Origin: Pseudomonadota bacterium
GTDB lineage: Bacteria; Pseudomonadota; Alphaproteobacteria; GCA-2746255
Direction of reading: 5' to 3'
Assembly: GCA_040752895.1 (NCBI GenBank)
Contig: JBFMHN010000001.1
Span: 537,213 to 601,212 of the forward strand
DNA: 64,000 bases
The notes under the pieces are model-generated. The model was not told the DNA's origin. It saw only the letters and a program-made list of their open reading frames with translations, and did not search any database. A program made the position numbers and the translations under genes. Numbering within the stretch: the stretch's first letter is position 1; each line of letters opens with the position of its first letter. This document shows, in pieces, positions 1 to 64,000 of this stretch.

Positions 1-240
1 TCAAGGGCGCCGAAGCAGGGCACACGGGGTGCCTGCTCGGGTCCTACCGGGGACCGATCCGACCGGTCCGAAGAAAGAAATTTCGCCAAGGCTCCTGCCC
101 TTCCCTACGCGAGGCCACCCCACCCCGCCAGACCTTAGCGCAAGGGAAAGCAACGTCAAAGCCCCGCCCGGGAAGGCCCCGCCCGGACTGGGGGTTGTTC
201 AAAGCTTGAAGCGCATGCTAGGAAATCTGGCCTTCCCGCT
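1..240. other. Left-edge intergenic DNA, no gene seen
   Basis: No convincing gene is seen between the window edge and the tRNA. One open frame at 29-250 reads as low-complexity, proline-rich translation without family resemblance. The only structure noted is a short direct repeat of GCCCCGCCCGG near 161-187. The tRNA promoter should lie close to 190-235, but no clear pair of hexamers can be assigned. Confidence 0.5.
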
Positions 241-314
241 TGGGGGATAGTTTAGCGGTAGAACTCTCGGCTCTGGACCGAGCGACCCTGGTTCGAATCC
301 AGGTCCCCCAGCCA
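241..314 (+). tRNA. tRNA-Gln (anticodon CTG)
   Basis: A full cloverleaf can be folded. The seven-base-pair acceptor stem is TGGGGGA with TCCCCCA, the D stem is GTTT/GAAC, and the anticodon stem CTCGG/CCGAG encloses loop CTCTGGA, which gives anticodon CTG (glutamine). The T stem CCTGG/CCAGG carries the TTCGAAT loop. The discriminator is G311 and the 3' CCA (312-314) is encoded. The T-A first acceptor pair is as often seen in tRNA-Gln. Confidence 0.97.
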
Positions 315-413
315 AATCTCACTTTTCGCCGAATTGGCGGGCGTCTCTTCCCCCCTTTGTCGGGATCACCCGCCGGGACTATACTTAAAGCCACACAGTA
401 AAGAGGGTCCAAG

Positions 414-794
414 ATGCGGGTTCCACGGCTACCACAGAAACGGCCGCTACAGAAAACAAGGGGTGCGGTCGGGGCTTGCCTCCTTGCCACCGCCATCGCC
501 GTTCTTGCGGTTGCGGCCCCCTCGCCCGCCACATCCCAGGATCTCGACCACGCGACCTTCGGGCAATTCCTCGCCGTCTGCAACACGGACGTGCAAAGCT
601 GCGACGCTTTCATCGCCGATACCGACGAGATGCTGTTTTGGCTCGAAGACAGCTATTGCTGGCCGGAGGGCACGACCTTCGCGACGGCCAAGGCGTGGCT
701 GTTCGATTGGGCCGCGCGCCACCCCGAGACGCACCAGCTATCGGCGGGGGCGGCTGTGGAACGCGCGCTCATGGAACTTTTCCCCTGCTCTTGA
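414..794 (+). CDS. Exported Rap1a/Tai-like domain protein
   Basis: This 126-aa protein starts with a basic segment and a hydrophobic stretch (about residues 18-37) ending in an Ala-rich cleavage-like site, so it is probably exported to the periplasm. The mature part has paired cysteines and ends in the pattern WPEGTTFATAKAWLFDW, then HPE, then ALMELFPC. I recognise this as the Rap1a/Tai immunity-protein fold, known from T6SS amidase immunity proteins but also common as orphan periplasmic proteins. A purine-rich stretch AAGAGGG lies just upstream of the ATG. No effector or T6SS gene is nearby, so an immunity role is only a possibility. The gene converges on the kinase at 811-1941. Confidence 0.75.
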   Translation: MRVPRLPQKRPLQKTRGAVGACLLATAIAVLAVAAPSPATSQDLDHATFGQFLAVCNTDVQSCDAFIADTDEMLFWLEDSYCWPEGTTFATAKAWLFDWAARHPETHQLSAGAAVERALMELFPCS

Positions 795-810
795 CCGGCC
801 GCTCGCCGGT

Positions 811-1941
811 TCAGCCCGCCAGGGAGACGACGATGGACTTGCCCTTGTCGAGGCGGATGACCCGTTCGGCCGGGAAAGTGATGGTGACGCTGGTCCCCTT
901 GCCCGGCGTGCTTTCGATTTTCAGCCGGCCGCCGTGCAACTGAGCAAACGAGTTCGTAAGCGGCAGGCCGAGCCCGGTTCCCTGATTCTTGCTGGCAAAC
1001 GCGTTGCTCACCTGCCCGAAGGGCTCCAGCACCTTCTCGATGTTTTCCGGCGCGATGCCGACGCCGGTGTCCCGCACGATCAGGACGAAATCGCCGTTCA
1101 TGGTCACCCGCGCAACCGTCGTGACAAGGCCGCCCTTCGGCGTAAATTTGATCGCGTTCGTCAGCAGGTTTATCAGAATCTGGCGAAGCTTTCTTTCGTC
1201 CACGTACAGCGTCGGCAACGGCGATTCGATCTCCGTCGCCAGGCGAATGCATTCCGCCTCGGCGCGAACGCTCACCAGGCGCAAGGATGCCTCGATGGCG
1301 TTCCTTACGTCCACGACGCGTTCGTCCAGGGTCGCCTTGCCCGCCTCGACCCTCGCCATCTCCAGAATCTCGTTGATGAGTTCGAGAAGATGCGCGCCGC
1401 TTTCGTAAATGTTCCCGGCGTATTCCTGATATTCCGGCTTTACCTTTCCGAAGACCTCGTCCCGGATCAGTTCGGCAAACCCCATGATCGCGTTCAGGGG
1501 GCTGCGCAATTCGTGACTCATCTGGGCGAGAAAGGTGGTTTTTGCCTGCGAAGCGTTTTCGGCGCGGCGGGTGGCGCCGAGCAAGCTTTCCTCGATGTTG
1601 TCGCGACGCTTCGATTCGCGCCAATAGAGCCAGAAGAACGCCGTCAGGATGATGATATAGATCAAGGTGATACCGGCGATTTCGAGCCGCAGCCGATCAG
1701 CCGCGTCAAGCGCGGCCCTTACCTCGGGCAAGCCGGAGCCGCTGCCCGCCGCCGCGACAGGCCTTAAGGTCGCGTAGTAATCGCCGAGTTCCCACCCGGC
1801 GAGACCGACCGCGATGGCCATCGCGACGAAGATGGTAAAAATGAGCAAACCATGGCTGAGCCAAGGGGTGAAAAACCCCGCACCAGCCTTCGTTTGGCTA
1901 TTCACTGGTGTTTGCAAGCCGCTACCCCCATGCCGCGACAC
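811..1941 (-). CDS. Membrane-bound sensor histidine kinase
   Basis: This 376-aa protein has two transmembrane segments (about 29-49 and 88-107) flanking a short periplasmic loop, then a HisKA domain with phospho-acceptor His143 in SHELRSPLNAIMGFAELI. The HATPase domain follows, with the N box LINLLTNAIKF (Asn262), G1 box DTGVGI (from Asp291) and G2 box GTGLGL (from 321). The H box resembles PdhS/DivJ-type kinases of Alphaproteobacteria. No receiver domain and no response regulator gene is adjacent, so it is an orphan kinase here and its signal cannot be inferred. It lies 92 bp downstream of pssA on the same strand and may be read from its own promoter. Confidence 0.93.
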   Translation of the reverse strand: MSRHGGSGLQTPVNSQTKAGAGFFTPWLSHGLLIFTIFVAMAIAVGLAGWELGDYYATLRPVAAAGSGSGLPEVRAALDAADRLRLEIAGITLIYIIILTAFFWLYWRESKRRDNIEESLLGATRRAENASQAKTTFLAQMSHELRSPLNAIMGFAELIRDEVFGKVKPEYQEYAGNIYESGAHLLELINEILEMARVEAGKATLDERVVDVRNAIEASLRLVSVRAEAECIRLATEIESPLPTLYVDERKLRQILINLLTNAIKFTPKGGLVTTVARVTMNGDFVLIVRDTGVGIAPENIEKVLEPFGQVSNAFASKNQGTGLGLPLTNSFAQLHGGRLKIESTPGKGTSVTITFPAERVIRLDKGKSIVVSLAG

Positions 1942-2033
1942 CGACTGTCCACCGCCAAGAAGTAGCTAAGAAACCTTAAAAAAAAGCTTAGATTTTCCAG
2001 GTAAACCGCCGGTTTTGTCAGGAAATCCGGCGA

Positions 2034-2849
2034 TTACCCCGCAGTTCCGCCTTCGTCTTCGTCGCCCAGCCCGGCCTCGCTCGCGTGGAGGCGTTCCGTC
2101 TCTTTTTTCAAGACGGCATGGGAGCGGACGCTGAGCGGGATGCTGGCCAGGTAAAGAATGGCAAGCGCCGAAAGCGTCGCCCAATATTCGCTGGCGACAA
2201 ACGCCGCCACCAGGCCGACGAATAGAAAGGTCGGCAAGACGTATTTGTGCGGCACCTTGAAATTTTTGAAGGAATAGGTCGGAACGCGGCTGATCATCAG
2301 AGCCGAGACGCCAAGCAGGAAGATGGCGGACACGATCGGACGGTCCAGAACCCCCTGCCCGAAAACGAAGGTCAGCATGAGAGGAAGCAGGACTAGGGCG
2401 GCGGCGGCAGGGGACGGAACCCCGACAAAAAAATTGTACGCCCAGGCTGGGCGCGCCTCATCGTCACCGTCTTGCGTGTTGAAGCGCGCCAGCCGAAGCG
2501 CGCAACAGACCCCGTAGAGCAGAACCAGAGCCCAGCCGACGACGCCCCACTCCTGCATCGTCCAGAAGTAAAGGAGGACGGCAGGCGCCACGCCAAAGCT
2601 CACGAAATCGGAAAGGGAATCGAGCATGGCGCCAAATTCGCTCGTCACCTTCATGAGCCGGGCAATCCGGCCGTCCAGCGCGTCGAAGATCGCCGCGATG
2701 AGCAGGGCAAAGACGGCCGGCTCCCAGCGCGCCTGAAACCCAAAGCGGATGGACGTGAGGCCGGCGCACAGCGCCATCACGGTAAGCAGGTTCGGCACCA
2801 TCCGGTTGAAGGAATATCCCTTCAGGCGATTGCGTCGCGTGGGAAACAT
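2034..2849 (-). CDS. pssA: CDP-diacylglycerol-serine O-phosphatidyltransferase
   Basis: This enzyme makes phosphatidylserine from CDP-diacylglycerol and serine at the inner membrane. The 271-aa polytopic protein carries the complete CDP-alcohol phosphotransferase motif: Asp56, Asp59, Gly60, Ala63, Arg64, Gly73, Asp77 and Asp81. It starts at the base next to the stop codon of psd, so the two are co-transcribed and probably translationally coupled. Together they form the phosphatidylethanolamine pathway. The short acidic, Gly-rich C-terminal tail is not part of the catalytic core. Confidence 0.95.
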   Translation of the reverse strand: MFPTRRNRLKGYSFNRMVPNLLTVMALCAGLTSIRFGFQARWEPAVFALLIAAIFDALDGRIARLMKVTSEFGAMLDSLSDFVSFGVAPAVLLYFWTMQEWGVVGWALVLLYGVCCALRLARFNTQDGDDEARPAWAYNFFVGVPSPAAAALVLLPLMLTFVFGQGVLDRPIVSAIFLLGVSALMISRVPTYSFKNFKVPHKYVLPTFLFVGLVAAFVASEYWATLSALAILYLASIPLSVRSHAVLKKETERLHASEAGLGDEDEGGTAG

Positions 2850-3524
2850 CTAGGGCGCCTCTCCTGCAGGAACCGACCCCGCCGCTTGCAGGTCGGCCAG
2901 CACCGTCTCACCGGCAAAAACCCTCTCTCCGACCGCAACAAGCGGGACAAGCCGTTGCGGAAGATACACGTCCATCCGGCTGCCGAAACGGATGATGCCG
3001 AACCGCTCGCCGGTTGCCACCCGCTGGTTTGGCTGCAGGTCGCATTTGATCCTCCGGGCGATGAGGCCGGCGATCTGGGCAAACCCGATTCCTTCGCCTT
3101 CCGCTGTCGTGATGCGGACAACCTGACGCTCGTTGAGTTCGCTCGCCTTGTCGAAACTGGCATTGAAGAATTTTCCAGGCCGGTAGGCGAGTGCCGCGAC
3201 GGTGCCGGCGACGGGGACGCGGTTCACGTGCACATTAAAAATATTCAGGAAGATGCTGATCCGCGTATGGGCCTTCGGCGGCAGTCCAAATTCTGGCGGC
3301 GGCACGATGGGCTGGATGGCGCGGACGACACCGTCCGCTGGACTAACGATAAGCCCAGCGCCTAACGGCGGGACACGCTCCGGATCCCGGAAGAACCAGC
3401 CGCACCACAAGGTGCCGACCAGCCCGATCCACCCGAGTGGCGCATAAAGGATCCAGAGCAGCGCCGCGCCGCCGGCAAAAAGCGCCAGGAAAGGCCAACC
3501 TTCACGATGGAGACGCATGCGCAA
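2850..3524 (-). CDS. psd: Phosphatidylserine decarboxylase proenzyme
   Basis: This 224-aa short-form proenzyme converts phosphatidylserine to phosphatidylethanolamine. It has an N-terminal membrane-associated hydrophobic segment (about 11-46), FFRDPER at 44-50, and the self-cleavage site Gly181-Ser182 within RFGSRMDVYLP. Ser182 would become the pyruvoyl group. Length and motifs match the short Psd class common in Alphaproteobacteria. It sits directly upstream of pssA with no spacer and 42 bp downstream of fcl on the same strand. Confidence 0.95.
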   Translation of the reverse strand: MRMRLHREGWPFLALFAGGAALLWILYAPLGWIGLVGTLWCGWFFRDPERVPPLGAGLIVSPADGVVRAIQPIVPPPEFGLPPKAHTRISIFLNIFNVHVNRVPVAGTVAALAYRPGKFFNASFDKASELNERQVVRITTAEGEGIGFAQIAGLIARRIKCDLQPNQRVATGERFGIIRFGSRMDVYLPQRLVPLVAVGERVFAGETVLADLQAAGSVPAGEAP

Positions 3525-3566
3525 TACCTTTAATAAAAACCCGCTGCCGGAATCGGAAAAAACGGC

Positions 3567-4538
3567 CTAGGTAGCCGCTTCGGAATAGCTTTCCGTTTCC
3601 TCCAAGTACCACCGATAGGTTTTCCGAAGCCCCTCCTCCAGCGACGTCCTGGCCCGCCAGCCCAGGGCGTTGAGACGGCGCACGTCCAAAAGCTTGCGCG
3701 GCATACCATCCGGCTTGCTGGCGTCGTGGGCGATCTTGCCGGAAAAGCCGACGACACGGGCAATCAGCCTCGCCAGCTCCGCGATCGAGATATCCGTCCC
3801 GGCGCCGACATTGATATGCATGGCGTCCGAATAAACCTTCATGAGATGGACGAGAGCGTCCGCCAGGTCGTCCACGTAAAGGAATTCTCGGCGCGGCGTT
3901 CCCGTCCCCCAAATTTCGACCGTGGCGGCGCCGGAGACTTTCGCCTGGTGAGTCTTGGCGATGAGAGCCGGCACAACGTGACTCGACAGAAGGTCAAAAT
4001 TGTCCCCCGGACCATAGAGGTTGGTGGGCATCGCCGAGATGAAGTCGGCACCATGCTGGCGGCGGTAGGCCTGCGCCATCTTGAGGCCGGCGATCTTGGC
4101 GATGGCGTACCACTGGTTGGTCGGCTCAAGCTGGCCTTCGAGCAGCGCCTCCTCCGGGATCGGCTGCGGCGCCAGCTTCGGGTAGATGCAGGAAGACCCC
4201 AGAAAAAAGAGCTTCTTCACACCGGTCTTGTAGGCGGCGTGCAGCACGTTCGTTTCGATGGCGAGGTTGTCGTATATAAAATCCGCCGCCCGCGTATCGT
4301 TCGCCAGAATGCCGCCGACCCGCGCCGCCGCCAGAAAAACCGCCTCCGGGCGCGCCGCCGCCAGCCAATCCTCGACTTCCGCCTGACGGGTAAGATCCAG
4401 GTCCGAGTGGGAAACGGTGAGAATCTCGCAGCCTTCGCCAGCCAGACGGCGCAGGATGGCCGAACCGACCATGCCGTGGTGACCGGCGACCCAAATCCGT
4501 CGCCCTTCGAGCGGAAAGAGGTCCGGAGGCGCTGTCAT
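3567..4538 (-). CDS. fcl: GDP-L-fucose synthase
   Basis: This 323-aa short-chain dehydrogenase-fold enzyme performs 3,5-epimerisation and NADPH reduction of GDP-4-keto-6-deoxy-D-mannose to GDP-L-fucose. A nucleotide-binding [10 protein letters not shown] turn lies at about residues 19-28. The Ser-Tyr-Lys set appears as SSCIYP (about 115-120) and Tyr144/Lys148 in YAIAKIAG. Its start overlaps the gmd stop by four bases (ATGA). With manC and gmd it makes an activated fucose donor, presumably for surface polysaccharide; no glycosyltransferase is in the window. Confidence 0.95.
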
Positions 4539-5587
4539 CGCTTTTCCCGGCCTGCGCTTTCAATATCGGATTCGACCATCTCGCGAACCAGCTCGGCAAA
4601 GCCGATCCGATGTTTCCAGCCAAGCTTCGCGCGCGCCTTCGACGGATCGCCGAGCAGGCTTTCGACCTCCGTCGGCCGGAAATAGCGCGGATCGATTTCG
4701 ACGAGGACATTTCCGTTTTTGGCGTCCACGCCTTTTTCATCCACGCCCTTTCCTTTCCAGGCGATCTCGCGCCCGATATGGCCAAAGGCAAGCGCGACGA
4801 ATTCCCGGACACTGTGCTGTTCCCCGGTCGCCAGCACGTAGTCGTCCGGTTCCGGCTGCTGGACGATGCGCCACATGCCCTCGACGTAGTCCTTGGCGTG
4901 GCCCCAGTCGCGCTTGGCGTCCAGGTTGCCGAGATAGAGCCTGTCCTGAAGCCCGAGATGAATAGCGGCGACGGCGCGCGTGATCTTGCGGGTGACGAAG
5001 GTTTCCCCGCGCGTCGGCCCTTCGTGGTTGAAAAGGATGCCGTTCGAGGCATGAAAACCATAGGCCTCGCGGTAGTTCACGGTGACCCAGTAGGCGTAAA
5101 GCTTGGCCGCCCCGTAGGGGCTTCGGGGGTAGAACGGCGTCGTTTCCGTTTGCGGCACTTCCAAGGCTTTCCCGTAAAGCTCGGAGGTGGAAGCCTGGTA
5201 GAAGCGGGTGCGCTCCTTGAGGTTCAGGATTCGCATTGCCTCCAGCAGGCGAAGCGTGCCGAGCGCGTCCGTGTTCGCCGTGTATTCCGGCGTTTCGAAA
5301 CTGACCTGCACGTGGCTCTGGGCGGCGAGGTTGTAAATTTCCGTGGGCTGGGTTTCCTGGACGAGACGGATAAGATTCGTCGCATCCGTCATGTCGCCAT
5401 AGTGAAGGAAGAACCGCAGGCCCCGCTCGTGGGGGTCCCGGTAAAGATGGTCAACCCGCCCGGTATTGAGGGAGGAGGACCGCCGTTTCACGCCGTGGAC
5501 GACATACCCCTTTTCCAACAGGAGTTCCGCCAAGTAAGCGCCGTCCTGGCCGGTGGCCCCGGTAATCAGTGCGACCTTTTCCGCCAT
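4535..5587 (-). CDS. gmd: GDP-mannose 4,6-dehydratase
   Basis: This 350-aa enzyme converts GDP-D-mannose to GDP-4-keto-6-deoxy-D-mannose. The N-terminus shows the NADP-binding [16 protein letters not shown] motif, then KRRSSS, and catalytic Tyr158/Lys162 in [12 protein letters not shown]. An open frame continues upstream to 5830, but that part overlaps manC and has no family resemblance. The ATG at 5587 gives the standard N-terminus [10 protein letters not shown]. It lies 13 bp after manC and overlaps fcl, so manC-gmd-fcl is one operon. Confidence 0.96.
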
Positions 5588-5600
5588 GGCGTGCCCCCGG

Positions 5601-7124
5601 CTAGTTCGTGACCCGTTTTCCACGTCCCGCCTTAGCACGGTTGCCCTTCGCCCCGCCATATTTTCGACCGCCGGCGGAAGGCCGCTCGACGCGCCCGTAG
5701 ACATCGTCGAAACGGACGATATCGTCCTCCCCCAGGTAGCTCCCCGACTGCACCTCGATGAGGTGGAGGGGCCGATGCCCGGGATTCGCCAGCCGATGAA
5801 TCGTGCCGGCCGGAAGGTAGATCGATTCATTCTCCCTAAGGTCGAGCGATTTCTTGCCCTTCGTGACGCGGGCCGTGCCTTCGACGACGACCCAGTGCTC
5901 GGCGCGGTGGCGGTGCTTCTGCAAGGAAAGCTTGGCGCCCGGTTTGACCATGAGGCGTTTCACCTGAAAGCGTTCGCCGGAATCGACCGTCCGATAGCTG
6001 CCCCACGGGCGATGGACGGTCGGGTGGCTTGCCGCCTCCTGGCGACCCTTGGCCCTTAACTTCTCGACGATCGTCTTGACGTCTTGGGCGCGGTCACGGC
6101 TGACGACAAGCACGGCATCCCCGGTGGCGACGACGATCACGTCCTTAACCCCAAGAGCGGCCACAAGCGGGCCTTCGCTTCGCAAATACGCGTTCCGAAC
6201 ATCGAGGCCCAAGACGTCCCCCTCCAGCACGTTTCCGCATCCGTCGGCCTTCGCCATCGCCTGCAACGCTTCCCATGACCCGACGTCGCTCCACCCCATC
6301 TCGACGGGAACGACCGCCGCGGCTTGCGTCTTCTCCATCACCGCAACGTCGATCGAGACGGCGGCGGCGGCCTTAAAGGCTTTGCTGTTCAGCCGCAAGA
6401 AACCGAGGTCTTCTTCGGATTTTGCGACCGCTTCCCTTGCACACATGACGATTTTCGGCTGCAGGTGATCAAGCTCTTCCAGAAAGCGGTCGGCGCGAAA
6501 AAGAAAGATGCCGCTGTTCCAATAGATATCCCCTCCCCGGATAAGCTTTTCAGCCGTCTTGCGGTCGGGCTTTTCAATGAAGCGGGTGACCTCGAAGCAC
6601 CCCTTCGCCCCCTTCATGGGGGCACCGCGCTGAACATAGCCATAGCCGGTCTCCGGCGCGGTGGGGAAAACGCCGAAGGTGACGAGCGCGCCGGCTTCGG
6701 CCGCCGGTGTGGCTTTTGCGACGGCTTCAAGAAACCGTTTTCGCGCGCCGATGGCGTGATCGGAAGGCAGCACCAGAAGAAGCGCGCCGGCGGTCTTTTT
6801 TTCGGCGAGGCAAGCCGCCGCAGCCGCCGCGGGGCCGGTGTTTCGGCCGGCCGGTTCGAGGACGATATGCCTGGGCTTTACGCCAACGACGGAAAGCTGC
6901 TCGGCGATGAGAAAGCGGTGGGCCTCCCCGCCGATCACCAGCATGGGATCAAAAAGGCTTTTGTCCGCCACCCTAAGCGCCGTTTCCTGCAGAAGGCTGC
7001 GTTCGCCCACCAGCGGGTATAGCTGCTTCGGGTAAAGGGCGCGCGAAAGAGGCCAAAGACGCGTGCCGGAGCCCCCGGAGAGAAGAACTGGCGTTATTCG
7101 CGCCGTCTCACGTTTTTTTGCCAT
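5601..7124 (-). CDS. manC: Mannose-1-P guanylyltransferase / mannose-6-P isomerase
   Basis: This 507-aa bifunctional type II PMI/GMP makes GDP-mannose. The nucleotidyltransferase signature [12 protein letters not shown] is near residue 17, and [14 protein letters not shown] is present in the middle. A C-terminal cupin begins at RPWGSYR with metal-binding histidines in KHRHRAEHW. The C-terminal 25 residues are a Gly/Lys/Arg-rich tail ([20 protein letters not shown]), unusual for the family and probably disordered. A phosphomannomutase needed between the two activities is not in the window. It is first in the manC-gmd-fcl operon. Confidence 0.95.
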
Positions 7125-7210
7125 TCACGCTCAACGAGTTGCATCCGTTCCCCCGGCCAGAGGAAACACCGGCGCAAGTGTAGCAGGATGCTACCGTCGG
7201 CAAAACAGGA

Positions 7211-9229
7211 TCAGGAGGGAGACACCTCTCCTTGTTTTTCCGCGCTCCAGCGCGTGCCGTGCCGGAAATGGCGATAGACGCCGATCCCAACCGCCAGAAA
7301 GCCGATAAGGAGCGGCATCAGACCGATATTGAGGAACCGAAGCTTCGCGGCAAGAGCATCGATGTCTTCGCGAAGCTTTCTTTGCACGTCGCGCTGTTCC
7401 TTCCGGGCCTCGAACATCTCCTGGTAGATGTCGCGGATCACCTGTTCACGCGCGGCAAGTTTTCCCGGCTCTTTTTCATAGATGTTCTGGCTGCGGAGGT
7501 TTTTTATCTCCATCTCCGCCCCCTGGACGCGGTCCTCGAGTTCTTTCGCGTGGCTGCGGTAGCGTTCCTCGGCGTCTTGAGCAAGCCGATGCAGCCGCAC
7601 GAAGGGGCGGTAAGACGTGCCCCGGCTGCGCAGCGAGATCAAGTCATCTCCCCCAACCAGGTTCTCAAGCGCATTGACCACGAATTCGCCGTTCGAGGCA
7701 GTGGGAGTAAAGGTCTTGTGGCCGTAGAAGTCGCCGGACATCGTCCAGCGGCTGTTGTGCAGCACGTCGGTATCGGCGACGACGATCAGGTTGACCGGCT
7801 TTTCGGATTGCCCGATCGGCGGATAGGTCCATCTCTCGACCTCCACCTCCGACGGCATCTCCGGTTTTTTCTTTGCCTCATCCTCCTTGGCTGCTTTGTC
7901 CGTTTCCTTCGGCAGTTCGACCGGGGGCGGACCACCCGGGAAAGCCGTCTTCACCAGCCCCGTGATGCGCGCCGCCACGACGAAATTCTGCCCGACCGGC
8001 TCGAAATTGCGCAGGAACTTCTCGGGGTCCATGTTGCCAACCAGCTCCGACGTTTCGAAAAGTTTCGAATCCTGGGAGGTCACGACCAGGGGCATGAAAG
8101 TCGTCGTTGCCCCGCTCTTCGGTTTCAACGCGCCGGCCGTCGCAAAGTCGATATGCTCAAGCCCGCTCGTCGCCGGATCGCGCTGGTTCAGGCTCTCGGA
8201 CCCCAAACGAAACCAGGGAAGGTAGCGGACGACTTCCTCGTTTGCGCTTTGGTTAATCTCGAAACCGGTCGTCCCGGTTTCGGCGTTTCGGCGATCGCCG
8301 ACGAATTTGTTGACGTCGTACTCGATGCCCCACGCATCGAACAGCCGCCCCAAGCTCGACCCGCGATCCGTCATGGCCGGCAGATCCCCGAACTTCGTCG
8401 GCAGAGTCCCGAATTCCGCAAACGGATCAACAAAGACGAGGGTGCGGCCGCCGCGCAGCACGTACTGGTCGATGAAATAGAGCGCGCGGTCGCTCAGCTC
8501 CTTCGGGTGAACGATCAAGAGAATATCGGCGCCGGTGATTTCACGCATGTCCTCGATGAACCGGACATCGAAGAATTTCTGCATTTCCTCGAGAATGGCG
8601 TATGGCTGAACCTCGCCGCGCTTTATGGCGGCGACGCTGACCGCTCCAAATTTCAAAGGAAGCTGCCCGATCACGCCGACGATCGGCCTGGACTCGCGGC
8701 CCAGGCCATGAATCAGCTGCGTGATGTCGTATTCAAGGAATTGTTCCTTCCCCAGCTGAAAAAAAGAAATGACGTCCGCAACCCCGCCTTCGCCTTTTGC
8801 ATCCTTGCCCGCATCGGCATGAAGGCCGAAATAAAACCGGGCGCCCGTTTCATCCAGAGGCACCCCTTGGACGCCGTCCTTCATGGCGCGGTCCTCTTTT
8901 TCCGTGAACGGCTCCGGGTCGATGATTTCAAGGCTGAGTTTGTTATCCGAATACGCGACGTATTCTTCGAGAAGCTCTTTCACGCGTTTCGCATAGGTGC
9001 GAATTTCCGGCACCGCGTTCGCCATGGACTTCGAATAATAAAGGCGCAAGCTAACCGGCCGATAAAGGCCCTTCAGCACATCGTGGGTGCTGGGTGAAAG
9101 CGTGTAAAGCTTGCCTTCCGTAAAGTCAAAACGGGCCGATTTCCACGCCGCGCCCGTAATCGCGTTCACGCCGAAAAAAAGAACCGCCGCAAAGACAAGG
9201 CCGCCTGCCGTCAGAAAACCGCGTTTCAT
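7211..9229 (-). CDS. GldG-like auxiliary component of an ABC system
   Basis: This 672-aa protein has an N-terminal membrane anchor (about 7-27), then FTEGKLYTLSPST, typical of the GldG/uncharacterised ABC auxiliary family (PF09822-like). A large extracytoplasmic part follows, then a heptad-rich coiled coil (about 565-632) and a C-terminal transmembrane helix (about 637-655). It lies 9 bp after the permease gene and belongs to the same three-gene operon. In Bacteroidetes the relatives serve gliding and secretion; in Proteobacteria the substrate is unknown. A Lys/Glu-rich low-complexity linker sits near residues 440-460. Confidence 0.85.
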   Translation of the reverse strand: MKRGFLTAGGLVFAAVLFFGVNAITGAAWKSARFDFTEGKLYTLSPSTHDVLKGLYRPVSLRLYYSKSMANAVPEIRTYAKRVKELLEEYVAYSDNKLSLEIIDPEPFTEKEDRAMKDGVQGVPLDETGARFYFGLHADAGKDAKGEGGVADVISFFQLGKEQFLEYDITQLIHGLGRESRPIVGVIGQLPLKFGAVSVAAIKRGEVQPYAILEEMQKFFDVRFIEDMREITGADILLIVHPKELSDRALYFIDQYVLRGGRTLVFVDPFAEFGTLPTKFGDLPAMTDRGSSLGRLFDAWGIEYDVNKFVGDRRNAETGTTGFEINQSANEEVVRYLPWFRLGSESLNQRDPATSGLEHIDFATAGALKPKSGATTTFMPLVVTSQDSKLFETSELVGNMDPEKFLRNFEPVGQNFVVAARITGLVKTAFPGGPPPVELPKETDKAAKEDEAKKKPEMPSEVEVERWTYPPIGQSEKPVNLIVVADTDVLHNSRWTMSGDFYGHKTFTPTASNGEFVVNALENLVGGDDLISLRSRGTSYRPFVRLHRLAQDAEERYRSHAKELEDRVQGAEMEIKNLRSQNIYEKEPGKLAAREQVIRDIYQEMFEARKEQRDVQRKLREDIDALAAKLRFLNIGLMPLLIGFLAVGIGVYRHFRHGTRWSAEKQGEVSPS

Positions 9230-9238
9230 TTCTAGTTC

Positions 9239-9973
9239 CTAGCTTGCTTTCTTGAATTCGATGACGACCGCATTCGCATAAAGGAAAAACCCGATGAGCG
9301 TCGAGAAATAGACGACATCGCGGACATCGATAACGCCCTCGATAATGGCATCGAAATGCGTCAAGAAACTGAAGGAGGCGATCAGCTCCACCGCCCATCG
9401 GGGCGCCCAGGAGCTGAAGAAATCCGTGACCAGCGGCTGGCCGGCAATCGTGAAGATGAAACAGACGACGACCCCCATCACGAAGGCAATGACCTGGTTC
9501 TTCGTGACGGCCGAAACGCAAGACGCGATCGCAAGATAGCCGCCCGCCATGACGAGCGAACCGATATAGCCTGCGAAAATGATCCCGTTGTCCGGCTCTC
9601 CCAGGTAATTGACGGTAAGCCAGATCGGAAACGTCAAGGCCAGAGCGATCGCGGTGAATGCCCAAGCGGCCAGGAACTTGCCCAGAACGGTGGCGCCGAA
9701 GGGGATGGGCAGCGACATCAGGAACTCGATCGTGCCCGTCTTGCGTTCCTCCGCCCAAAGGCGCATCGCGATCGCCGGCATGAGCAGAAGGTATAGCCAT
9801 GGGTGGAAGTCGAAGAAGGCGCGCAGATCCGCTTGATCCTGTTCGATGAAGAGGCCGAAGTAGAAGGTGAAGACCCCAGCCAGAAACAGGAAAATGACCA
9901 AAAATACGTAAGCGAGCGGCGTTGCAAAATAGCTCGCGAGCTCGCGCTTCATGATGATGAACGTCCTGCTCAT
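9239..9973 (-). CDS. ABC transporter permease, ABC-2/GldF-like
   Basis: This 244-aa integral membrane protein has about six hydrophobic segments and begins MSRTFIIMKRELASYF, the usual start of ABC-2 type permeases in which an amphipathic helix precedes the first membrane span. The motif EERKTGTIEFLMSLP lies between the second and third spans and is diagnostic for this family. It overlaps the ATPase gene by four bases (ATGA) and precedes the GldG-like gene, giving the order ATPase, permease, auxiliary protein. The cargo cannot be told from the sequence. Confidence 0.9.
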   Translation of the reverse strand: MSRTFIIMKRELASYFATPLAYVFLVIFLFLAGVFTFYFGLFIEQDQADLRAFFDFHPWLYLLLMPAIAMRLWAEERKTGTIEFLMSLPIPFGATVLGKFLAAWAFTAIALALTFPIWLTVNYLGEPDNGIIFAGYIGSLVMAGGYLAIASCVSAVTKNQVIAFVMGVVVCFIFTIAGQPLVTDFFSSWAPRWAVELIASFSFLTHFDAIIEGVIDVRDVVYFSTLIGFFLYANAVVIEFKKAS

Positions 9974-10959
9974 GCCGTCGCCCGCTTTCCTTTTTTTTGC
10001 CGTCCCGTGACGACGGTATCACCGATCGTGAGGCTGCGAAAAACTTCGTCGAGGCGTCCGCGTTCCGCGTAAAGCTCTTCCACGCGCCACCCGCGGTCCC
10101 GCGCAAGATCGCCCACCTCCGTCACGATGGCGGCCCCGGCTTTCGGAAAAAGGGTGAAATAGCGAAGACCGCCAACCCTGACGCCGGCTTCGACGCGCGC
10201 CACCTGCGGCAGGGTCTTCAGCACTTTTTCCGCTTCCGACGCGGCCTCGCCCGCGATCGAGATGGTGACCGTGTTATGGAACCGCGAACGCGCTTCAAGC
10301 GTATTCGGCGTGCCATCGGCAACAATCTTGCCGTGATCGATGATGATGGCGCGGTCGCAAACGGCGTTGACTTCCTCAAGGATGTGGGTGGAAACGATGA
10401 TCGCTTTCTCCGGCGCCATATCGCGGATCAGGGTCCTCACCTGATACTTCTGATTCGGATCAAGGCCATCCGTCGGTTCATCGAGAATGAGGACGGGCGG
10501 ATCGTGCAGGATGGCTTGGGCGACACCGACTCGGCGGCGAAACCCTTTCGAAAGCGTCTCGATCGGCTGGTTGAGCACCGGCTCCAGCCCCAGCTTGGCG
10601 ATTGCCATATCGATCGCTTTTCGTTTCTGCACCCCGCGCAGGCCCCGAATGGTGGCCGCAAAGTTGAGAAAAGCCCGCGGCATCATGTCCGGGTAGGAAG
10701 GCGCCCCTTCCGGCATATAACCCATCAGCGACTTTGCCTTAAGCGGCTGCCTCTGAATATCGAAGCCGCCGACCCGCACGGTACCCGAGGTCGGCTGGAG
10801 AAAGCCCACAATCATCCGCATCGTGGTGGATTTGCCGGCCCCGTTCGGGCCCAGAAAACCGAGAACCTGGCCGCGCGGGACCGAAAAGGAAATGTTGTCA
10901 ACGGCGGTAAAGCGCCCGAACTTCCGCGTTAGGTTTAGAATTTCGATCATGGACGTCAT
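9970..10959 (-). CDS. ABC transporter ATP-binding protein, GldA-like
   Basis: This 329-aa ATPase has Walker A GPNGAGKST (about 37-45), the Q-loop region YMPEGAP, a signature loop reading LSKGFRRRV (from 136) instead of LSGGQ, and Walker B LILDEP with catalytic Glu161. LSKGF-type signatures are typical of GldA/NatA-like exporters. A C-terminal domain of about 100 residues follows the ATPase core. It is the first gene of the operon; the 171 bp upstream are comparatively AT-rich and should hold the promoter. Confidence 0.92.
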   Translation of the reverse strand: MTSMIEILNLTRKFGRFTAVDNISFSVPRGQVLGFLGPNGAGKSTTMRMIVGFLQPTSGTVRVGGFDIQRQPLKAKSLMGYMPEGAPSYPDMMPRAFLNFAATIRGLRGVQKRKAIDMAIAKLGLEPVLNQPIETLSKGFRRRVGVAQAILHDPPVLILDEPTDGLDPNQKYQVRTLIRDMAPEKAIIVSTHILEEVNAVCDRAIIIDHGKIVADGTPNTLEARSRFHNTVTISIAGEAASEAEKVLKTLPQVARVEAGVRVGGLRYFTLFPKAGAAIVTEVGDLARDRGWRVEELYAERGRLDEVFRSLTIGDTVVTGRQKKGKRATA

Positions 10960-11130
10960 ATCAAACGTTTCCTTCTGCCCTTGCGGTCGGGCGCGGAACT
11001 TTGATCAAGCTTTTGGCAAAAAACAAGAATTTGTCAAGATACCTAGGCCAAACCAAGATTTTCTTCAAATCACAAATGCTTGATTTTTCCACGGAAGTTT
11101 CAAAACGAGGGAAAAACCAGGACAAGAAAG

Positions 11131-12417
11131 CTATAGCTGCCAGCGTTGGAAACCATCCGGCAAGACAAGGTCACGCCATATGCCCTTGATGTCGGCGACA
11201 AGACCTGCCGGCCCGAGCAGGTCGCGGAAGGACTGGTGTGTGAACTCGCGGTAGCTGGTATGGCTGACAGCCCCGACCACGCAATGAAATCCGTTTGCCC
11301 CGTTCAGCGACGGCAGAAGATCAATCTTATAAAGCCGTTTTGCCTCAACCGGGTCCGCGCAAGCGTCGTGCACGACGACGCTATGGCCATGTCCTTCCAG
11401 CTCCCGAATGAGGTCAACCACCTTCGTGTTCCGAAGGTCCGGCAGATTTTCCTTGAAAGTAAGGCCGAGAACGAGGATCCGCGCCGCTTTCCGGCCAGGC
11501 ATGGCTTTCTCGATCGCGGCGTGAATCTGCGCCGCAAGGTAGCCCCCCATGCGGTCGTTGATCCGCCGCCCGGCCAGAATGATTTCCGGGTGAAGGCCAA
11601 GCTCCTCCGAACAATGCGCGAGGTAGAAGGGATCGACCCCGATGCAGTGGCCGCCGACGAGGCCGGGCTTGAAGTCGAGAAAATTCCATTTCGTCGTTGC
11701 CGCGTCCAAGACATCGTGAACCGAAAGACCCAGCCTGGCAAAGATCGTGGTCACCTCGTTGATGAAGGCGATGTTGATGTCGCGTTGGGTATTCTCGATG
11801 ACCTTGGCGGCCTCGGCCGTGCGGATGTTGCGGGCGACGAAGATGTTCCCGCCGTTGATTTGGCCATAGATCGCCTTCAATCGCGACGCCACTTCCGGTG
11901 TTTGGCCGGCGACGACTTTCGTGATGCTCTCGATATTGTGGACTCGGTCGCCGGGGTTGATGCGTTCCGGCGAATAGCCGAGATGGAAATCCACCCCGCA
12001 GCGAAGGCCGGAAACTTTCTCCAGAATCGGACCGCAGATATTTTCCGTGACGCCGGGGTAGACCGTGCTTTCGAAGACGACGACGGCGTTCTCGTCCAGG
12101 ACCGCGCCCACCGCGCGCGAAGCCTCCCGGAGGGCCGAGAGATCCGGCCGGTTTTCCGTATCGACCGGAGTCGGCACCGCGACGATGAAAAAATCCGACC
12201 CGCGCAGTTCCTCGGCGGCGCCCACGACCTTGAGCGAGCTCTTCTGCAGTTCCTCGCTCGATACTTCAAACGTCCGGTCCCGGCCCGCGCGAAGCTCGGA
12301 AACACGAGATGAATCAAGATCATAACCGATGACCTTGAAATGGCGGGCAAGCGCCACCGCAAGCGGCAAGCCCACGTAGCCAAGCCCAAGAACGGCGATT
12401 CGGGGAACCGACTTCAC
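11131..12417 (-). CDS. UDP-sugar 6-dehydrogenase (WbpA/WbpO/TviB class)
   Basis: This roughly 428-aa enzyme oxidises C6 of a UDP-N-acetylhexosamine in two NAD-dependent steps to the uronate. The Rossmann motif VLGLGYVGLPLAVAL is at the N-terminus, and the catalytic Cys lies in LVGGHCIGVDPFYLA. I chose the GTG at 12417 because it puts the start just before the Rossmann strand and a purine stretch GGAAAA lies upstream. An ATG at 12501 would add 28 residues without family resemblance. The gene faces away from the acetyltransferase remnant and WbpE-like aminotransferase; the three reactions fit a diacetamido-uronic acid pathway. Confidence 0.9.
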   Translation of the reverse strand: MKSVPRIAVLGLGYVGLPLAVALARHFKVIGYDLDSSRVSELRAGRDRTFEVSSEELQKSSLKVVGAAEELRGSDFFIVAVPTPVDTENRPDLSALREASRAVGAVLDENAVVVFESTVYPGVTENICGPILEKVSGLRCGVDFHLGYSPERINPGDRVHNIESITKVVAGQTPEVASRLKAIYGQINGGNIFVARNIRTAEAAKVIENTQRDINIAFINEVTTIFARLGLSVHDVLDAATTKWNFLDFKPGLVGGHCIGVDPFYLAHCSEELGLHPEIILAGRRINDRMGGYLAAQIHAAIEKAMPGRKAARILVLGLTFKENLPDLRNTKVVDLIRELEGHGHSVVVHDACADPVEAKRLYKIDLLPSLNGANGFHCVVGAVSHTSYREFTHQSFRDLLGPAGLVADIKGIWRDLVLPDGFQRWQL

Positions 12418-12546
12418 GCGTTTTTCCAAGGAAATTCCGAAAGTTGCTCCGGGCGTGCTTCTATACCGCCAAGTCCCAAGCGTCAAACCAAACGTCGCCA
12501 TACGGGTTAGCCGCTTGATTATATGAAGAAACGGGCAGTTACATTA

Positions 12547-12858
12547 AACGAATGGCGGCGAATCCGCGGGGCGTCCTTTTGCCTGATCTTCCAGGCCGTG
12601 AAGTCCGATTGACCTTGCCGGTTTTCTTCCCATTGCCGTCGAACTAGGCGCAACGATTGATGCAAACGCGACGGTCGTTTGCGGAACGACGCTTGGCGAA
12701 CGCTGCTGCGTTTCCCAAAACGGCGTCGTAACGAAGAACGCGCCGGTCGGGCCGGCCACACGGGCGAAGCGCTCGGATAAAGACCGCGTTTGCCCCCGCG
12801 AAGGAAACCGGTATTGTGAATCGGAACCGGATAAGCTGGCACGTATCTATCGTGAATG
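12547..12858 (+). pseudogene. Remnant of WbpD-like UDP-sugar N-acetyltransferase
   Basis: No intact gene is here, but the frame ending at the TGA 12856-12858 reads GATIDANATVVCGTTLGE, then VVTKNAPVGPA, then VCPREGNRY. This matches the hexapeptide-repeat core and C-terminal zinc-ribbon-like tail of WbpD-type acetyltransferases (family pattern GATIGANATIVCG, VVTKDVP, CxxCGxxY). The second tail cysteine is lost. A second frame at about 12560-12618 (NPRGVLLPD) resembles the preceding NPR segment, so at least one frameshift is present. The N-terminal two thirds are absent. The stop overlaps the GTG start of the aminotransferase, showing the old operon junction. Confidence 0.72.
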
Positions 12859-13988
12859 AACCTATTCCATTTATCGACCTGAAATCGCAAACCGAACGGC
12901 TGCGCAAGAAGCTCGACGCTTCTATCCAGGGCGTGCTGGACCACGGCAAATTCGTGCTGGGACCCGAAGTTTCCGAGCTGGAAGAAAGGCTTGCCGAATT
13001 CAGCGGCGCAAAACACGCTATCACCTGCGCGAATGGAACGGACGCCCTGCAGATTGCCCTTATGGCGCTTGGCGTCGGCCGCGGGGATGCTGTCTTCGTC
13101 CCTTCTTTTACTTTTGCTGCCTCCGGCGAAGCGCCCGTGTTGGTTGGCGCAACACCCATCTTCATCGACGTCGAGGAAGGAAGTTTCAACCTCGACATCT
13201 TGTCTCTCGAAGCGGCCCTCGCGGTTGCAAAGGCGCAGGGCTTACGCCCCGCCGCCGTCATTGCCGTGGATCTTTTCGGGCAACCGGCGGATTACGATGC
13301 CATTTCCGCCCTTGCAGAAAAATACCGCCTTACCGTCATCGCCGATGCGGCGCAATCCTTTGGCGCCACGCTGAACGGCCGAAGGGTCGGAACACTGGCC
13401 CCCATTACAACGACAAGCTTTTTCCCGGCAAAACCGCTCGGCTGTTATGGCGATGGGGGGGCGCTGTTTACGGACGATGACAAAATTGCGGCGCTTCTCC
13501 GCTCGATCCGCGTGCACGGCGCGGGTACCGAGAGATACGACAACGTCCGCATTGGAATAAACAGCCGCCTCGATACGCTTCAGGCGGCAATTCTGCTTCA
13601 TAAGCTCGAGATTTTTCCGGACGAAATCGCGGCGCGGGATCGAGTCGCACGGCGCTATTCCGAAGCCCTTGACCGGGTTGCCATCGTGCCGACCGTGAAA
13701 AAAGGGCGAACCTCCGTGTGGGCGCAGTATACGCTTAGGCTTCCCGGCGCCGACCGCAACGCGGTTGCCGATGCCCTAAAAGCGAAAGGGATACCGACCG
13801 CCGTCTATTACCCGTTGCCGCTGCATCGCCAAACGGCCTTCCTTCCCTACCCGCGGGTGGAAGCCCTGCCGGTTTCCGAACGGCTTGCGAACGAGGTGCT
13901 CAGTCTTCCCATGCACCCCTACCTGAAAGAAGAAACGCAAGCTCGCATCGTCGCCGCAATGAAGGAAGCGATCGGCACCCGGACATAG
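12852..13988 (+). CDS. DegT/DnrJ/EryC1 aminotransferase, WbpE-like
   Basis: This 378-aa PLP enzyme transfers an amino group to a 3-keto nucleotide sugar. It begins with the family hallmark NEPIPFIDLKSQ, has the substrate loop CANGTDALQIAL, the aspartate pair in VIADAAQSFGA, and the PLP lysine in SFFPAKPLGCYGDGG. I prefer the GTG at 12852 because it overlaps the stop of the acetyltransferase remnant (GTGAATGA). An ATG at 12816 would add 12 residues. In WbpA-B-E-D pathways this step makes UDP-3-amino-GlcNAc-uronate. No WbpB-type oxidoreductase is in the window, so the pathway here is incomplete. Confidence 0.92.
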   Translation: MNEPIPFIDLKSQTERLRKKLDASIQGVLDHGKFVLGPEVSELEERLAEFSGAKHAITCANGTDALQIALMALGVGRGDAVFVPSFTFAASGEAPVLVGATPIFIDVEEGSFNLDILSLEAALAVAKAQGLRPAAVIAVDLFGQPADYDAISALAEKYRLTVIADAAQSFGATLNGRRVGTLAPITTTSFFPAKPLGCYGDGGALFTDDDKIAALLRSIRVHGAGTERYDNVRIGINSRLDTLQAAILLHKLEIFPDEIAARDRVARRYSEALDRVAIVPTVKKGRTSVWAQYTLRLPGADRNAVADALKAKGIPTAVYYPLPLHRQTAFLPYPRVEALPVSERLANEVLSLPMHPYLKEETQARIVAAMKEAIGTRT

Positions 13989-14105
13989 GCGGCCGGCCAT
14001 AACCCCAAGACCAACACCCATATTTAAAGGCGGGTTTTTCTCATGGAACTTTGCGGGTTCGTCTTCTTAAGGTGGCCCGCAATATCCAGGTCGTCTTTAA
14101 AACGG

Positions 14106-14666
14106 CTAGCTGCTGGCGGCAATCTCATGCACATGGACATGAGTCGCCTGATGTCGCCGGAGAATGTCCAAGGCCTTTTCCCCCTCTTCGGGACGGCGCA
14201 GATGAACCCATAGCAGGATGCCGCCACGGTCGAGCTGCTGCTCGTAACGCGCGGCATGTTCTTCCCCAAGTTCGCCGGCCACCAATCCGCCAAAGGTCCC
14301 GGCCAAGCCGCCGGCCGCAACGGCGGCCCCAATCGCGGGCAAAAGCGCGCCCCCACTTGCCACAACCGCTCCGCTTGCGGCAAGGGCGGCGATGAACAAG
14401 GGGGCTCCTATGATGGCCGCCCCTCCCACATCGACCGCTTCCTTCGATACCCAGGCGGCGCGAGGTGCTTCGGGGTCGTCCTCGGCTTGCTCGACTCGCG
14501 TATAGACGTGGCCAAGCTTTTCCTGGACGATCTTGTCATTGGCAAGCAGACTAAGTTCGGAACGATCAAAACCGTTGATCCGAAATTCGTCCACCGCACT
14601 TTCCAGGTCTTCCGCGGAATGAAAGATGCCGACGGCCTCGCGCACCGTTGCGGTTGAGTCTGCCAT
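14106..14666 (-). CDS. Stress-type protein with glycine-rich membrane segment
   Basis: This protein of about 186 aa has an N-terminal alpha/beta domain, where REAVGIFHSAEDLESAVDEFRINGF resembles the general-stress 17M/YflT-like domain. A long Ala/Gly-rich hydrophobic stretch follows (about 82-137 from the first Met), with a short C-terminal domain ending THVHVHEIAASS. Such glycine-zipper segments are seen in proteins that associate with membranes. The ATG at 14666 is preceded by GGGGTG at good distance; a GTG nine bases upstream is the alternative. The precise function is unknown. It is transcribed towards the aminotransferase gene. Confidence 0.7.
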   Translation of the reverse strand: MADSTATVREAVGIFHSAEDLESAVDEFRINGFDRSELSLLANDKIVQEKLGHVYTRVEQAEDDPEAPRAAWVSKEAVDVGGAAIIGAPLFIAALAASGAVVASGGALLPAIGAAVAAGGLAGTFGGLVAGELGEEHAARYEQQLDRGGILLWVHLRRPEEGEKALDILRRHQATHVHVHEIAASS

Positions 14667-14806
14667 AAAGATCACCCCACTAACGCATTGTTTTACAAAG
14701 AATTAATCAGGATACCCCCTACGTACATGTGCAGTATAGCAATTTTTAGTGATCCGCAAAACACGCGCCCGGGCGACCGGCAATGGGTGGGAAGCTCTCA
14801 GCCAGA

Positions 14807-14844
14807 AACAAAAAAGAGCGCCGGAAGGATTTTCGGCGCTCTTT
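14807..14844 (-). terminator. Rho-independent terminator of the Cys-rich gene
   Basis: An 11-base perfect inverted repeat, AAAGAGCGCCG (14813-14823) with CGGCGCTCTTT (14834-14844), encloses a 10-base loop. Read on the minus strand it is followed by a run of T residues and lies about 30 bases past the stop of the Cys-rich gene. This is the clearest intrinsic terminator in the window. Confidence 0.85.
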
Positions 14845-14875
14845 CTCGTTAGGCAATAACTCTTGGACGCGAGGG

Positions 14876-15124
14876 TTACTCCGCTGCGCAGGGATTACTG
14901 CTCTTTGCGGCGCAGGGGTTCTTCCCGGCGCAAGGATTGCCGCTCTTTTTCTTCGCTGCGCAGGGGTTCTTCCCGGCGCAAGGATTGCCGCTCTTGACGG
15001 CGCACGGGTTGCAGGGGTTGCAGCCCGCCGAGGCCGGGCTCACCGCCGCGACAGCACCGGCCATCAGAACAGCTGCGCCGAACGCAACCGCCCGTTTCAT
15101 GGGAAGACGCTTTCTTGAAAGCAT
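14876..15124 (-). CDS. Small secreted NPC-repeat cysteine-rich protein
   Basis: This 82-aa protein has a clear signal peptide (MKRAVAFGAAVLMAGAVAA from residue 9, cleavage after about PASA). The mature part is made almost only of GNPCAGK/NPCAAK units and contains eight cysteines. The first ATG at 15124 is supported by AGGAGAG eight bases upstream. Repeats of this kind suggest binding of a soft metal or disulfide cross-linking in the periplasm, but I know of no assigned function. It is a single-gene unit with its own terminator (14807-14844). The repeat is visible in the DNA as well. Confidence 0.75.
   Translation of the reverse strand: MLSRKRLPMKRAVAFGAAVLMAGAVAAVSPASAGCNPCNPCAVKSGNPCAGKNPCAAKKKSGNPCAGKNPCAAKSSNPCAAE
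14910..14994. repeat. 37-bp direct repeat inside the Cys-rich gene
   Basis: Two identical 37-base copies occur at 14910-14946 and 14958-14994, 48 bases apart (16 codons, so in frame). Each encodes one GNPCAGKNPCA block. Perfect identity at DNA level suggests recent duplication or slippage, so repeat number could vary between strains. Confidence 0.85.
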
Positions 15125-15335
15125 GTAATTTTCTCTCCTAATTCCTAATACTGAAGCATCCCGTGTTTTGCTGGGAACCTATATTGGATGTCTCTACGGC
15201 AGATAAGGTTACAGCAAAGCATGAACCTGGCCAGAACAACCCAAGCGCCAGAAACTGCCTAACCCGCCGGCCAAAAACGCAGCCGTTGTAGGCGAAGCTT
15301 GTCTTGCGCCTCGCTTGGCGGCATAAGGAATCCCC

Positions 15336-16337
15336 ATGAAGAAGGGAATGGTTGCGGCGGCGCTGTTGGGCCTGGTGGTAATTGTCTGCCTGGTCGTCTA
15401 CCGAGGCGTCTCGGAAGTCTTTGGAGCACTCGCCACCGCCGGATGGGGCCTGCTTTTCCTTCCCCTTTTCCATATACTTCCCCTCGCTTGCTCGACGCAA
15501 GGCTGGCGCGTCCTGATCACGGGCAAGCGGCTTCGGTTCCGGCGTCTCATGGCCATCCGCTGGATACGCGAGGGGATCAACAACCTGCTGCCGGTCGCCC
15601 AGGTCGGGGGTGACTTCGTGGGCGCCCGGCTGCTCACCTTTTCCGGGGTTCCCGGCGGGGTTGCCGGAGGCAGTTCTATCGTCAGCTTGACGATGGAGGT
15701 GATCGCGCAGTTTCTATTCACCCTTTTCGGATTCGGCCTCCTTTTGCTTCACCTCGGCGGCCGGGGATCCGATGGGCTTTTCTGGATTCTCGTCGCGATC
15801 CTGATGATGCTGCCGATGCTGGTCGGCTTTCTCGTTGCCCAACGCACGGGTTTCTTCCGATGGATCGAACGGCTGTTCAACAAGGCGATCGGAAATCTAC
15901 AGCTGGAATGGCTGGGCATTGGCGAACTCCGCGGGCTGCACGAGGCGATCTTGGAGATCTACCGCTCGCCCCGCGCCGTGGCAGCAAGTGCTTTTTACCA
16001 TTTCCTTTCCTGGCTGGCGGGTACCGGCGAGGTGTGGATTGCGCTTCACCTGATGGGGCACCCGGTCAGCCTTGCCGACGCCCTGATCCTCGAAAGCCTG
16101 GGTAAGGCAATGCGAAGTGCGGCCTTCATCGTGCCCGGCGGACTCGGCGTGCAGGAAGGCGGCTATATGCTGTTGGCCCCGCTGATGGGGTTAACGCCGG
16201 GAATGGGCTTGGCACTTTCGCTTGCCAAGCGCGTGCGCGAGGTGCTGCTCGGCGGGGGCGCCCTTCTCGCATGGCATACGATCGAAGGAAAGCGGCTTTG
16301 GCATCGCCGCGCCTCGCGGGGCGAAAACCAGTCGTAA
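15336..16337 (+). CDS. HpnL-like lysylphosphatidylglycerol-synthase-fold membrane protein
   Basis: This 333-aa polytopic protein has about eight hydrophobic segments and the pattern NNLLPVAQVGGDFVGARLL, typical of the flippase-like domain (UPF0104/LPG synthase TM). The C-terminal part SAAFIVPGGLGVQEGGYML is the second hallmark. It most resembles HpnL-type proteins, which in hopanoid producers move or place extended hopanoids. No other hopanoid gene is in the window, so the assignment is by family only. It converges with the sulfite-reduction genes. Confidence 0.75.
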   Translation: MKKGMVAAALLGLVVIVCLVVYRGVSEVFGALATAGWGLLFLPLFHILPLACSTQGWRVLITGKRLRFRRLMAIRWIREGINNLLPVAQVGGDFVGARLLTFSGVPGGVAGGSSIVSLTMEVIAQFLFTLFGFGLLLLHLGGRGSDGLFWILVAILMMLPMLVGFLVAQRTGFFRWIERLFNKAIGNLQLEWLGIGELRGLHEAILEIYRSPRAVAASAFYHFLSWLAGTGEVWIALHLMGHPVSLADALILESLGKAMRSAAFIVPGGLGVQEGGYMLLAPLMGLTPGMGLALSLAKRVREVLLGGGALLAWHTIEGKRLWHRRASRGENQS

Positions 16338-16349
16338 ACGACGGCGCGC

Positions 16350-16835
16350 CTACCGGCGCAACTGAAGCGCCGTCCTCCGGCCATCCGGCGTTGGCTGATA
16401 AACGACGCTGATTTCATCGAAGGCCTTGAGCCATTCTTCGACCTTCGCCTTCTCCGGAATCTCGAAGCTGTCGAAGCCGCAACGCAGCATGAAGAAAAGC
16501 TGGTCCCGAAGCACGTTGCCGGTGGCGCGAAGTTCACCCTTGAAACCGTAACGCTCGCGCAGCAGGCGGGCGTAGGAATAGGCGCGGCCGTCCTTGAACT
16601 GGGGAAACTCCAGGGCGATAAGCCCGAAATGGACAAGGTCCGCCTCGATGGCGTCCGGCGGTTGATCGCTTTGCAGCCGGATGCCAAAAGGGCCGCCGCG
16701 ACCGAGGAGCGCCTCGCGCTCCTTCCGCCAGCGTTCCAGCGTGACGATAACGTGCGTTGCCTCCGGCAACGCCGCCTCGTCCGCCACCCTCACCCAAGGG
16801 TCGCCGCAAAGTCCTTCGCGGTTAATGAGCGGCAT
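16350..16835 (-). CDS. DUF934 protein of the sulfite-reduction operon
   Basis: This 161-aa soluble protein carries the DUF934 pattern: LEFPQFKDGRAYSYARLLRERYGFKGELRA, then GNVLRDQLFFMLRCGFDSFE. The ATG at 16835 lies inside the last codons of the sulfite reductase gene (14-base overlap), so translation is coupled. The open frame extends upstream to 17099, but that part is a shadow of the reductase. DUF934 proteins are almost always next to sulfite or nitrite reductase in Proteobacteria, and a role in electron delivery or assembly has been suggested; the mechanism is not established. Confidence 0.88.
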   Translation of the reverse strand: MPLINREGLCGDPWVRVADEAALPEATHVIVTLERWRKEREALLGRGGPFGIRLQSDQPPDAIEADLVHFGLIALEFPQFKDGRAYSYARLLRERYGFKGELRATGNVLRDQLFFMLRCGFDSFEIPEKAKVEEWLKAFDEISVVYQPTPDGRRTALQLRR

Positions 16836-18477
16836 AGAGTTCCCCCTTGAAGGGCGCCACCCCGATCCGGCGATAAGTATCGAGGAAACGCTCGCCATCC
16901 CGGCGGTTGGAAAGATAGATCTGAACGATCGTTTCGACCGCGTCGACGACTTCCTCGTAAGGAAAGGCCGGCCCGACGATTTGCCCGAGGGAAGTGTCCT
17001 CGTCGGCGTTGCCGCCCAGGGTGATCTGGTAGAATTCTTCCCCCTTCTTGTCGACGCCCAAAATCCCGATATGACCGACGTGGTGATGGCCGCAGGCATT
17101 GATGCAGCCCGACATTTTGATCTTAAGCTCGCCGATGTCGTGCTGACGGTCGAGGTCCTCGAAACGCTTCGAAAGGCGCTGGGCTATCGGGATGGAACGC
17201 GCGTTCGCCAGGTTGCAGAAGTCCAGCCCTGGGCAAGCGATTATGTCCGTGATCAGGCCGACGTTCGGGGTGGCGAGGCTGGCCGCCTTCAAGGCCTGCC
17301 AGACCGTATGGACGTCGGCGAGCCTGACATGCGGCAGGACGAGGTTCTGCTCATGCGTCACGCGCAATTCGTCGAAGCTATGGCGTTCAGCCAAGTTGGC
17401 GACGAGGTCCATCTGTTCATGGGTGGCATCTCCGGGCGCTTCTCCGATCTCTTTCAGCGAAACGTTGACGATGGCGTAGCCCGGCACCTTGTGCGGGGCT
17501 ACGTTCGTGCGGCACCACTCGGCGAAGGCGCGGTCCTCGAACCGCATCGCCTCGAAGGCGGGCTGGACGGCCGGCAGCGCCTCATAGGGCGGCGGCGCGA
17601 AGAAGGCCTGGATACGCGCGACTTCTTTTTCCGGCAGAACCAGGGCGCCGTCCCGGATATGCCGCCATTCCGCTTCGACCATCTCGGCAAAACGTTCGGC
17701 GCCTGTGCTCTGCACCAGGATCTTGATTCGCGCCTTGAATAAATTGTCGCGGCGGCCGAATTGGTTATAGACGCGCAAAATCGCCTCAAGATAAGAAAGC
17801 AGGTCGCGCTTCGGAAGGAACCGGCGAATCGTCACCCCAATCACCGGCGTGCGCCCCATGCCGCCGCCGACTAGCACTTCGAATCCCACCTCGCCTTTCT
17901 CGTTCCGCCGCATATGAAGGCCGATGTCGTGCAGGCGGACGGCGGCGCGGTCGTGGGGTGCGCCGGTGATCGCGATCTTGAACTTGCGCGGCAGGAACGA
18001 AAATTCCGGATGGAACGTCGACCACTGGCGCAGGATTTCGGCATAAACGCGGGGGTCTTCGATTTCGTCGGCGGCGACGCCCGCGTACTGATCGGCCGTG
18101 ATGTTCCGGATGCAGTTGCCGCTGGTCTGGATGGCGTGCATCTCGACGGCGGCGAGATCGGCCAGGATGTCGGGCACGTCTTCCAACTTCGGCCAGTTGA
18201 ACTGAATGTTCTGGCGGGTCGTGAAATGGCCGTAGCCTTTGTCGTACTTCCGCGCGATATGGGCCAGCGTACGAAGCTGGCGGGAGGAAAGCGTGCCGTA
18301 CGGCACCGCGATCCGGAGCATATAAGCGTGCAGTTGCAGGTAAAGACCATTCATCAGGCGAAGGGGACGGAACTCGTCTTCGGTGAGCTCGCCCTTTATC
18401 CGCCTGGCAACCTGGTCCCGGAACTGCTCGACGCGCTCCCGAACCAGCGTGCGGTCGTAATCGTCGTAGCGGTACAT
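16822..18477 (-). CDS. cysI: Assimilatory sulfite reductase, siroheme subunit
   Basis: This 551-aa protein belongs to the siroheme/[4Fe-4S] nitrite-sulfite reductase family. The cluster ligands are complete: Cys415 and Cys421 in ACPGLDFCN, and Cys458 and Cys462 in SGCINACGHH. Siroheme-binding arginines lie in YGHFTTRQNIQF (80-91). Context (DUF2849 upstream, DUF934 downstream) indicates sulfite rather than nitrite reduction to sulfide for cysteine synthesis. No flavoprotein CysJ is present, so electrons probably come from ferredoxin or the DUF934 route. It lies 5 bp after the DUF2849 gene. Confidence 0.92.
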   Translation of the reverse strand: MYRYDDYDRTLVRERVEQFRDQVARRIKGELTEDEFRPLRLMNGLYLQLHAYMLRIAVPYGTLSSRQLRTLAHIARKYDKGYGHFTTRQNIQFNWPKLEDVPDILADLAAVEMHAIQTSGNCIRNITADQYAGVAADEIEDPRVYAEILRQWSTFHPEFSFLPRKFKIAITGAPHDRAAVRLHDIGLHMRRNEKGEVGFEVLVGGGMGRTPVIGVTIRRFLPKRDLLSYLEAILRVYNQFGRRDNLFKARIKILVQSTGAERFAEMVEAEWRHIRDGALVLPEKEVARIQAFFAPPPYEALPAVQPAFEAMRFEDRAFAEWCRTNVAPHKVPGYAIVNVSLKEIGEAPGDATHEQMDLVANLAERHSFDELRVTHEQNLVLPHVRLADVHTVWQALKAASLATPNVGLITDIIACPGLDFCNLANARSIPIAQRLSKRFEDLDRQHDIGELKIKMSGCINACGHHHVGHIGILGVDKKGEEFYQITLGGNADEDTSLGQIVGPAFPYEEVVDAVETIVQIYLSNRRDGERFLDTYRRIGVAPFKGELYAAH

Positions 18478-18482
18478 CGGCG

Positions 18483-18797
18483 TTAACTGTGCTCCTTGAA
18501 ATCGGGAACGGCCTGCTTGCCGAGATCGGTTCGCGTGGTCGGTCCCTTCGCGCGAATCCGCTCGCGGGCGCTCAAGGGCCGGATGGTTCCTTCCACGCGG
18601 GCGACCTCCATCGGATAGACGCCGATCACTTGCCGCGCCTTCTCGGCTTCCTGGCCAACCTTCAAAAGCTCCGCCTCCCCTTCTTCCGTCTCGGCGACGG
18701 CCGCTTCATCGAGCCATGGGGTCCATCGGCTACCTTCGGCCAGGTACACAACGTCTCCATCGCGAAGAAAATTTGCCGTGACGACCCGTAGCGCCAT
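18483..18797 (-). CDS. DUF2849 protein
   Basis: This 104-aa protein starts MALRVVTANFLRDGDVVYL and contains QVIGVYPMEVARVEG and RPLSARERIRAKGPT, the core of DUF2849. In Alphaproteobacteria the family sits between siroheme synthase cysG and cysI and is taken as an accessory of sulfite reduction; its biochemistry is unknown. Here cysG is absent and this is the first gene of the operon. Its start faces the AT-rich region and the Lrp-type regulator. Confidence 0.88.
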   Translation of the reverse strand: MALRVVTANFLRDGDVVYLAEGSRWTPWLDEAAVAETEEGEAELLKVGQEAEKARQVIGVYPMEVARVEGTIRPLSARERIRAKGPTTRTDLGKQAVPDFKEHS

Positions 18798-18889
18798 CCG
18801 TTCGTTTCCTGCCTCTGGTTGAGTTCCGCGAGGCGAAGGAGGCCCTTGCCGCCGCTACGCCTTGGACTTAGCGAATTCAGGCCTGGCGC

Positions 18890-19032
18890 ACAAGTGGGAA
18901 TGGTAAAAATATTAGAAAACTTTTTCTTTATATGGTTTTTTTATGCTAGATTTTAGTATCTAATTCTAGAATACAATTTATATATAGAAAGTTACACTAA
19001 CATAGACTGAATCGTCTTGAAAGCGAGGGCAC
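18890..19032. promoter_or_regulatory. AT-rich divergent control region (sulfite operon / Lrp gene)
   Basis: The space between the DUF2849 gene and the Lrp-type regulator is strikingly AT-rich against the GC-rich surroundings. It contains several TAGA/TCTA-type elements and a perfect ten-base palindrome ATTCTAGAAT at 18963-18972. Lrp/AsnC proteins bind degenerate AT-rich palindromes and commonly regulate themselves and the divergent neighbour. This makes the region a good candidate operator, inferred from composition and position only. Confidence 0.55.
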
Positions 19033-19509
19033 ATGGACGCCATCGACCGGAACCTTCTCGCCTGCCTGCAGGAAAACGCGACGATGCCGCTTGCCGACCT
19101 CGCCGAACGGGTCGGCCTTTCCGCCACGCCGTGCTGGCGGCGAATCCAGAAGATGGAGGAAAGCGGCGTTATCCGGGGCCGGGTCGCCCTTCTCGACCCG
19201 GTGAAGCTAAACGTCGGCGTAACGGTCTTTCTTTCTATCAAGACGAACCAACACAGCCGCGAGTGGCTTGAGAAATTCGCGAAAGCCGTCGTCGAGATGC
19301 CGGAAGTTGCCGAGTTCTACCGCATGAGCGGTGAAGTGGACTACCTGCTTCGCATCGTCGTACCCGACATCGCGGCGTACGACGCCTTCTATAAGCGCCT
19401 CATCGACAAGGTGCCGCTTTCCGAGGTCAGCTCGAGTTTCGCGATGGAGCAGATCAAATATACGACAGCGCTTCCCCTCGACTACATACCGATGACGGAC
19501 GGCTCTTGA
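19033..19509 (+). CDS. Lrp/AsnC family transcriptional regulator
   Basis: This 158-aa regulator has an N-terminal winged helix (DAIDRNLLACLQENATMPLADLAERVGLSATPCWRRIQKMEESGVIRG, about 2-51) and a C-terminal RAM ligand-binding domain with MSGEVDYLLRIVVPD. The spacing SATPCWRRIQKME is typical of Lrp recognition helices. It is divergent from the sulfite-reduction operon across an AT-rich gap, so a role in sulfur or amino-acid response is likely, though the effector cannot be read from the sequence. Confidence 0.93.
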   Translation: MDAIDRNLLACLQENATMPLADLAERVGLSATPCWRRIQKMEESGVIRGRVALLDPVKLNVGVTVFLSIKTNQHSREWLEKFAKAVVEMPEVAEFYRMSGEVDYLLRIVVPDIAAYDAFYKRLIDKVPLSEVSSSFAMEQIKYTTALPLDYIPMTDGS

Positions 19510-19519
19510 GAGGCGGATA

Positions 19520-20413
19520 TCAAGAACCCAGATAGCGGACTTTTCCGAAGCCGGAAATGTCGTAGCCGCAAAGCCCCTTGGCCTTGGCGACAAAAGCCGC
19601 CGTGCGGCAGAAATCGAGGAAACGCTGAAAGGGTTCTTCGAAATAGGCCCGGCGAAAGACGAGCAGGTCGTAACGTTCTCGCAGCAGCGGTACGAAACCC
19701 AAACGAAACTGGCCGGCGATGGCGGCAAGCCCGAAGCCCCCGTCGGCCTTGCCATCCGATACCGCGACCGCGACATCGGCCTCGCTTCGCGCCGGTGGCA
19801 TGGCGCTTTTCAGCGCCGCCATGGGAATCCCTTCTTTCTCGAGCAGCGCCTCAAAAAGCACCTGGCCGCCCGCTTCCGGCTGGCGCAAGATCACGCGGAG
19901 AGCCTTAAGATCGGAAAGCCGTCGTAGCTTCTTCGGGTTTTTGGCCGGTACGATCAATCCACGCTCGCGCCAGGCCCATTCGAGAAGCGCCACCGGCGCA
20001 TCCGCAAATTCCCTGGCAACATGGGCGTGGTTCCACTCGCCCTCCGCCGCATCGTAAAGATGTAGGCCGGCCGCAATGGCCTCACCCGCCTTCAGGCGCT
20101 TGAGCCCGTCGAGACTGCCGTCGAAGAAAGAGGCGATCCCGCAGCGGGATTCGCGCAGCGCCCATTCCAGCAGCGGGTCATGGCTGCCGACGAAAACGGC
20201 CGGCTGGCCCGCCTCAGACCGCGACAGCGGCCGACCGGTGCTATGGCTAGCGACCCAGGCTTCAATATCCCGTCTCGGAAACAGCAGCTTGCCCATGGCG
20301 CGGCTGCAGGGAATCTCGCCCGTCGCAACCATCGCATAAACCTTGCGCTCCTTAATGCGCAAGAGTTCCGCAAGTTCACGGACGGTCAGATATTCGAGCG
20401 TTTTGCTAGGCAT
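19520..20413 (-). CDS. One-component regulator: excisionase-type HTH plus PBP domain
   Basis: This protein of about 298 aa has an N-terminal MerR/excisionase-like HTH (LTVRELAELLRIKERKVYAMVATGEIPCSR, about 7-36). A periplasmic-binding-protein-like sensor domain without signal peptide (PF12727-like) follows, ending in YFEEPFQRFLDFCRT and GYDISGFGKVRYL. Such fusions are intracellular sensors, several linked to molybdate or tungstate metabolism. The ATG at 20413 starts just before the HTH. The open frame continues to 20485, but that part has no family resemblance. It is divergent from chrA, so it may sense a chromate-like oxyanion; this is inference. Confidence 0.78.
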   Translation of the reverse strand: MPSKTLEYLTVRELAELLRIKERKVYAMVATGEIPCSRAMGKLLFPRRDIEAWVASHSTGRPLSRSEAGQPAVFVGSHDPLLEWALRESRCGIASFFDGSLDGLKRLKAGEAIAAGLHLYDAAEGEWNHAHVAREFADAPVALLEWAWRERGLIVPAKNPKKLRRLSDLKALRVILRQPEAGGQVLFEALLEKEGIPMAALKSAMPPARSEADVAVAVSDGKADGGFGLAAIAGQFRLGFVPLLRERYDLLVFRRAYFEEPFQRFLDFCRTAAFVAKAKGLCGYDISGFGKVRYLGS

Positions 20414-20550
20414 TTGCCAGTAATTTACCGCGTATCTTTCTCTTAAGCACGCGGTCAGATTTGCACTGATTATTGCGCCCATCAAGGGGCGGACCTATGA
20501 TGACGGCCTCTGTCGGGGTAGTAGGCTCCCGGCTCATCCAAGACGCCGAA

Positions 20551-20607
20551 AGGTGTCCAAGCCCTGCGAAGTTTTCTGCGTGCGCAGAGGATGAAGCATG
20601 GACACCT
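20551..20607. promoter_or_regulatory. Nested dyads between the HTH/PBP regulator and chrA
   Basis: An outer nine-base inverted repeat AGGTGTCCA (20551-20559) / TGGACACCT (20599-20607) encloses a tighter dyad CTGCG-TG-CGCAG (20576-20587). The position between two divergent genes suits an operator or a structured leader for chrA. No sigma-70 hexamers could be placed with confidence. Confidence 0.4.
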
Positions 20608-20700
20608 GGGAACCCATCATAACAACGGCCTATGCACTGCGCGTTGGCGCGGCGGCGACTTTCGTCGGCACGCATGGCCGACGCCACGAGGAACGACACG

Positions 20701-22101
20701 ATGGCTGAAAAGACCGCCGTCCGGGACGCGGCTTCCGCCAAAGGGTGGCCGCCGGTGAGTTTCGTCGAGGCGTCACGGCTATGGCTCAAGATCGGCTTCT
20801 TGTCGTTCGGCGGGCCGGCGGCCCAAATCGCCCTCATGCATCGCCTGCTGATCGAGGAAAAAGGCTGGATCGGCGAACGGCGGTTTCTGCACGCCCTCAA
20901 CTACTGCATGCTGCTGCCGGGTCCGGAAGCGCAACAATTGGCCGTCTATATCGGCTGGCTGCTGCACAAGACCTGGGGCGGCATCGTGGCCGGCGCCTTT
21001 TTCGTGCTTCCCGGCGCGCTCGTCATGCTGATCTTGAGCGTCCTTTACGCCGGCTTCCAGGAAATCACCTTCGTCCAGGCGGTCTTCTTCGGCATCAAGG
21101 CAGCCGTGCTTGCCATCGTCATCGAGGCGGTCATCCGGATCGGCCGACATGCGTTGAAAACCGGGATTCTCTACGGTCTCGCCGCGGCGGCTTTCGTCGC
21201 GATCTTCTTCTTCGAGGTGCCGTTTCCACTGATCGTCCTGGGAGCAGCGCTGATCGGTTTCCTCGGCAGCCGCTATGCCCCGGCACGTTTCGGCATCGGC
21301 GACGGGCATCAAGAAAACGGCGAGCGAGCGGCTCTCGACGCCGCCTTCGACGAAGATGCGCTTCCGCACACCCGCCCTTCCCTCGCTCGCGCCCTCAAGG
21401 TGCTCGCGGTTTGCATTCCCTTATGGTTCGGCCCGGTCGCCGTGCTCGTCCTTGCCTTCGGCGGCACCAGCGTCTTCGTCCAGGAAGCTATCTTCTTCAG
21501 CAAGATGGCCGTCGTCACTTTTGGCGGCGCCTATGCGGTGCTGGCCTATGTTGCCCAGGAAGCGGTCGCGTTTTACCAATGGCTCACCCCCGGTGAAATG
21601 CTGGATGGCCTGGGTCTCGCCGAGACGACGCCGGGCCCGCTTATTATGGTAGTCCAGTTCGTGGGCTTTCTCGGCGCATACCGGGACGCCGGCGGGATGG
21701 ACCCGATGCTGGCCGGCGCCCTTGGCGCGCTGCTTACGACCTGGGTCACTTTCGTTCCCTGTTTTCTCTGGATATTTCTTGGCGCGCCCTATGTCGAGGC
21801 GCTGCACGGCAAGAAGAATTTAAGCGCGGCACTTTCGGCCGTAACGGCGGCGGTTGTCGGCGTGATTCTGAATCTCGGCATTTGGTTTGCGCTTCACGTG
21901 CTTTTCGGCACCGTCACCGAACTCCGGCCGCTCGGCGTCGTCCGCCTGCTGGTGCCGGACTTTGCAAGCCTGGAGCCCGCGGCGCTTATCCTTTCCTTCG
22001 GCGCCCTCGTCGCCATGCTCAAACTCAAAATCGGCATGCTGCCCGTGCTCGCCGCCGCCGCCGCCCTGGGCGCTGGCTATTATTTCTTGGTTTTGGCGTA
22101 G
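20701..22101 (+). CDS. chrA: Chromate transporter, long CHR family
   Basis: This 466-aa inner-membrane protein has the duplicated CHR domain. The first copy carries FLSFGGPAAQIALMHRLL and MLLPGPEAQQLAVYIGW, and the second carries VVTFGGAYAVLAYVAQEAV and ETTPGPLIMVVQFVGF. Long ChrA proteins export chromate and give resistance. I chose the ATG at 20701 because GAGG lies eight bases upstream; earlier ATGs at 20632 and 20674 add residues with no family match. A divergent HTH/PBP regulator and the nearby ECF sigma and Msr genes suggest an oxidising-oxyanion stress locus. Confidence 0.92.
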   Translation: MAEKTAVRDAASAKGWPPVSFVEASRLWLKIGFLSFGGPAAQIALMHRLLIEEKGWIGERRFLHALNYCMLLPGPEAQQLAVYIGWLLHKTWGGIVAGAFFVLPGALVMLILSVLYAGFQEITFVQAVFFGIKAAVLAIVIEAVIRIGRHALKTGILYGLAAAAFVAIFFFEVPFPLIVLGAALIGFLGSRYAPARFGIGDGHQENGERAALDAAFDEDALPHTRPSLARALKVLAVCIPLWFGPVAVLVLAFGGTSVFVQEAIFFSKMAVVTFGGAYAVLAYVAQEAVAFYQWLTPGEMLDGLGLAETTPGPLIMVVQFVGFLGAYRDAGGMDPMLAGALGALLTTWVTFVPCFLWIFLGAPYVEALHGKKNLSAALSAVTAAVVGVILNLGIWFALHVLFGTVTELRPLGVVRLLVPDFASLEPAALILSFGALVAMLKLKIGMLPVLAAAAALGAGYYFLVLA

Positions 22102-22114
22102 ACGGCCCCTTCCA

Positions 22115-22801
22115 TCAGGCCGCGCCCTGGCGCCGGTGCCCGATCTCGGAAAACACCCAGACCGCTGCCGTCTTGATATCGATCGCCTCGCTCTGCTGGC
22201 GCTTCGCGCGCGTCGCGTTCAGTTTTGCAAGCACTGCCTTGGGATCGTCCGTCACCGCTTCGTATAAGGCGAGGTATTTCAGCGGGCAGGCGTTCCACAT
22301 GTCGTCGGTCAGGGCGAACCGCCGGGCCGTTCGCCAACCGGCCGTGGCAAGCACCTCGTTGAGGTGAACGTCCTCGTACCAGCGGTTATATTCGGCCTCC
22401 TGCCCTTCCGTGGGGTTGCTGAAGACCGCCACAAGGCGCTTCGTTCCCGGTTTTTCCATTTTGACGTTCGCAAAGGCCGGGTTCTTGTGCTCAGGCCCGA
22501 TCTCGGAAAACACCCAGACCGCCGCCGTCTTCTTGTCGAAGGCCGCATTTTGCTGCCGCTTCGCCCGCGTCGCGTTCAAATGGGGAAGAACGCTTTTCGG
22601 ATCGTCCGCCTCGGCCTCGTATACCGCGAGGTAGCCGTGCGGGCAGGTGTTCCACATTTCGTCGGCCAGGGCAAAACGCTGGGCGCCTTGCCAGCCGGTC
22701 GTGGCGAGCATCTCGCCGAGGTGCACGTCCTCGTACCAGCGGTCGTATTCATCCTCTTGCCCCTTCACGGGATTGCTGAAGACCAGCACAAGATGCTTCA
22801 T
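22115..22801 (-). CDS. Tandem-duplicated ferredoxin-fold (EthD/DUF-type) protein
   Basis: This 228-aa protein consists of two very similar halves, residues 1-102 and 120-221. Each half contains VFSNP, then the sequence E-YxRWYEDVHLxEx-LAT-GW, and ends in LNATRAKRQQ and TAAVWVFSEIG. The single domain resembles the dimeric alpha/beta barrel class (EthD/DUF4286-like), which binds small hydrophobic compounds. A covalent two-domain version would form an intramolecular barrel. The DNA of the halves is also alike: a 26-base identical stretch occurs near 22140 and 22497, so the duplication looks recent. The function is unknown. Confidence 0.7.
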   Translation of the reverse strand: MKHLVLVFSNPVKGQEDEYDRWYEDVHLGEMLATTGWQGAQRFALADEMWNTCPHGYLAVYEAEADDPKSVLPHLNATRAKRQQNAAFDKKTAAVWVFSEIGPEHKNPAFANVKMEKPGTKRLVAVFSNPTEGQEAEYNRWYEDVHLNEVLATAGWRTARRFALTDDMWNACPLKYLALYEAVTDDPKAVLAKLNATRAKRQQSEAIDIKTAAVWVFSEIGHRRQGAA

Positions 22802-22855
22802 CGCGACTCCCCCCTGCGGTGCGTTCCTCGGCCTTCAGTCTATCAAGCTTTGGCG

Positions 22856-23134
22856 CTAGCCGGGATTGCCTTCTTCTCGCGCCGCCAGGATTGCCTTCAG
22901 CAGATCCGGCGGCATTTCGGGTGGAGCGGGCGGCTCGGCGCGGCTTTCGTGACAAAGTGCGATGGTTTTCGCATACGCCTTCAGATAGGCGCGGCATTTC
23001 GGGCAAAGGGCGAGATGCGTGCGGAACACCAGGCGCTGGCGCAACGGCAGCGTGCCCTCTAGGTAGTCCACGATGAACGCGTCCAGTTCCCGGCAGGTCG
23101 GCATCCAATTCCTTGCCTTGTTCTTCAATGGCAT
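22856..23134 (-). CDS. Zinc-finger anti-sigma factor (ZAS type)
   Basis: This 92-aa cytoplasmic protein has the pattern C(R)ELDAFIVDYLEGTLP then HLALCPKC, which gives the His-x3-Cys-x2-Cys set of ZAS/zf-HC2 anti-sigma factors. Zinc release on thiol oxidation is the known trigger in characterised members. There is no membrane segment, so it should act as a soluble redox or metal sensor. It lies 19 bp downstream of the ECF sigma gene on the same strand, the usual arrangement. Confidence 0.88.
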   Translation of the reverse strand: MPLKNKARNWMPTCRELDAFIVDYLEGTLPLRQRLVFRTHLALCPKCRAYLKAYAKTIALCHESRAEPPAPPEMPPDLLKAILAAREEGNPG

Positions 23135-23153
23135 ATTCGGCCCTCGCGTCCCT

Positions 23154-23738
23154 CTAGCTCTCCTGCTCGCGCAGCGTTTTTTCGAGCCGCCGCTTCAGGG
23201 CCGCCCGCGCCCGATGCAGGCGGGTCTTCGTCGCGGCAAGGGAGAGGCCGAGAAGGTCAGCGGTTTCCGCCGTATCGTACTCTTCGATGTCGCGAAACAG
23301 GATCACGTTACGAAAATCGTCCGGCAATTCGTCGATCGTCCGCCGCACAAGGCCTTGTATCTCCCGGCTTTCCAACACCGCCATCGGTTCGCGGGTCAGC
23401 GCCGAGTTCTCCGCCTTTCGCATGCCCCGCTCGTCAAACTCGGAAGGCGGATCGTCGAGGGGAGCTTCCTGGCGGCGGCCCCGTTGCCGAAGTTTCATCA
23501 AGGCCGCGTTCACCACGATCCGATGAAGCCACGAGCCAAGGGCCGATCGCCCTTCAAAGCCCCCGATGTTCCGGAAGGCCTGAAGAAAGGCTTCCTGCAC
23601 GCAATCCTCGGCCTCGCCTTCGTCGCGAACGACACGACGGGCAACCGCCAGCATCCGTCCGCCGAAGGTCTTGACCAACGTCTCGTAGCTGGACGGATCC
23701 CCATCCTGCAACCGGCGAATCAGGTCTTCTTCGTCCAC
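23154..23738 (-). CDS. ECF RNA polymerase sigma factor
   Basis: This 194-aa sigma-70 family protein has region 2 (SSYETLVKTFGGRMLAVARRVVRDEGEAEDCVQEAFLQAF, about 16-55) and region 4 (ELPDDFRNVILFRDIEEYDTAETADLLGLSLAATKTRLHRAR, about 135-177). It is paired with the zinc anti-sigma gene. A GGAACC element on the minus strand about 50 bases upstream could be the -35 of an autoregulated promoter, but the matching -10 is not convincing. Neighbouring DoxX-like, MsrA and MsrB genes suggest an oxidative-stress regulon. Confidence 0.92.
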   Translation of the reverse strand: MDEEDLIRRLQDGDPSSYETLVKTFGGRMLAVARRVVRDEGEAEDCVQEAFLQAFRNIGGFEGRSALGSWLHRIVVNAALMKLRQRGRRQEAPLDDPPSEFDERGMRKAENSALTREPMAVLESREIQGLVRRTIDELPDDFRNVILFRDIEEYDTAETADLLGLSLAATKTRLHRARAALKRRLEKTLREQES

Positions 23739-23910
23739 TCGATCCCACTTCCGGTGATTGCTCGGCGCCCGACCCGCGGGTTCCCCGCTTTAAAGATCCC
23801 TGTAACGAAATCGGCCGGAGCGGCATCGAAGTTCGGGTCCTCTCCAGGCCCGGCTCGCATCCGGGGCGCAGAATCTAACAAGCCCCCAGCCTGCGCCCCG
23901 GAGCGAGCTT

Positions 23911-24345
23911 TTAATTTTCTTTCCTGACGCCGCCAACCGTCAACCATGCGTCGCTTTCCCGTAACAGGAAAAGGGCGACGAGCGCACCAAGGACGGGAAC
24001 GGCAGCCCAAAACAGATGGTTGATTCCCTCATAAGGATCGGCGAGTTGGGCAATGGTGGAAAGCGTCGAGACGGCGTGCATCAGAAGAACGATGCCGTAG
24101 GTCCAAATTTTCCAAAGGCCGCAGGCAAAAGCAAGCACGAGGGCGGTCTGGACAAGACCGATACCAATAGCGGCCATGACCGGAAGCGATTCGATGAAAT
24201 AAAAAGCCTTGAAAATGCCGGCTGCGCGATCGGGAAACAGGATCTTCTCAACGGACCAGACAAGCAGAAAAGCGGCAACCGTCAGACGAACGATTGCGAG
24301 GCTCGTCCCAAGGTGGTGTGGGCGGGAAATGGCTGGATCCTGCAT
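23911..24345 (-). CDS. DoxX/MauE-like four-helix membrane protein
   Basis: This 144-aa protein has four hydrophobic segments (roughly 16-36, 52-75, 79-100 and 108-128) and a short polar C-terminus. The layout and FPDRAAGIFKAFYFIESLPV resemble DoxX/MauE-type small membrane proteins, which often accompany ECF-sigma-controlled redox-stress genes. An AAGGAGA ribosome site lies nine to ten bases before the ATG. No catalytic residues are evident, and the family is assigned from topology and weak similarity only. Confidence 0.6.
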   Translation of the reverse strand: MQDPAISRPHHLGTSLAIVRLTVAAFLLVWSVEKILFPDRAAGIFKAFYFIESLPVMAAIGIGLVQTALVLAFACGLWKIWTYGIVLLMHAVSTLSTIAQLADPYEGINHLFWAAVPVLGALVALFLLRESDAWLTVGGVRKEN

Positions 24346-24529
24346 GATCTTGTCTCCTTTCGGTAGCCCAACCTCCCCGCCCGGCGGCGGAAAGGAAGTT
24401 GCCGGTCTTGCAAATACACGTTGCCCGTCAGCCTAGCAGATGCCGACCCGTCCGGCTACTCGCCTCGCCGCGCGGCAAGACCCGGAAAGGCCACCGCCGG
24501 AGGCGTTCGATCGGAACGGGTCCGGGTGT

Positions 24530-24943
24530 TCAGCGCTTGCAGAGAAAAGTATAAAGGGGGGAATCGCTTCCCATGAGAATGGGCGTACCCGGCGGCGTCG
24601 CCGAGCCGAACAGCTCCAGCTCCATGGCTTCCCATTCGGGGTCCGAGGTGGCGACCTCTTTCTCCCAGGCGCCATACGCATTCAAGTCGTATTGCTCTCG
24701 CGTCGCGCAGTCGACGGCAGACCAGGACGGGTTCGCAAAAGAGCCGCCCACGTCCGGCGCCACGCCTTTCTTGGCGCTATGCGCAAACTGATAAACGGTG
24801 AGAGCGCCGTCCTGCCGGAGGCTGTCCAGATCGACCCAAAACCATGGGTCGTTCGAGTATTGATGCCAGCGAACGGCCATCGCGGGGGTTGCGTTCCATG
24901 CCAGGATGGCGGCGGTCAAACCGAAGAAAAAGATGGGTCTCAT
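24530..24943 (-). CDS. Secreted protein, surface-adhesin-E-like
   Basis: This protein of about 137 aa has a signal peptide (MRPIFFFGLTAAILAWNATPAMA) and a mature domain beginning RWHQYSNDPWFWVDLDSLRQDG. A WVDLDSL motif after a short strand resembles the surface-adhesin E domain (PF16747-like) of small exported proteins. Two cysteines (in VDCATR and FLCKR) may form a disulfide. The ATG at 24943 has GGAGG six bases upstream; an ATG at 24976 would add eleven residues and overlap msrB. It follows msrA-msrB on the same strand with about 29 bp between. Confidence 0.65.
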   Translation of the reverse strand: MRPIFFFGLTAAILAWNATPAMAVRWHQYSNDPWFWVDLDSLRQDGALTVYQFAHSAKKGVAPDVGGSFANPSWSAVDCATREQYDLNAYGAWEKEVATSDPEWEAMELELFGSATPPGTPILMGSDSPLYTFLCKR

Positions 24944-24972
24944 GATGAACCTCCAAGTCTCTCGGGTTTTCT

Positions 24973-25470
24973 TCAAGCGGTCCGTGGATCGCCGCGGTCA
25001 AGCCTGTCCGGCAAAACCGCGCCTTCCGGCACGAAGGCAAGCGAGACCGAGTTCAGGCAATAGCGCGCCCCGGTCGGCGGCGGGCCGTCGGGAAAGACGT
25101 GACCCAGATGGCCGTCGCAGCGCGCGCAGCGGATCTCGACCCGCTCCATCCCGTGGGACACATCGCGGAGTGCTGCGATATGCCGCCGATCGTAGGCTTC
25201 GAAGAAGCTCGGCCAGCCGGTGCCGGATTCGAACTTCGCGCCGGATGCGAACAGCGGCAGGCCGCAGGCCCGGCAAACATAGACGCCGGCTTCCTTGTTC
25301 GCCAGAAGATGGCCGCAAAACGGCGGTTCCGTGCCATGGTCGAGCAGGATGCGCCTTTCCTCATCGTTCAGATCCGCCGTCAGCTTTTGCGTCTCGGCCG
25401 TGGAAGGCGGCCGCAAATCGAACCCTTTCTCCGAACGGGCGCTTCGCGGCGGGGTCGGGTTTGCGGTCAT
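24973..25470 (-). CDS. msrB: Peptide-methionine (R)-S-oxide reductase
   Basis: This 165-aa enzyme reduces the R epimer of methionine sulfoxide in proteins. Zinc ligands are Cys66/Cys69 (CRAC) and Cys115/Cys118 (CARC), and the catalytic residue is Cys138 in RYCLNSVSLAF. There is no signal peptide, so it should be cytoplasmic. Its start overlaps the stop of msrA by four bases (ATGA), which makes msrA-msrB one unit covering both sulfoxide epimers. Confidence 0.95.
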   Translation of the reverse strand: MTANPTPPRSARSEKGFDLRPPSTAETQKLTADLNDEERRILLDHGTEPPFCGHLLANKEAGVYVCRACGLPLFASGAKFESGTGWPSFFEAYDRRHIAALRDVSHGMERVEIRCARCDGHLGHVFPDGPPPTGARYCLNSVSLAFVPEGAVLPDRLDRGDPRTA

Positions 25471-26078
25471 GGCTTGTCCGATCGCAGCTTGTCGCCGAAA
25501 TGCCGGCGCAATTTCTCGACCTTTGGGCGCGAGACATGAACGACATAGGGTTCCATCGGGTTGCGGGCGGCGTAGTCGTGGTGGCAGTCCTCCGCCACGT
25601 AAAAGCCGTTCAACGGCTCGAGCGTCGTAACGATCGGAGCGCCGAAGACCCTGGCGCGCCCGAGCTGCGCGAGGTAGGCCTTGGCCACGGCCTTTTGGTT
25701 ATCGCTTCCATAAAAAACGGCGGAACGGTACTGGCGCCCGCGGTCGTTCCCTTGCCGGTTCAGTTGAGTCGGATCGTGGGCGACCGAAAAAAAGATTTTT
25801 AGGATTTGTCCGAAGGTGAGGCGTTTAGGATCGTAGCGCACCTCGATCGCTTCCGCGTGGTTCGTCGCGCCGCTGCAAACCGCCCGGTAATCGGCTTTCT
25901 CCGCCACGTCGCCAGCGTAGCCCGGCCGCACCGAAAGGAGGCCATCGAGTTCCTTAAAGACGGCCTCCGTACACCAGAAACAGCCGCCGGCGAGAACGGC
26001 AACACCTTCGCCTTCCGCCAGCGGATCAAATTCGGGATCCGGAAAATCGCCTGGTTCGACGCGTAGACTGCCTTCCAT
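25467..26078 (-). CDS. msrA: Peptide-methionine (S)-S-oxide reductase
   Basis: This 203-aa enzyme has the active-site motif GGCFWC with Cys33 and Cys36, and the usual TNHAEAIEVRYDP and QYRSAVFY segments (the latter preceded by DRGR). The ATG at 26078 gives a short N-terminal extension before the first strand. An open frame continues upstream to 26969, but there it is a shadow of the P-type ATPase gene. The gene is divergent from the P-type ATPase, and the 147-bp gap must hold promoters for both. Confidence 0.95.
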   Translation of the reverse strand: MEGSLRVEPGDFPDPEFDPLAEGEGVAVLAGGCFWCTEAVFKELDGLLSVRPGYAGDVAEKADYRAVCSGATNHAEAIEVRYDPKRLTFGQILKIFFSVAHDPTQLNRQGNDRGRQYRSAVFYGSDNQKAVAKAYLAQLGRARVFGAPIVTTLEPLNGFYVAEDCHHDYAARNPMEPYVVHVSRPKVEKLRRHFGDKLRSDKP

Positions 26079-26138
26079 TCTTTTCTTTTCTTTTCTCCGA
26101 CGCCCCCTACCCCCTTGCACCGATTTTCGGCCACTCCT

Positions 26139-26168
26139 TTTCCATGGCGCAATACGGTACTGTATAAT
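26139..26168 (+). promoter_or_regulatory. Putative sigma-70 promoter of the cation ATPase gene
   Basis: TTTCCA (26139-26144) and a perfect TATAAT (26163-26168) are separated by 18 bases. Transcription would begin near 26175, downstream of the ATG at 26115. This argues that the ATPase starts later, at the TTG 26226. The surrounding sequence is more AT-rich than the coding DNA. Confidence 0.55.
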
Positions 26169-26225
26169 TGTAATCCACGCGCCGCCGGAACGCCATACAA
26201 GCAAGGGGCCGACAAGGGGCTGAAC

Positions 26226-28949
26226 TTGGCTTTTGATTTTCAACGCCATTGGCACGCCGTCGAGACGGCGGAGGTGCTTGCCGCTTTCGACAGCCGGCCC
26301 GAGGGATTGTCGGAAGAAGAAGCGGAAACGCGCCGCGCGGTCTATGGCCAGAACCGACTGCCCGGAGCCGCAAGGCGAAGCGCCTTGGTCCGCCTCCTGC
26401 TGCATTTTCATAACCTTCTGATCTACACCTTGCTTGTCGCCGCGGTTCTCGCCGTGCTCATCCGGCACAACGTAGACGCCATCGTCATCCTGGCCGTCGT
26501 CCTTGTGAACGTGGTGGTTGGGTTCATCCAAGAAGGGCGGGCCAAGCGGGCGCTCGAAGCGATTCGGAGCATGATAGATCCCCGCGCATCCGTGATGCGC
26601 GAAGGGCGGCGGGTAACCGTTGCGGCGGATCAGGTCGTTCCGGGCGATATCGTGCTGATTGGGGCCGGCGACCGCGTGCCGGCCGACCTTCGGTTGATTC
26701 GCGCGCGCAATCTGCGGGTCGAGGAAGCGGTCCTTACCGGTGAATCGGTCGCCGTCGAAAAAGCGCTCGCGCCCGTTGCCGACGACGCCGCCCTCGGCGA
26801 CCGCACCTCGATGACGTTTTCGGGCACCTTCGTAGCCGCGGGCCAGGGCATGGGCGTCGCGATCGGCACCGGCGTTCGAACCGAACTCGGCCGCATCAGC
26901 CAGCTCATCGGCGCCGTCGAGAGCCTGAAGACACCCCTCACCCGACAGATGGACAAATTTGCCAAGCAACTGATGTTTGTGATCCTCGGCATTTCAACGA
27001 CCATCTTCGGGTTCGCGACGTTTATGCGCGGCTACGATTGGGCCGAGGCGTTCATGGTGCTGGTCAGCATCGCCGTCGCGGCCATCCCCGAGGGTCTGCC
27101 GGCGATCATGACCATCACGCTTGCCATCGGGGTTCAGCGCATGGCCGCCCGCAACGCCATCATACGGCGGTTACCGGCCGTCGAGACGCTGGGTTCGATC
27201 TCCATCATCTGCTCGGACAAGACCGGCACGCTGACGCGGAACGAGATGACGGTGCGCAGGATCGTTACCGGCCGGGCTGCGTTCGAAGTGACGGGTGCCG
27301 GCTACAAGCCGGTCGGCGAGTTCCGATCGAAGGACCGCGACATTGACCCCAAGGGCGAGCCGATCCTTACCGAAATCGCGCGCGCGGGGCTGCTTTGCAA
27401 CGACGCCGAACTCCGGCAGACGGGCGACGACTGGGTGATGGGCGGCGACCCCATGGAAGGGGCGCTGATATCCTTGGCGATGAAGGCAGGCCATGACGTG
27501 AAAGCCGTTCGGCAGCAGATCCCGCGGACGGACGAGATCCCGTTCGATGCGAAACACCGCTTCATGGCGACCCTTCATCACAGCCACGAAAAGACGTCTT
27601 TTGCCGTCATCAAAGGCGCTCCAGAGTGGGTTCTTGCGATGTGCGACAAACAACGCACCACCGCTAGCGATGAAACGCCGATCGAGCCGGCGTTCTGGCG
27701 CGACCAAACGGAGGCGCTTGCCTCCGATGGGCACCGCGTCCTCGCGATCGCCGTCAAACCCATGCCGCACGGCAAGCTCGACCTGATGTTCACCGACGTC
27801 GAGAACGGCGCCACCCTGCTTGGGCTCATCGGTCTGATCGATCCTCCGCGGGAAGAAGTGATCGCCGCTATCGCGCAATGCCGAGCGGCCGGCATCCGGG
27901 TCAAAATGATCACCGGCGACCACGCCGTGACCGCCGGCGCCATCGCGCGGCAGCTTGGGCTTGCCGAAGAACCGAAAGTTATCGAGGGCCACGCCCTGGA
28001 CGCGCTGGACGCAAGCGCCTTTCGGACGGCGGCGCGCGAGGTGGCCGTGTTCGCGCGCACCAGCCCCGAACACAAGCTGCGCCTTGTCGAGGCGCTGCAG
28101 GCCGATGGCGAGGTGGTCGCCATGACCGGCGATGGGGTCAACGACGCGCCGGCCTTAAAGCGCGCAGATGTCGGGGTGGCGATGGGAGGCAAGGGCACCG
28201 AGGCCGCGAAGGAGGCAGCGGAAATGGTCCTGGCCGACGATAACTTTGCCTCCATCGTGGCCGCTATCCGGGAGGGCCGAACGGTTTATGACAACCTGAC
28301 CAAATCCATCCTGTTTTTACTACCCATCAACGGCGGCGAATCCTTAAGCCTTGTCGTGGCAATTCTATTCGGACTCGTGTTGCCGATCGAACCCCTGCAG
28401 ATTCTCTGGGTGAACATGGTAAGTTCCGTGGCCCTCGCCGCCATTCTCGCCTTCGAGCCGACCGAACCCGACGTCATGCGGCGACACCCCCGTTCGCCCC
28501 GGAAGCCCCTGCTGTCCGGCTTCGTCCTTTGGCGCATCGTTCTCGTATCCGCGTTGTTCCTGATTGGAATTTTCGGCGTCTTCGAATTCGCCCTTGCCCG
28601 CGGAGGCAGCGTCGAGCTGGCCCGCACGGCCGCGGTCAACACCCTTGTCGCAATGGAAATCTTCTATCTTTTCAGCGTCCGGTACCTGCGGACGCCCTCC
28701 TTCACCTTCCTGGGCATCAAGGGCACGCCAAGGGTGCTGGCGGCCGTTTTTCTGGTGTTCGGCCTCCAACTGCTCTTTACCTACGCGCCGTTCATGCAAT
28801 CTCTTTTCACGACCGCGCCGGTCCCTTTCGATCTTGGCGTCGTGGTGGTAACCGTCGGCGTCCTCGTGCTCGGCGTCCTCGAAATCGAAAAGCTGCTGCG
28901 GTGGCGTTTCTTTACGGAAACGGCGAAAGCCGCCGGCGGAACGCGGTGA
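26226..28949 (+). CDS. P2-type cation-transporting ATPase
   Basis: This P-type ATPase of about 908 aa has an N-terminal cation-ATPase domain (HWHAVETAEVLAAF), LTGESVAVEK in the A domain, phosphorylation Asp331 in CSDKTGTLTRNEMT, and the hinge [24 protein letters not shown]4 carries PEGLPAIMTITLAIG. TM6 reads LWVNMVSSVALAAILAFEPTEP and lacks the Asp of the classical calcium-pump NLVTDG motif, so calcium specificity cannot be assumed. The TTG at 26226 is chosen because AAGGGG precedes it and the putative promoter lies downstream of the alternative ATG at 26115. Confidence 0.9.
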   Translation: MAFDFQRHWHAVETAEVLAAFDSRPEGLSEEEAETRRAVYGQNRLPGAARRSALVRLLLHFHNLLIYTLLVAAVLAVLIRHNVDAIVILAVVLVNVVVGFIQEGRAKRALEAIRSMIDPRASVMREGRRVTVAADQVVPGDIVLIGAGDRVPADLRLIRARNLRVEEAVLTGESVAVEKALAPVADDAALGDRTSMTFSGTFVAAGQGMGVAIGTGVRTELGRISQLIGAVESLKTPLTRQMDKFAKQLMFVILGISTTIFGFATFMRGYDWAEAFMVLVSIAVAAIPEGLPAIMTITLAIGVQRMAARNAIIRRLPAVETLGSISIICSDKTGTLTRNEMTVRRIVTGRAAFEVTGAGYKPVGEFRSKDRDIDPKGEPILTEIARAGLLCNDAELRQTGDDWVMGGDPMEGALISLAMKAGHDVKAVRQQIPRTDEIPFDAKHRFMATLHHSHEKTSFAVIKGAPEWVLAMCDKQRTTASDETPIEPAFWRDQTEALASDGHRVLAIAVKPMPHGKLDLMFTDVENGATLLGLIGLIDPPREEVIAAIAQCRAAGIRVKMITGDHAVTAGAIARQLGLAEEPKVIEGHALDALDASAFRTAAREVAVFARTSPEHKLRLVEALQADGEVVAMTGDGVNDAPALKRADVGVAMGGKGTEAAKEAAEMVLADDNFASIVAAIREGRTVYDNLTKSILFLLPINGGESLSLVVAILFGLVLPIEPLQILWVNMVSSVALAAILAFEPTEPDVMRRHPRSPRKPLLSGFVLWRIVLVSALFLIGIFGVFEFALARGGSVELARTAAVNTLVAMEIFYLFSVRYLRTPSFTFLGIKGTPRVLAAVFLVFGLQLLFTYAPFMQSLFTTAPVPFDLGVVVVTVGVLVLGVLEIEKLLRWRFFTETAKAAGGTR

Positions 28950-29312
28950 AAAATCGGTGTGTTTCCTTGTAATTCTGCGTCTTGGCGCGCACAAGGAAAG
29001 GCATTCCTTTAACGAAATTCGTATGGCCAGCCACCCGCCGCGACCCGCCAGACGGGCTCTGTCACTTAAGCATCCAGAGAGCTTGTCCAACCCTGCACGC
29101 TTGACATTGCGCGGGGGAGAGCGCATTTATGCACTGCAACATTATCTCGCGATAGCGCGACGCGCTTCCGACTTCTTCGAAAGCGCCACGTCCCGAGATC
29201 CTCATTCATCATTTGCCTGCCCCGAGCGCGCGGGGATAGGACAATACGCGTAAGCCGCGTGCCGCGTTTGGAACGCGGAGCGCCGTTTGCGAATCTAGTA
29301 AAGGAAATTTAC
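28950..29312 (+). promoter_or_regulatory. Intergenic region with putative rhlE promoter and long leader
   Basis: No gene is seen in these 363 bases. A good sigma-70-like promoter lies inside: TTGACA (29101-29106), then CATTTAT (29124-29130) about 17 bases on. This would give a leader of about 175 nucleotides before the helicase start. Several short inverted repeats occur in the leader, such as CGCGTTTGGAACGCG. Long structured leaders are common for cold-shock RNA helicase genes, so post-transcriptional control is possible. Confidence 0.5.
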
Positions 29313-30560
29313 GTGACTGTTTCTTCTTCTCTTTCATTCTCGGACCTCGGTCTAGTCGAGCCAATTCGGCGCGCCCTGGAAGCCAAAAACTACCTGCATC
29401 CGACGCCGATCCAGGCGCGGGCTATCCCCCCGCTCCTTGCCGGTGGCGACCTGCTCGGCATCGCCCAGACCGGGACCGGAAAAACGGCGGCCTTCGCGCT
29501 GCCGATCCTACAATACCTTTCCACGCTCAAGACGCCGGCCGAGCCTTGCGCGCCCCGCGCGCTCATCCTGGCGCCGACCCGCGAGCTTGCGATCCAAATC
29601 GGCGACGAATTCCGGGCCTACGGGCGGCACCTTAACCTGCGGCAGGCCGTGATCCTTGGCGGCGTTGGGCAAGGGCCCCAGGTCGAAGCCTTGAAGCGCC
29701 GCGTCGATATCCTGATCGCAACGCCCGGACGCCTCCTGGACTTGATCGGCCAGCGTCACGTTCGACTCAACCGGGTGAGCCACCTTGTTCTTGACGAGGC
29801 CGACCGGATGCTCGACATGGGCTTCGTTCGCGACGTCAGGCGAATTCTCGCCACGCTGCCAAAACAACGGCAGACGGCGTTTTTCTCGGCGACGATGCCC
29901 AGCGACGTCGCGCGCCTCGCCGACGAGATTCTCACCGACCCGGTTCGCATCGAGGTGACGCCGGCGGCTACCACCGTCAATCAGGTCACCCAACACGTCT
30001 TCTTCGTCGGCACCGCGAACAAGCGCGCCCTTTTGGCCGAGGTGCTTAAAGACCCCGCGCTTGCCAGGGTTATCGTTTTCTCGCGCACGAAGCATCGCGC
30101 CAACCACGTCGCCGAACACCTTGGCCGGATAGGCGTTTCCGCCGAGGCGATCCACGGCAACAAATCCCAGAGTGCCCGCCAGCGCGCCCTCGAACGGTTC
30201 CGGTCGGGCCAAGCGCGGGTTCTGGTGGCGACCGATATCGCCGCCCGCGGGATCGACGTGAACGACGTGACGCATGTCATCAACTACGAGCTGCCGAACG
30301 AACCGGAGAGCTATGTTCACCGGATCGGCCGAACGGCGCGCGCAGGCGCTTCGGGTGCGGCGTTCTCGTTCTGCGACCATACCGAGCGCACTTACCTTCG
30401 CGATATTGAAAGGCTGACGAAACACCGGCTCACCGTCGTCGACGACCAACCCTTCCATGAAGCCGGATCGAGCCCGTCGAACGCCGAGCACGCACGCCCC
30501 GCCACCCCGCCAAAGCATCGGCGCCGGTTCCGCGGCAACAAGAAGCGTCGGGCAGCCTGA
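29313..30560 (+). CDS. rhlE: DEAD-box RNA helicase, RhlE type
   Basis: This 415-aa ATP-dependent RNA helicase has the Q motif FSDLGLVEPI...PTPIQARAIP, motif I AQTGTGKTAAF, motif II VLDEADRMLDMGF, motif III FFSATMP and motif VI HRIGRTARAG. The basic C-terminal tail (KHRRRFRGNKKRRAA) is typical of RhlE. The GTG at 29313 is preceded by AAGGA at seven bases; an ATG at 29259 would add 18 residues. It lies 34 bp before typA in the same direction, so both may be co-transcribed as ribosome-assembly or cold-response genes. Confidence 0.93.
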   Translation: MTVSSSLSFSDLGLVEPIRRALEAKNYLHPTPIQARAIPPLLAGGDLLGIAQTGTGKTAAFALPILQYLSTLKTPAEPCAPRALILAPTRELAIQIGDEFRAYGRHLNLRQAVILGGVGQGPQVEALKRRVDILIATPGRLLDLIGQRHVRLNRVSHLVLDEADRMLDMGFVRDVRRILATLPKQRQTAFFSATMPSDVARLADEILTDPVRIEVTPAATTVNQVTQHVFFVGTANKRALLAEVLKDPALARVIVFSRTKHRANHVAEHLGRIGVSAEAIHGNKSQSARQRALERFRSGQARVLVATDIAARGIDVNDVTHVINYELPNEPESYVHRIGRTARAGASGAAFSFCDHTERTYLRDIERLTKHRLTVVDDQPFHEAGSSPSNAEHARPATPPKHRRRFRGNKKRRAA

Positions 30561-30594
30561 GCCCTCTCCCCCACCCGGACAACGGTCTGCGCCC

Positions 30595-32427
30595 ATGACG
30601 AACAGCACGAACAGCGTCAGCGATCTTCGCAATATCGCCATCATCGCCCATGTCGATCACGGCAAGACCACGCTCGTGGATCAGCTTCTTCGCCAGTCCG
30701 GCACTCTCCACGAGTTTGGGAATGTGATGGAACGGGTGATGGATTCGAACGACCTCGAGCGTGAGCGCGGCATCACGATCCTGGCCAAAAACACGGCCAT
30801 CCATTGGAAAAGCTGGCGGATCAACATCATCGACACACCTGGTCATGCCGACTTCGGCGGCGAGGTGGAGCGCGTGCTCTCGATGGTGGATTCCGTCCTT
30901 CTCCTGGTTGACGCGGTGGACGGGCCGATGCCACAGACCCGTTTCGTAACCAGCAAGGCCCTGGCTCTTGGCCTGCGCCCCATCGTCGTCATCAACAAGG
31001 TGGACCGCCCAAGCGCCAGACCCGACTGGGCGATCGACCAGACCTTTGACTTGTTCGACCGACTGGGCGCAACGGACGAACAGCTGGATTTTCCGGTGGT
31101 CTACACGTCGGCGCTCCAGGGTTGGGCCTCCGCCGACCCGGCGGTGCGCGGCGAGGATATGAACCTTCTGTTCGAGACCATCGTCCGCCATGTGCCGCCG
31201 CCCAACGTGGACCCGAACGGACCTTTCCAGCTTCGGGTCAGCGCCCTCGACTATTCAAGTTATGTCGGCGTGATCGGCATCGGCCGCATCCAGCGGGGCC
31301 GCATCCAGCGCGGCGCAGCCGTGACGGTGATGGGTGCCGATGGCAACACCCGGAACGGACGGGTCCTGCAGATCCTCGGCTTTCATGGCTTGGAAAAGCT
31401 GGAATGGCAAGAAGCCGAAGCCGGTCAAATCATCGCCTTTACCGGCCTCGATACGCTAAAGATCTCCGATACGCTGTGCCACCCGGAGGCGGTCGAGGCG
31501 CTGCCGGCGCTGGTCGTCGACGAGCCGACCATCGCCATGACTTTCCAGGTCAACGACTCGCCGTTCGCTGGCCGCGAGGGAAAATTCGTGACCAGCCGCA
31601 ATTTGCGTGAACGCCTTGAGCGGGAAGTGGTCCACAACGTCGCGCTCCGCGTCGAGCCGACGGACGATCCGAATAAATTCAAAGTCTCCGGGCGCGGCGA
31701 ACTGCACCTTTCGATCCTCGTCGAAATGATGCGGCGCGAAGGCTACGAACTTGCCATATCCCGGCCAGAGGTCGTCCTCAAGACGATCGAGGGCAAAATT
31801 TGCGAACCTTGGGAGACTCTGACCCTGGATATCGAGGAACAGCACCAGGGCGCGGCAATGGAGAAGCTCGGCGAACGCCGTGGCGAATTGCGCGACATGG
31901 TGTCGGACAAGAAGGGTCGCGTGCGCCTGGACTACCTCATCCCAAGCCGTGGCCTGATCGGTTTCCGATCCGAGTTTCTGGCTTCGACCTCCGGAACCGG
32001 GTTGATGTACCACGTCTTCGATCATTACGGCCCGCAGGTGGCCGGCGATCTCGGCGAACGCCAAAACGGGGTGCTGGTTTCCATGGCGACCGGAAAGGCG
32101 CTGGCGTATTCCCTGTTCAACCTTCAGGAACGGGGGCGCCTGTTTATCGGCCACGCCACGGAAGTGTATGAGGGGATGATCATCGGCATCCACTCGCGCC
32201 CCAGCGATCTGGTCGTGAACCCGCTCAAGGGAAAGCAGCTCACCAATATCCGCGCCGCGGGCAACGACGAGAATATCCTGCTGATCCCGCCCATTCCACT
32301 CACGCTGGAATACGCCCTCGCCTTCATCAACGAGGACGAACTGGTGGAAGTCACGCCCAAATCCATCCGGGTGCGCAAGAAACACCTGCGCGAACACGAA
32401 CGCAAACGGGCTTCGCGCGCCGCCTGA
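30595..32427 (+). CDS. typA: Ribosome-associated GTPase BipA/TypA
   Basis: This 610-aa translational GTPase has G1 [10 protein letters not shown]3 [16 protein letters not shown]4 NKVDRP and the BipA-specific C-terminal domain (GSSVEAS-type [13 protein letters not shown] region reads [19 protein letters not shown]). The ATG at 30595 gives the normal N-terminus before [12 protein letters not shown]; the open frame extends to 30457 without family match. TypA binds 70S ribosomes and is needed for growth at low temperature and under stress. It probably shares a transcript with rhlE. Confidence 0.96.
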
Positions 32428-32516
32428 TTTCGACGCCGTTCGCGGATGCCATCTATACTATTTTTGGTGCCCGCCGCCATTGGGTTGCCGCTCAACCGAA
32501 GATCGTCGAGAGGGTA

Positions 32517-32897
32517 ATGCGCGCCGGCCAGAGATTCGCAACGAGCCCCATCGGCGGGATATTGCTGTGTGCGGCGAGCGCGGCGGCTGGCTATGCCCTC
32601 CGCTATCGATTCGTCGAGCCCGAGGCGATGGGGGCGGCGTGCGAGCGCGCCCGGCTCTGGTGGTGCCCGTTGCGCACCGGCTTTATCGTGTTCACCGAGT
32701 GGCGCGGCCTTGGCTGGCTGGCGCTGGCGCTGGCCGCCATGGCGCTGCTGGCCGCAAGCACGCGCCACGTCGAGCGCGCTCGGTTATGGGCTGCGCCGAC
32801 GCTGGTTGCAGCGGGCTTCGGCATGGTTCTCTATAACGCCACCCTCTCCGCTCCGGCGGCCGTACTCGCCACGCTGGTGCTGGCGCGGCGGCCCTGA
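32517..32897 (+). CDS. Small membrane protein of unknown function
   Basis: This 126-aa protein has four hydrophobic segments (about 14-30, 55-60, 64-80 and 92-122) and a conserved-looking centre CERARLWWCPLRTGFIVFTEWRGLGWLALAL. GAGAGGG lies just before the ATG at 32517. I recognise similar small membrane proteins in Rhodospirillales but know no function. Its 3' end overlaps the last 114 bases of the GH17 gene on the opposite strand, so one of the two ends may be shorter in reality. Confidence 0.6.
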   Translation: MRAGQRFATSPIGGILLCAASAAAGYALRYRFVEPEAMGAACERARLWWCPLRTGFIVFTEWRGLGWLALALAAMALLAASTRHVERARLWAAPTLVAAGFGMVLYNATLSAPAAVLATLVLARRP

Positions 32898-34538
32898 ATC
32901 CGGTCCCTGCCGCACCCTGAGAAGGTACCTCCCCTCCGCCCACGCATCGCCCGCCCAGGGCAGCGCGAGCAGGAGGCAGACGCCGGCCCACACCAGGGCC
33001 TCCCGGTTGACGATGGCGTCAACGCAGAATGGCGCGCAGGCGACGAGCAGGCCGGCGATCCAGCCCTCCTCCGCGCGCGGTGCCGGATGGCCGTCGCGCC
33101 GGGTCCGCCAGGCAAGCCACGCGAATCCCGCCGCCGGCAGCCAGAAGGCGAGTTGCAGGAAGTCGCGGTGGCGGCCATCGACAGCGATCGACAACGCCAA
33201 AACCGCAGCCGGCAGCATGACCGTCCAGTGCAGCAGGCCAAGCCCGACCGCCGCGTTCCAACGGCGGTGATGGAGGGCGGCCGTCACAGTGGTCAGCCCC
33301 GCCGGCCGCGGTAGTGTCAGGCCGATAACCTGTGCGATCAGCAATACCCCTCCGGCAACGGCCACGCCCATCAGAAAGAATGCCCAGATGCCACCGATCC
33401 AGCCGATCGCTATTGACGCGAGATGGTTGCCGAGCCCCCACAGCGTCGCTCCCGTGGCTGGGGCAACGATGCCAAGCGCAAGCCAGCGCGGCCAGGAAAG
33501 AGCCGGGCGACGCCCCGCCCCCCACAGCAGGACGCCGAGCGCGAGTCCGAAAGTGAAGCCGGCGGCTGTTCGCCAGCGCGGCCATTCGCTGACCGGCCCG
33601 GTCAGCGGGAACTTAGGCTCGCGATCCCGGTCCAGGATCCCCCAGTAGCCGCCGACGGTGCCTTCGGGCACTCGCTTCCACGGCTGATCAATCGCCTCAA
33701 TCAAATTATAGGGTAAGCCGATGGCCGCCGATTGCGCGGCGAATTCGCGCACGAAGCGGGCCTCGTTGACCAGCGAGGGTACGGCGCCGGCGCGGGTGCG
33801 GCCGGCCGACGGCCAGCCGATTTCGCCAATCTGCAAGCGTTTGCCTGGAAAGGTGGCGCGCGCCTGTTCGATGACACCCCGCACATGCGCCTGCACGTGG
33901 TCGATATCGACCGGCGCCGGATCGTCCCAATAGGGCAAGGCGTGGATGGTGACGATATCGACCGCCTCGGCCACCATCGGGTTGCGGCGCCAGAATTCGT
34001 AGATGTCGGCGTAGGTAACGGGCAGATCGGTCCGCGTCTTGACGGAGCGGATGATCCCCGCCAGCCGCTCGCCCGTCATTTCGCGGCGAAGCAGCACCTC
34101 ATTGCCAACCACGATAGCCCGCACCGCCTCCGGGTGCGCCTCGGCAAGCGTCAGCGCGCGTTCGATCTCGCGCGCGTTGCGCTTGTCGTCGGCCCCGATC
34201 CAGATGCCGACCATCACCTTCATACCGGCCGCAGCGGCATGCGCCAGCACATCACCTTGCGCGCCGAGCATCGAATAGGTGCGAACGCAGTCGGTGGTGC
34301 GAACAAGCGTCGCCATGTCCGACGCGATGGAGCCGGCAGGAACCGGGAACACGCCATCCTTCGCCTTCAGCGGCGAGGCGTCACCGATGGCGGGCGTATA
34401 GGACAAGCATTCGAACCGCCCGCCGGGCGCATCGACGATATCGATCGACCGTCCAAGCCAGGCCCAAAGCCCCGCCGTAAACCCGGCGGCAATGGTCACA
34501 GCAAGAAGAAAGGGAAGGATTCGGAACGCTTGCAGCAT
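32784..34538 (-). CDS. Membrane-bound GH17 beta-1,3-glucanase/transglycosylase
   Basis: This 584-aa protein has an N-terminal membrane anchor, a GH17 barrel with acid/base Glu147 in VVGNEVLLR and nucleophile Glu239 in IGEIGWPSAG, and a C-terminal half with about eight transmembrane segments. GH17 domains joined to membrane parts in Proteobacteria process or elongate beta-1,3-glucans at the inner membrane, often beside an NdvB-like glucan synthase. No such glycosyltransferase is in this window. The last 45 residues are polar and read antisense to the 32517-32897 gene. Confidence 0.85.
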   Translation of the reverse strand: MLQAFRILPFLLAVTIAAGFTAGLWAWLGRSIDIVDAPGGRFECLSYTPAIGDASPLKAKDGVFPVPAGSIASDMATLVRTTDCVRTYSMLGAQGDVLAHAAAAGMKVMVGIWIGADDKRNAREIERALTLAEAHPEAVRAIVVGNEVLLRREMTGERLAGIIRSVKTRTDLPVTYADIYEFWRRNPMVAEAVDIVTIHALPYWDDPAPVDIDHVQAHVRGVIEQARATFPGKRLQIGEIGWPSAGRTRAGAVPSLVNEARFVREFAAQSAAIGLPYNLIEAIDQPWKRVPEGTVGGYWGILDRDREPKFPLTGPVSEWPRWRTAAGFTFGLALGVLLWGAGRRPALSWPRWLALGIVAPATGATLWGLGNHLASIAIGWIGGIWAFFLMGVAVAGGVLLIAQVIGLTLPRPAGLTTVTAALHHRRWNAAVGLGLLHWTVMLPAAVLALSIAVDGRHRDFLQLAFWLPAAGFAWLAWRTRRDGHPAPRAEEGWIAGLLVACAPFCVDAIVNREALVWAGVCLLLALPWAGDAWAEGRYLLRVRQGPDSGPPRQHQRGEYGRRSGEGGVIENHAEARCNQRRRSP

Positions 34539-34648
34539 TGCACCACCCTAAACAACGGAAGGCGATTTATGCCACAAATCGGGCCGCCCGGTGGAAATGC
34601 CAAAATTGCGAAACTTCGCGCAGCGATGCTTGACCCGGTTTTTTCTTC

Positions 34649-36823
34649 CTAGCGGTAGTGCAGGAGGCGGTAGCGGTCGAACGCGATCCGCTTCCCGGGC
34701 GGGATAACGACCGTGGTCATAGGGTCGCGAATGATAGCCGGTCCCTCGACAACGTTGCCGGCCCGCAGCGCTTCCATCTGCCAGACGCTGAAATCGCGCC
34801 ACGCGCCATGGTGAAAGGCTTTCCGCGTTTCGACATAGGCGTTGGAATCCGGTTTCGCGTCCGCCATCGGGTGTTCGACGATAACGGGCTGCGGCTTCGG
34901 AGCCACCGCCTGGATATAAAGCTCGGTGATCGAATAGCCGGCGTCCGGGAAGCGCGCCCCTTCCGGGTAGATTTTTGTATACATCGCCTCGAAGGCATTC
35001 ACGACGCGATCCACGTCGGATGCCGAAGCAAATTGACCGAAGGAAAGCGGGGTGTCGAAGCTTTCGAGCTGGCCGAGATAGCGGACATAAGCGCCATAGC
35101 GGAACGCCACCTGCTTGGGGTCCACGCCCTCCTGGATCATCTCCTGAAGTGCTGCCTTTTCCAGCGCGCGCCATTCGGCGTCCAGGCGTTGCGCTATCGC
35201 CTGTTTTTCCCCTTTCATCATGCCGGTCGGAATCAGCTCGACGAAGCCGCGGTGGTAGCGGTGCATGTATTCGGCGCAAGCCGCGCCAAAGGCCGAGAAC
35301 CCGGCCGCCCAAGGGAAGGTGATGACATCGGCTAGGCCGATCCCTTCCGAGAATCCCCACATATGCACCGGCCCGGCGCCGCCATAGCAAAGCATCGTGA
35401 ATTCGTGCGGGTCGTATCCCTTCGACGTGATCATCGTCGCAGCCAAGTCGCGCATCTGGGTGTTGATGACCTCGATGACGCCGCTGCCCGCCTCGTAAAC
35501 GTCAAGCCCTAACGGTTGCGCGACTTTTTCTTCAAGGGCGGCAAGCGCGCGGTCACGATCGAGCGTGACCTTGCCGCCGAGGAAATAGTTCGGGTCCACG
35601 TAGCCAAGCGCGACGTTCACGTCCGTTACGGTAAGCTGGTCGTATTTGTAACAGATGCCGACCTGGGCGCCGGCCGATTCGGGCCCGACGCGCAAGCGCT
35701 TGTATTCGTCCACGACGACCGCCGAGCCGGCGCCGGAGCCGGACGAATCGATCGCTACCATCGGCAACGCCAGCCGGTGGCCAGCAAAGTCCGCGTCCTT
35801 TCGGATGCCGAGCATGCCGTCAACCAGAAGCCCGACGTCAAAGCTGGTGCCGCCCATGTCGGCGGTGACGATGTTGCGAAGACCAAGCTTCTTCGCAAAC
35901 ACCTGCGCCCCCATCAGGCCGCCGATGGGGCCGGAAATGATGGTCTCGTAAAGGCGGGCATAATCCATGTTCACGGCGCCACCATAGGAAAGGAGCGTCA
36001 GCAGCCGGCCTTCGTACCCTTCTCCTTTCGCCGCGTTTTCGACGCTGCGCAGGGTATCCCGCGTGAGTTCCGCCGCGAAACACTGCACAAGCAGGCTTTT
36101 CAGGCGATTGTTTTCGCGCGAGACGGGCGCCACCTTGATAGAGCAGACGACGGGCACGTTTTTCCCGGCCTTCCGCACGATCCCCTCCGCCACCGCCTTC
36201 GCCCGCAGCTCGTGCGCCGGGTTGACGTAGGAATTGAGGAACAAAATGCCGATCACCTCGACGTCGCGGTCGAGCAGGGTCTGGGTGGCGTTGCGCACCT
36301 CCTCCTCGTTCAGCGGGATTAGCACTTCGCCGGGAGGCAGGTGCGACTTCATGAAATAGCTGCCTCCGCAAATCCGTTCGGAGACGCCCAACACATTGGC
36401 GGGCTTCACCATGGGCCGGGTGTGTTCGTGCAGTTGCTGATGGAGGATCTCGGCCTGGGTCTGCCCAAGATAGGTAAGCCCGCCCTCGATGACGCTGATG
36501 TCCTCGAAGCCGCGCGACACCAAAAGGCCGACCCGGCGCCCGGTACCGGTCAAGAGCGTGTTCAGCATACCGGTGCCGGCGTAGATAGCGGTGGAGGCCC
36601 GCGCGTGGACGTCGGCCGAACAAAGGTTCAACGCCCGCGCGGCGTCGTCAACCGATTCGAGGTAACTCGAAGCCTCGTTCTGACGGTTGGTCAGGGACTT
36701 GCCGATCGTGAAGTTGCCGTCCGGCTTGACGAGGATCGTGTCCGTCATTGTGCCGCCAGCGTCCAGCGCCAGGATGTATTCCTTGCCGCCCTTCGCCGCC
36801 GAAGACGCCGTCGCCTCGCTCAT
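34649..36823 (-). CDS. acxA: Acetone carboxylase-type beta subunit (hydantoinase/oxoprolinase family)
   Basis: This 724-aa subunit has the ATPase-like start YILALDAGGTMTDTILV and the family core TADMGGTSFDVGLLVDG. In acetone carboxylase this subunit uses ATP to phosphorylate bicarbonate and acetone. It is the third gene of the alpha-gamma-beta operon. Two in-frame ATGs lie six bases apart (36829 and 36823); AGGGGG fits the second. The presence of the gamma gene favours acetone carboxylase over hydantoinase or acetophenone carboxylase, but a related ketone could be the substrate. Confidence 0.85.
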   Translation of the reverse strand: MSEATASSAAKGGKEYILALDAGGTMTDTILVKPDGNFTIGKSLTNRQNEASSYLESVDDAARALNLCSADVHARASTAIYAGTGMLNTLLTGTGRRVGLLVSRGFEDISVIEGGLTYLGQTQAEILHQQLHEHTRPMVKPANVLGVSERICGGSYFMKSHLPPGEVLIPLNEEEVRNATQTLLDRDVEVIGILFLNSYVNPAHELRAKAVAEGIVRKAGKNVPVVCSIKVAPVSRENNRLKSLLVQCFAAELTRDTLRSVENAAKGEGYEGRLLTLLSYGGAVNMDYARLYETIISGPIGGLMGAQVFAKKLGLRNIVTADMGGTSFDVGLLVDGMLGIRKDADFAGHRLALPMVAIDSSGSGAGSAVVVDEYKRLRVGPESAGAQVGICYKYDQLTVTDVNVALGYVDPNYFLGGKVTLDRDRALAALEEKVAQPLGLDVYEAGSGVIEVINTQMRDLAATMITSKGYDPHEFTMLCYGGAGPVHMWGFSEGIGLADVITFPWAAGFSAFGAACAEYMHRYHRGFVELIPTGMMKGEKQAIAQRLDAEWRALEKAALQEMIQEGVDPKQVAFRYGAYVRYLGQLESFDTPLSFGQFASASDVDRVVNAFEAMYTKIYPEGARFPDAGYSITELYIQAVAPKPQPVIVEHPMADAKPDSNAYVETRKAFHHGAWRDFSVWQMEALRAGNVVEGPAIIRDPMTTVVIPPGKRIAFDRYRLLHYR

Positions 36824-36884
36824 TCCCATCCCCCTGAATTCGGCCCGGATCGCGCCAGGCCGGTCGCCCGTTAACGTATGGCGT

Positions 36885-37451
36885 TTAGCTTTTCCCGCCG
36901 GCCCAGGCCGCGGTCGTTTCGAAGGTTCGGTCGTCGAACCATTCCGGCTTCTCGTCCGGCAAGGGCGTGCCGAGATAGTCGCGATAGAACCGGTCGAGGT
37001 CCGGCAGCATCTCGAAAACGATCGGGTAGCCGGGCGGCACCACCTCGACGGCTAGCTGCGCGACGCAACCCGGGCAATAGAATTCACGGATTTCCTGCCA
37101 TTCCGGTTCGGGACAGGCGGGCGCCGGGTAATAGACCTCTTCGAATTCCTTCGCCGTTTCGCGAACGCGCAGCAGCGCACCGAGCTTCCAGTTCGACCGG
37201 TAATCTCCGAATTCGTGACCGCAGTCGCACTTGACGATACGCAGCCCTTCCCCTTTGCAAACGATGTAGAGGTGATCGGAAATCCGCATCAGAATCTTTT
37301 CTTCCCACGGCACCCGTTCCTGCAGCACTTCGAGATAGGTTTGGAAGCGTTCCGGGTCCTTCCGGGCAAGCCGAAGAAGGCTGTGCGCATCCCCCCGACC
37401 GATCGTACCGTCGATCAGCTGGCGGACCAGGTCCTTGTTCACTTTTCCCAT
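36885..37451 (-). CDS. acxC: Acetone carboxylase-type gamma subunit
   Basis: This 188-aa protein has two cysteine pairs, Cys75/Cys77 in KCDCGHEF and Cys126/Cys129 in FYCPGC, forming the zinc site known in the small subunit of acetone carboxylase. The N-terminal helix KVNKDLVRQLIDGTI and the C-terminal FEMLPDLDRFYRDYLG are also typical. It starts 9 bp after the alpha gene with a GGGGCGG ribosome site. This small subunit separates acetone carboxylases from the hydantoinase family, which lacks it. Confidence 0.88.
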   Translation of the reverse strand: MGKVNKDLVRQLIDGTIGRGDAHSLLRLARKDPERFQTYLEVLQERVPWEEKILMRISDHLYIVCKGEGLRIVKCDCGHEFGDYRSNWKLGALLRVRETAKEFEEVYYPAPACPEPEWQEIREFYCPGCVAQLAVEVVPPGYPIVFEMLPDLDRFYRDYLGTPLPDEKPEWFDDRTFETTAAWAGGKS

Positions 37452-37460
37452 CGTCCGCCC

Positions 37461-39695
37461 CTAGATCTTGAAGTCGGCATCGAGCTGCCAAAAGCCGCGA
37501 AACTCGCGGTCGAATTTCGGGAAGCTCGTCGAGCCGCGATACATATCGGCGATCGGTTCTAAGAAGTCCTTCTTCTGAACGCGCTTGCGCGTCTTGCGCC
37601 ACCATTCCGCGACCGGCTGCGCTTTCTTGCGGCGGGTCTTGCGGATATTTTCCCGCGCCTTTTCCGTCGCCGCCACGTCCAGCACCCAGACGCCCGCGGC
37701 GTCCCGTTTCGCCACGACGCCGTAGAGACGGCTGGCGAAGTCGTAGGGAATGGCGACGGCGTTCAAATCCTGCACGATCGCCTTCGGGTCGCGTTCCAGC
37801 GGATCGCCCCAACCACCCGAGGCGCCGGCCGCGTTCGCCCACAGGTCATTGTTTTCCATGGTCAGCTCCGGCGGGTCGTGCTTCCAGACCTCGAGCTGAC
37901 GGACTTTCAGGCGGCCTTCCTCGGCGTGTTGCAGAAGCTCGGCCGCGTTCCTCGGCGTATCGCCGCCGTTGGCGATCTTTTCGTCCAGATTCGTGCCGCG
38001 CGCCGTGACGGTGAAGACATTCGGCGCCGGGTAGGCGCCGTTCATGCCGTTGGCGAGGAAGGTCGTCATCGACGTGCCGGCGCCGCCGCGGCTGACGGCA
38101 AGGCGTTGGCCGGGCTGGACCACCCAGTGGACGGCCGACTGCCCAAGCCCGCCGCGGTATTTTCCATGGCCGCAGAAGCCCGGGATCAGCCCCCGGCCGA
38201 GATAGAAGAAAGGCGGGATGAGGTATTCGAATTCCTCGGCATTACCGACGTTGCAAAGCTGCGTCCACTCGGCCCAGCACACCGGCTCGCCATCACGGTA
38301 GCAGAAGGCCCCGCGCGACACGCCGCCAACCCACTCAAAATTCGTAAAGCCATAGGGCGTGCCGTCGGCCAGCATGCCCGAACCCTGCACGCCGTCCCAC
38401 GCGCCGTCCGTCGTGAACGCCTCTTCCAGGTAGCCACGGCAAAACAGCGCCCGGTTCATAGCGTTGAAGGCGAGGCTGTTCATCGTGACGGACTGCGCCC
38501 AGATGTTGGCATGGCTCGCGATGTCGGTGTCGGGGTTGTAGATGGACCCTTTCGGATAGATGCTTTCGACGGCAAGGTTTATCGCCCCCGTCACCTTCGT
38601 GTTGTGGGCGAAGGTGTTGATCATGCTGAGATAAAGCGCCACGTTGGCGCCGCCGGGATAGCCGTTGAAGGCGTGGTAGCCCCAGCGCGAGCTGCCCTCC
38701 ATGTCGACGACGATGCGGTTGCGGTCGTCGAAGCGAAGCTCCTGGCGAATGTGGATGAGGTGGTCGCGGTCGGCGTGGGCCCATATCTTCTGCAAGCCCT
38801 TGTAACGGGCGACGCGGAAGGCGCAGCCTTGATAGCTGCCGGGGATCATCAGCGAGTGGATGTTGTCCATCACGCGCCCGTAACTTTCCTCGATGATCTC
38901 GCGGATGGCCCGGCGGTAATAGTCAACTCCGAATTCCTCGACGATCTCGTGGATCGCCTTGTGGATCATCGCGCAGCCGGCCAGCCGCATCTTGTCATCC
39001 AGGATGTTCAGCGTCGCCGCCCGTGTGCGCCGTTTCCAAAGCGCGTTCCACCAGGTGGCCTGCCGCAGATTTTCGCCCGTCTTCATCGGCGGGAAGACGA
39101 AGCCGTCCATGAAGGTATCGACAGAGAAGCCCGGCCAGCTGCCGGCAACCGGCGCGCCCGCCTCCATGATGTGGTTAAGCCCAACGGCCCAGGCGATCAC
39201 CTCGCCGTCCACGGCGATCGGAACGTAGCAATAGGTGTCGCCGGGATGGGGCGAGCCGCCGGTCGGCCCATCGTCCGTCATGAAAACGTCGCCGTCGCGG
39301 ATGCCAGGGTTGTCCTCATAGTTCTCGTTGATCATGTAGCGGACGGCAACCGGCATGGCCGAGGTGTGCGAGAAGAAGCCGAGCGACATGGCAAGCGAGT
39401 CGCCTTCCGGCGTGGCCAGCGCCCAAAGCGATTCGCCCATCTCGCGGCCGCCCGGGCTTGCGGCAACGAAACGAGCCACCTCGCGAGCGGCCAGCACGGA
39501 CGAATGGATGCGGGAATAGAAGCGTTCGTATTTCAGCGGGTCCGAATCGCGAAGGCTCAGCTCCGTCACGCCGCAGTAATGCCCGGTTTCTTCCGTCAAC
39601 CGGTCGCGTTCGACGAGCATGTCCCGCAAGGTGCGCTTGCCTTGTGCGCTTGCCTCGCCTTCCTCCGGCCGGATCGGCTTGGTGACGACGTTCAT
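37461..39695 (-). CDS. acxB: Acetone carboxylase-type alpha subunit
   Basis: This 744-aa subunit carries His150 and Asp153 in SPHPGDTYCY and His175 in GLNHIMEAG. From memory these numbers coincide with the manganese ligands described for the Xanthobacter acetone carboxylase alpha subunit, where carboxylation to acetoacetate occurs. GGGGAG lies before the ATG. It is the first gene of the operon. The 249-bp gap to the divergent Old Yellow Enzyme gene must hold the promoter; a sigma-54 activator of AcxR type is not seen in the window. Confidence 0.88.
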   Translation of the reverse strand: MNVVTKPIRPEEGEASAQGKRTLRDMLVERDRLTEETGHYCGVTELSLRDSDPLKYERFYSRIHSSVLAAREVARFVAASPGGREMGESLWALATPEGDSLAMSLGFFSHTSAMPVAVRYMINENYEDNPGIRDGDVFMTDDGPTGGSPHPGDTYCYVPIAVDGEVIAWAVGLNHIMEAGAPVAGSWPGFSVDTFMDGFVFPPMKTGENLRQATWWNALWKRRTRAATLNILDDKMRLAGCAMIHKAIHEIVEEFGVDYYRRAIREIIEESYGRVMDNIHSLMIPGSYQGCAFRVARYKGLQKIWAHADRDHLIHIRQELRFDDRNRIVVDMEGSSRWGYHAFNGYPGGANVALYLSMINTFAHNTKVTGAINLAVESIYPKGSIYNPDTDIASHANIWAQSVTMNSLAFNAMNRALFCRGYLEEAFTTDGAWDGVQGSGMLADGTPYGFTNFEWVGGVSRGAFCYRDGEPVCWAEWTQLCNVGNAEEFEYLIPPFFYLGRGLIPGFCGHGKYRGGLGQSAVHWVVQPGQRLAVSRGGAGTSMTTFLANGMNGAYPAPNVFTVTARGTNLDEKIANGGDTPRNAAELLQHAEEGRLKVRQLEVWKHDPPELTMENNDLWANAAGASGGWGDPLERDPKAIVQDLNAVAIPYDFASRLYGVVAKRDAAGVWVLDVAATEKARENIRKTRRKKAQPVAEWWRKTRKRVQKKDFLEPIADMYRGSTSFPKFDREFRGFWQLDADFKI

Positions 39696-39944
39696 GCTTG
39701 CTCCCCTTCCGGCAGATTCGCCGGATTTTCCAGTCTCAAGCTCTTGAGCCTCAGGACCTTGAATGGGGCCTGGGAGCGCATCACCCCCCGGTTGTCGCTC
39801 CGTTAATTGGCTATATTCGCATGCAGTCTTTCATGCTCCCATAAATCCGGACGTACAACAAGGTGTTCAGGCGCGCCCTCCCGGCGAATTCTGGGGGGCG
39901 CTTTAAGCTTGCGAAATGCAAAGAAATTTCTCATCTTTGCTGCC

Positions 39945-41087
39945 ATGCAAAAAACCCCGACCCCCCTGCTTTTCACCCCCTTCGAACTGCGCGGCGTCCG
40001 GCTTGCGAACCGGATCGTGCTTTCGCCGATGGTCGTCTACTACGCAGACGACGGCTTCGCGAACGACGCGCTCTTTTCCCACCTTTCGAAATTCGCGGTC
40101 GGCGGCTTCGGCCTTGTCTTCACCGAGGCGGCGGCGGTCGAGGCGCGCGGACGGATCAGCTATGGCGATCTCGGCATCTGGAAGGACGAACACATCGCGC
40201 CGCTTCGCCGCGTTTGCGACTTCGTTCATGCCCGCGGCGCGTTCGCCGGGCTGCAACTCGCCCATGCGGGCCACAAAGGCAGCTACCAGCGCGCCTACGA
40301 AGGTTACCTGCCGCTTGGCGAGGCGGACGCCCGGCGCGGCGAGCCGCCGTGGGAGACGATCGCCCCTTCGGCCATGCCTTACGGCCCCAACGTGCCGCCG
40401 CCGCGCGCGATGACGCTTGCCGACATTGCCGAGGTGCAGCAGGCTTGGGTGGCGGCGGCGCGGCGGGGGGTGGCGGCCGGTTTCGACGTCCTCGAAATTC
40501 ACGGTGCCCACGGTTATCTCCTTCATGAATTCCTTTCGCCGCTGACCAACCATCGCACCGACGCCTATGGCGGAGACCGCCGCGGGCGCATGCGCTTCGC
40601 GCTCGAGATCGCCGAGGCTACCCGGCGTATCTGGCCGGCGGACAAGCCGGTCACCTTCCGCCTTTCCGTCGTCGATGGCGCCACCAAGGGCTGGACGGTG
40701 GAGGATTCCGTCGTCTTCGTCCGCGCGCTCAAGGCCATAGGAATCGACGCCGCCGACTGTAGCTCCGGCGGCACTGCCACCCTGCGCCGCGAGGACGCGC
40801 TTCCCCGCCAGCCGGGTTTCCAGGTGCCGCTCGCCGACCGGCTGCGCAAGGAAACCGGCCTGCCGACCATCGCCGTTGGCCTCATCACGGAACCGGCCCA
40901 TGCGGAAGCGATCCTGCAAAATGGCCAGGCCGATCTCATCGCGCTGGGAAGGGCGGCGCTCAATGACCCGAACTGGCCGCTGCACGCTTGGCTTGCGCTA
41001 GGCTCGCCGCTCGACTATTCGCGCTGGCCGCCGGAATATGGCTGGTGGCTCGAACGGCGGGCGAAGACCGCCGCCAAGATGGAGTAA
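39945..41087 (+). CDS. NADH:flavin oxidoreductase, Old Yellow Enzyme family (YqjM-like)
   Basis: This 380-aa TIM-barrel flavoenzyme begins LLFTPFELRGVRLANRIVLSPM and has EIHGAHGYLLHEFLSPLTN, which holds the substrate-binding histidines. It lacks a C-terminal iron-sulfur/pyridine-nucleotide extension, so it is the short thermophilic-like YqjM subclass that reduces activated C=C bonds with NAD(P)H. The ATG at 39945 gives the normal N-terminus; the frame open to 39807 is not family-like. It is divergent from the acetone carboxylase operon and converges with the synthetase gene four bases away. Confidence 0.9.
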   Translation: MQKTPTPLLFTPFELRGVRLANRIVLSPMVVYYADDGFANDALFSHLSKFAVGGFGLVFTEAAAVEARGRISYGDLGIWKDEHIAPLRRVCDFVHARGAFAGLQLAHAGHKGSYQRAYEGYLPLGEADARRGEPPWETIAPSAMPYGPNVPPPRAMTLADIAEVQQAWVAAARRGVAAGFDVLEIHGAHGYLLHEFLSPLTNHRTDAYGGDRRGRMRFALEIAEATRRIWPADKPVTFRLSVVDGATKGWTVEDSVVFVRALKAIGIDAADCSSGGTATLRREDALPRQPGFQVPLADRLRKETGLPTIAVGLITEPAHAEAILQNGQADLIALGRAALNDPNWPLHAWLALGSPLDYSRWPPEYGWWLERRAKTAAKME

Positions 41088-41090
41088 CGG

Positions 41091-43052
41091 TCAGGCTTTC
41101 GCCTTCGCCCGCAATTCTTCAATCGCCGACATATTCACGAGAGACGAAAGGTCGCCCGGGTCTTGGCCGAGATAGACGCTACGCACGACCCGGCGCATGA
41201 TCTTCATCGAACGCGTCTTCGGAAGATCCGTTACGAAGACGACGTCCTTCGGACGGAAGGCCTTGCCGTGGCCGGCGACGACGGCGTCCGCGAGTTTCTC
41301 CTTGAGGGCAGCGTCCGCCGAAACGCCCTCCCCCGGCACGCAGACGCAGACGACGGCCGAGCCTTTGACTTTGTCCGGAACCCCGATGGCGGCGGCTTCC
41401 TTGACGAGGCCGGTTTCCAGCACGGCGCCTTCGATCTCGGCCGGGCCCGTCCGCTTGCCGGCGACCTTCAGCGTATCGTCGGAACGGCCGAGGATGTACC
41501 ACATGCCGTCCCCATCCACCGTCGCCCAGTCGCCCTGCCGCCAGAGTCCGGGAAAAGTGCTCCAGTAGGTTTCCAAATACCGGTCCGCGTCCTTCCAAAG
41601 CCCCCGCGAAAGGCCGATGGAAGGAAGCCGGAGCACGAGTTCACCGACCTCGCCGCACGGCTGGGACTTCGCGTTTTCGTCAACGACGTCGGCACCCATG
41701 GCCGGCAGCGGTGCGTTGAAGGAGCAGGGTTTCAAGGGCCGGGTGACGACGCAGCCGACGATCCCGCCACCGATCTCGGTGCCGCCGGAAAGGTTGAGAA
41801 CAGGTACCCTCTTTTTACAAACATGCTCGAAGAACCAGCGCCAGGCGTCCGGCGTCCACGGCTCGCCGGTCGTCGTTGTGATGCGAAGGGAAGAAAGATC
41901 ATGCCGCTCAGCGGCATTTTCCCTCTGCGCCATGAAGATGCGAACGACCGTCGGCGCAATGCCGAGATAGGTCACCCCATATTCCTGCATCAATCGCCAG
42001 AGGCGTCCCGGGTCCGGGTAGTCGGGCGTGCCTTCCGCCAGCACCAACGTGGCGCCGGCAAAGGCCGCCAGCATGATCTCGAGCGGCCCCACGATCCACC
42101 CCATGTCGCTCATCCAGATAAGGCGGTCCTTCGCCTGAAAGTCGTGGCAGAGGATCATGTCCGCCATGATCTTCGTCAGGAAGCCGCAATGGGTGTGCAC
42201 GGTGCCTTTCGGCTTGCCCGTCGTACCGGAGGTATGGATCACCATGAACGGCGCCTCCGCGTCCATCTCCTCCGTCGGCGCCTCACCGGGTGCGCCCTTT
42301 ACGCTTTCGTGCCACCAGTGATCGCGCCCCGCCCGCCAGGGTACGTCGTCGCCAAGGTGCTTGAAGACGATGACATGCTTCACGCTTGGCGTTTCGTCGA
42401 GCGCTTCGTCGAGCGTCGCCTTCATCGGCACTCGCTTGCCGCGGCGAAGCGTGCCGTCCACGGTGATAACCGCCTTCGCCTCGCAATCGTTGAGGCGTAC
42501 CGCGATCGCCTGTTTGCCGAAGCCGGAGAAAAGCGGCACAACGATGCCGCCGATCTTGGCAACGGCGAAGAAGGCGGCGGCGACCTCCGGCACCATCGGC
42601 AAGAAAAGTCCGACCGCGTCGCCCGGCCCAAGGCCCAGGCGACGAAGGGCGGATGCCAGCCGCGACACCTCCGCCGCAAGTTCCGCATAGGTCCATTCGC
42701 GGCGGGCGCCGTCCTCGCCCTCCCAGAGAATCGCCGGCTTTGCCCAGAAGGGGCCGTCGCGGTGCTTGTCGAGGCAGTTGAGAACGATATTCGTCGTGCC
42801 GCCCACGCACCAGCGCGCCCATTCGACTCCTTGCGAGGTATCAAGGACGCGCGCGTAAGGCTTGTAAAAACGAATATCGAGATGCCGGATAGCGGTGTTC
42901 CAGAACCATTCCGGATCTTCGTTCGAACGCGCGATCAGCGCGTCGTAATCGGCAAGCCCGTGCGCGCGAAGGAAGGCGAGAAGATTGCTTTGCTCGGAAA
43001 TCTCCCGCGATGGCCACCATGCAATCGCTCCCGCCGTAAACGCGTGGTCCAT
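41091..43052 (-). CDS. AMP-forming acyl-CoA synthetase, possible acetoacetate activator
   Basis: This 653-aa ANL-family ligase has the P-loop HTSGTTGKPKG, the NLSGGTEIGGG and WRQGDWATVDGD motifs, and the hinge GRSDDTLKVAGKRTGPAEIEG. The N-terminal part and length fit acetyl-/acetoacetyl-/propionyl-CoA synthetases. The catalytic lysine region reads KTRSMKIMRR, with Met where Gly is nearly invariant. In this context it could convert acetoacetate from the carboxylase into acetoacetyl-CoA; substrate is inferred from neighbours only. It is followed on the same strand by no gene and preceded by the ABM gene 53 bp upstream. Confidence 0.82.
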   Translation of the reverse strand: MDHAFTAGAIAWWPSREISEQSNLLAFLRAHGLADYDALIARSNEDPEWFWNTAIRHLDIRFYKPYARVLDTSQGVEWARWCVGGTTNIVLNCLDKHRDGPFWAKPAILWEGEDGARREWTYAELAAEVSRLASALRRLGLGPGDAVGLFLPMVPEVAAAFFAVAKIGGIVVPLFSGFGKQAIAVRLNDCEAKAVITVDGTLRRGKRVPMKATLDEALDETPSVKHVIVFKHLGDDVPWRAGRDHWWHESVKGAPGEAPTEEMDAEAPFMVIHTSGTTGKPKGTVHTHCGFLTKIMADMILCHDFQAKDRLIWMSDMGWIVGPLEIMLAAFAGATLVLAEGTPDYPDPGRLWRLMQEYGVTYLGIAPTVVRIFMAQRENAAERHDLSSLRITTTTGEPWTPDAWRWFFEHVCKKRVPVLNLSGGTEIGGGIVGCVVTRPLKPCSFNAPLPAMGADVVDENAKSQPCGEVGELVLRLPSIGLSRGLWKDADRYLETYWSTFPGLWRQGDWATVDGDGMWYILGRSDDTLKVAGKRTGPAEIEGAVLETGLVKEAAAIGVPDKVKGSAVVCVCVPGEGVSADAALKEKLADAVVAGHGKAFRPKDVVFVTDLPKTRSMKIMRRVVRSVYLGQDPGDLSSLVNMSAIEELRAKAKA

Positions 43053-43105
43053 CTTCCCCCCTCACCCATCCTCATGCCGGGCACCTCCGACGATGGCGCG
43101 AAGGA

Positions 43106-43399
43106 TCAGAATTCGTTGATCTCGTAATATTTGATCGAAGGGTCGGCGCGCAACATGCCGAACACCTTGTCCAGATCGCCGCGCTCTTTCCGCCAGGCTA
43201 GATATTTCTGGTGATGCTCGCGGGAATCCCATTCTTCATAAACGACGACATCCGCCGGCTGGTCCTTGTCCACCAGCATGACGATCTTCTGCGCGCCTTT
43301 GAAAGCGGCCGTTTCAGGCAGAATGGATTTGATGGCCGCCTTGTATTCTTCGGCCTTCTTTTCGTCGAGCGGAAAGCTGACCAGTGCAATCGTTGGCAT
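43106..43399 (-). CDS. Antibiotic biosynthesis monooxygenase (ABM) domain protein
   Basis: This 97-aa protein has the ferredoxin-like ABM layout: first strand TIALVSFPLD, a helix KKAEEYKAAIKSIL, then KIVMLVDKDQPADVVVYEEWDSREHHQKYLAWR. Small ABM proteins act as cofactor-free quinol monooxygenases or heme-degrading enzymes, and many are uncharacterised. The ATG at 43399 is preceded by AGAGAGGA; the frame that continues to 43726 is a shadow of the flavoenzyme gene. It lies 16 bp after nemA in the same operon. Confidence 0.8.
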   Translation of the reverse strand: MPTIALVSFPLDEKKAEEYKAAIKSILPETAAFKGAQKIVMLVDKDQPADVVVYEEWDSREHHQKYLAWRKERGDLDKVFGMLRADPSIKYYEINEF

Positions 43400-43415
43400 G
43401 AAATCCTCTCTGTGG

Positions 43416-44510
43416 TTATGCGCCCGCCGTCTCCAGCGCTGGGTAATCCGTATAGCCCTTGGCGTCACCGCCATAGAAAGTGGCCGGGTCCGGCTGGTTA
43501 AGAGGCGCACCGATTTCGAGCCGGCGAATAAGATCCGGATTGGCAAGGAAAGGCCGACCAAAGGCGATGAGGTCGGCGCGGCCTTTCGCGACGGCGTCTT
43601 CGGCGCGCGTGCCGTCGTAGCCGCCGTTCGCCATGTAAAGTCCGCCGAAGGCCTCGCGCAGGGCCACCCAGTCGAAGGAAACGGCTTCCCCCACCAAGTT
43701 GACCTCGACGACGTGCAGGTAGGCAAGCTTCTGACGGCCCAGCATGGCGGCGACGGCCGGGAAGGTCGTCTCCGGCGCGCTGTCCTGCATGTCGTTGAAG
43801 CCGTTGACCGGCGAAAGCCGCACGCCGACCCGATCCGCCGTCCACACCTCGGCGACGGCCTCCACCACGTCGTGCAGAAGCCGCGCGCGGTTCATAAGCG
43901 AACCGCCATAGCGGTCCTGGCGGTGATTCGTGCCGTCCCGCAGGAACTGGTCCAGAAGGTAGCCGTTCCCGGCATGGACCTCGACGCCGTCGAAGCCCGC
44001 TTGCCTGGCGTTCTCGGCACCCATACGGAATTGCTCGACGATGCCGGGGATCTCGTCGGTCGCCAACGCCCGCGGCATGACGAAAGGCTTTGGGCCCTCA
44101 TAGGTCATCGCCTCGCCGGCCGGGCGGATGGCGGAAGGGGCGACGGGCAGTTCGCCGCCCGGCTGCAGGGAAGGGTGCGAGATGCGCCCGACATGCCAAA
44201 GCTGCAGGAAGATGCGCCCGCCCTCCGCGTGCACGGCTTCCGTCACGCGCCGCCAGCCCGCCACCTGTGCCGTCGAATGGATACCGGGGGTCGCCGGGTA
44301 ACCGACGCCTTGCGGCGACACCTGCGTCGCTTCCGTGATGATCAACGCCCGCTTTGCGCGCTGGCGATAGTAAGTGGCGTTGAGGTCCTGGGGCACGTTG
44401 CCGGAAGCGGCGCGGTTCCGCGTCAGCGGCGCCATGACGATGCGATGGGGAAGGTCGTAAGGCCCCAGCCGCACCGGCGTGAAAAGATGGGAAAGTTTCG
44501 TCTTTGCCAT
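43416..44510 (-). CDS. nemA: Alkene reductase of the Old Yellow Enzyme family
   Basis: This 364-aa FMN enzyme begins SHLFTPVRLGPYDLPHRIVMAPLTRNRA and has the active-site pair in VEVHAGNGYLLDQFLRDGTN. It matches NemA/xenobiotic-reductase type OYEs that reduce alpha,beta-unsaturated ketones, maleimides and nitro compounds. The ATG at 44510 overlaps or abuts the stop of the SDR gene; a GTG six bases upstream is the alternative. SDR, OYE and ABM genes in one operon suggest breakdown of a cyclic ketone or alcohol. Confidence 0.9.
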   Translation of the reverse strand: MAKTKLSHLFTPVRLGPYDLPHRIVMAPLTRNRAASGNVPQDLNATYYRQRAKRALIITEATQVSPQGVGYPATPGIHSTAQVAGWRRVTEAVHAEGGRIFLQLWHVGRISHPSLQPGGELPVAPSAIRPAGEAMTYEGPKPFVMPRALATDEIPGIVEQFRMGAENARQAGFDGVEVHAGNGYLLDQFLRDGTNHRQDRYGGSLMNRARLLHDVVEAVAEVWTADRVGVRLSPVNGFNDMQDSAPETTFPAVAAMLGRQKLAYLHVVEVNLVGEAVSFDWVALREAFGGLYMANGGYDGTRAEDAVAKGRADLIAFGRPFLANPDLIRRLEIGAPLNQPDPATFYGGDAKGYTDYPALETAGA

Positions 44511-44512
44511 CG

Positions 44513-45265
44513 TCACATCGCCGTATAGCCACCATCCACGACGATCTCGGCGCCGTTGACGTAGGAGGATTCGTCGGAAGCCAGAAAAAGGACCGCGTTT
44601 GCCACTTCCTCGGGCTCCCCGGCCCGTCCCAGAATCGTCGGACCAAGCACCTGCTTTTTCAGATCCGGGTCGTCGTTGATGCCGGCGGTCATCGGCGTTT
44701 CGATGAGACCGGGGTGCACGGAATTCGCGCGAATGCGATGGGACGCGTATTCGACGGCGACGGACTTCGTGATCAGCCGCACGCCGCCCTTCGACGCCTG
44801 GTAGGCGGCCGCGTTCGGGGCGCCGACCAAGCCGTAAATCGAGGAAATATTGACGATCGAACCACCCCCCGCCTTCTTCATCGCCGGCAGGATGTGCTTG
44901 CAGCCCAAGAAAACGCCGCGCAGGTTGATCGCCAGGACGCGGTCGAATTCCTCGACGGAGGTGTCCTGGATGGGCTTGTAAGTCAGGATGCCGGCGTTGT
45001 TGACCAGCGCGTCCACCTTGCCGTATTCGCCGATCGCCTTGTCAACGACGGCCTTCCACGCGCCCTCGTTGGCTACGTCGTGGGGAAGGAAAATGGCCTC
45101 GCCCCCGGCCTGTTTGATGCCTTCGACGACGGCCCTGCCCTCCTTCTCGGCGAGGTCGGTGACGACGACCTTCGCCCCTTCTTGGGCAAGCAGCCGGCTA
45201 TGCGCCTTGCCCATGCCCATGGCGCCGCCCGTGACCAGCGCCACCTTGCCTTCCATGCGCCCCAT
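44513..45265 (-). CDS. Short-chain dehydrogenase/reductase
   Basis: This 250-aa classical SDR has the cofactor motif TGGAMGMG (13-20), NNAG near residue 90, the catalytic Ser in NISSIYG, and YQASKGG with Tyr and Lys. The Asp after the second beta strand (VVVTDLAE) indicates NAD specificity. The sequence resembles secondary-alcohol and cyclopentanol/3-alpha-hydroxysteroid dehydrogenases. It is the first gene of the SDR-nemA-ABM operon and could supply a ketone from an alcohol. Confidence 0.9.
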   Translation of the reverse strand: MGRMEGKVALVTGGAMGMGKAHSRLLAQEGAKVVVTDLAEKEGRAVVEGIKQAGGEAIFLPHDVANEGAWKAVVDKAIGEYGKVDALVNNAGILTYKPIQDTSVEEFDRVLAINLRGVFLGCKHILPAMKKAGGGSIVNISSIYGLVGAPNAAAYQASKGGVRLITKSVAVEYASHRIRANSVHPGLIETPMTAGINDDPDLKKQVLGPTILGRAGEPEEVANAVLFLASDESSYVNGAEIVVDGGYTAM

Positions 45266-45370
45266 TTTTCCTCTCCCGAAAAAGTGCTTCCTGCGCTTCT
45301 TGTGTTTCAGGAAAACGTCGGTGGATAGCAGCCGGAAGTCAAGCCCGGAACTCGCCCGCCGTCGAGCCGC

Positions 45371-46306
45371 TCAAGCGCTACGCCGCAGAATGTTGGGCAT
45401 GCTGACGACATCCTGGCATTCGCCATAGCCGATCCGGCCGTCCATGTTCCATTCCATGAGCGTGGCGAAATCGCAGGTGTTCGGCCAGCACATCCAGGGA
45501 AAACCCGTCATCGCGCTGCCCGTGAAGTGGTAGCGACGGTCGCGGACATCGGTAACCTCGACGTTCATGCCAACCTGCAGCAGGCCGTTTCGGGTGGAGT
45601 GTCCCTTGCCGTCCTTCAGGCCATAGACCTTGCCGTTCTCCAGCACGTAGCCATGGGCGAAGGGGGTCAGGATTTCGGCTTGCATCGGATCGAAACCGAA
45701 GATGCAGTGGATGGTCATCTCGCGGCCGAAACTCACATGAAACCAGCTGGCCGAGGGATAATCGGCCTCCGGCCTTGGCCCCCAGCTATGGTCCATCGTC
45801 GAGACAGAATCGATCTTGTAGTGTTTGCCGCGCACCTTGAGCGCGCCCTTGAAATGGCCGGTCTGATCGAAGTGGCCCTTGATCGGCTTCTCCTTCGGCG
45901 CCTTGGGATCCATCGCCGGGTCCGTAATATCATAGGGTGGCATAAGGCCTTCGAACTCCACGTGAAATTCCGTATCGTTCTTTCCCTTGTAGGTGAGGAG
46001 GTAGTCCATCGGCGGGTTCACAGCTTTCACGCTAAGGCCGTTGTTCAACGCATAATCCCCGATCTTTTTCGGCAGCGGCAGATGGGCGTGTTCGTCGTAG
46101 TAAAGCGCTTCGATCCGGTGATTGGAAAACCCCTGGATGACTTGTACGCTGGACAGGACAACGCCAAGAGTGGGGCGCGAAAGGAAATAGACGCCGACGT
46201 TGATTTTCTCTTCCGGGATATTGAAGCCGAAGAAATTCGTCTCCGCCCACAGAGGATCGCCGTCCGCCGGAATATGGAATTCCATGACGTCTCTTGCCGT
46301 GATCAT
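45371..46306 (-). CDS. DUF7064/DUF7065-like (AttH/CrtC-fold) protein
   Basis: This 311-aa protein has no signal peptide and shows aromatic-rich beta segments such as SVSTMDHSWGPRPEADYPSA, then FHVSFGREMTIHCIFGFDP and GSAMTGFPWMCWPNTCDFATLMEWNMDGRIGYGE. The HSWGxR signature is typical of the AttH/CrtC lipocalin-like fold, now divided into DUF7064 and DUF7065. Members are often found in steroid and terpenoid catabolic clusters. A direct function cannot be stated. It lies 105 bp upstream of the SDR gene on the same strand. Confidence 0.7.
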   Translation of the reverse strand: MITARDVMEFHIPADGDPLWAETNFFGFNIPEEKINVGVYFLSRPTLGVVLSSVQVIQGFSNHRIEALYYDEHAHLPLPKKIGDYALNNGLSVKAVNPPMDYLLTYKGKNDTEFHVEFEGLMPPYDITDPAMDPKAPKEKPIKGHFDQTGHFKGALKVRGKHYKIDSVSTMDHSWGPRPEADYPSASWFHVSFGREMTIHCIFGFDPMQAEILTPFAHGYVLENGKVYGLKDGKGHSTRNGLLQVGMNVEVTDVRDRRYHFTGSAMTGFPWMCWPNTCDFATLMEWNMDGRIGYGECQDVVSMPNILRRSA

Positions 46307-46429
46307 GCGCGCCCTCCTTTCGGTGTTGCTCTACCGCCTCTGAAAGTATAGCCGAAACCGCCGTTGGCGCCTTTCAAACAAGGGGCGCTGCCCAGCCAGC
46401 CCCCCCTAACCACGGCCCCATAGCCGCTA

Positions 46430-46451
46430 AAGCCTTCCCGGGGAAGGGCTT
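46430..46451. promoter_or_regulatory. GC-rich dyad upstream of the P1B ATPase gene
   Basis: A near-perfect 22-base dyad AAGCCTTCCC-GG-GGAAGGGCTT lies in the 284-bp divergent gap. Its outer arms look like the CCTTCC/GGAAGG of CueR copper operators, but the central spacing is three rather than seven bases and no 19-bp promoter spacer was found. It may be another operator or a hairpin. Nothing else recognisable was seen in 46307-46590. Confidence 0.35.
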
Positions 46452-46590
46452 AAGTCGTTATGGTGGGTGTTGGTCCGCGGTCGGCAGAAAGGGGCTAATC
46501 CGCGGGGGTTGATCCGAGGCGTCGAACGGAAGTGCGCACGGGGAATCCCACCATGCTTGAACGCGCGAGAAAGACGAAAGGAACGACGTC

Positions 46591-49002
46591 ATGAGCGGAC
46601 GCTGCGGCGGACACGATCCTTCTTCGACCACGGCCCACGATCATGCGAAGGCGCACACCGCGGGCCACATCACGACCGATGGCAAGACCGCCACCGACCC
46701 GGTCTGCGGGATGACGGTCCCCCTCAAGCCGGAAAGCCTCAAGGCCGAAGATCGCGGCCACACCTATTACTTCTGCGGCGCAAAGTGCCGCGAGAAGTTT
46801 CTCGCCGACCCGGCGCGCTACCGGACGCCGCAACCGGCCGCGACGACGGCTTCTCCCCCCGGCGTGAAGTGGACCTGCCCGATGCACCCCGAGATCGTGC
46901 GCGACGGCCCGGGCGCCTGCCCGATCTGCGGCATGGCACTCGAACCGATGACGCCGACGGCGACCGCCGCGCCCAATCCGGAACTCAAGGACATGACCCG
47001 GCGATTCTGGATCGGGCTTGTGCTAAGCCTTCCCATTCTCACCCTCGAAATGGGCGGCCACCTGCTGGGCCTGCACCGCCTGCTGGGCCAACAGGGCTCG
47101 AACTGGGCGCAACTCGCGCTCGCCACGCCGGTCGTGCTATGGGCCGGCCGGCCGTTCTTCGAGCGCGCCTGGGCCTCGCTTCTCACCCGCAGTCTCAACA
47201 TGTTCACGCTGATCGCGATGGGAACCGGTATTGCCTGGGTCTACAGCGTGGTCGCGACCCTTGCGCCGGAGGTGTTCCCCGCCGCTTTCCGGGCGCCCGA
47301 TGGCGCGGTCGCTGTTTATTTCGAGGCGGCGGCGGTCATCACCGTACTGGTTCTGCTGGGTCAGGTGCTCGAACTGCGGGCGCGCGAGACGACGAGCGGT
47401 GCCATCAAGGCGCTGCTCGATCTAACGCCCAAGCTTGCGCGTCGGGTCCGTTCCGATGGCGCCGACGAGGAGATCGCGCTTGAAAACGTTGCCGTCGGCG
47501 ATGCCCTTCGCATCCGCCCCGGCGAGAAAGTGCCAGTGGACGGGGTGGTTATGGAAGGCCGCGGCGCGGTTGATGAATCGATGATCACGGGCGAATCGAT
47601 GCCGGTCACGAAGGAGCCGGGCGGCAAGCTGATCGGCGGCACGATCAACCAAAGCGGCGGGCTTCTGATGCGCGCCGAAAAGGTCGGGCGCGACACGGTG
47701 CTCGCCCGCATCGTTCAAATGGTGGCCGAGGCGCAACGCAGCCGCGCCCCCATCCAGCGGCTAGCGGACCAGGTCTCGGGCTATTTTGTTCCGGCGGTGG
47801 TCCTCGTCGCCTTTGCCGCCTTCCTCGTCTGGTCGCTCTGGGGGCCGCCGCCCGCGATGGGCTTCGGGCTGATCGCAGCCGTCACGGTTCTCATCATCGC
47901 CTGCCCCTGTGCGCTTGGGCTCGCCACACCGATGTCGATCATGGTCGGCGTCGGGCACGGCGCGCAGAGCGGCGTCCTGATCAAGAACGCCGAAGCCCTC
48001 GAACGCATGGAGAAGGTCGACACCCTTGTCGTGGATAAAACCGGCACGCTCACGGAAGGCAAGCCGAAAGTCGTCGCCCTACGCCCCGTCGCGGACGGGA
48101 AGGATGCCGAGCTGCTTCAGCTCGCGGCCAGCCTCGAACGGGCAAGCGAGCACCCGCTGGCGCAGGCGATCGTGGCGGCGGCGAAGGAGCGCGGCCTGAC
48201 GCTGTCCGAGCCGGAAGGCGTCGACTCCCCGGTCGGCAAAGGGGTGCTTGGGCGCGTCGGAGGTCAATCGATCCTGATCGGCAACGCCCGCTTTCTGCGC
48301 GAGCAAGGCGTCGACGTCGACACGCTGGAGACGGAGGCGGAACAGTTGCGGCACGACGGCGCAACGGTAATCTTTGTCGCCGCCGATCAACGGCCAGCTG
48401 GCCTCATCGGCATCGCCGACCCGGTCAAGGCTTCGACGCCGGAAGCGCTTAAGGCGCTGACGGCGGCGGGTATCCGCGTCATCATGCTGACGGGCGACAA
48501 TCGGGCGACCGCCGAAGCGGTTGCCCGACGGCTGGGCATCGCGGACGTGGAAGCGGATGTCCTCCCCGATCAGAAAAGCGCGGTGGTTGCGAAACTGAAG
48601 GCGCAGGGCCGCGTCGTCGCGATGGCGGGCGACGGCGTCAACGACGCGCCGGCGCTGGCGGCCGCCGATGTCGGCATCGCCATGGGATCGGGCACCGATG
48701 TCGCCATTGAAAGCGCCGGGATCACGCTGTTGAAGGGCGACCTGAACGGAATTCTGCGCGCCAGGCGTCTCAGCCAGGCGACCATGCGCAACATTCGCCA
48801 GAACCTGGTTTTCGCCTTTATCTATAACGTCGGAGGCATTCCGGTAGCGGCCGGCGTATTCTACCCGCTGTTCGGGTGGCTACTCTCGCCGATCATCGCC
48901 GCGGCGGCAATGGCGGCGAGTTCGGTCAGCGTCATCGCGAACGCGCTGCGGTTAAGAAGTGTCCGGCTGGACCGGGATCAGCAAGTGCCACCTGAAGCCT
49001 AA
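46591..49002 (+). CDS. copA: Copper-type P1B heavy-metal ATPase with YHS and HMBD domains
   Basis: This 803-aa exporter starts with a His-rich tail, then a YHS domain (about 35-75; DPVCGMTV and YYFCGAKC) and a heavy-metal-binding domain (94-120; CPMHPE and CPICGM). The metal site Cys438-Pro-Cys440 lies in [18 protein letters not shown]. Phosphorylation is at Asp482 in DKTGTLTEG, and TM8 ends with [16 protein letters not shown]. The CPC motif with YN and MxxSS in the last helices indicates Cu(I). It lacks the usual HMA repeats. It stands 68 bp upstream of the nuclease-phosphorylase-PRPP cassette. Confidence 0.93.
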
Positions 49003-49070
49003 GCTTTGAGATCGCGCGGGCTTTACGCTAGAACCTTCCGAAACGGAGTTGCGGTTTTGCGTTTTCTCCG

Positions 49071-50435
49071 ATGAGTCTGGACATCACTTTCCTGGGCGGG
49101 GCGGGAACCGTCACCGGCTCTAAGTACCTGGTCGAGAGCGCCGCCGGACGCGTTCTCGTTGATTGCGGTCTGTTCCAGGGGGTCAAACAGCTTCGCCTGC
49201 ACAATTGGGCCCCGCTGCCCGTCGATCCCAAGGGAATCGACGCGGTGGTGCTGACCCATGCTCACCTCGACCACTCGGGCTACCTGCCCCTCCTGGTCAA
49301 ACGGGGTTTCACGGGACCCATCCTATGCACCAAGGCGACGCACGATTTGTGCGCGGTGCTGCTTCCCGACAGCGGCTTCCTGCAGGAGAAGGACGCGGAG
49401 TTCGCCAACCGTCACGGACATTCCAAGCACAAGCCCGCCCTGCCGCTCTACACGCGGCAGGACGCCGAGGCCTCGCTCAGCAGTTTCGCGCCCGGCAATT
49501 TCGACGCAAAGCGACCGGTGGCCGGTGGTTTCACCGCGCTGTTCCGGCACGCCGGCCACATATTGGGCGCGTCCATCGTCGAACTTGAATACGAGAACAC
49601 GAAGATCGTTTTCTCGGGCGATCTAGGCCGGCCGAACAGCGCCACCATGGTCGCCCCGGCGCCGATTGCGACCGCGGATTATCTTGTTGTCGAGTCGACC
49701 TACGGCGATCGCCTCCACGACCGCCGCGACCCGGAGGATATGCTCGCCGAGATCATCGTCCGCACCGCCTCACGCGGCGGCACGGTGCTGATCCCCTCTT
49801 TCGCCGTCGGCCGCGCGCAGTCGCTCCTGTTTTACCTGCAACGCCTTAAAGCGGGCGGGCGGATCCCCAATCTACCGATCTTCCTCGACAGCCCGATGGC
49901 GATCGACGCCAGCGAAATTTTCTGTCGGCGCTTCCCCGATCATAAGCTCGACGAAAACCAGTGTCGGACAGCTTGCGGGGTCGCTCGCTACGTCCACGAC
50001 ACCGAGCATTCAAAGGCGCTCGACGCCGAACCCATGCCAAAGATCATCGTCTCGGCAAGCGGCATGGCCACCGGCGGCCGCATCCTGCACCATCTCAAGG
50101 CCTACGTGACGGATCCCCGCAACACGGTCCTGTTCGCCGGTTTCCAGGCGGCCGGAACGCGCGGCGCGGCAATGACGGCGGGCGCCGACCGCATCAAGAT
50201 TCACGGCCAGTACCTGCCGGTCCGCGCGGAAGTCCAGAACCTGCACATGCTGTCCGCCCACGCCGACGCAAGCGAGATTCTGGACTGGCTCCGAAAATTC
50301 GAGAAACCGCCACGGATGACCTTCATTACCCACGGCGAAGCCACGGCGTCAGACGCGCTGCGCCTGCGGATCGAGGAGGAGCTGGGCTGGCGTTGCGTCG
50401 TGCCGGAATACCGTGACCGGGTGACACTCGCATGA
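49071..50435 (+). CDS. Beta-CASP metallo-hydrolase (RNA processing type)
   Basis: This 454-aa protein has the MBL motif 2 THAHLDHSG, later metal ligands in RHAGHILGAS and FSGDLGR, then the beta-CASP insert and motif C SASGMATGGR. The RMMBL tail ends with LSAHADASEILDW and ITHGE. This is the YSH1/CPSF-type RNA endo/exonuclease family. Its stop overlaps the phosphorylase ATG (ATGA), so it heads a three-gene translationally coupled operon. Confidence 0.93.
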   Translation: MSLDITFLGGAGTVTGSKYLVESAAGRVLVDCGLFQGVKQLRLHNWAPLPVDPKGIDAVVLTHAHLDHSGYLPLLVKRGFTGPILCTKATHDLCAVLLPDSGFLQEKDAEFANRHGHSKHKPALPLYTRQDAEASLSSFAPGNFDAKRPVAGGFTALFRHAGHILGASIVELEYENTKIVFSGDLGRPNSATMVAPAPIATADYLVVESTYGDRLHDRRDPEDMLAEIIVRTASRGGTVLIPSFAVGRAQSLLFYLQRLKAGGRIPNLPIFLDSPMAIDASEIFCRRFPDHKLDENQCRTACGVARYVHDTEHSKALDAEPMPKIIVSASGMATGGRILHHLKAYVTDPRNTVLFAGFQAAGTRGAAMTAGADRIKIHGQYLPVRAEVQNLHMLSAHADASEILDWLRKFEKPPRMTFITHGEATASDALRLRIEEELGWRCVVPEYRDRVTLA

Positions 50436-51979
50436 ACAAAACGCCGCCAAAACCCGGCGCCGTTGTGGGTAAGCGCACGGCCACGCATAGGCTGCACGCG
50501 CGCCGCCTCGGCATCGATACGCAGTACGAGGCCATCGTGCTGATGCACGAGGATTGCGACGTCTGCCGGGCGGAAGGTTTCGCCGCGCGCGCCCGCGTGC
50601 AGCTCAGCCATGCCGGCCGCGACATCATCGCGACTCTCTATCCGGTACGCGGCGACCTGGTCGGCCTGAACGAAGTGGGCCTGTCGGAACCGGCCTGGCG
50701 GCGGCTCGGTCTTGCGGACGGGGAAGAAATCACCATTAGCCACCCGCCCCCGTTGACATCGCTGAGCCTGGTCCGGGGAAAGATATACGGACAGCGGCTG
50801 GACGCCGAGGCGATCCGCGCGATCGTCACCGACATCGTCGGGGGCAGTTATTCGGACATCCACTTGTCGTCCTTCATCACCGCCTGCTCCGCCCGCCCGC
50901 TCGACCACAGCGAGATCGTGGCGCTGACCGGCGCCATGGTGGAGGTTGGCACCCGCCTGCACTGGGATGAACACCCCGTGATGGACAAGCACAGCGTCGG
51001 GGGCCTGCCCGGCAACCGGACGACACCGATCGTCGTCGCGATCACCGCCGCGAGCGGGCTCACCATGCCCAAGACCTCGTCGCGAGCGATTACTTCGCCC
51101 GCCGGGACCGCCGACACGATGGAAACTCTAGCACCAGTCGCACTTGACCTCGCCGCGATGCGCCGCGTGGTCGAACAGGAGGGCGGCTGCGTCGTATGGG
51201 GCGGGGCCGTGCGGCTCAGCCCGGCCGACGATACCCTGATTCGGGTGGAGCGCGTGCTCGACCTAGACAGCGAAGGCCAGCTCGTGGCGTCCGTGCTGTC
51301 AAAGAAGATCGCCGCCGGCGCGACCCATCTCGTGCTCGATCTGCCGGTGGGGGCGACGGCGAAGGTGCGCACCGGAAAAGCCGCGACAAGCCTCGCCGAC
51401 TGCTTGCTGCGTGTCGCCGAAGTTTTCGGGCTGGAGGCGCGAGCCCTCGTCACCGACGGCAGCCAGCCGGTCGGCCGCGGCATAGGCCCGGCGCTAGAGG
51501 CGCGGGACGTTCTGGCCGTGTTGCGGGGCGACGCTGCGGCCCCATTGGACCTGCGCGAGCGCGCGCTCGCACTCGCCGGAGCGGTGCTGGAACTCGCCGG
51601 CACCGCCCCGGTCGGCACGGGCTTCGCCCACGCGACCAAAATTCTCGACGACGGCCATGCCTGGGCCAAGTTCCAGCGCATCTGCGAGGCCCAGGGCGGG
51701 ATGCGCGAGCCTCCCGTCGCCCGGCACCGACACCCCGTTGCCGTCGCCCGCACCGGCCGGGTTTCGACCATCGACAACCGGCGCCTGGCGAGTGTCGCCA
51801 AACTCGCCGGCGCACCCGGCGCCAAGGTGGCCGGGGTGGATATGCAGGTGCGGCTGGGTAACAGCGTAAAGGCTGGGGAACCGATGTACACGGTACACGC
51901 CGACACGCCCGGGGAGCTCGCCTATGCGCTCGAATTTGTCGAGGCGAACCCCGACATCGTCGAGGTGACCGCGCAATGA
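50432..51979 (+). CDS. AMP/thymidine phosphorylase family enzyme
   Basis: This 515-aa protein has an N-terminal extension (about 1-95) before the phosphorylase core, as in archaeal AMP phosphorylase. It carries the phosphate-binding KHSVGGLPGNRT, TSSRAITSPAGTADTMETLAPV and a C-terminal GKVSTIDNRRL-like segment (RVSTIDNRRLASVAKLAG). Archaeal relatives convert NMP and phosphate to base and ribose 1,5-bisphosphate; thymidine phosphorylase is the other activity in the family. Overlaps of four bases with both neighbours (ATGA) argue for one pathway. No RuBisCO or R15P isomerase is in the window. Confidence 0.88.
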   Translation: MNKTPPKPGAVVGKRTATHRLHARRLGIDTQYEAIVLMHEDCDVCRAEGFAARARVQLSHAGRDIIATLYPVRGDLVGLNEVGLSEPAWRRLGLADGEEITISHPPPLTSLSLVRGKIYGQRLDAEAIRAIVTDIVGGSYSDIHLSSFITACSARPLDHSEIVALTGAMVEVGTRLHWDEHPVMDKHSVGGLPGNRTTPIVVAITAASGLTMPKTSSRAITSPAGTADTMETLAPVALDLAAMRRVVEQEGGCVVWGGAVRLSPADDTLIRVERVLDLDSEGQLVASVLSKKIAAGATHLVLDLPVGATAKVRTGKAATSLADCLLRVAEVFGLEARALVTDGSQPVGRGIGPALEARDVLAVLRGDAAAPLDLRERALALAGAVLELAGTAPVGTGFAHATKILDDGHAWAKFQRICEAQGGMREPPVARHRHPVAVARTGRVSTIDNRRLASVAKLAGAPGAKVAGVDMQVRLGNSVKAGEPMYTVHADTPGELAYALEFVEANPDIVEVTAQ

Positions 51980-52860
51980 CGCCGCTTCTGATCCCGATGG
52001 CCGGCGACCCCGCGCTCGCCCGGACCATCGCCGACCGCCTCGGCGCCGATTTCGGGCGTATCGAAATCCGGCGGTTTCCGGACGGCGAGACGTATCTACG
52101 GCACGACTCCGCCGTCTCCGGGCGGCCGGTTCTTCTGTTCGGCAGCCTGGACCGTCCGGACGACAAGTTCCTGCCGTTCGCCTTCGCTGCCGCCGCCGCG
52201 CGCGATCTTGGGGCGGCGAGCGTCGGCCTGATCTGCCCTTACCTTGCCTACCTGCGCCAGGATCGTCGCTTCGCGCCGGGCGAGGCCATCACGTCGGCCT
52301 ATTTCGCAAAGCTGCTATCCAGCCAGGTCGATTGGCTGGTGACCGTTGATCCGCACCTGCATCGGTACGCAGCGCTTGGAGAGATTTACAGCATCCCGAC
52401 ACGGGTCATTCATGCGGCACCGCTCATCGCGGACTGGATTTGCCGCGAGGTTGACCGGCCGCTGCTCATCGGCCCCGATGAGGAGAGCGCCCAGTGGGTC
52501 GCGGCCGTGGCGGCGAACGCCGGCGTTCCGCACATCGTCCTGCGCAAAATCCGTAGCGGCGACCGCGACGTCGAGGTCTCGGCGCCGGAGGTCGAGCGTT
52601 GGCGCGATCGCACCCCGGTGCTTCTCGACGACATCGCCTCGACCGGCCGCACCCTGCTTGCAACGATTACCCACCTGCGCAAGAAGGAAATGCGCCCACC
52701 CGTTTGCATGGTCGTGCATGGCGTCTTCGCGGGTACGGCCTTTCAAGAACTCCTCGCGGCAGGCGCCCGGGTCGTCACCTGCAACACCGTCCCGCACGAA
52801 ACCAACCGCATCGATACCGCGGCCCCGTTGGCAGAAGCGGTGAAGGACATGATCCGGTAG
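51976..52860 (+). CDS. Ribose-phosphate pyrophosphokinase family enzyme
   Basis: This 294-aa PRPP synthetase homologue has IEIRRFPDGETYLR, the ATP-binding YLRQDRRFAPGEAITS loop, the metal-binding DPHLHRYAALGEIY and the PRPP loop VLLDDIASTGRTLL. It resembles archaeal-type (class III-like) synthetases more than the longer bacterial Prs. It should transfer pyrophosphate from ATP to ribose 5-phosphate, but the link to the AMP phosphorylase raises the question of another ribose phosphate as substrate. It is last in the three-gene operon. Confidence 0.88.
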   Translation: MTPLLIPMAGDPALARTIADRLGADFGRIEIRRFPDGETYLRHDSAVSGRPVLLFGSLDRPDDKFLPFAFAAAAARDLGAASVGLICPYLAYLRQDRRFAPGEAITSAYFAKLLSSQVDWLVTVDPHLHRYAALGEIYSIPTRVIHAAPLIADWICREVDRPLLIGPDEESAQWVAAVAANAGVPHIVLRKIRSGDRDVEVSAPEVERWRDRTPVLLDDIASTGRTLLATITHLRKKEMRPPVCMVVHGVFAGTAFQELLAAGARVVTCNTVPHETNRIDTAAPLAEAVKDMIR

Positions 52861-52873
52861 GGCGGGTTTATAT

Positions 52874-53158
52874 TTACGGAATGGGCACCGCCTCGTAGCG
52901 GTCGATCCGGTAATGCAACCCGTCGGGAAAAAGACGGTAATCCAGCTCAAGAAAGTCTTGCCCGGATTCCAGCCGATACACCACCGTCTTGGAATCAATC
53001 AACTGAGGGTTAACCTTTGCCCGCGGCAAGATGGGGGCGTCGGGCAACGGTTTTGTAAACGTAAATCGCACGTCCACCCCATTTGGAATCTTCTTCGGAT
53101 TAAACGTGTGACGAAAAATAAGACCGGGGAAATATCTGGCGCCAATGTGGTCGAACAT
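52874..53158 (-). CDS. Hypothetical protein, 94 aa
   Basis: This small protein begins MFDHIGARYFPGLIFRHTF and contains LESGQDFLELDYRLFPDGL and HYRIDRYEAVPIP, a beta-rich pattern. No family was recognised. It lies 9 bp downstream of the broken transglutaminase-like gene and was probably co-transcribed with it. Its base composition is lower in GC than its neighbours. Because the gene upstream is decayed, this one may also have lost its function. Confidence 0.55.
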   Translation of the reverse strand: MFDHIGARYFPGLIFRHTFNPKKIPNGVDVRFTFTKPLPDAPILPRAKVNPQLIDSKTVVYRLESGQDFLELDYRLFPDGLHYRIDRYEAVPIP

Positions 53159-53167
53159 CTTTGTTAA

Positions 53168-53905
53168 TTAATTTTGTATCGCGGCTTGCATGATATCTTC
53201 CGAGGAACCGTCAATCTCGCCCAAGGAAAACTTTTCCGCAGTTTTGCCCAACGGGATTTCCCTCTCCAACCGCACAAGCCCATCGTTAAACGCATACCCG
53301 ACCGTGGTTTCATAAGGGACTGGAAACGTGGAATAATTCTTCGTTATATATTTCCTTTCCCGGCAGCAGAATGGTTATGTCTTTCCACGACTGTCCACTC
53401 TGCAATCGGGTTATGACTTCATCGATCCAAAGAAGTTTTCCGGTCTCCGGGTCGACGAAGGCATAACCAAACATGGGGTCTATATATACCCAATTCGAAT
53501 TATCCACCCGAATCGCAACCGCAGAATGGCCGTCGGAAGACAGCACAATGTTTACTTGTTTTATTTCAACGCGGGTATCGTTTCTGAAAACCCAGATAAG
53601 CGCGGCCACCAGGCGGTTGCACAAACCATATCCGTTCAAAAAATCAATGGAGCCGAACGGGAGTTTTCGTGGGCCGGGGAGTTGCCGAGCCCAAATTCGC
53701 GCGCATCGTCGTAATTCTGGACTTTCCAGTAACGCGCAGCCCATCTGGCGGTAGATAAAATCGTTTCCTTGGGATCTTTTTGGAGAATATCCTTTTTAAC
53801 TTCATCCGCCTTCAAGCGTGCATACGCATATAAGCCGCCCGTTATCGAAAATGAGCAAAGCGCCACCACAAGGACGGCTAGCGCTGCTCGCCCCCCCAAA
53901 ACCAA
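53168..53905 (-). pseudogene. Transglutaminase-like membrane protein, two frameshifts
   Basis: Three pieces in different frames make one protein of about 245 aa. Piece 1 (from 53905) has a membrane segment AALAVLVVALCSFSITGG and ends about DAREFGLGNSPAHENS. Piece 2 (about 53680-53350) reads GYGLCNRLVAALIWVF, then HSAVAIRVDNSNWVYIDPMFGYAF, the Cys and His/Asp core of the transglutaminase-like fold. Piece 3 (about 53350-53168) reads FPVPYETTVGYAFNDGLVRL to the TAA. Frameshifts fall near 53650-53690 and 53345-53355. The start is uncertain (TTG 53905, next to a G7 run). Confidence 0.65.
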
Positions 53906-54250
53906 AGTTTTAAAGAAATAGGTATTGGCTGCTTATGGTTGGCGCCGAAGGATTCCGATATTCTGTATAAACAGGAACGCCACGGAATAAAACAGGCGTT
54001 CCCGCGCGCCGAGGCGGCTTGAGAACGGCGGTCATAAGGCGGCGGCACGCATGCGCTTTCTCGAATCCCGGGGCGCTCGCGGTCAAAACGACGGAACTCC
54101 ATCTCGCATTTGCACGTGAAGGCGTATCCCAAAAAACATCCCAGCGGCAGCGGTTTTCGGGTGCGGATGGACCCGGCGCGGATCGGCCAAGGAATTGAAA
54201 TGGCGGCGCAGAGAATTTCCTGAAATTACCAACGCAAAATTTTTCACGCC
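53906..54250. other. Non-coding gap before the cobalamin operon
   Basis: No supported gene is seen in these 345 bases. Open frames on the minus strand read as low-quality sequence without ribosome sites or family resemblance. The stretch holds the upstream side of the decayed gene and ends at the promoter of the B12 operon. Confidence 0.5.
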
Positions 54251-54279
54251 TTGACAGCCCATCCAACCAATGATTAGGT
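54251..54279 (+). promoter_or_regulatory. Sigma-70 promoter of the cobalamin operon
   Basis: TTGACA (54251-54256), 17 bases, then TTAGGT (54274-54279). The expected transcription start at about 54286 is just before the first paired base of the riboswitch, which supports the assignment. Confidence 0.75.
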
Positions 54280-54290
54280 TTTCGTGCGTT

Positions 54291-54508
54291 GCTTCAGGTG
54301 CCCCAGAGGCTTTTGCCCGAGGGACAAAATAGGAAGCCGGTGCGTTCCTGACTTTGTCAAACAACGAAGTCAGATATGGAACAATCCCGGCGCTGCCCCC
54401 GCAACGGTAAACGAGTTAAGGCTCTGCATTACGCCACTGTGCTTGTCGCATGGGAAGGCGCAGGTCCCGGGGATACCCCCACTCGTGAGCCCGTAGACTG
54501 GCCTGAAG
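54291..54508 (+). ncRNA. Cobalamin riboswitch
   Basis: The element has closing stem CTTCAGG (54292-54298) with CCTGAAG (54502-54508). Conserved core blocks appear in order: GGTGCC, AGGAAGCCGGTG, GCTGCCCCCGCAACGGTAA, CCACTG, GGGAAGGCG and the B12-box-like GAGCCCGTAGACTGGCC (consensus AGCCNGGAGACCTGCC). It precedes btuB by about 140 bases. Adenosylcobalamin or another cobalamin should repress the operon. The region 54509-54647 holds a short hairpin (CATTGC/GCAATG near 54520-54535) that may form part of the expression platform. Confidence 0.95.
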
Positions 54509-54647
54509 TCGTTAGTTGGCATTGCGGAGGGCAATGTGACGGCTTAATGGGTCCTTCGTCCCCTACTAATCCGTCCCATACATTTTCCTCTGGCGTGTCG
54601 GTGTATCACTGATTCGCACGCGGGTGAGCGTGCCGGAGGAACTAGGA

Positions 54648-56468
54648 ATGAAGAAACGCTGCCTGCCAGCAGCATTGCTGCTGCTGGCTTCCCACGCTGC
54701 CTTTGCCGCCAATATTGACCCCATCATCGTCACAGCGACCCGCACCGCCCAAACGGCGGACGAGGCTCTCGCCTCGGTGACCGTCATCACACGCAAAGAT
54801 ATCGAGCGCCAACAAGCCCAATCCATTCAGGACCTGCTGCGGGGCGTGCCCGGCGTCAGCATCGCCAACAATGGCGGGCCCGGTAAAGCCACGTCGGTGT
54901 TCCTCCGCGGCACCGAATCCGACCACGTGCTGGTGCTGATTGACGGCGTCAAGGTCGGTTCGGCAACCCTTGGCACCGCCCCATTTCAGCATATCCCTAT
55001 CGATCAGATCGAACGCATCGAGATCGTGCGCGGCCCGCGTTCCAGTCTATACGGCTCCGAGGCCATCGGCGGGGTCATACAGATATTTACCCGCAAGGGC
55101 GGCGGCGAACTCAAACCGTTTTTCAGTGCCGGCCGCGGCCGTTACGGCACCTATGACGCCTCGGCCGGGGTTTCGGGTGGTGGCGAGAACAGCTGGTTTA
55201 ACCTGAGCGCCAGCGGCATCGACACCGATGGTTTCAACGCCTGTCGCGGCAAGCCATCGCCCGGCGGAGCCGGTTGTTTTACCACCGAGTCTGACAAGGA
55301 CGACTACCAAAACCTATCGGGTTCCGTACGCGCCGGGTACCGATTTGAAAACGGGTTGGAAATTGACACCCACGCGCTGCGCGTCAATGGCGAAACCGAA
55401 TTCGATGGAAACACCACCAATGAATCTGAATCCGTTCAACAGGTTCTGGGCGGTAAAATTCGCTTCTCGCCAGTGAATATCTGGGGGCTAACCCTGGCTG
55501 CGGGTCACAGCCGTGACAAGTCCGACAATTTCAAGAATGGCATCTTTAAAAGCCAGTTCGAGACTATACGCAAGACCATCTCCTCGCAGAACGACATCAC
55601 CATCGCGGACAACCAGATACTCACCCTCGGCGTTGACTACCAGAACGACGAAATCGACAGCACGACCGTCTACGCGATCGACTCCCGAAGCAACAAGGGG
55701 CTGTTTGCCCAGTACCAAGGGACCTACGGTGATTATGACCTGCAACTCAGCCTGCGCCAGGATGACAATGAGCAGTTTGACCGGCGCACAACCGGCGGGG
55801 CTGCCTGGGGTTATGCGCTAAGCGAAGGCTTGCGGGTCACCGTCTCCTACGGCACAGCCTTCAAGGCGCCGACGTTCAACGAACTTTACTTTCCGGGCTT
55901 CGGCAATCCCAATCTGCAACCAGAAGAATCGCGCAGCCTTGAAATCGGTCTTAGCGGAAAAGCCGGTTGGGGCCATTGGGCACTGAACACCTATCAAACC
56001 AGCGTTGATAATCTGATTGCCTTCGATGCGAGCATCTTCGCGCCCGCCAACGTCGATCAGGCACGCATCCGCGGCTTCGAGGCAACTTTTAAAACACAGA
56101 TCGAAGGCTGGGATATCAACACGAATCTCACGCTGCTCGATGCCCAGGACCGCTCAAACGGCGCCAACAGGACAAATCAGTTGCCACGGCGCGCGCAACA
56201 ATCGTTTCGGCTCGAGGCGGATCGTGGGTTCGGTGAATATCGCTTTGGCTGGACGCTGCTTGCGGAAAGCAAGCGTTACGACGATCTGGCTAATACCCGT
56301 AAGCTCGACGGCTACGCCACCGTCGATCTGCGCGCCGAATACATCATCGACAAAGACTGGCGGCTGCAGGCTCGCCTCGAGAACATGCTCAACAAGGACT
56401 ACGAGACCGCTGCGTTTTTCAACCAACCGGGGCGCGGCCTGTTCGTGACCCTGCGCTATCAACCCTGA
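54648..56468 (+). CDS. btuB: TonB-dependent vitamin B12 receptor
   Basis: This 606-aa outer-membrane receptor has a signal peptide (MKKRCLPAALLLLASHAAFA), a TonB box-like DPIIVTATR, a plug domain with QSIQDLLRGVPGVSIANNGG and VLIDGVKVGS, and a 22-strand barrel ending LFVTLRYQP with a terminal aromatic region. GGAGGAACTAGGA precedes the ATG at 54648. The riboswitch directly upstream fixes cobalamin, or corrinoid, as the ligand. It is the first gene of the operon. Confidence 0.95.
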   Translation: MKKRCLPAALLLLASHAAFAANIDPIIVTATRTAQTADEALASVTVITRKDIERQQAQSIQDLLRGVPGVSIANNGGPGKATSVFLRGTESDHVLVLIDGVKVGSATLGTAPFQHIPIDQIERIEIVRGPRSSLYGSEAIGGVIQIFTRKGGGELKPFFSAGRGRYGTYDASAGVSGGGENSWFNLSASGIDTDGFNACRGKPSPGGAGCFTTESDKDDYQNLSGSVRAGYRFENGLEIDTHALRVNGETEFDGNTTNESESVQQVLGGKIRFSPVNIWGLTLAAGHSRDKSDNFKNGIFKSQFETIRKTISSQNDITIADNQILTLGVDYQNDEIDSTTVYAIDSRSNKGLFAQYQGTYGDYDLQLSLRQDDNEQFDRRTTGGAAWGYALSEGLRVTVSYGTAFKAPTFNELYFPGFGNPNLQPEESRSLEIGLSGKAGWGHWALNTYQTSVDNLIAFDASIFAPANVDQARIRGFEATFKTQIEGWDINTNLTLLDAQDRSNGANRTNQLPRRAQQSFRLEADRGFGEYRFGWTLLAESKRYDDLANTRKLDGYATVDLRAEYIIDKDWRLQARLENMLNKDYETAAFFNQPGRGLFVTLRYQP

Positions 56469-56489
56469 TTTGCCACGGAGGAGAAAACC

Positions 56490-57071
56490 ATGCTTACCCT
56501 GTCCTCACGTCACCAACTTCTGATCGGCTTCGGCCTGATCGCCCTCATAGCGGCGACTCGCGGCCACCATTTCGCCACGCTAGAAGCTCTGCCCGGCGCT
56601 TCCTGGGCGGCGTTTTTCCTGGCCGGTATTTATCTACGTCCGATCTTGGTTTTGCCGGGGCTGCTTGTCCTGACCTGGCTGCTGGATTTCGCTGCATTCA
56701 CCTGGGGTGGCGCAAGTGGTTTTTGCCTCACGCCGGCCTACGCCTTCCTGCTGCCGGCCTACGGCTCGCTGTGGCTTGCCGGGCGCTGGTACGCCCACCA
56801 ACACCGGTTTGAATGGCGCACAATTGCACCGCTTTGCCTCAGCGCACTTGTTGGCGCATCTGCCTGTGAACTGTTTTCCAGCGGCGGGTTCTATTTCTTC
56901 TCTGGCCGCTTCGCCGATCCGACTTTTGCCGAATTCGGCACGCGGGTTCTGCAATATTTTCCAGGCTATCTGCAGTCGTTGGCTTTTTACATCGGCATCG
57001 CAGCCGCGATCCATACGGCGTTCAACTTTGCACGCGGGACATCCGGCTACGACAACGCCACGGCCGGATAA
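56490..57071 (+). CDS. btuM: BtuM-like cobalamin transporter
   Basis: This 193-aa protein has about six hydrophobic segments and GASGFCLTPAYAFLLPAYGS, with the single Cys79 in this loop. It fits BtuM, the solitary S-component-like B12 transporter of Proteobacteria; from memory a cysteine at position 80 in the Thiobacillus protein binds cobalt and removes the cyano group. GGAGG precedes the ATG (CGGAGGAGAAAACC). It sits between btuB and cobO, and no BtuC or BtuD gene is present. Assignment rests on the Cys motif, size and context. Confidence 0.78.
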   Translation: MLTLSSRHQLLIGFGLIALIAATRGHHFATLEALPGASWAAFFLAGIYLRPILVLPGLLVLTWLLDFAAFTWGGASGFCLTPAYAFLLPAYGSLWLAGRWYAHQHRFEWRTIAPLCLSALVGASACELFSSGGFYFFSGRFADPTFAEFGTRVLQYFPGYLQSLAFYIGIAAAIHTAFNFARGTSGYDNATAG

Positions 57072-57074
57072 GAC

Positions 57075-57680
57075 ATGCATATAGTTGACCCAGACCAGCG
57101 CCACCGGAGCCGTATGAAGCGCAAGAAAGCGGTGGTCGATGCCTCCATTACCCGCGCCGATCGCAAACAAGGGCTGCTGCTGGTGCTAACCGGCAACGGA
57201 AAGGGCAAGTCCAGTTCGGCCTTCGGCATGGCGGCGCGCGCCCTGGGTCATGATATGCGCGTTGGTGTGGCGCAGTTCATCAAGGGCCGTTCGGACACCG
57301 GCGAGGAGGCATTCTTCCACCGTCAGACCGGAATAGTCTGGCACACGCTCGGCGAGGGTTTTACCTGGGAAACCCAAAACCTGGCGCGCGATACCCAGAC
57401 CGCACAACGCGGCTGGGCCGTCGCGCGCGAGATACTGCGCGACCCAAGCTTTGATTTGGTAATCCTGGATGAACTGACTTACCCGCTCAAATATGGCTGG
57501 CTAGAGATTGAAACCGTGCTGGCCGACCTTAAAACCCGACCGCCGATGCAGCATGTGGTGATTACCGGGCGCGGCGCGCCCAAGGCCCTTTGCGAAGCGG
57601 CCGATACGGTGAGCGAATTGCGCGACGTTAAACACGCTTTCCGCGCTGGCGTGCAGGCGCAAAAAGGGGTCGATTTATGA
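57075..57680 (+). CDS. cobO: Cob(I)yrinic acid a,c-diamide adenosyltransferase
   Basis: This 201-aa enzyme of the BtuR/CobO type adds the 5'-deoxyadenosyl group to the reduced corrinoid. The P-loop TGNGKGKSSSAFG and VILDELTYPLKYGWL are characteristic. It starts three bases after the btuM stop; ATG at 57114 is a possible internal start (MKRKKAVVDA). It overlaps cbiA by four bases. It may act both in salvage of imported corrinoids and in partial synthesis. Confidence 0.93.
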   Translation: MHIVDPDQRHRSRMKRKKAVVDASITRADRKQGLLLVLTGNGKGKSSSAFGMAARALGHDMRVGVAQFIKGRSDTGEEAFFHRQTGIVWHTLGEGFTWETQNLARDTQTAQRGWAVAREILRDPSFDLVILDELTYPLKYGWLEIETVLADLKTRPPMQHVVITGRGAPKALCEAADTVSELRDVKHAFRAGVQAQKGVDL

Positions 57681-58960
57681 GACATTGCCCTGCCCTGTTC
57701 ATCACGGCACCCGCCTCCAACCAGGGCAAGACCACGGTCACCGCCGCCCTGGCACGTTTCCATCGCAACCAGGGACGCAAGGTGCGCGTGTTCAAGACCG
57801 GACCGGATTTCCTCGATCCGATGATCCTGGAACGGGCCTCCGGCAACCCGGTGTACAACCTCGATTTGTGGATGGGGGGCGAAGATCACTGCCGCCAACT
57901 TCTTTACGATGCCGCGCAGGAAGCCGACTTTATTCTGATTGAAGGCGTGATGGGGCTGTTTGATGGCGAATGTTCCAGCGCCGATCTCGCCATGCTATTC
58001 AACATCCCCGTGCTTGCCGTGATTGACGGTTCCGCCATGGCTCAAAGCTTTGGCGCTATCGCGCACGGGCTGTCGACATACCGCCCAGGCCTTCCCTTCG
58101 TCGGCGTGTTTGCAAACCGTGTGGCGGGCCCATCCCATTACCAAATGCTGGCCGAGAGCTTGCCGTCGGGACTAAGCAGCTTCGGCTGGCTGGCACGCGA
58201 TGCTGACATCGCCTTACCTGAACGTCACCTTGGTCTGGTGCAGGCAGCCGAAATCCGCGACCTGGATGCCCGCATCGCGAAGGCCGCCGCCGCACTGAAG
58301 AATGCCAGCGATGTTCTGCCACCGGCCACGGCCATCACCAAGCCTGCCCGGATATCCCGCGCGCCATTGCTTGAACGCACACGCATTGCCGTCGCGAAGG
58401 ATGAGGCCTTTGCGTTTCTGTACCGCGCCAACCTCGACTTGTTAAGCGCCTTGGGTGCAGAACTTGAATTTTTCTCACCGCTTGCCGATACCGCGTTGCC
58501 CGAGGCGGGCGCGCTCTACCTTCCGGGCGGCTACCCAGAACTGCACCTCGACCAACTTGCGGCCAATTCGTCCATCAAAAAAGCTATTTGCATGCACCAC
58601 GGCGAGGGCAAGCCCATCGTCGCCGAGTGTGGCGGCATGCTTTATCTTGCAGAATCCCTTACCGATGTTGAAGGGCACCGCGCGCCCATGGTCGGGTTGC
58701 TGCCCGGCAAAGCCGTCATGCAGCCGCGCCTGACAAATCTTGGCATGCACCACGCAGCCCTGCCGGAAGGTGCGATCAAGGGACATACCTTCCATCACTC
58801 CCAGATGGAATGCGGCCTTACGCCCATTGCCCACTCAAAATCCGCCCGTCACCACGGCCGGCTCGAACCGATCTATCGACAGGGACGGCTAACCGCTTCG
58901 TATCTGCATTTTTATTTTCCATCCAATGCCGAAACGGCCGCACGACTGTTTTTACCATGA
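57677..58960 (+). CDS. cbiA: Cobyrinate a,c-diamide synthase
   Basis: This 427-aa glutamine amidotransferase has the N-terminal nucleotide-binding ITAPASNQGKTTVTAAL and the C-terminal class I-like GATase domain with catalytic Cys in VAECGGMLYLAES. Length and context fit CbiA/CobB. It amidates the a and c side chains of cobyrinic acid. Starts and stops overlap with cobO and bluB (ATGA in each case). No corrin-ring genes are in the window, so the corrin part must come from elsewhere or from imported precursors. Confidence 0.93.
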   Translation: MRHCPALFITAPASNQGKTTVTAALARFHRNQGRKVRVFKTGPDFLDPMILERASGNPVYNLDLWMGGEDHCRQLLYDAAQEADFILIEGVMGLFDGECSSADLAMLFNIPVLAVIDGSAMAQSFGAIAHGLSTYRPGLPFVGVFANRVAGPSHYQMLAESLPSGLSSFGWLARDADIALPERHLGLVQAAEIRDLDARIAKAAAALKNASDVLPPATAITKPARISRAPLLERTRIAVAKDEAFAFLYRANLDLLSALGAELEFFSPLADTALPEAGALYLPGGYPELHLDQLAANSSIKKAICMHHGEGKPIVAECGGMLYLAESLTDVEGHRAPMVGLLPGKAVMQPRLTNLGMHHAALPEGAIKGHTFHHSQMECGLTPIAHSKSARHHGRLEPIYRQGRLTASYLHFYFPSNAETAARLFLP

Positions 58961-59610
58961 GCCATTTCACCGAACACGAGATAGCCGCGGTATACCGCGT
59001 AATGCGCGAACGGCGGGATATGCGCCACTTCCTGCCCGACCCCATAGACCCGAAGGTGCTTTCGCGTCTGCTTGAGGCGGCGCATCTCGCACCAAGCGTA
59101 GGCTTGATGCAACCTTGGCGTTTCGTGCGCATCACCAACCCCGCGTTGCGCCGCGATATTCATGCGCTGGTCGAAGCGGAACGCAAAGCCACCGCAAAGG
59201 CCCTGGGCGAGCGCCAGGAAGAATTTTTGCGCCTCAAGGTTGATGGTGTGCGCCAATGCGGCGAGTTGTTCGTCGCGTCGCTTATGGACGGGCGCAAACA
59301 TCATATCTTTGGCCGCCGAACGCTGCCGGAGATGGATATCGCCTCGGTGGCCTGTGCTATTCAGAATCTGTGGCTGGCCGCCCGTGCCGAAGGGCTGGGA
59401 ATGGGATGGGTCTCGCTGTTCGATCCCGTAGCACTTGCCAAATTATTGAAGATGCCGATGGGCGCCAAGCCACTGGCCGTCCTCTGCCTTGGGCGTGTTG
59501 AAGCTTTCTATCCCGCGCCGATGCTGGAGATGGAGGGCTGGACCCGGGGACGTCCATTGCAAGAACTGGTGTTTGATAACAGCTGGGGCAACACGGGGAC
59601 GTTAACGTGA
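58957..59610 (+). CDS. bluB: 5,6-Dimethylbenzimidazole synthase
   Basis: This 217-aa flavin-destructase of the nitroreductase fold converts reduced FMN to the lower ligand DMB. It has RRDMRHFLPDPIDPKVLSRLLEAAHLAPS at the N-terminus and GLGMGWVSLFDP in the second half. The ATG at 58957 overlaps the stop of cbiA. Presence of bluB with cobT and cobU indicates that the cell can make the DMB loop with oxygen. Confidence 0.93.
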   Translation: MSHFTEHEIAAVYRVMRERRDMRHFLPDPIDPKVLSRLLEAAHLAPSVGLMQPWRFVRITNPALRRDIHALVEAERKATAKALGERQEEFLRLKVDGVRQCGELFVASLMDGRKHHIFGRRTLPEMDIASVACAIQNLWLAARAEGLGMGWVSLFDPVALAKLLKMPMGAKPLAVLCLGRVEAFYPAPMLEMEGWTRGRPLQELVFDNSWGNTGTLT

Positions 59611-60416
59611 CCTTTGCCCAGAAAGAACCGCAACGCATTGTCTGCCTGACCGAGGAAACCACCGAGACGCTGTACCTGCTCGGCGAACAGCATCGCATTG
59701 TTGGTATTTCTGGTTTTACCGTGCGCCCGCCCCAGGCGCGAAAAGAAAAACCGAAGGTCTCGGCTTTCACCAGCGCCAAGATTGACAAGATCCTAGCCCT
59801 TGAACCGGATCTGGTTCTGGGTTTCTCCGATCTGCAAGCCGACATTGCCGCGCAGCTAATCCGTGAGGGCGTGGAAGTCCACATGTTTAACCAACGCACC
59901 GTGGCGGGCATTTTTGGCATGATCCAGATGCTTGGCGCCATGATCAACGCAACGACCAAAACGGAAACCCTGATCACCAAATTGCGCGGCAGCCTGGCAA
60001 GCATCGAGCAATCGGCCGCACGACAGAAACGCCGGCCACGTGTGTATTTCGAGGAATGGAACGCGCCTTTGATTTCCGGCATCGGCTGGGTGTCGGAACT
60101 AATCACCCTTGCCGGCGGCGAAGATTGTTTTGAGGAACTGGCATCGGCACAATCGGCCAAGGACCGTATCATTGCCGATGAAACGGAAGTCATCCGCCGC
60201 GAACCGGACATCATCATCGGGTCCTGGTGCGGCAAGCCTTTCCGCCCCGAACAGCTATGCAAGCGGCCGGGTTGGGCGGCGATACCCGCAATACGCAACG
60301 GGCATCTCTATGAAATCAAATCCTGCGACATTCTCCAGCCGGGGCCAGCGGCGTTAACCGACGGCGTGCATCAACTCCATGCCCTCATCCAGCGTTGGGT
60401 AGAGAGCCAAGAATGA
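59607..60416 (+). CDS. btuF: BtuF-like cobalamin-binding protein without signal peptide
   Basis: This 269-aa protein of the BtuF/FepB helical-backbone family has [27 protein letters not shown] and [20 protein letters not shown], then [20 protein letters not shown]. It begins directly with the mature fold; no hydrophobic leader is encoded, and the GTG at 59607 overlaps the bluB stop (GTGA). The usual partners BtuC and BtuD are absent. It may therefore be cytoplasmic, or act with BtuM by an unknown route. Confidence 0.82.
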
Positions 60417-61327
60417 CAACCGCGCTGCTGGCGCTGGCAGCCGTGCTGCTGGACTGGTTGTTGGGCGAACCACGCAGACGGCATCCGCTGGTCGGCTTCG
60501 GCAGGTTGATCAACCGTGTCGAGCGCGGACTTTATGGCAGCGCCTTTGGACCGCCAGGCGCCCTTAAGATGCGCGGTGTATTGGCCGTAGCGCTATTGCT
60601 CCTGCCCTTCACGGCAGCTGCCGCGGCACTGGCTGCCCTACCTTATGCCGGCATTCTCTTCAGCCTATGCGCGCTTTATTTCGCCATCGGCCACAAAAGC
60701 CTGCATGACCACGCCCGGCCTGTGGCGATAGCACTCCAGAAGAACGATGACGATGTGGCGCGCCGGCTGGTCGGCCGCATGGTCAGTCGCGACTCGGCCG
60801 CATTGGACGCTCCTGCTGCTGCGACCGAATCGGTATTGGAGAACGGCAACGACGGCGTGTTCGGCGCGCTGTTTTGGTTCGCCGTCGCAGGGGCGCCCGG
60901 CGCCGTGCTCTACCGATTGGCAAATACACTCGACGCCATGTGGGGTTACCGCAATAACCGCTACCGGGATTTCGGCTGGGCCGCCGCGCGCCTCGACGAT
61001 GCGCTGAATTACCCGCCGGCGCGTCTTACCGCGCTTACCTACGCCCTGCTCGGTAACACCCGGCAGGCCTTGGCCTGCTGGCGAACCCAAGCACCGGCCT
61101 GGGACAGCCCCAACGCCGGCCCCGTCATGGCGGCCGGCGCCGGCGCGCTGGGTATCTCTATCGGCGGACCCGCGCGTTACGAGGGTGAATGGCATAAACG
61201 TCCCGTCCTGGGCGTAGGCGCGGCGCCCAAGGCCTGCGACATCGAGCGTGCGCTCAGACTGGTGCGGCATGGCGTGTGGCTGTGGCTTGGATTGCTTGTC
61301 CTCTTCGCGGGGCTCATCAATGCTTGA
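60413..61327 (+). CDS. cbiB: Adenosylcobinamide-phosphate synthase
   Basis: This 304-aa integral membrane protein begins [22 protein letters not shown] and has [33 protein letters not shown] and [18 protein letters not shown], which are CbiB/CobD hallmarks. It joins (R)-1-amino-2-propanol phosphate to the corrin. The ATG at 60413 overlaps the btuF stop. The next gene, which makes the aminopropanol phosphate, overlaps its end by eight bases. Confidence 0.93.
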
Positions 61328-62345
61328 GCACGGCGGCAGACTGAGGCAAGCGGCCGTGCAGTACAGCATACCAATTGCGGATTGGCTGGATCTCTCTACG
61401 GGAATTAATCCCGATGGCTGGCTGGTGCCCACCGTCCCGACCTCGGCCTGGGGGCAGCTGCCCGAAGACAATGACGGGCTAGAACAGGCCGCGCGCGAAT
61501 ATTACAACGCTGAATATCTTTTACCTGTTGCCGGTTCGCAAGCGGCAATCCAGGCACTGCCGCAACTGCGCGCGCCCTCTCGCGTCGGTGTATTTGATCC
61601 CGGCTATGCCGAGCATAGGCATGCCTGGCAGCGTGCCGAACACTTCGTCACGCCAGTCACTGCAAAGTCTGTGGATCAAGCGGTGTCGGAACTGGAGGTG
61701 CTTGTCCTTATTCATCCAAACAATCCCACCGGCGAGTGCTTCCCGGTGGAACAATTGCTCGCTTGGTACGGGCAACTCGCCACCCATGGCGGCTGGCTGG
61801 TGATAGACGAAGCCTTCATGGACGCCACACCCGAGATGAGTCTCGTTCCCCATGCTACCCGCCCCGGCCTGATCGTATTGCGCTCGCTAGGCAAGTTCTT
61901 CGGCCTTGCCGGAGCGCGGGTGGGGTTTGTGTGCGCGCAACCTGAACTGCTGACGCGGCTCAATGCCATGCTCGGCCCCTGGACCCTCAGTACGCCCGCG
62001 CGCTGGGTGGCCAGCGCAGCGCTGAGGGATCGCGCCTGGCAACAAACTTTCCGACAACGGCTGCTCGACAACAGCGCACGCTTGCGTGCCTTGCTCACGC
62101 GGCATGAACTCGCGCCTGATGGCGGCTGTGTCCTGTTCCAGTGGGTGCGCACACCGCAAGCGGCCGCGATGCATGAAAGGTTGGCGCATCAAGGCATCCT
62201 GACACGCCTGTTCACCGATCCGCCGAGCCTACGCTTCGGTCTGCCGAACACCGAAGCGAACTGGCAGCGACTGGACACGGCACTGGTCCACGCGGCCGCA
62301 TGCGATCTTGCCTGGGTGAACCCATGCGCGCCCGCACGCCGATGA
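61320..62345 (+). CDS. cobD: Threonine-phosphate decarboxylase
   Basis: This 341-aa PLP enzyme makes (R)-1-amino-2-propanol phosphate. It has [23 protein letters not shown], the Asp/Ala pair in LVIDEAFMD and the PLP lysine in [17 protein letters not shown]. The ATG at 61320 lies inside the cbiB end; a frame open to 61248 overlaps that gene. The symbol follows the Salmonella usage (cobC in the Pseudomonas scheme). Confidence 0.92.
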
Positions 62346-62869
62346 CGGTGAAGACCTTGATCCTCGGCGGCGTCCGTTCGGGCAAGAGCCGATTGGCCGA
62401 AAGCCTCGCAGTCAAAAGCGGCCTTCCCGTTACCTACGTTGCCACCGCCACGGCCGATGATAAGGAGATGGCCACGCGCATTGCTGCACATCGCGCACGC
62501 AGGCCAACCCATTGGCAACTAATCGAGGAACCGATCCGGTTAGCTTCCGTATTGAACACACATGCGGTTGTCGGACACTACGTGCTCGTTGACTGCCTGA
62601 CGCTCTGGCTCACAAACCTGCTGACGGCAGAGGATGCGGCCCTATTCAAGCACGAGCGCGCGGCCTTGCTCGCGGCGCTACCAAAACTGGCGGGCCAGAT
62701 TCTTCTGGTTAGCAACGAAACCAACATGGGCGTGACGCCGCTGGGCGACTTAAGCCGCCGTTATTGCGATGAGGCCGGCCAGCTGCATCAGGAACTTGCC
62801 CAAGCCTGCGACCAGGTGATCCTGACCGTCGCGGGTCTGCCCCAAATATTGAAAGGAGCCCCCCTTTGA
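62342..62869 (+). CDS. cobU: Adenosylcobinamide kinase / phosphate guanylyltransferase
   Basis: This 175-aa bifunctional enzyme activates adenosylcobinamide with GTP. It has the P-loop [27 protein letters not shown], the [11 protein letters not shown] motif and [24 protein letters not shown] at 62342 overlaps the cobD stop by four bases. Earlier in-frame ATGs (62300, 62324) lie inside cobD and are less likely. Confidence 0.94.
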
Positions 62870-63924
62870 ACGCGACCATCGACTGGCTACAGGTACCGGC
62901 CGCACTGCCGGACGGCGATGCCCGGCGGGCCGCCGAAGCGCGTCAGGCGACTCTCACCAAGCCGCCCGGTGCCTTGGGAAGGCTCGAGGAAATCGCGATT
63001 CGGCTGGCGGCGCTGCAAGGCACCGAGCGACCCCACGTGGACCCGGTGTGCATCGCCGTATTTGCCGCCGATCATGGCGTGGCGGAGGAAGGCATCTCGG
63101 CCTTTCCCCAAGCGGTCACCGCCGAGATGGTAAGAAACTACGCCCATGGTGGCGCCGCCATCAACGTGCTGGCCCGCGCACTCGGTGCGGAACTGGAAGT
63201 GATCAACTTAGGTACGGTCGACGACCCTGGCCCCCTGGAAGGCGTGCTGAACCTTTCACTTGGTCCCGGCACCGCCAATTTCTGCCGGGAACCGGCCATG
63301 CACGAAGAACAGCTTTTCCGCGCCCTGAGTGCGGGCCGCCAAGCGGTTGAACGCGCCAAGCTGGCCGGCGCGCGACTCTTCATCGGCGGCGAGATGGGCA
63401 TTGGCAACACCACCACCGCAGCAGCGCTGGCCTGCGCCTTGCTTGATGAAGCGCCGGAACGGCTCGCCGGTCCGGGCGCTGGCTTGGGTGCGCAAGGGAT
63501 CGCGCATAAGACCGGGATTATCAGCCAAGCACTGGACCGGCACAGCCGATACCATGGCGCACCGTTGGAAGCGTTGCGCCGGCTCGGTGGCTTTGAGATC
63601 GCGGCGTTAACCGGCAGCTATATGGCTTGCGCACAGATGGGTCTGCCGTCGCTGGTGGATGGCTTCATCAGCTCGGTGGCGGCGCTCATCGCTGCACGGC
63701 TATGCCCCGGTGCCGAAAGTTGGTTTCTTTTCTCGCACATCTCGGCGGAACCAGGCCACCGAACCGTGCTCGACACACTAGACGCTCGGCCCTTTCTAGA
63801 CCTCGGTATGCGCTTAGGCGAGGGCAGTGGTGCAGCAGCCACGGTGCCACTGTTGCGCCTCGCCTGCGCGCTACACAATGGAATGGCGACCTTTGCCGAA
63901 GCACAAGTCTCTGAAAAAACCTGA
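62866..63924 (+). CDS. cobT: Nicotinate-nucleotide-DMB phosphoribosyltransferase
   Basis: This 352-aa enzyme makes alpha-ribazole phosphate. It carries [53 protein letters not shown] and the catalytic Glu in [11 protein letters not shown]. Start is a TTG at 62866 overlapping the cobU stop (TTGA) with AAAGGAG upstream, a rare start codon that this position nevertheless supports strongly. Confidence 0.95.
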
Positions 63925-63933
63925 TACCGCGTC

Positions 63934-64000
63934 ATGAAAAATTTCACCCGCATTGATCTCCTGCGCCACGGCGAAACGCAAGGCGGCGCTTGCTTTCGCG
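63934..64000 (+). CDS. cobC: Alpha-ribazole phosphatase, partial at window edge
   Basis: Only 22 codons are visible. They read KNFTRIDLLRHGETQGGACF, with the RHGET signature of histidine phosphatases. In this place, directly after cobT, it should be the CobC/CbiC-type alpha-ribazole-5'-phosphate phosphatase. The gene continues beyond the window; cobS would be expected next. Confidence 0.82.
   Translation, partial: MKNFTRIDLLRHGETQGGACFR

Follow-up and report, generated by a model that had tools for sequence, protein, structure and literature searches.

Metallothioneins are cytosolic proteins rich in CxC motifs. The bufferins (Buf1/DUF2282, Buf2 and Buf_EGKCG, the last with repeats) are small, exported, Cys-rich, MNIO-modified RiPPs that bind copper; the portions of PMC12452194 consulted describe them as copper chelators, report fusions of Buf1 with cytochrome c and with an FGE-sulfatase as well as sigma factors in Buf1 clusters, and include few bufferin genomes lacking MNIO (Table 3).

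The gene described here lies in a 64,000-nucleotide stretch of an alphaproteobacterial genome (the window) and encodes a protein built from NPC units. The protein resembles the bufferins in being small, exported and Cys-rich, and Buf_EGKCG in being repetitive, but has a different repeat and different partners, i.e. DUF6969 proteins and cytochromes of the P460 or SoxA/TsdA type; its family shares with Buf1 an association with sigma factors, and its cytochrome and FGE-like partners recall the Buf1 fusions reported in the same portions of PMC12452194. The Cys-rich precursor carries a signal peptide, as judged by eye; Pfam and NCBIfam scans of it gave no DUF2282/BufA profile match, and the genome, which is 99.87% complete, has no match to MNIO (PF05114). 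Since its genome is without MNIO enzymes, the window protein does not qualify as a bufferin on the tests applied, and its assignment to the MNIO-modified bufferins was rejected. Like metallothioneins, it is Cys-rich, of low complexity and poor in aromatic residues; unlike them, it is exported and has C-x2-C and C-x5-C spacings with no CxC. The Pfam scan returned no metallothionein match, its sole row being Cornifin (E 0.04, below its cut-off). A search of the open-licence literature found no description of NPC repeats, DUF6969 or a cytochrome P460 with Cys-rich repeats, and the NPC-array family, though widespread, is apparently undescribed.

Results

The NPC-array gene and its surroundings

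The coordinates and strand first given for the gene are correct, and its features, with two context genes, are as follows.

14876..15124, reverse strand: gene for a small, secreted NPC-array protein of 82 residues, ATG at 15124; orthologues in the same place in L115, L117 and L007
15026..15124, reverse strand: predicted signal peptide, residues 1-33 (by eye from the sequence)
14879..15025, reverse strand: mature NPC array, residues 34-82, with 7 NPC and 8 Cys
14958..14995, reverse strand: exact 38-bp repeat, copy 1 (sequence comparison)
14910..14947, reverse strand: exact 38-bp repeat, copy 2 (sequence comparison)
15133..15139, reverse strand: ribosome site AGGAGAG, 8 nt ahead of the ATG
14807..14850 (about), reverse strand: intrinsic terminator, 17-pair hairpin with U tail
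15186..15213, reverse strand: candidate promoter TGTAAC-N17-CATCC, which recurs with unchanged spacing ahead of the L115 and L007 orthologues but is incomplete in L117
23154..23738, reverse strand: ECF sigma factor (context; candidate link), matching the sigma gene shortly ahead of the NPC-P460 gene of G206 (L118); Pfam assignment made on the L118 homologue
22856..23134, reverse strand: putative zinc-finger anti-sigma factor (context; coordinates hand-counted); an anti-sigma profile matches the gene that follows sigma in L118

The 82-residue translation of 14876-15124 (-) is MLSRKRLPMKRAVAFGAAVLMAGAVAAVSPASA followed directly by GCNPCNPCAVKSGNPCAGKNPCAAKKKSGNPCAGKNPCAAKSSNPCAAE. Its predicted signal peptide has, by eye, a basic start, a hydrophobic stretch and then ASA-G, and all seven NPC units and eight Cys are confined to the final 48 residues, in agreement with the preliminary description. 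A lipoprotein is disfavoured, because the sister gene in L115 has no Cys after the signal cut. The DNA repeat, described earlier as perfect over 37 bp, is indeed exact but measures 38 bp, and it extends to 46 nt at 96% identity when mismatches are allowed. In six frames of the whole window, no other product had at least three NPC per 60 residues.

The ribosome site and the strong terminator noted previously are both present; the terminator fold is at -30.9 kcal/mol (z -4.84 versus 200 shuffles); a simple consensus scan missed it, and GC-rich inverted repeats with T runs are seen by eye 3' of the NPC genes of L115, L117 and L007. An Rfam search over 14000-16000 gave three matches, each far under the gathering score. 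The TGTAAC-N17-CATCC element, present ahead of three of the four genes (window, L115 and L007), is suggestive only as a promoter of the window gene: its count in the genome is one, versus about three by naive expectation, which is weak alone, and its -10 element is unlike that of the ECF-like promoter described below. A sigma-70 scan returned no promoter. A further TGTAAC-N17-CATC in the window, at 23801 (+), is oriented away from the sigma gene and may be a chance occurrence. Within 23154-24345 (-) a small protein with multiple membrane spans, DoxX-like by eye, precedes the ECF sigma and putative anti-sigma genes; in a sister genome the sigma pair adjoins the NPC-P460 gene.

The divergent upstream neighbor of the NPC gene (15336-16337) encodes a lysylphosphatidylglycerol synthase-like membrane protein, and the downstream neighbor, past the terminator (14106-14675), a weakly YflT-like protein just below the Pfam cut-off. 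The same neighbors flank the NPC gene in two congeneric genomes (G097 and G206) and in a related MAG (L007), with DUF934, sulfite reductase, DUF2849 and an Lrp regulator farther along the conserved locus. Among these relatives the flanking DNA is about 70-76% identical and the NPC proteins 60-67%. A comparison of repeat number between strains, proposed in the preliminary description, gave differing counts: seven NPC units in the window, six in L117, nine in L115 and five in L007. The conserved place and variable unit number imply a gene that is maintained while its array changes.

The NPC-array family and its cytochromes

The gene had been called isolated and of no known function. Locally it is alone on its strand, but its genome holds a second family member with partners elsewhere, and the earlier view missed that it is one of a large family associated with c-type cytochromes and with DUF6969. 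We defined NPC-array family members by a signal peptide and at least three NPC units, in a genome that also encodes an NPC-cytochrome or DUF6969; the window protein belongs to this family. When an 84,980-species collection was scanned once, 111 relatives came up, and the 80 best of them were taken as loci; Marinobacter (L008) and Pseudomonas taeanensis (L051) are among their sources. This set is biased to query-like proteins, includes many truncated contigs and carries labels from profiles that we made from those very loci. Among these best 80 of 111, a small NPC protein occurs in 59 and an NPC-cytochrome in 51 (both in 34, neither in four), together with DUF6969 (55), FGE-like (27), cupredoxin-like (25; the family's cupredoxin match is below Pfam's cut-off), YeeE (24), ECF sigma (21), DUF302 (20), anti-sigma (12), MerA-like (11), Trx (7), DUF3179 (7) and DsbD (6) proteins. 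The small protein and the cytochrome are less than 500 nt apart on one strand in 27 of the 34 loci with both, as is DUF6969 in 45 of 54.

Cys and NPC are conserved across the arrays, with variable spacers, and in the cyanobacterial loci L013 and L030 arrays are fused to a thioredoxin domain. A plasmid search with the window protein found one record, a thioredoxin-domain protein of Pseudanabaena. Matches at 1e-5 were obtained in 43 of 299 genomes sampled from the phylum, mostly of the family f171, where the unit is NPC-[ASD]-M-K, often with an added His (e.g. NPCAMK and NPCSMKKH; L161-L168). Met and His make up 11.9% and 4.8% of 13 f171 arrays, versus 0.7% and 0.5% of 114 arrays of L007-L086. 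Of eight f171 loci, five have the small protein with an NPC SoxA-like cytochrome (one of the five, L166, being fragmented), and the other three have only the cytochrome. A role in anti-phage defense was considered and rejected, PADLOC giving no match for the window protein or the DUF6969 protein of its genome.

The partner heme domains, Cytochrome P460 (PF16694) and SoxA/TsdA cytochrome c (PF21342), are shared with those families, to which the NPC arrays, whether N-terminal, C-terminal or in a P460 loop, are foreign. In the best 80 of 111 loci, P460-type (25) and SoxA/TsdA-type (28) NPC-cytochromes never occur together; FGE-like genes track the former (18/25 versus 3/28; Fisher p 5e-6, kinship ignored) and sigma genes the latter (16/28 versus 0/25; Fisher p 2e-6, kinship ignored). 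In the SoxA/TsdA-type domain CxxCH is retained, as is an invariant Cys, which aligns weakly (E 0.0022) with a Cys of SoxA 1h31 that is a heme ligand in SoxA.

The second NPC protein of the window's genome is a cytochrome P460 (L006:5215-6162, also delimited as 5287-6162) with two arrays, one N-terminal and one inserted in a heme-domain loop; among the aligned proteins, an array within the heme domain is confined to the window's genus (L006, L116 and L118). Around it are DUF3179, DUF1329, DUF6969, rhodanese and ArsM-like methyltransferase genes (the last at L006:3364-4560, score 379.7, below the NCBI cut-off of 500), and two P460-type proteins without arrays, one of them below the Pfam cut-off.

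P460-type NPC proteins carry a C-x-x-P-[RS]-[LM] motif between arrays (23 proteins), with C-x-[VI]-P-R-[LM] in L011, L029, L050 and 20 others. The canonical FGE target is CxPxR, making this motif a near miss. A strong FGE-like match was found in 22 of 23 motif-bearing genomes versus none of four motif-negative ones (Fisher p 3e-4), three of the latter being from one genus. Nineteen of the 22 matches are in the locus; the other three, elsewhere in the genome (L042, L043 and L080), turned up on testing the expectation that the motif predicts FGE. G113 (L120) has the motif with only a weak FGE-like paralogue, and G000, G097, G206 and L077, where the motif is missing or has Glu for Arg, lack a strong match, G206 having a weak one. 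Five cases with the array missing, split or out of frame were left out of the count: L031 and L059 (FGE-like present, motif not seen), L038 and L073 (strong match in the genome) and L082 (none). The FGE-like proteins match the FGE/EgtB/ToxD group, with GCGVC nearly conserved; no FGE-like orthologue was found in the window's own genome.

DUF6969

Among 289 genomes of the class, profile searches found DUF6969 in 61 and NPC arrays in 34 (profile A5); DUF6969 is present in 31 of the 34 NPC-positive genomes versus 30 of the remaining 255 (Fisher p 2e-21, kinship ignored), and 24 of 25 NPC-positive families include a genome with it. The three NPC-positive genomes lacking it (G124, G206 and G269) are 93, 91 and 86% complete. 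The NPC search under-counts, as Cys arrays lie near four of 20 DUF6969 loci from 19 genomes not called NPC-positive (L098, L100, L101 and L111); FGE-like genes are present at three of these four versus none of the other 16. DUF6969 was also found on 168 plasmid records (less than 60% identity), commonly from Sinorhizobium and Burkholderia, and is thus wider than the NPC system. Its AF2 model has a pLDDT of 95.4, and comparison with solved structures gave no usable relative by Foldseek (best E 0.48) or VIA-align (best Z 3.2, rmsd 5.6, 91 aligned). The DUF6969 protein at L027:6748-7461 combines many invariant His with a confident predicted fold.

An ECF-like promoter

A free dyad search upstream of NPC genes returned a TGTAAG-N16/17-CGACTA-like element in SoxA/TsdA-type loci, with one dyad common to seven of the 28 such loci in the best 80 of 111 (shuffles, three at most). 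A strict scan of the 400 nt preceding NPC genes, using a consensus derived from the same upstream set, found matches in 14 of the best 80 of 111 loci (permuted consensus, mean 0.10, maximum 2), divided between SoxA/TsdA (13/28), P460 (0/25) and other loci (1/27); matches ahead of sigma genes (L014, L020 and L045) and thioredoxins (L054-L056) played no part in deriving the consensus. Across eight genomes there were 21 exact matches versus six for the reversed pattern. Genes 3' of matches encode NPC proteins, periplasmic thioredoxins, MsrB, a DUF2282 protein (PF10048, 6.8e-23), AhpC/TSA, an ArsM-like methyltransferase, ArsS and an anti-sigma factor, and several matches had no clear gene downstream. 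An out-of-sample test on 16 f171 genomes showed no enrichment, with seven matches versus 25 for the reversed pattern, so the regulon is real in at most part of the family; one f171 match (G398) is ~60 nt ahead of an NPC match. The bufferin-like DUF2282 gene with the NPC-type promoter (L145:1157-1450, in the genome of L056, G574) is divergent from an anti-sigma gene. The ArsM-like gene behind this promoter (L146:255-1391) is in a Nitrosomonas genome (G573); the window's genome also has one, in its NPC-P460 neighborhood.

Discussion

The results establish an NPC family and its association with NPC-cytochromes and DUF6969. With regard to function, the preliminary description had offered metal or copper buffering as a possibility, and this is our leading reading: the NPC peptide may, at just short of an even chance, be a bufferin-like but unmodified envelope thiol peptide that buffers copper or another soft metal, probably Cu(I), and/or counters redox stress, together with NPC-tagged cytochromes. 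As an exported, flexible, thiol-rich peptide working without MNIO modification, it would use its NPC units as soft-metal ligands: in its reduced state the array would take up Cu(I), or a comparable thiophilic ion, in the periplasm and buffer it, protecting the NPC-tagged cytochromes or supplying them; thiol-reducing partners, i.e. thioredoxin or DsbD where present, would keep the Cys reduced, and in some lineages an envelope-stress sigma factor would raise expression. The support is circumstantial, comprising the cupredoxin-like (25/80) and FGE-like (27/80) neighbors in the best 80 of 111 loci, the promoter type of the DUF2282 gene in one genome, and the f171 units, whose Met and His would complete a copper-ligand set, Cys, Met and His together being usual Cu(I) ligands. 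Against it, the arrays of most lineages have Cys as sole soft ligand and no CxC, the window's genome is without an FGE-like orthologue, and the ECF-like promoter, confined among the two cytochrome types to SoxA/TsdA loci, is not enriched in f171.

The MsrB and thioredoxin genes of the regulon suit oxidant stress equally, and a somewhat unlikely alternative is that the array is a sacrificial or rechargeable thiol buffer, absorbing periplasmic oxidants or electrophiles and being re-reduced by thioredoxin or DsbD, with the cytochromes passing electrons on, comparable to the Met-rich scavenger peptide that acts in the periplasm in the SigF/NrsF response to hypochlorite. The thioredoxin-fused cyanobacterial arrays, the Trx (5/28) and DsbD (6/28) genes beside NPC-cytochromes in SoxA/TsdA-type loci, and the common promoter preceding periplasmic thioredoxin, MsrB and AhpC/TSA-like genes are consistent with this; however, Trx, DsbD and sigma genes occur in none of the 25 P460-type loci (best 80 of 111, as for the preceding counts), f171 is enriched also in His, which is a metal ligand but not a typical oxidant sink, and the cupredoxin-like and FGE-like neighbors are left unexplained. 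The SoxA-TsdA_cyt-c domain of the NPC cytochrome, its invariant Cys, the YeeE/YedE sulfur transporters (24/80) and DUF302 (20/80) in the best 80 of 111 loci, and the sulfite reductase close to the window gene point instead to a sulfur carrier, the Cys holding a persulfide or thiosulfonate for a SoxA/TsdA-like cytochrome as SoxY carries sulfur for SoxA. Given a SoxA match of only E 0.0022, a P460-type NPC cytochrome in the window's genome and P460-type partners for which we know of no sulfur role, this is improbable. Low complexity and a variable repeat number would also suit a spacer or cross-linked structural material with no soluble chemical role; the retention of Cys and NPC while spacers vary and the consistent redox-gene partners make that very improbable, and the cross-linked surface material suggested earlier finds no supporting partner.

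To return to buffering, NPC arrays could, in an extension that we regard as speculative and on balance unlikely, be a portable envelope metal/redox tag, with the free peptide trading metal or thiol equivalents with the cytochrome arrays, and an exported FGE-like enzyme modifying the motif Cys in the P460 branch to give a kind of modified cytochrome not seen before.

If the proposed role is correct, an MNIO-independent, widespread class of Cys-repeat peptides would be added to bacterial metal/redox defense, and one repeat would tie together two unrelated heme enzyme families. It would also give a working context to DUF6969, which has a confident predicted fold without a clear match among solved structures. 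The system would be genetically simple, and one in which repeat number may set dose.
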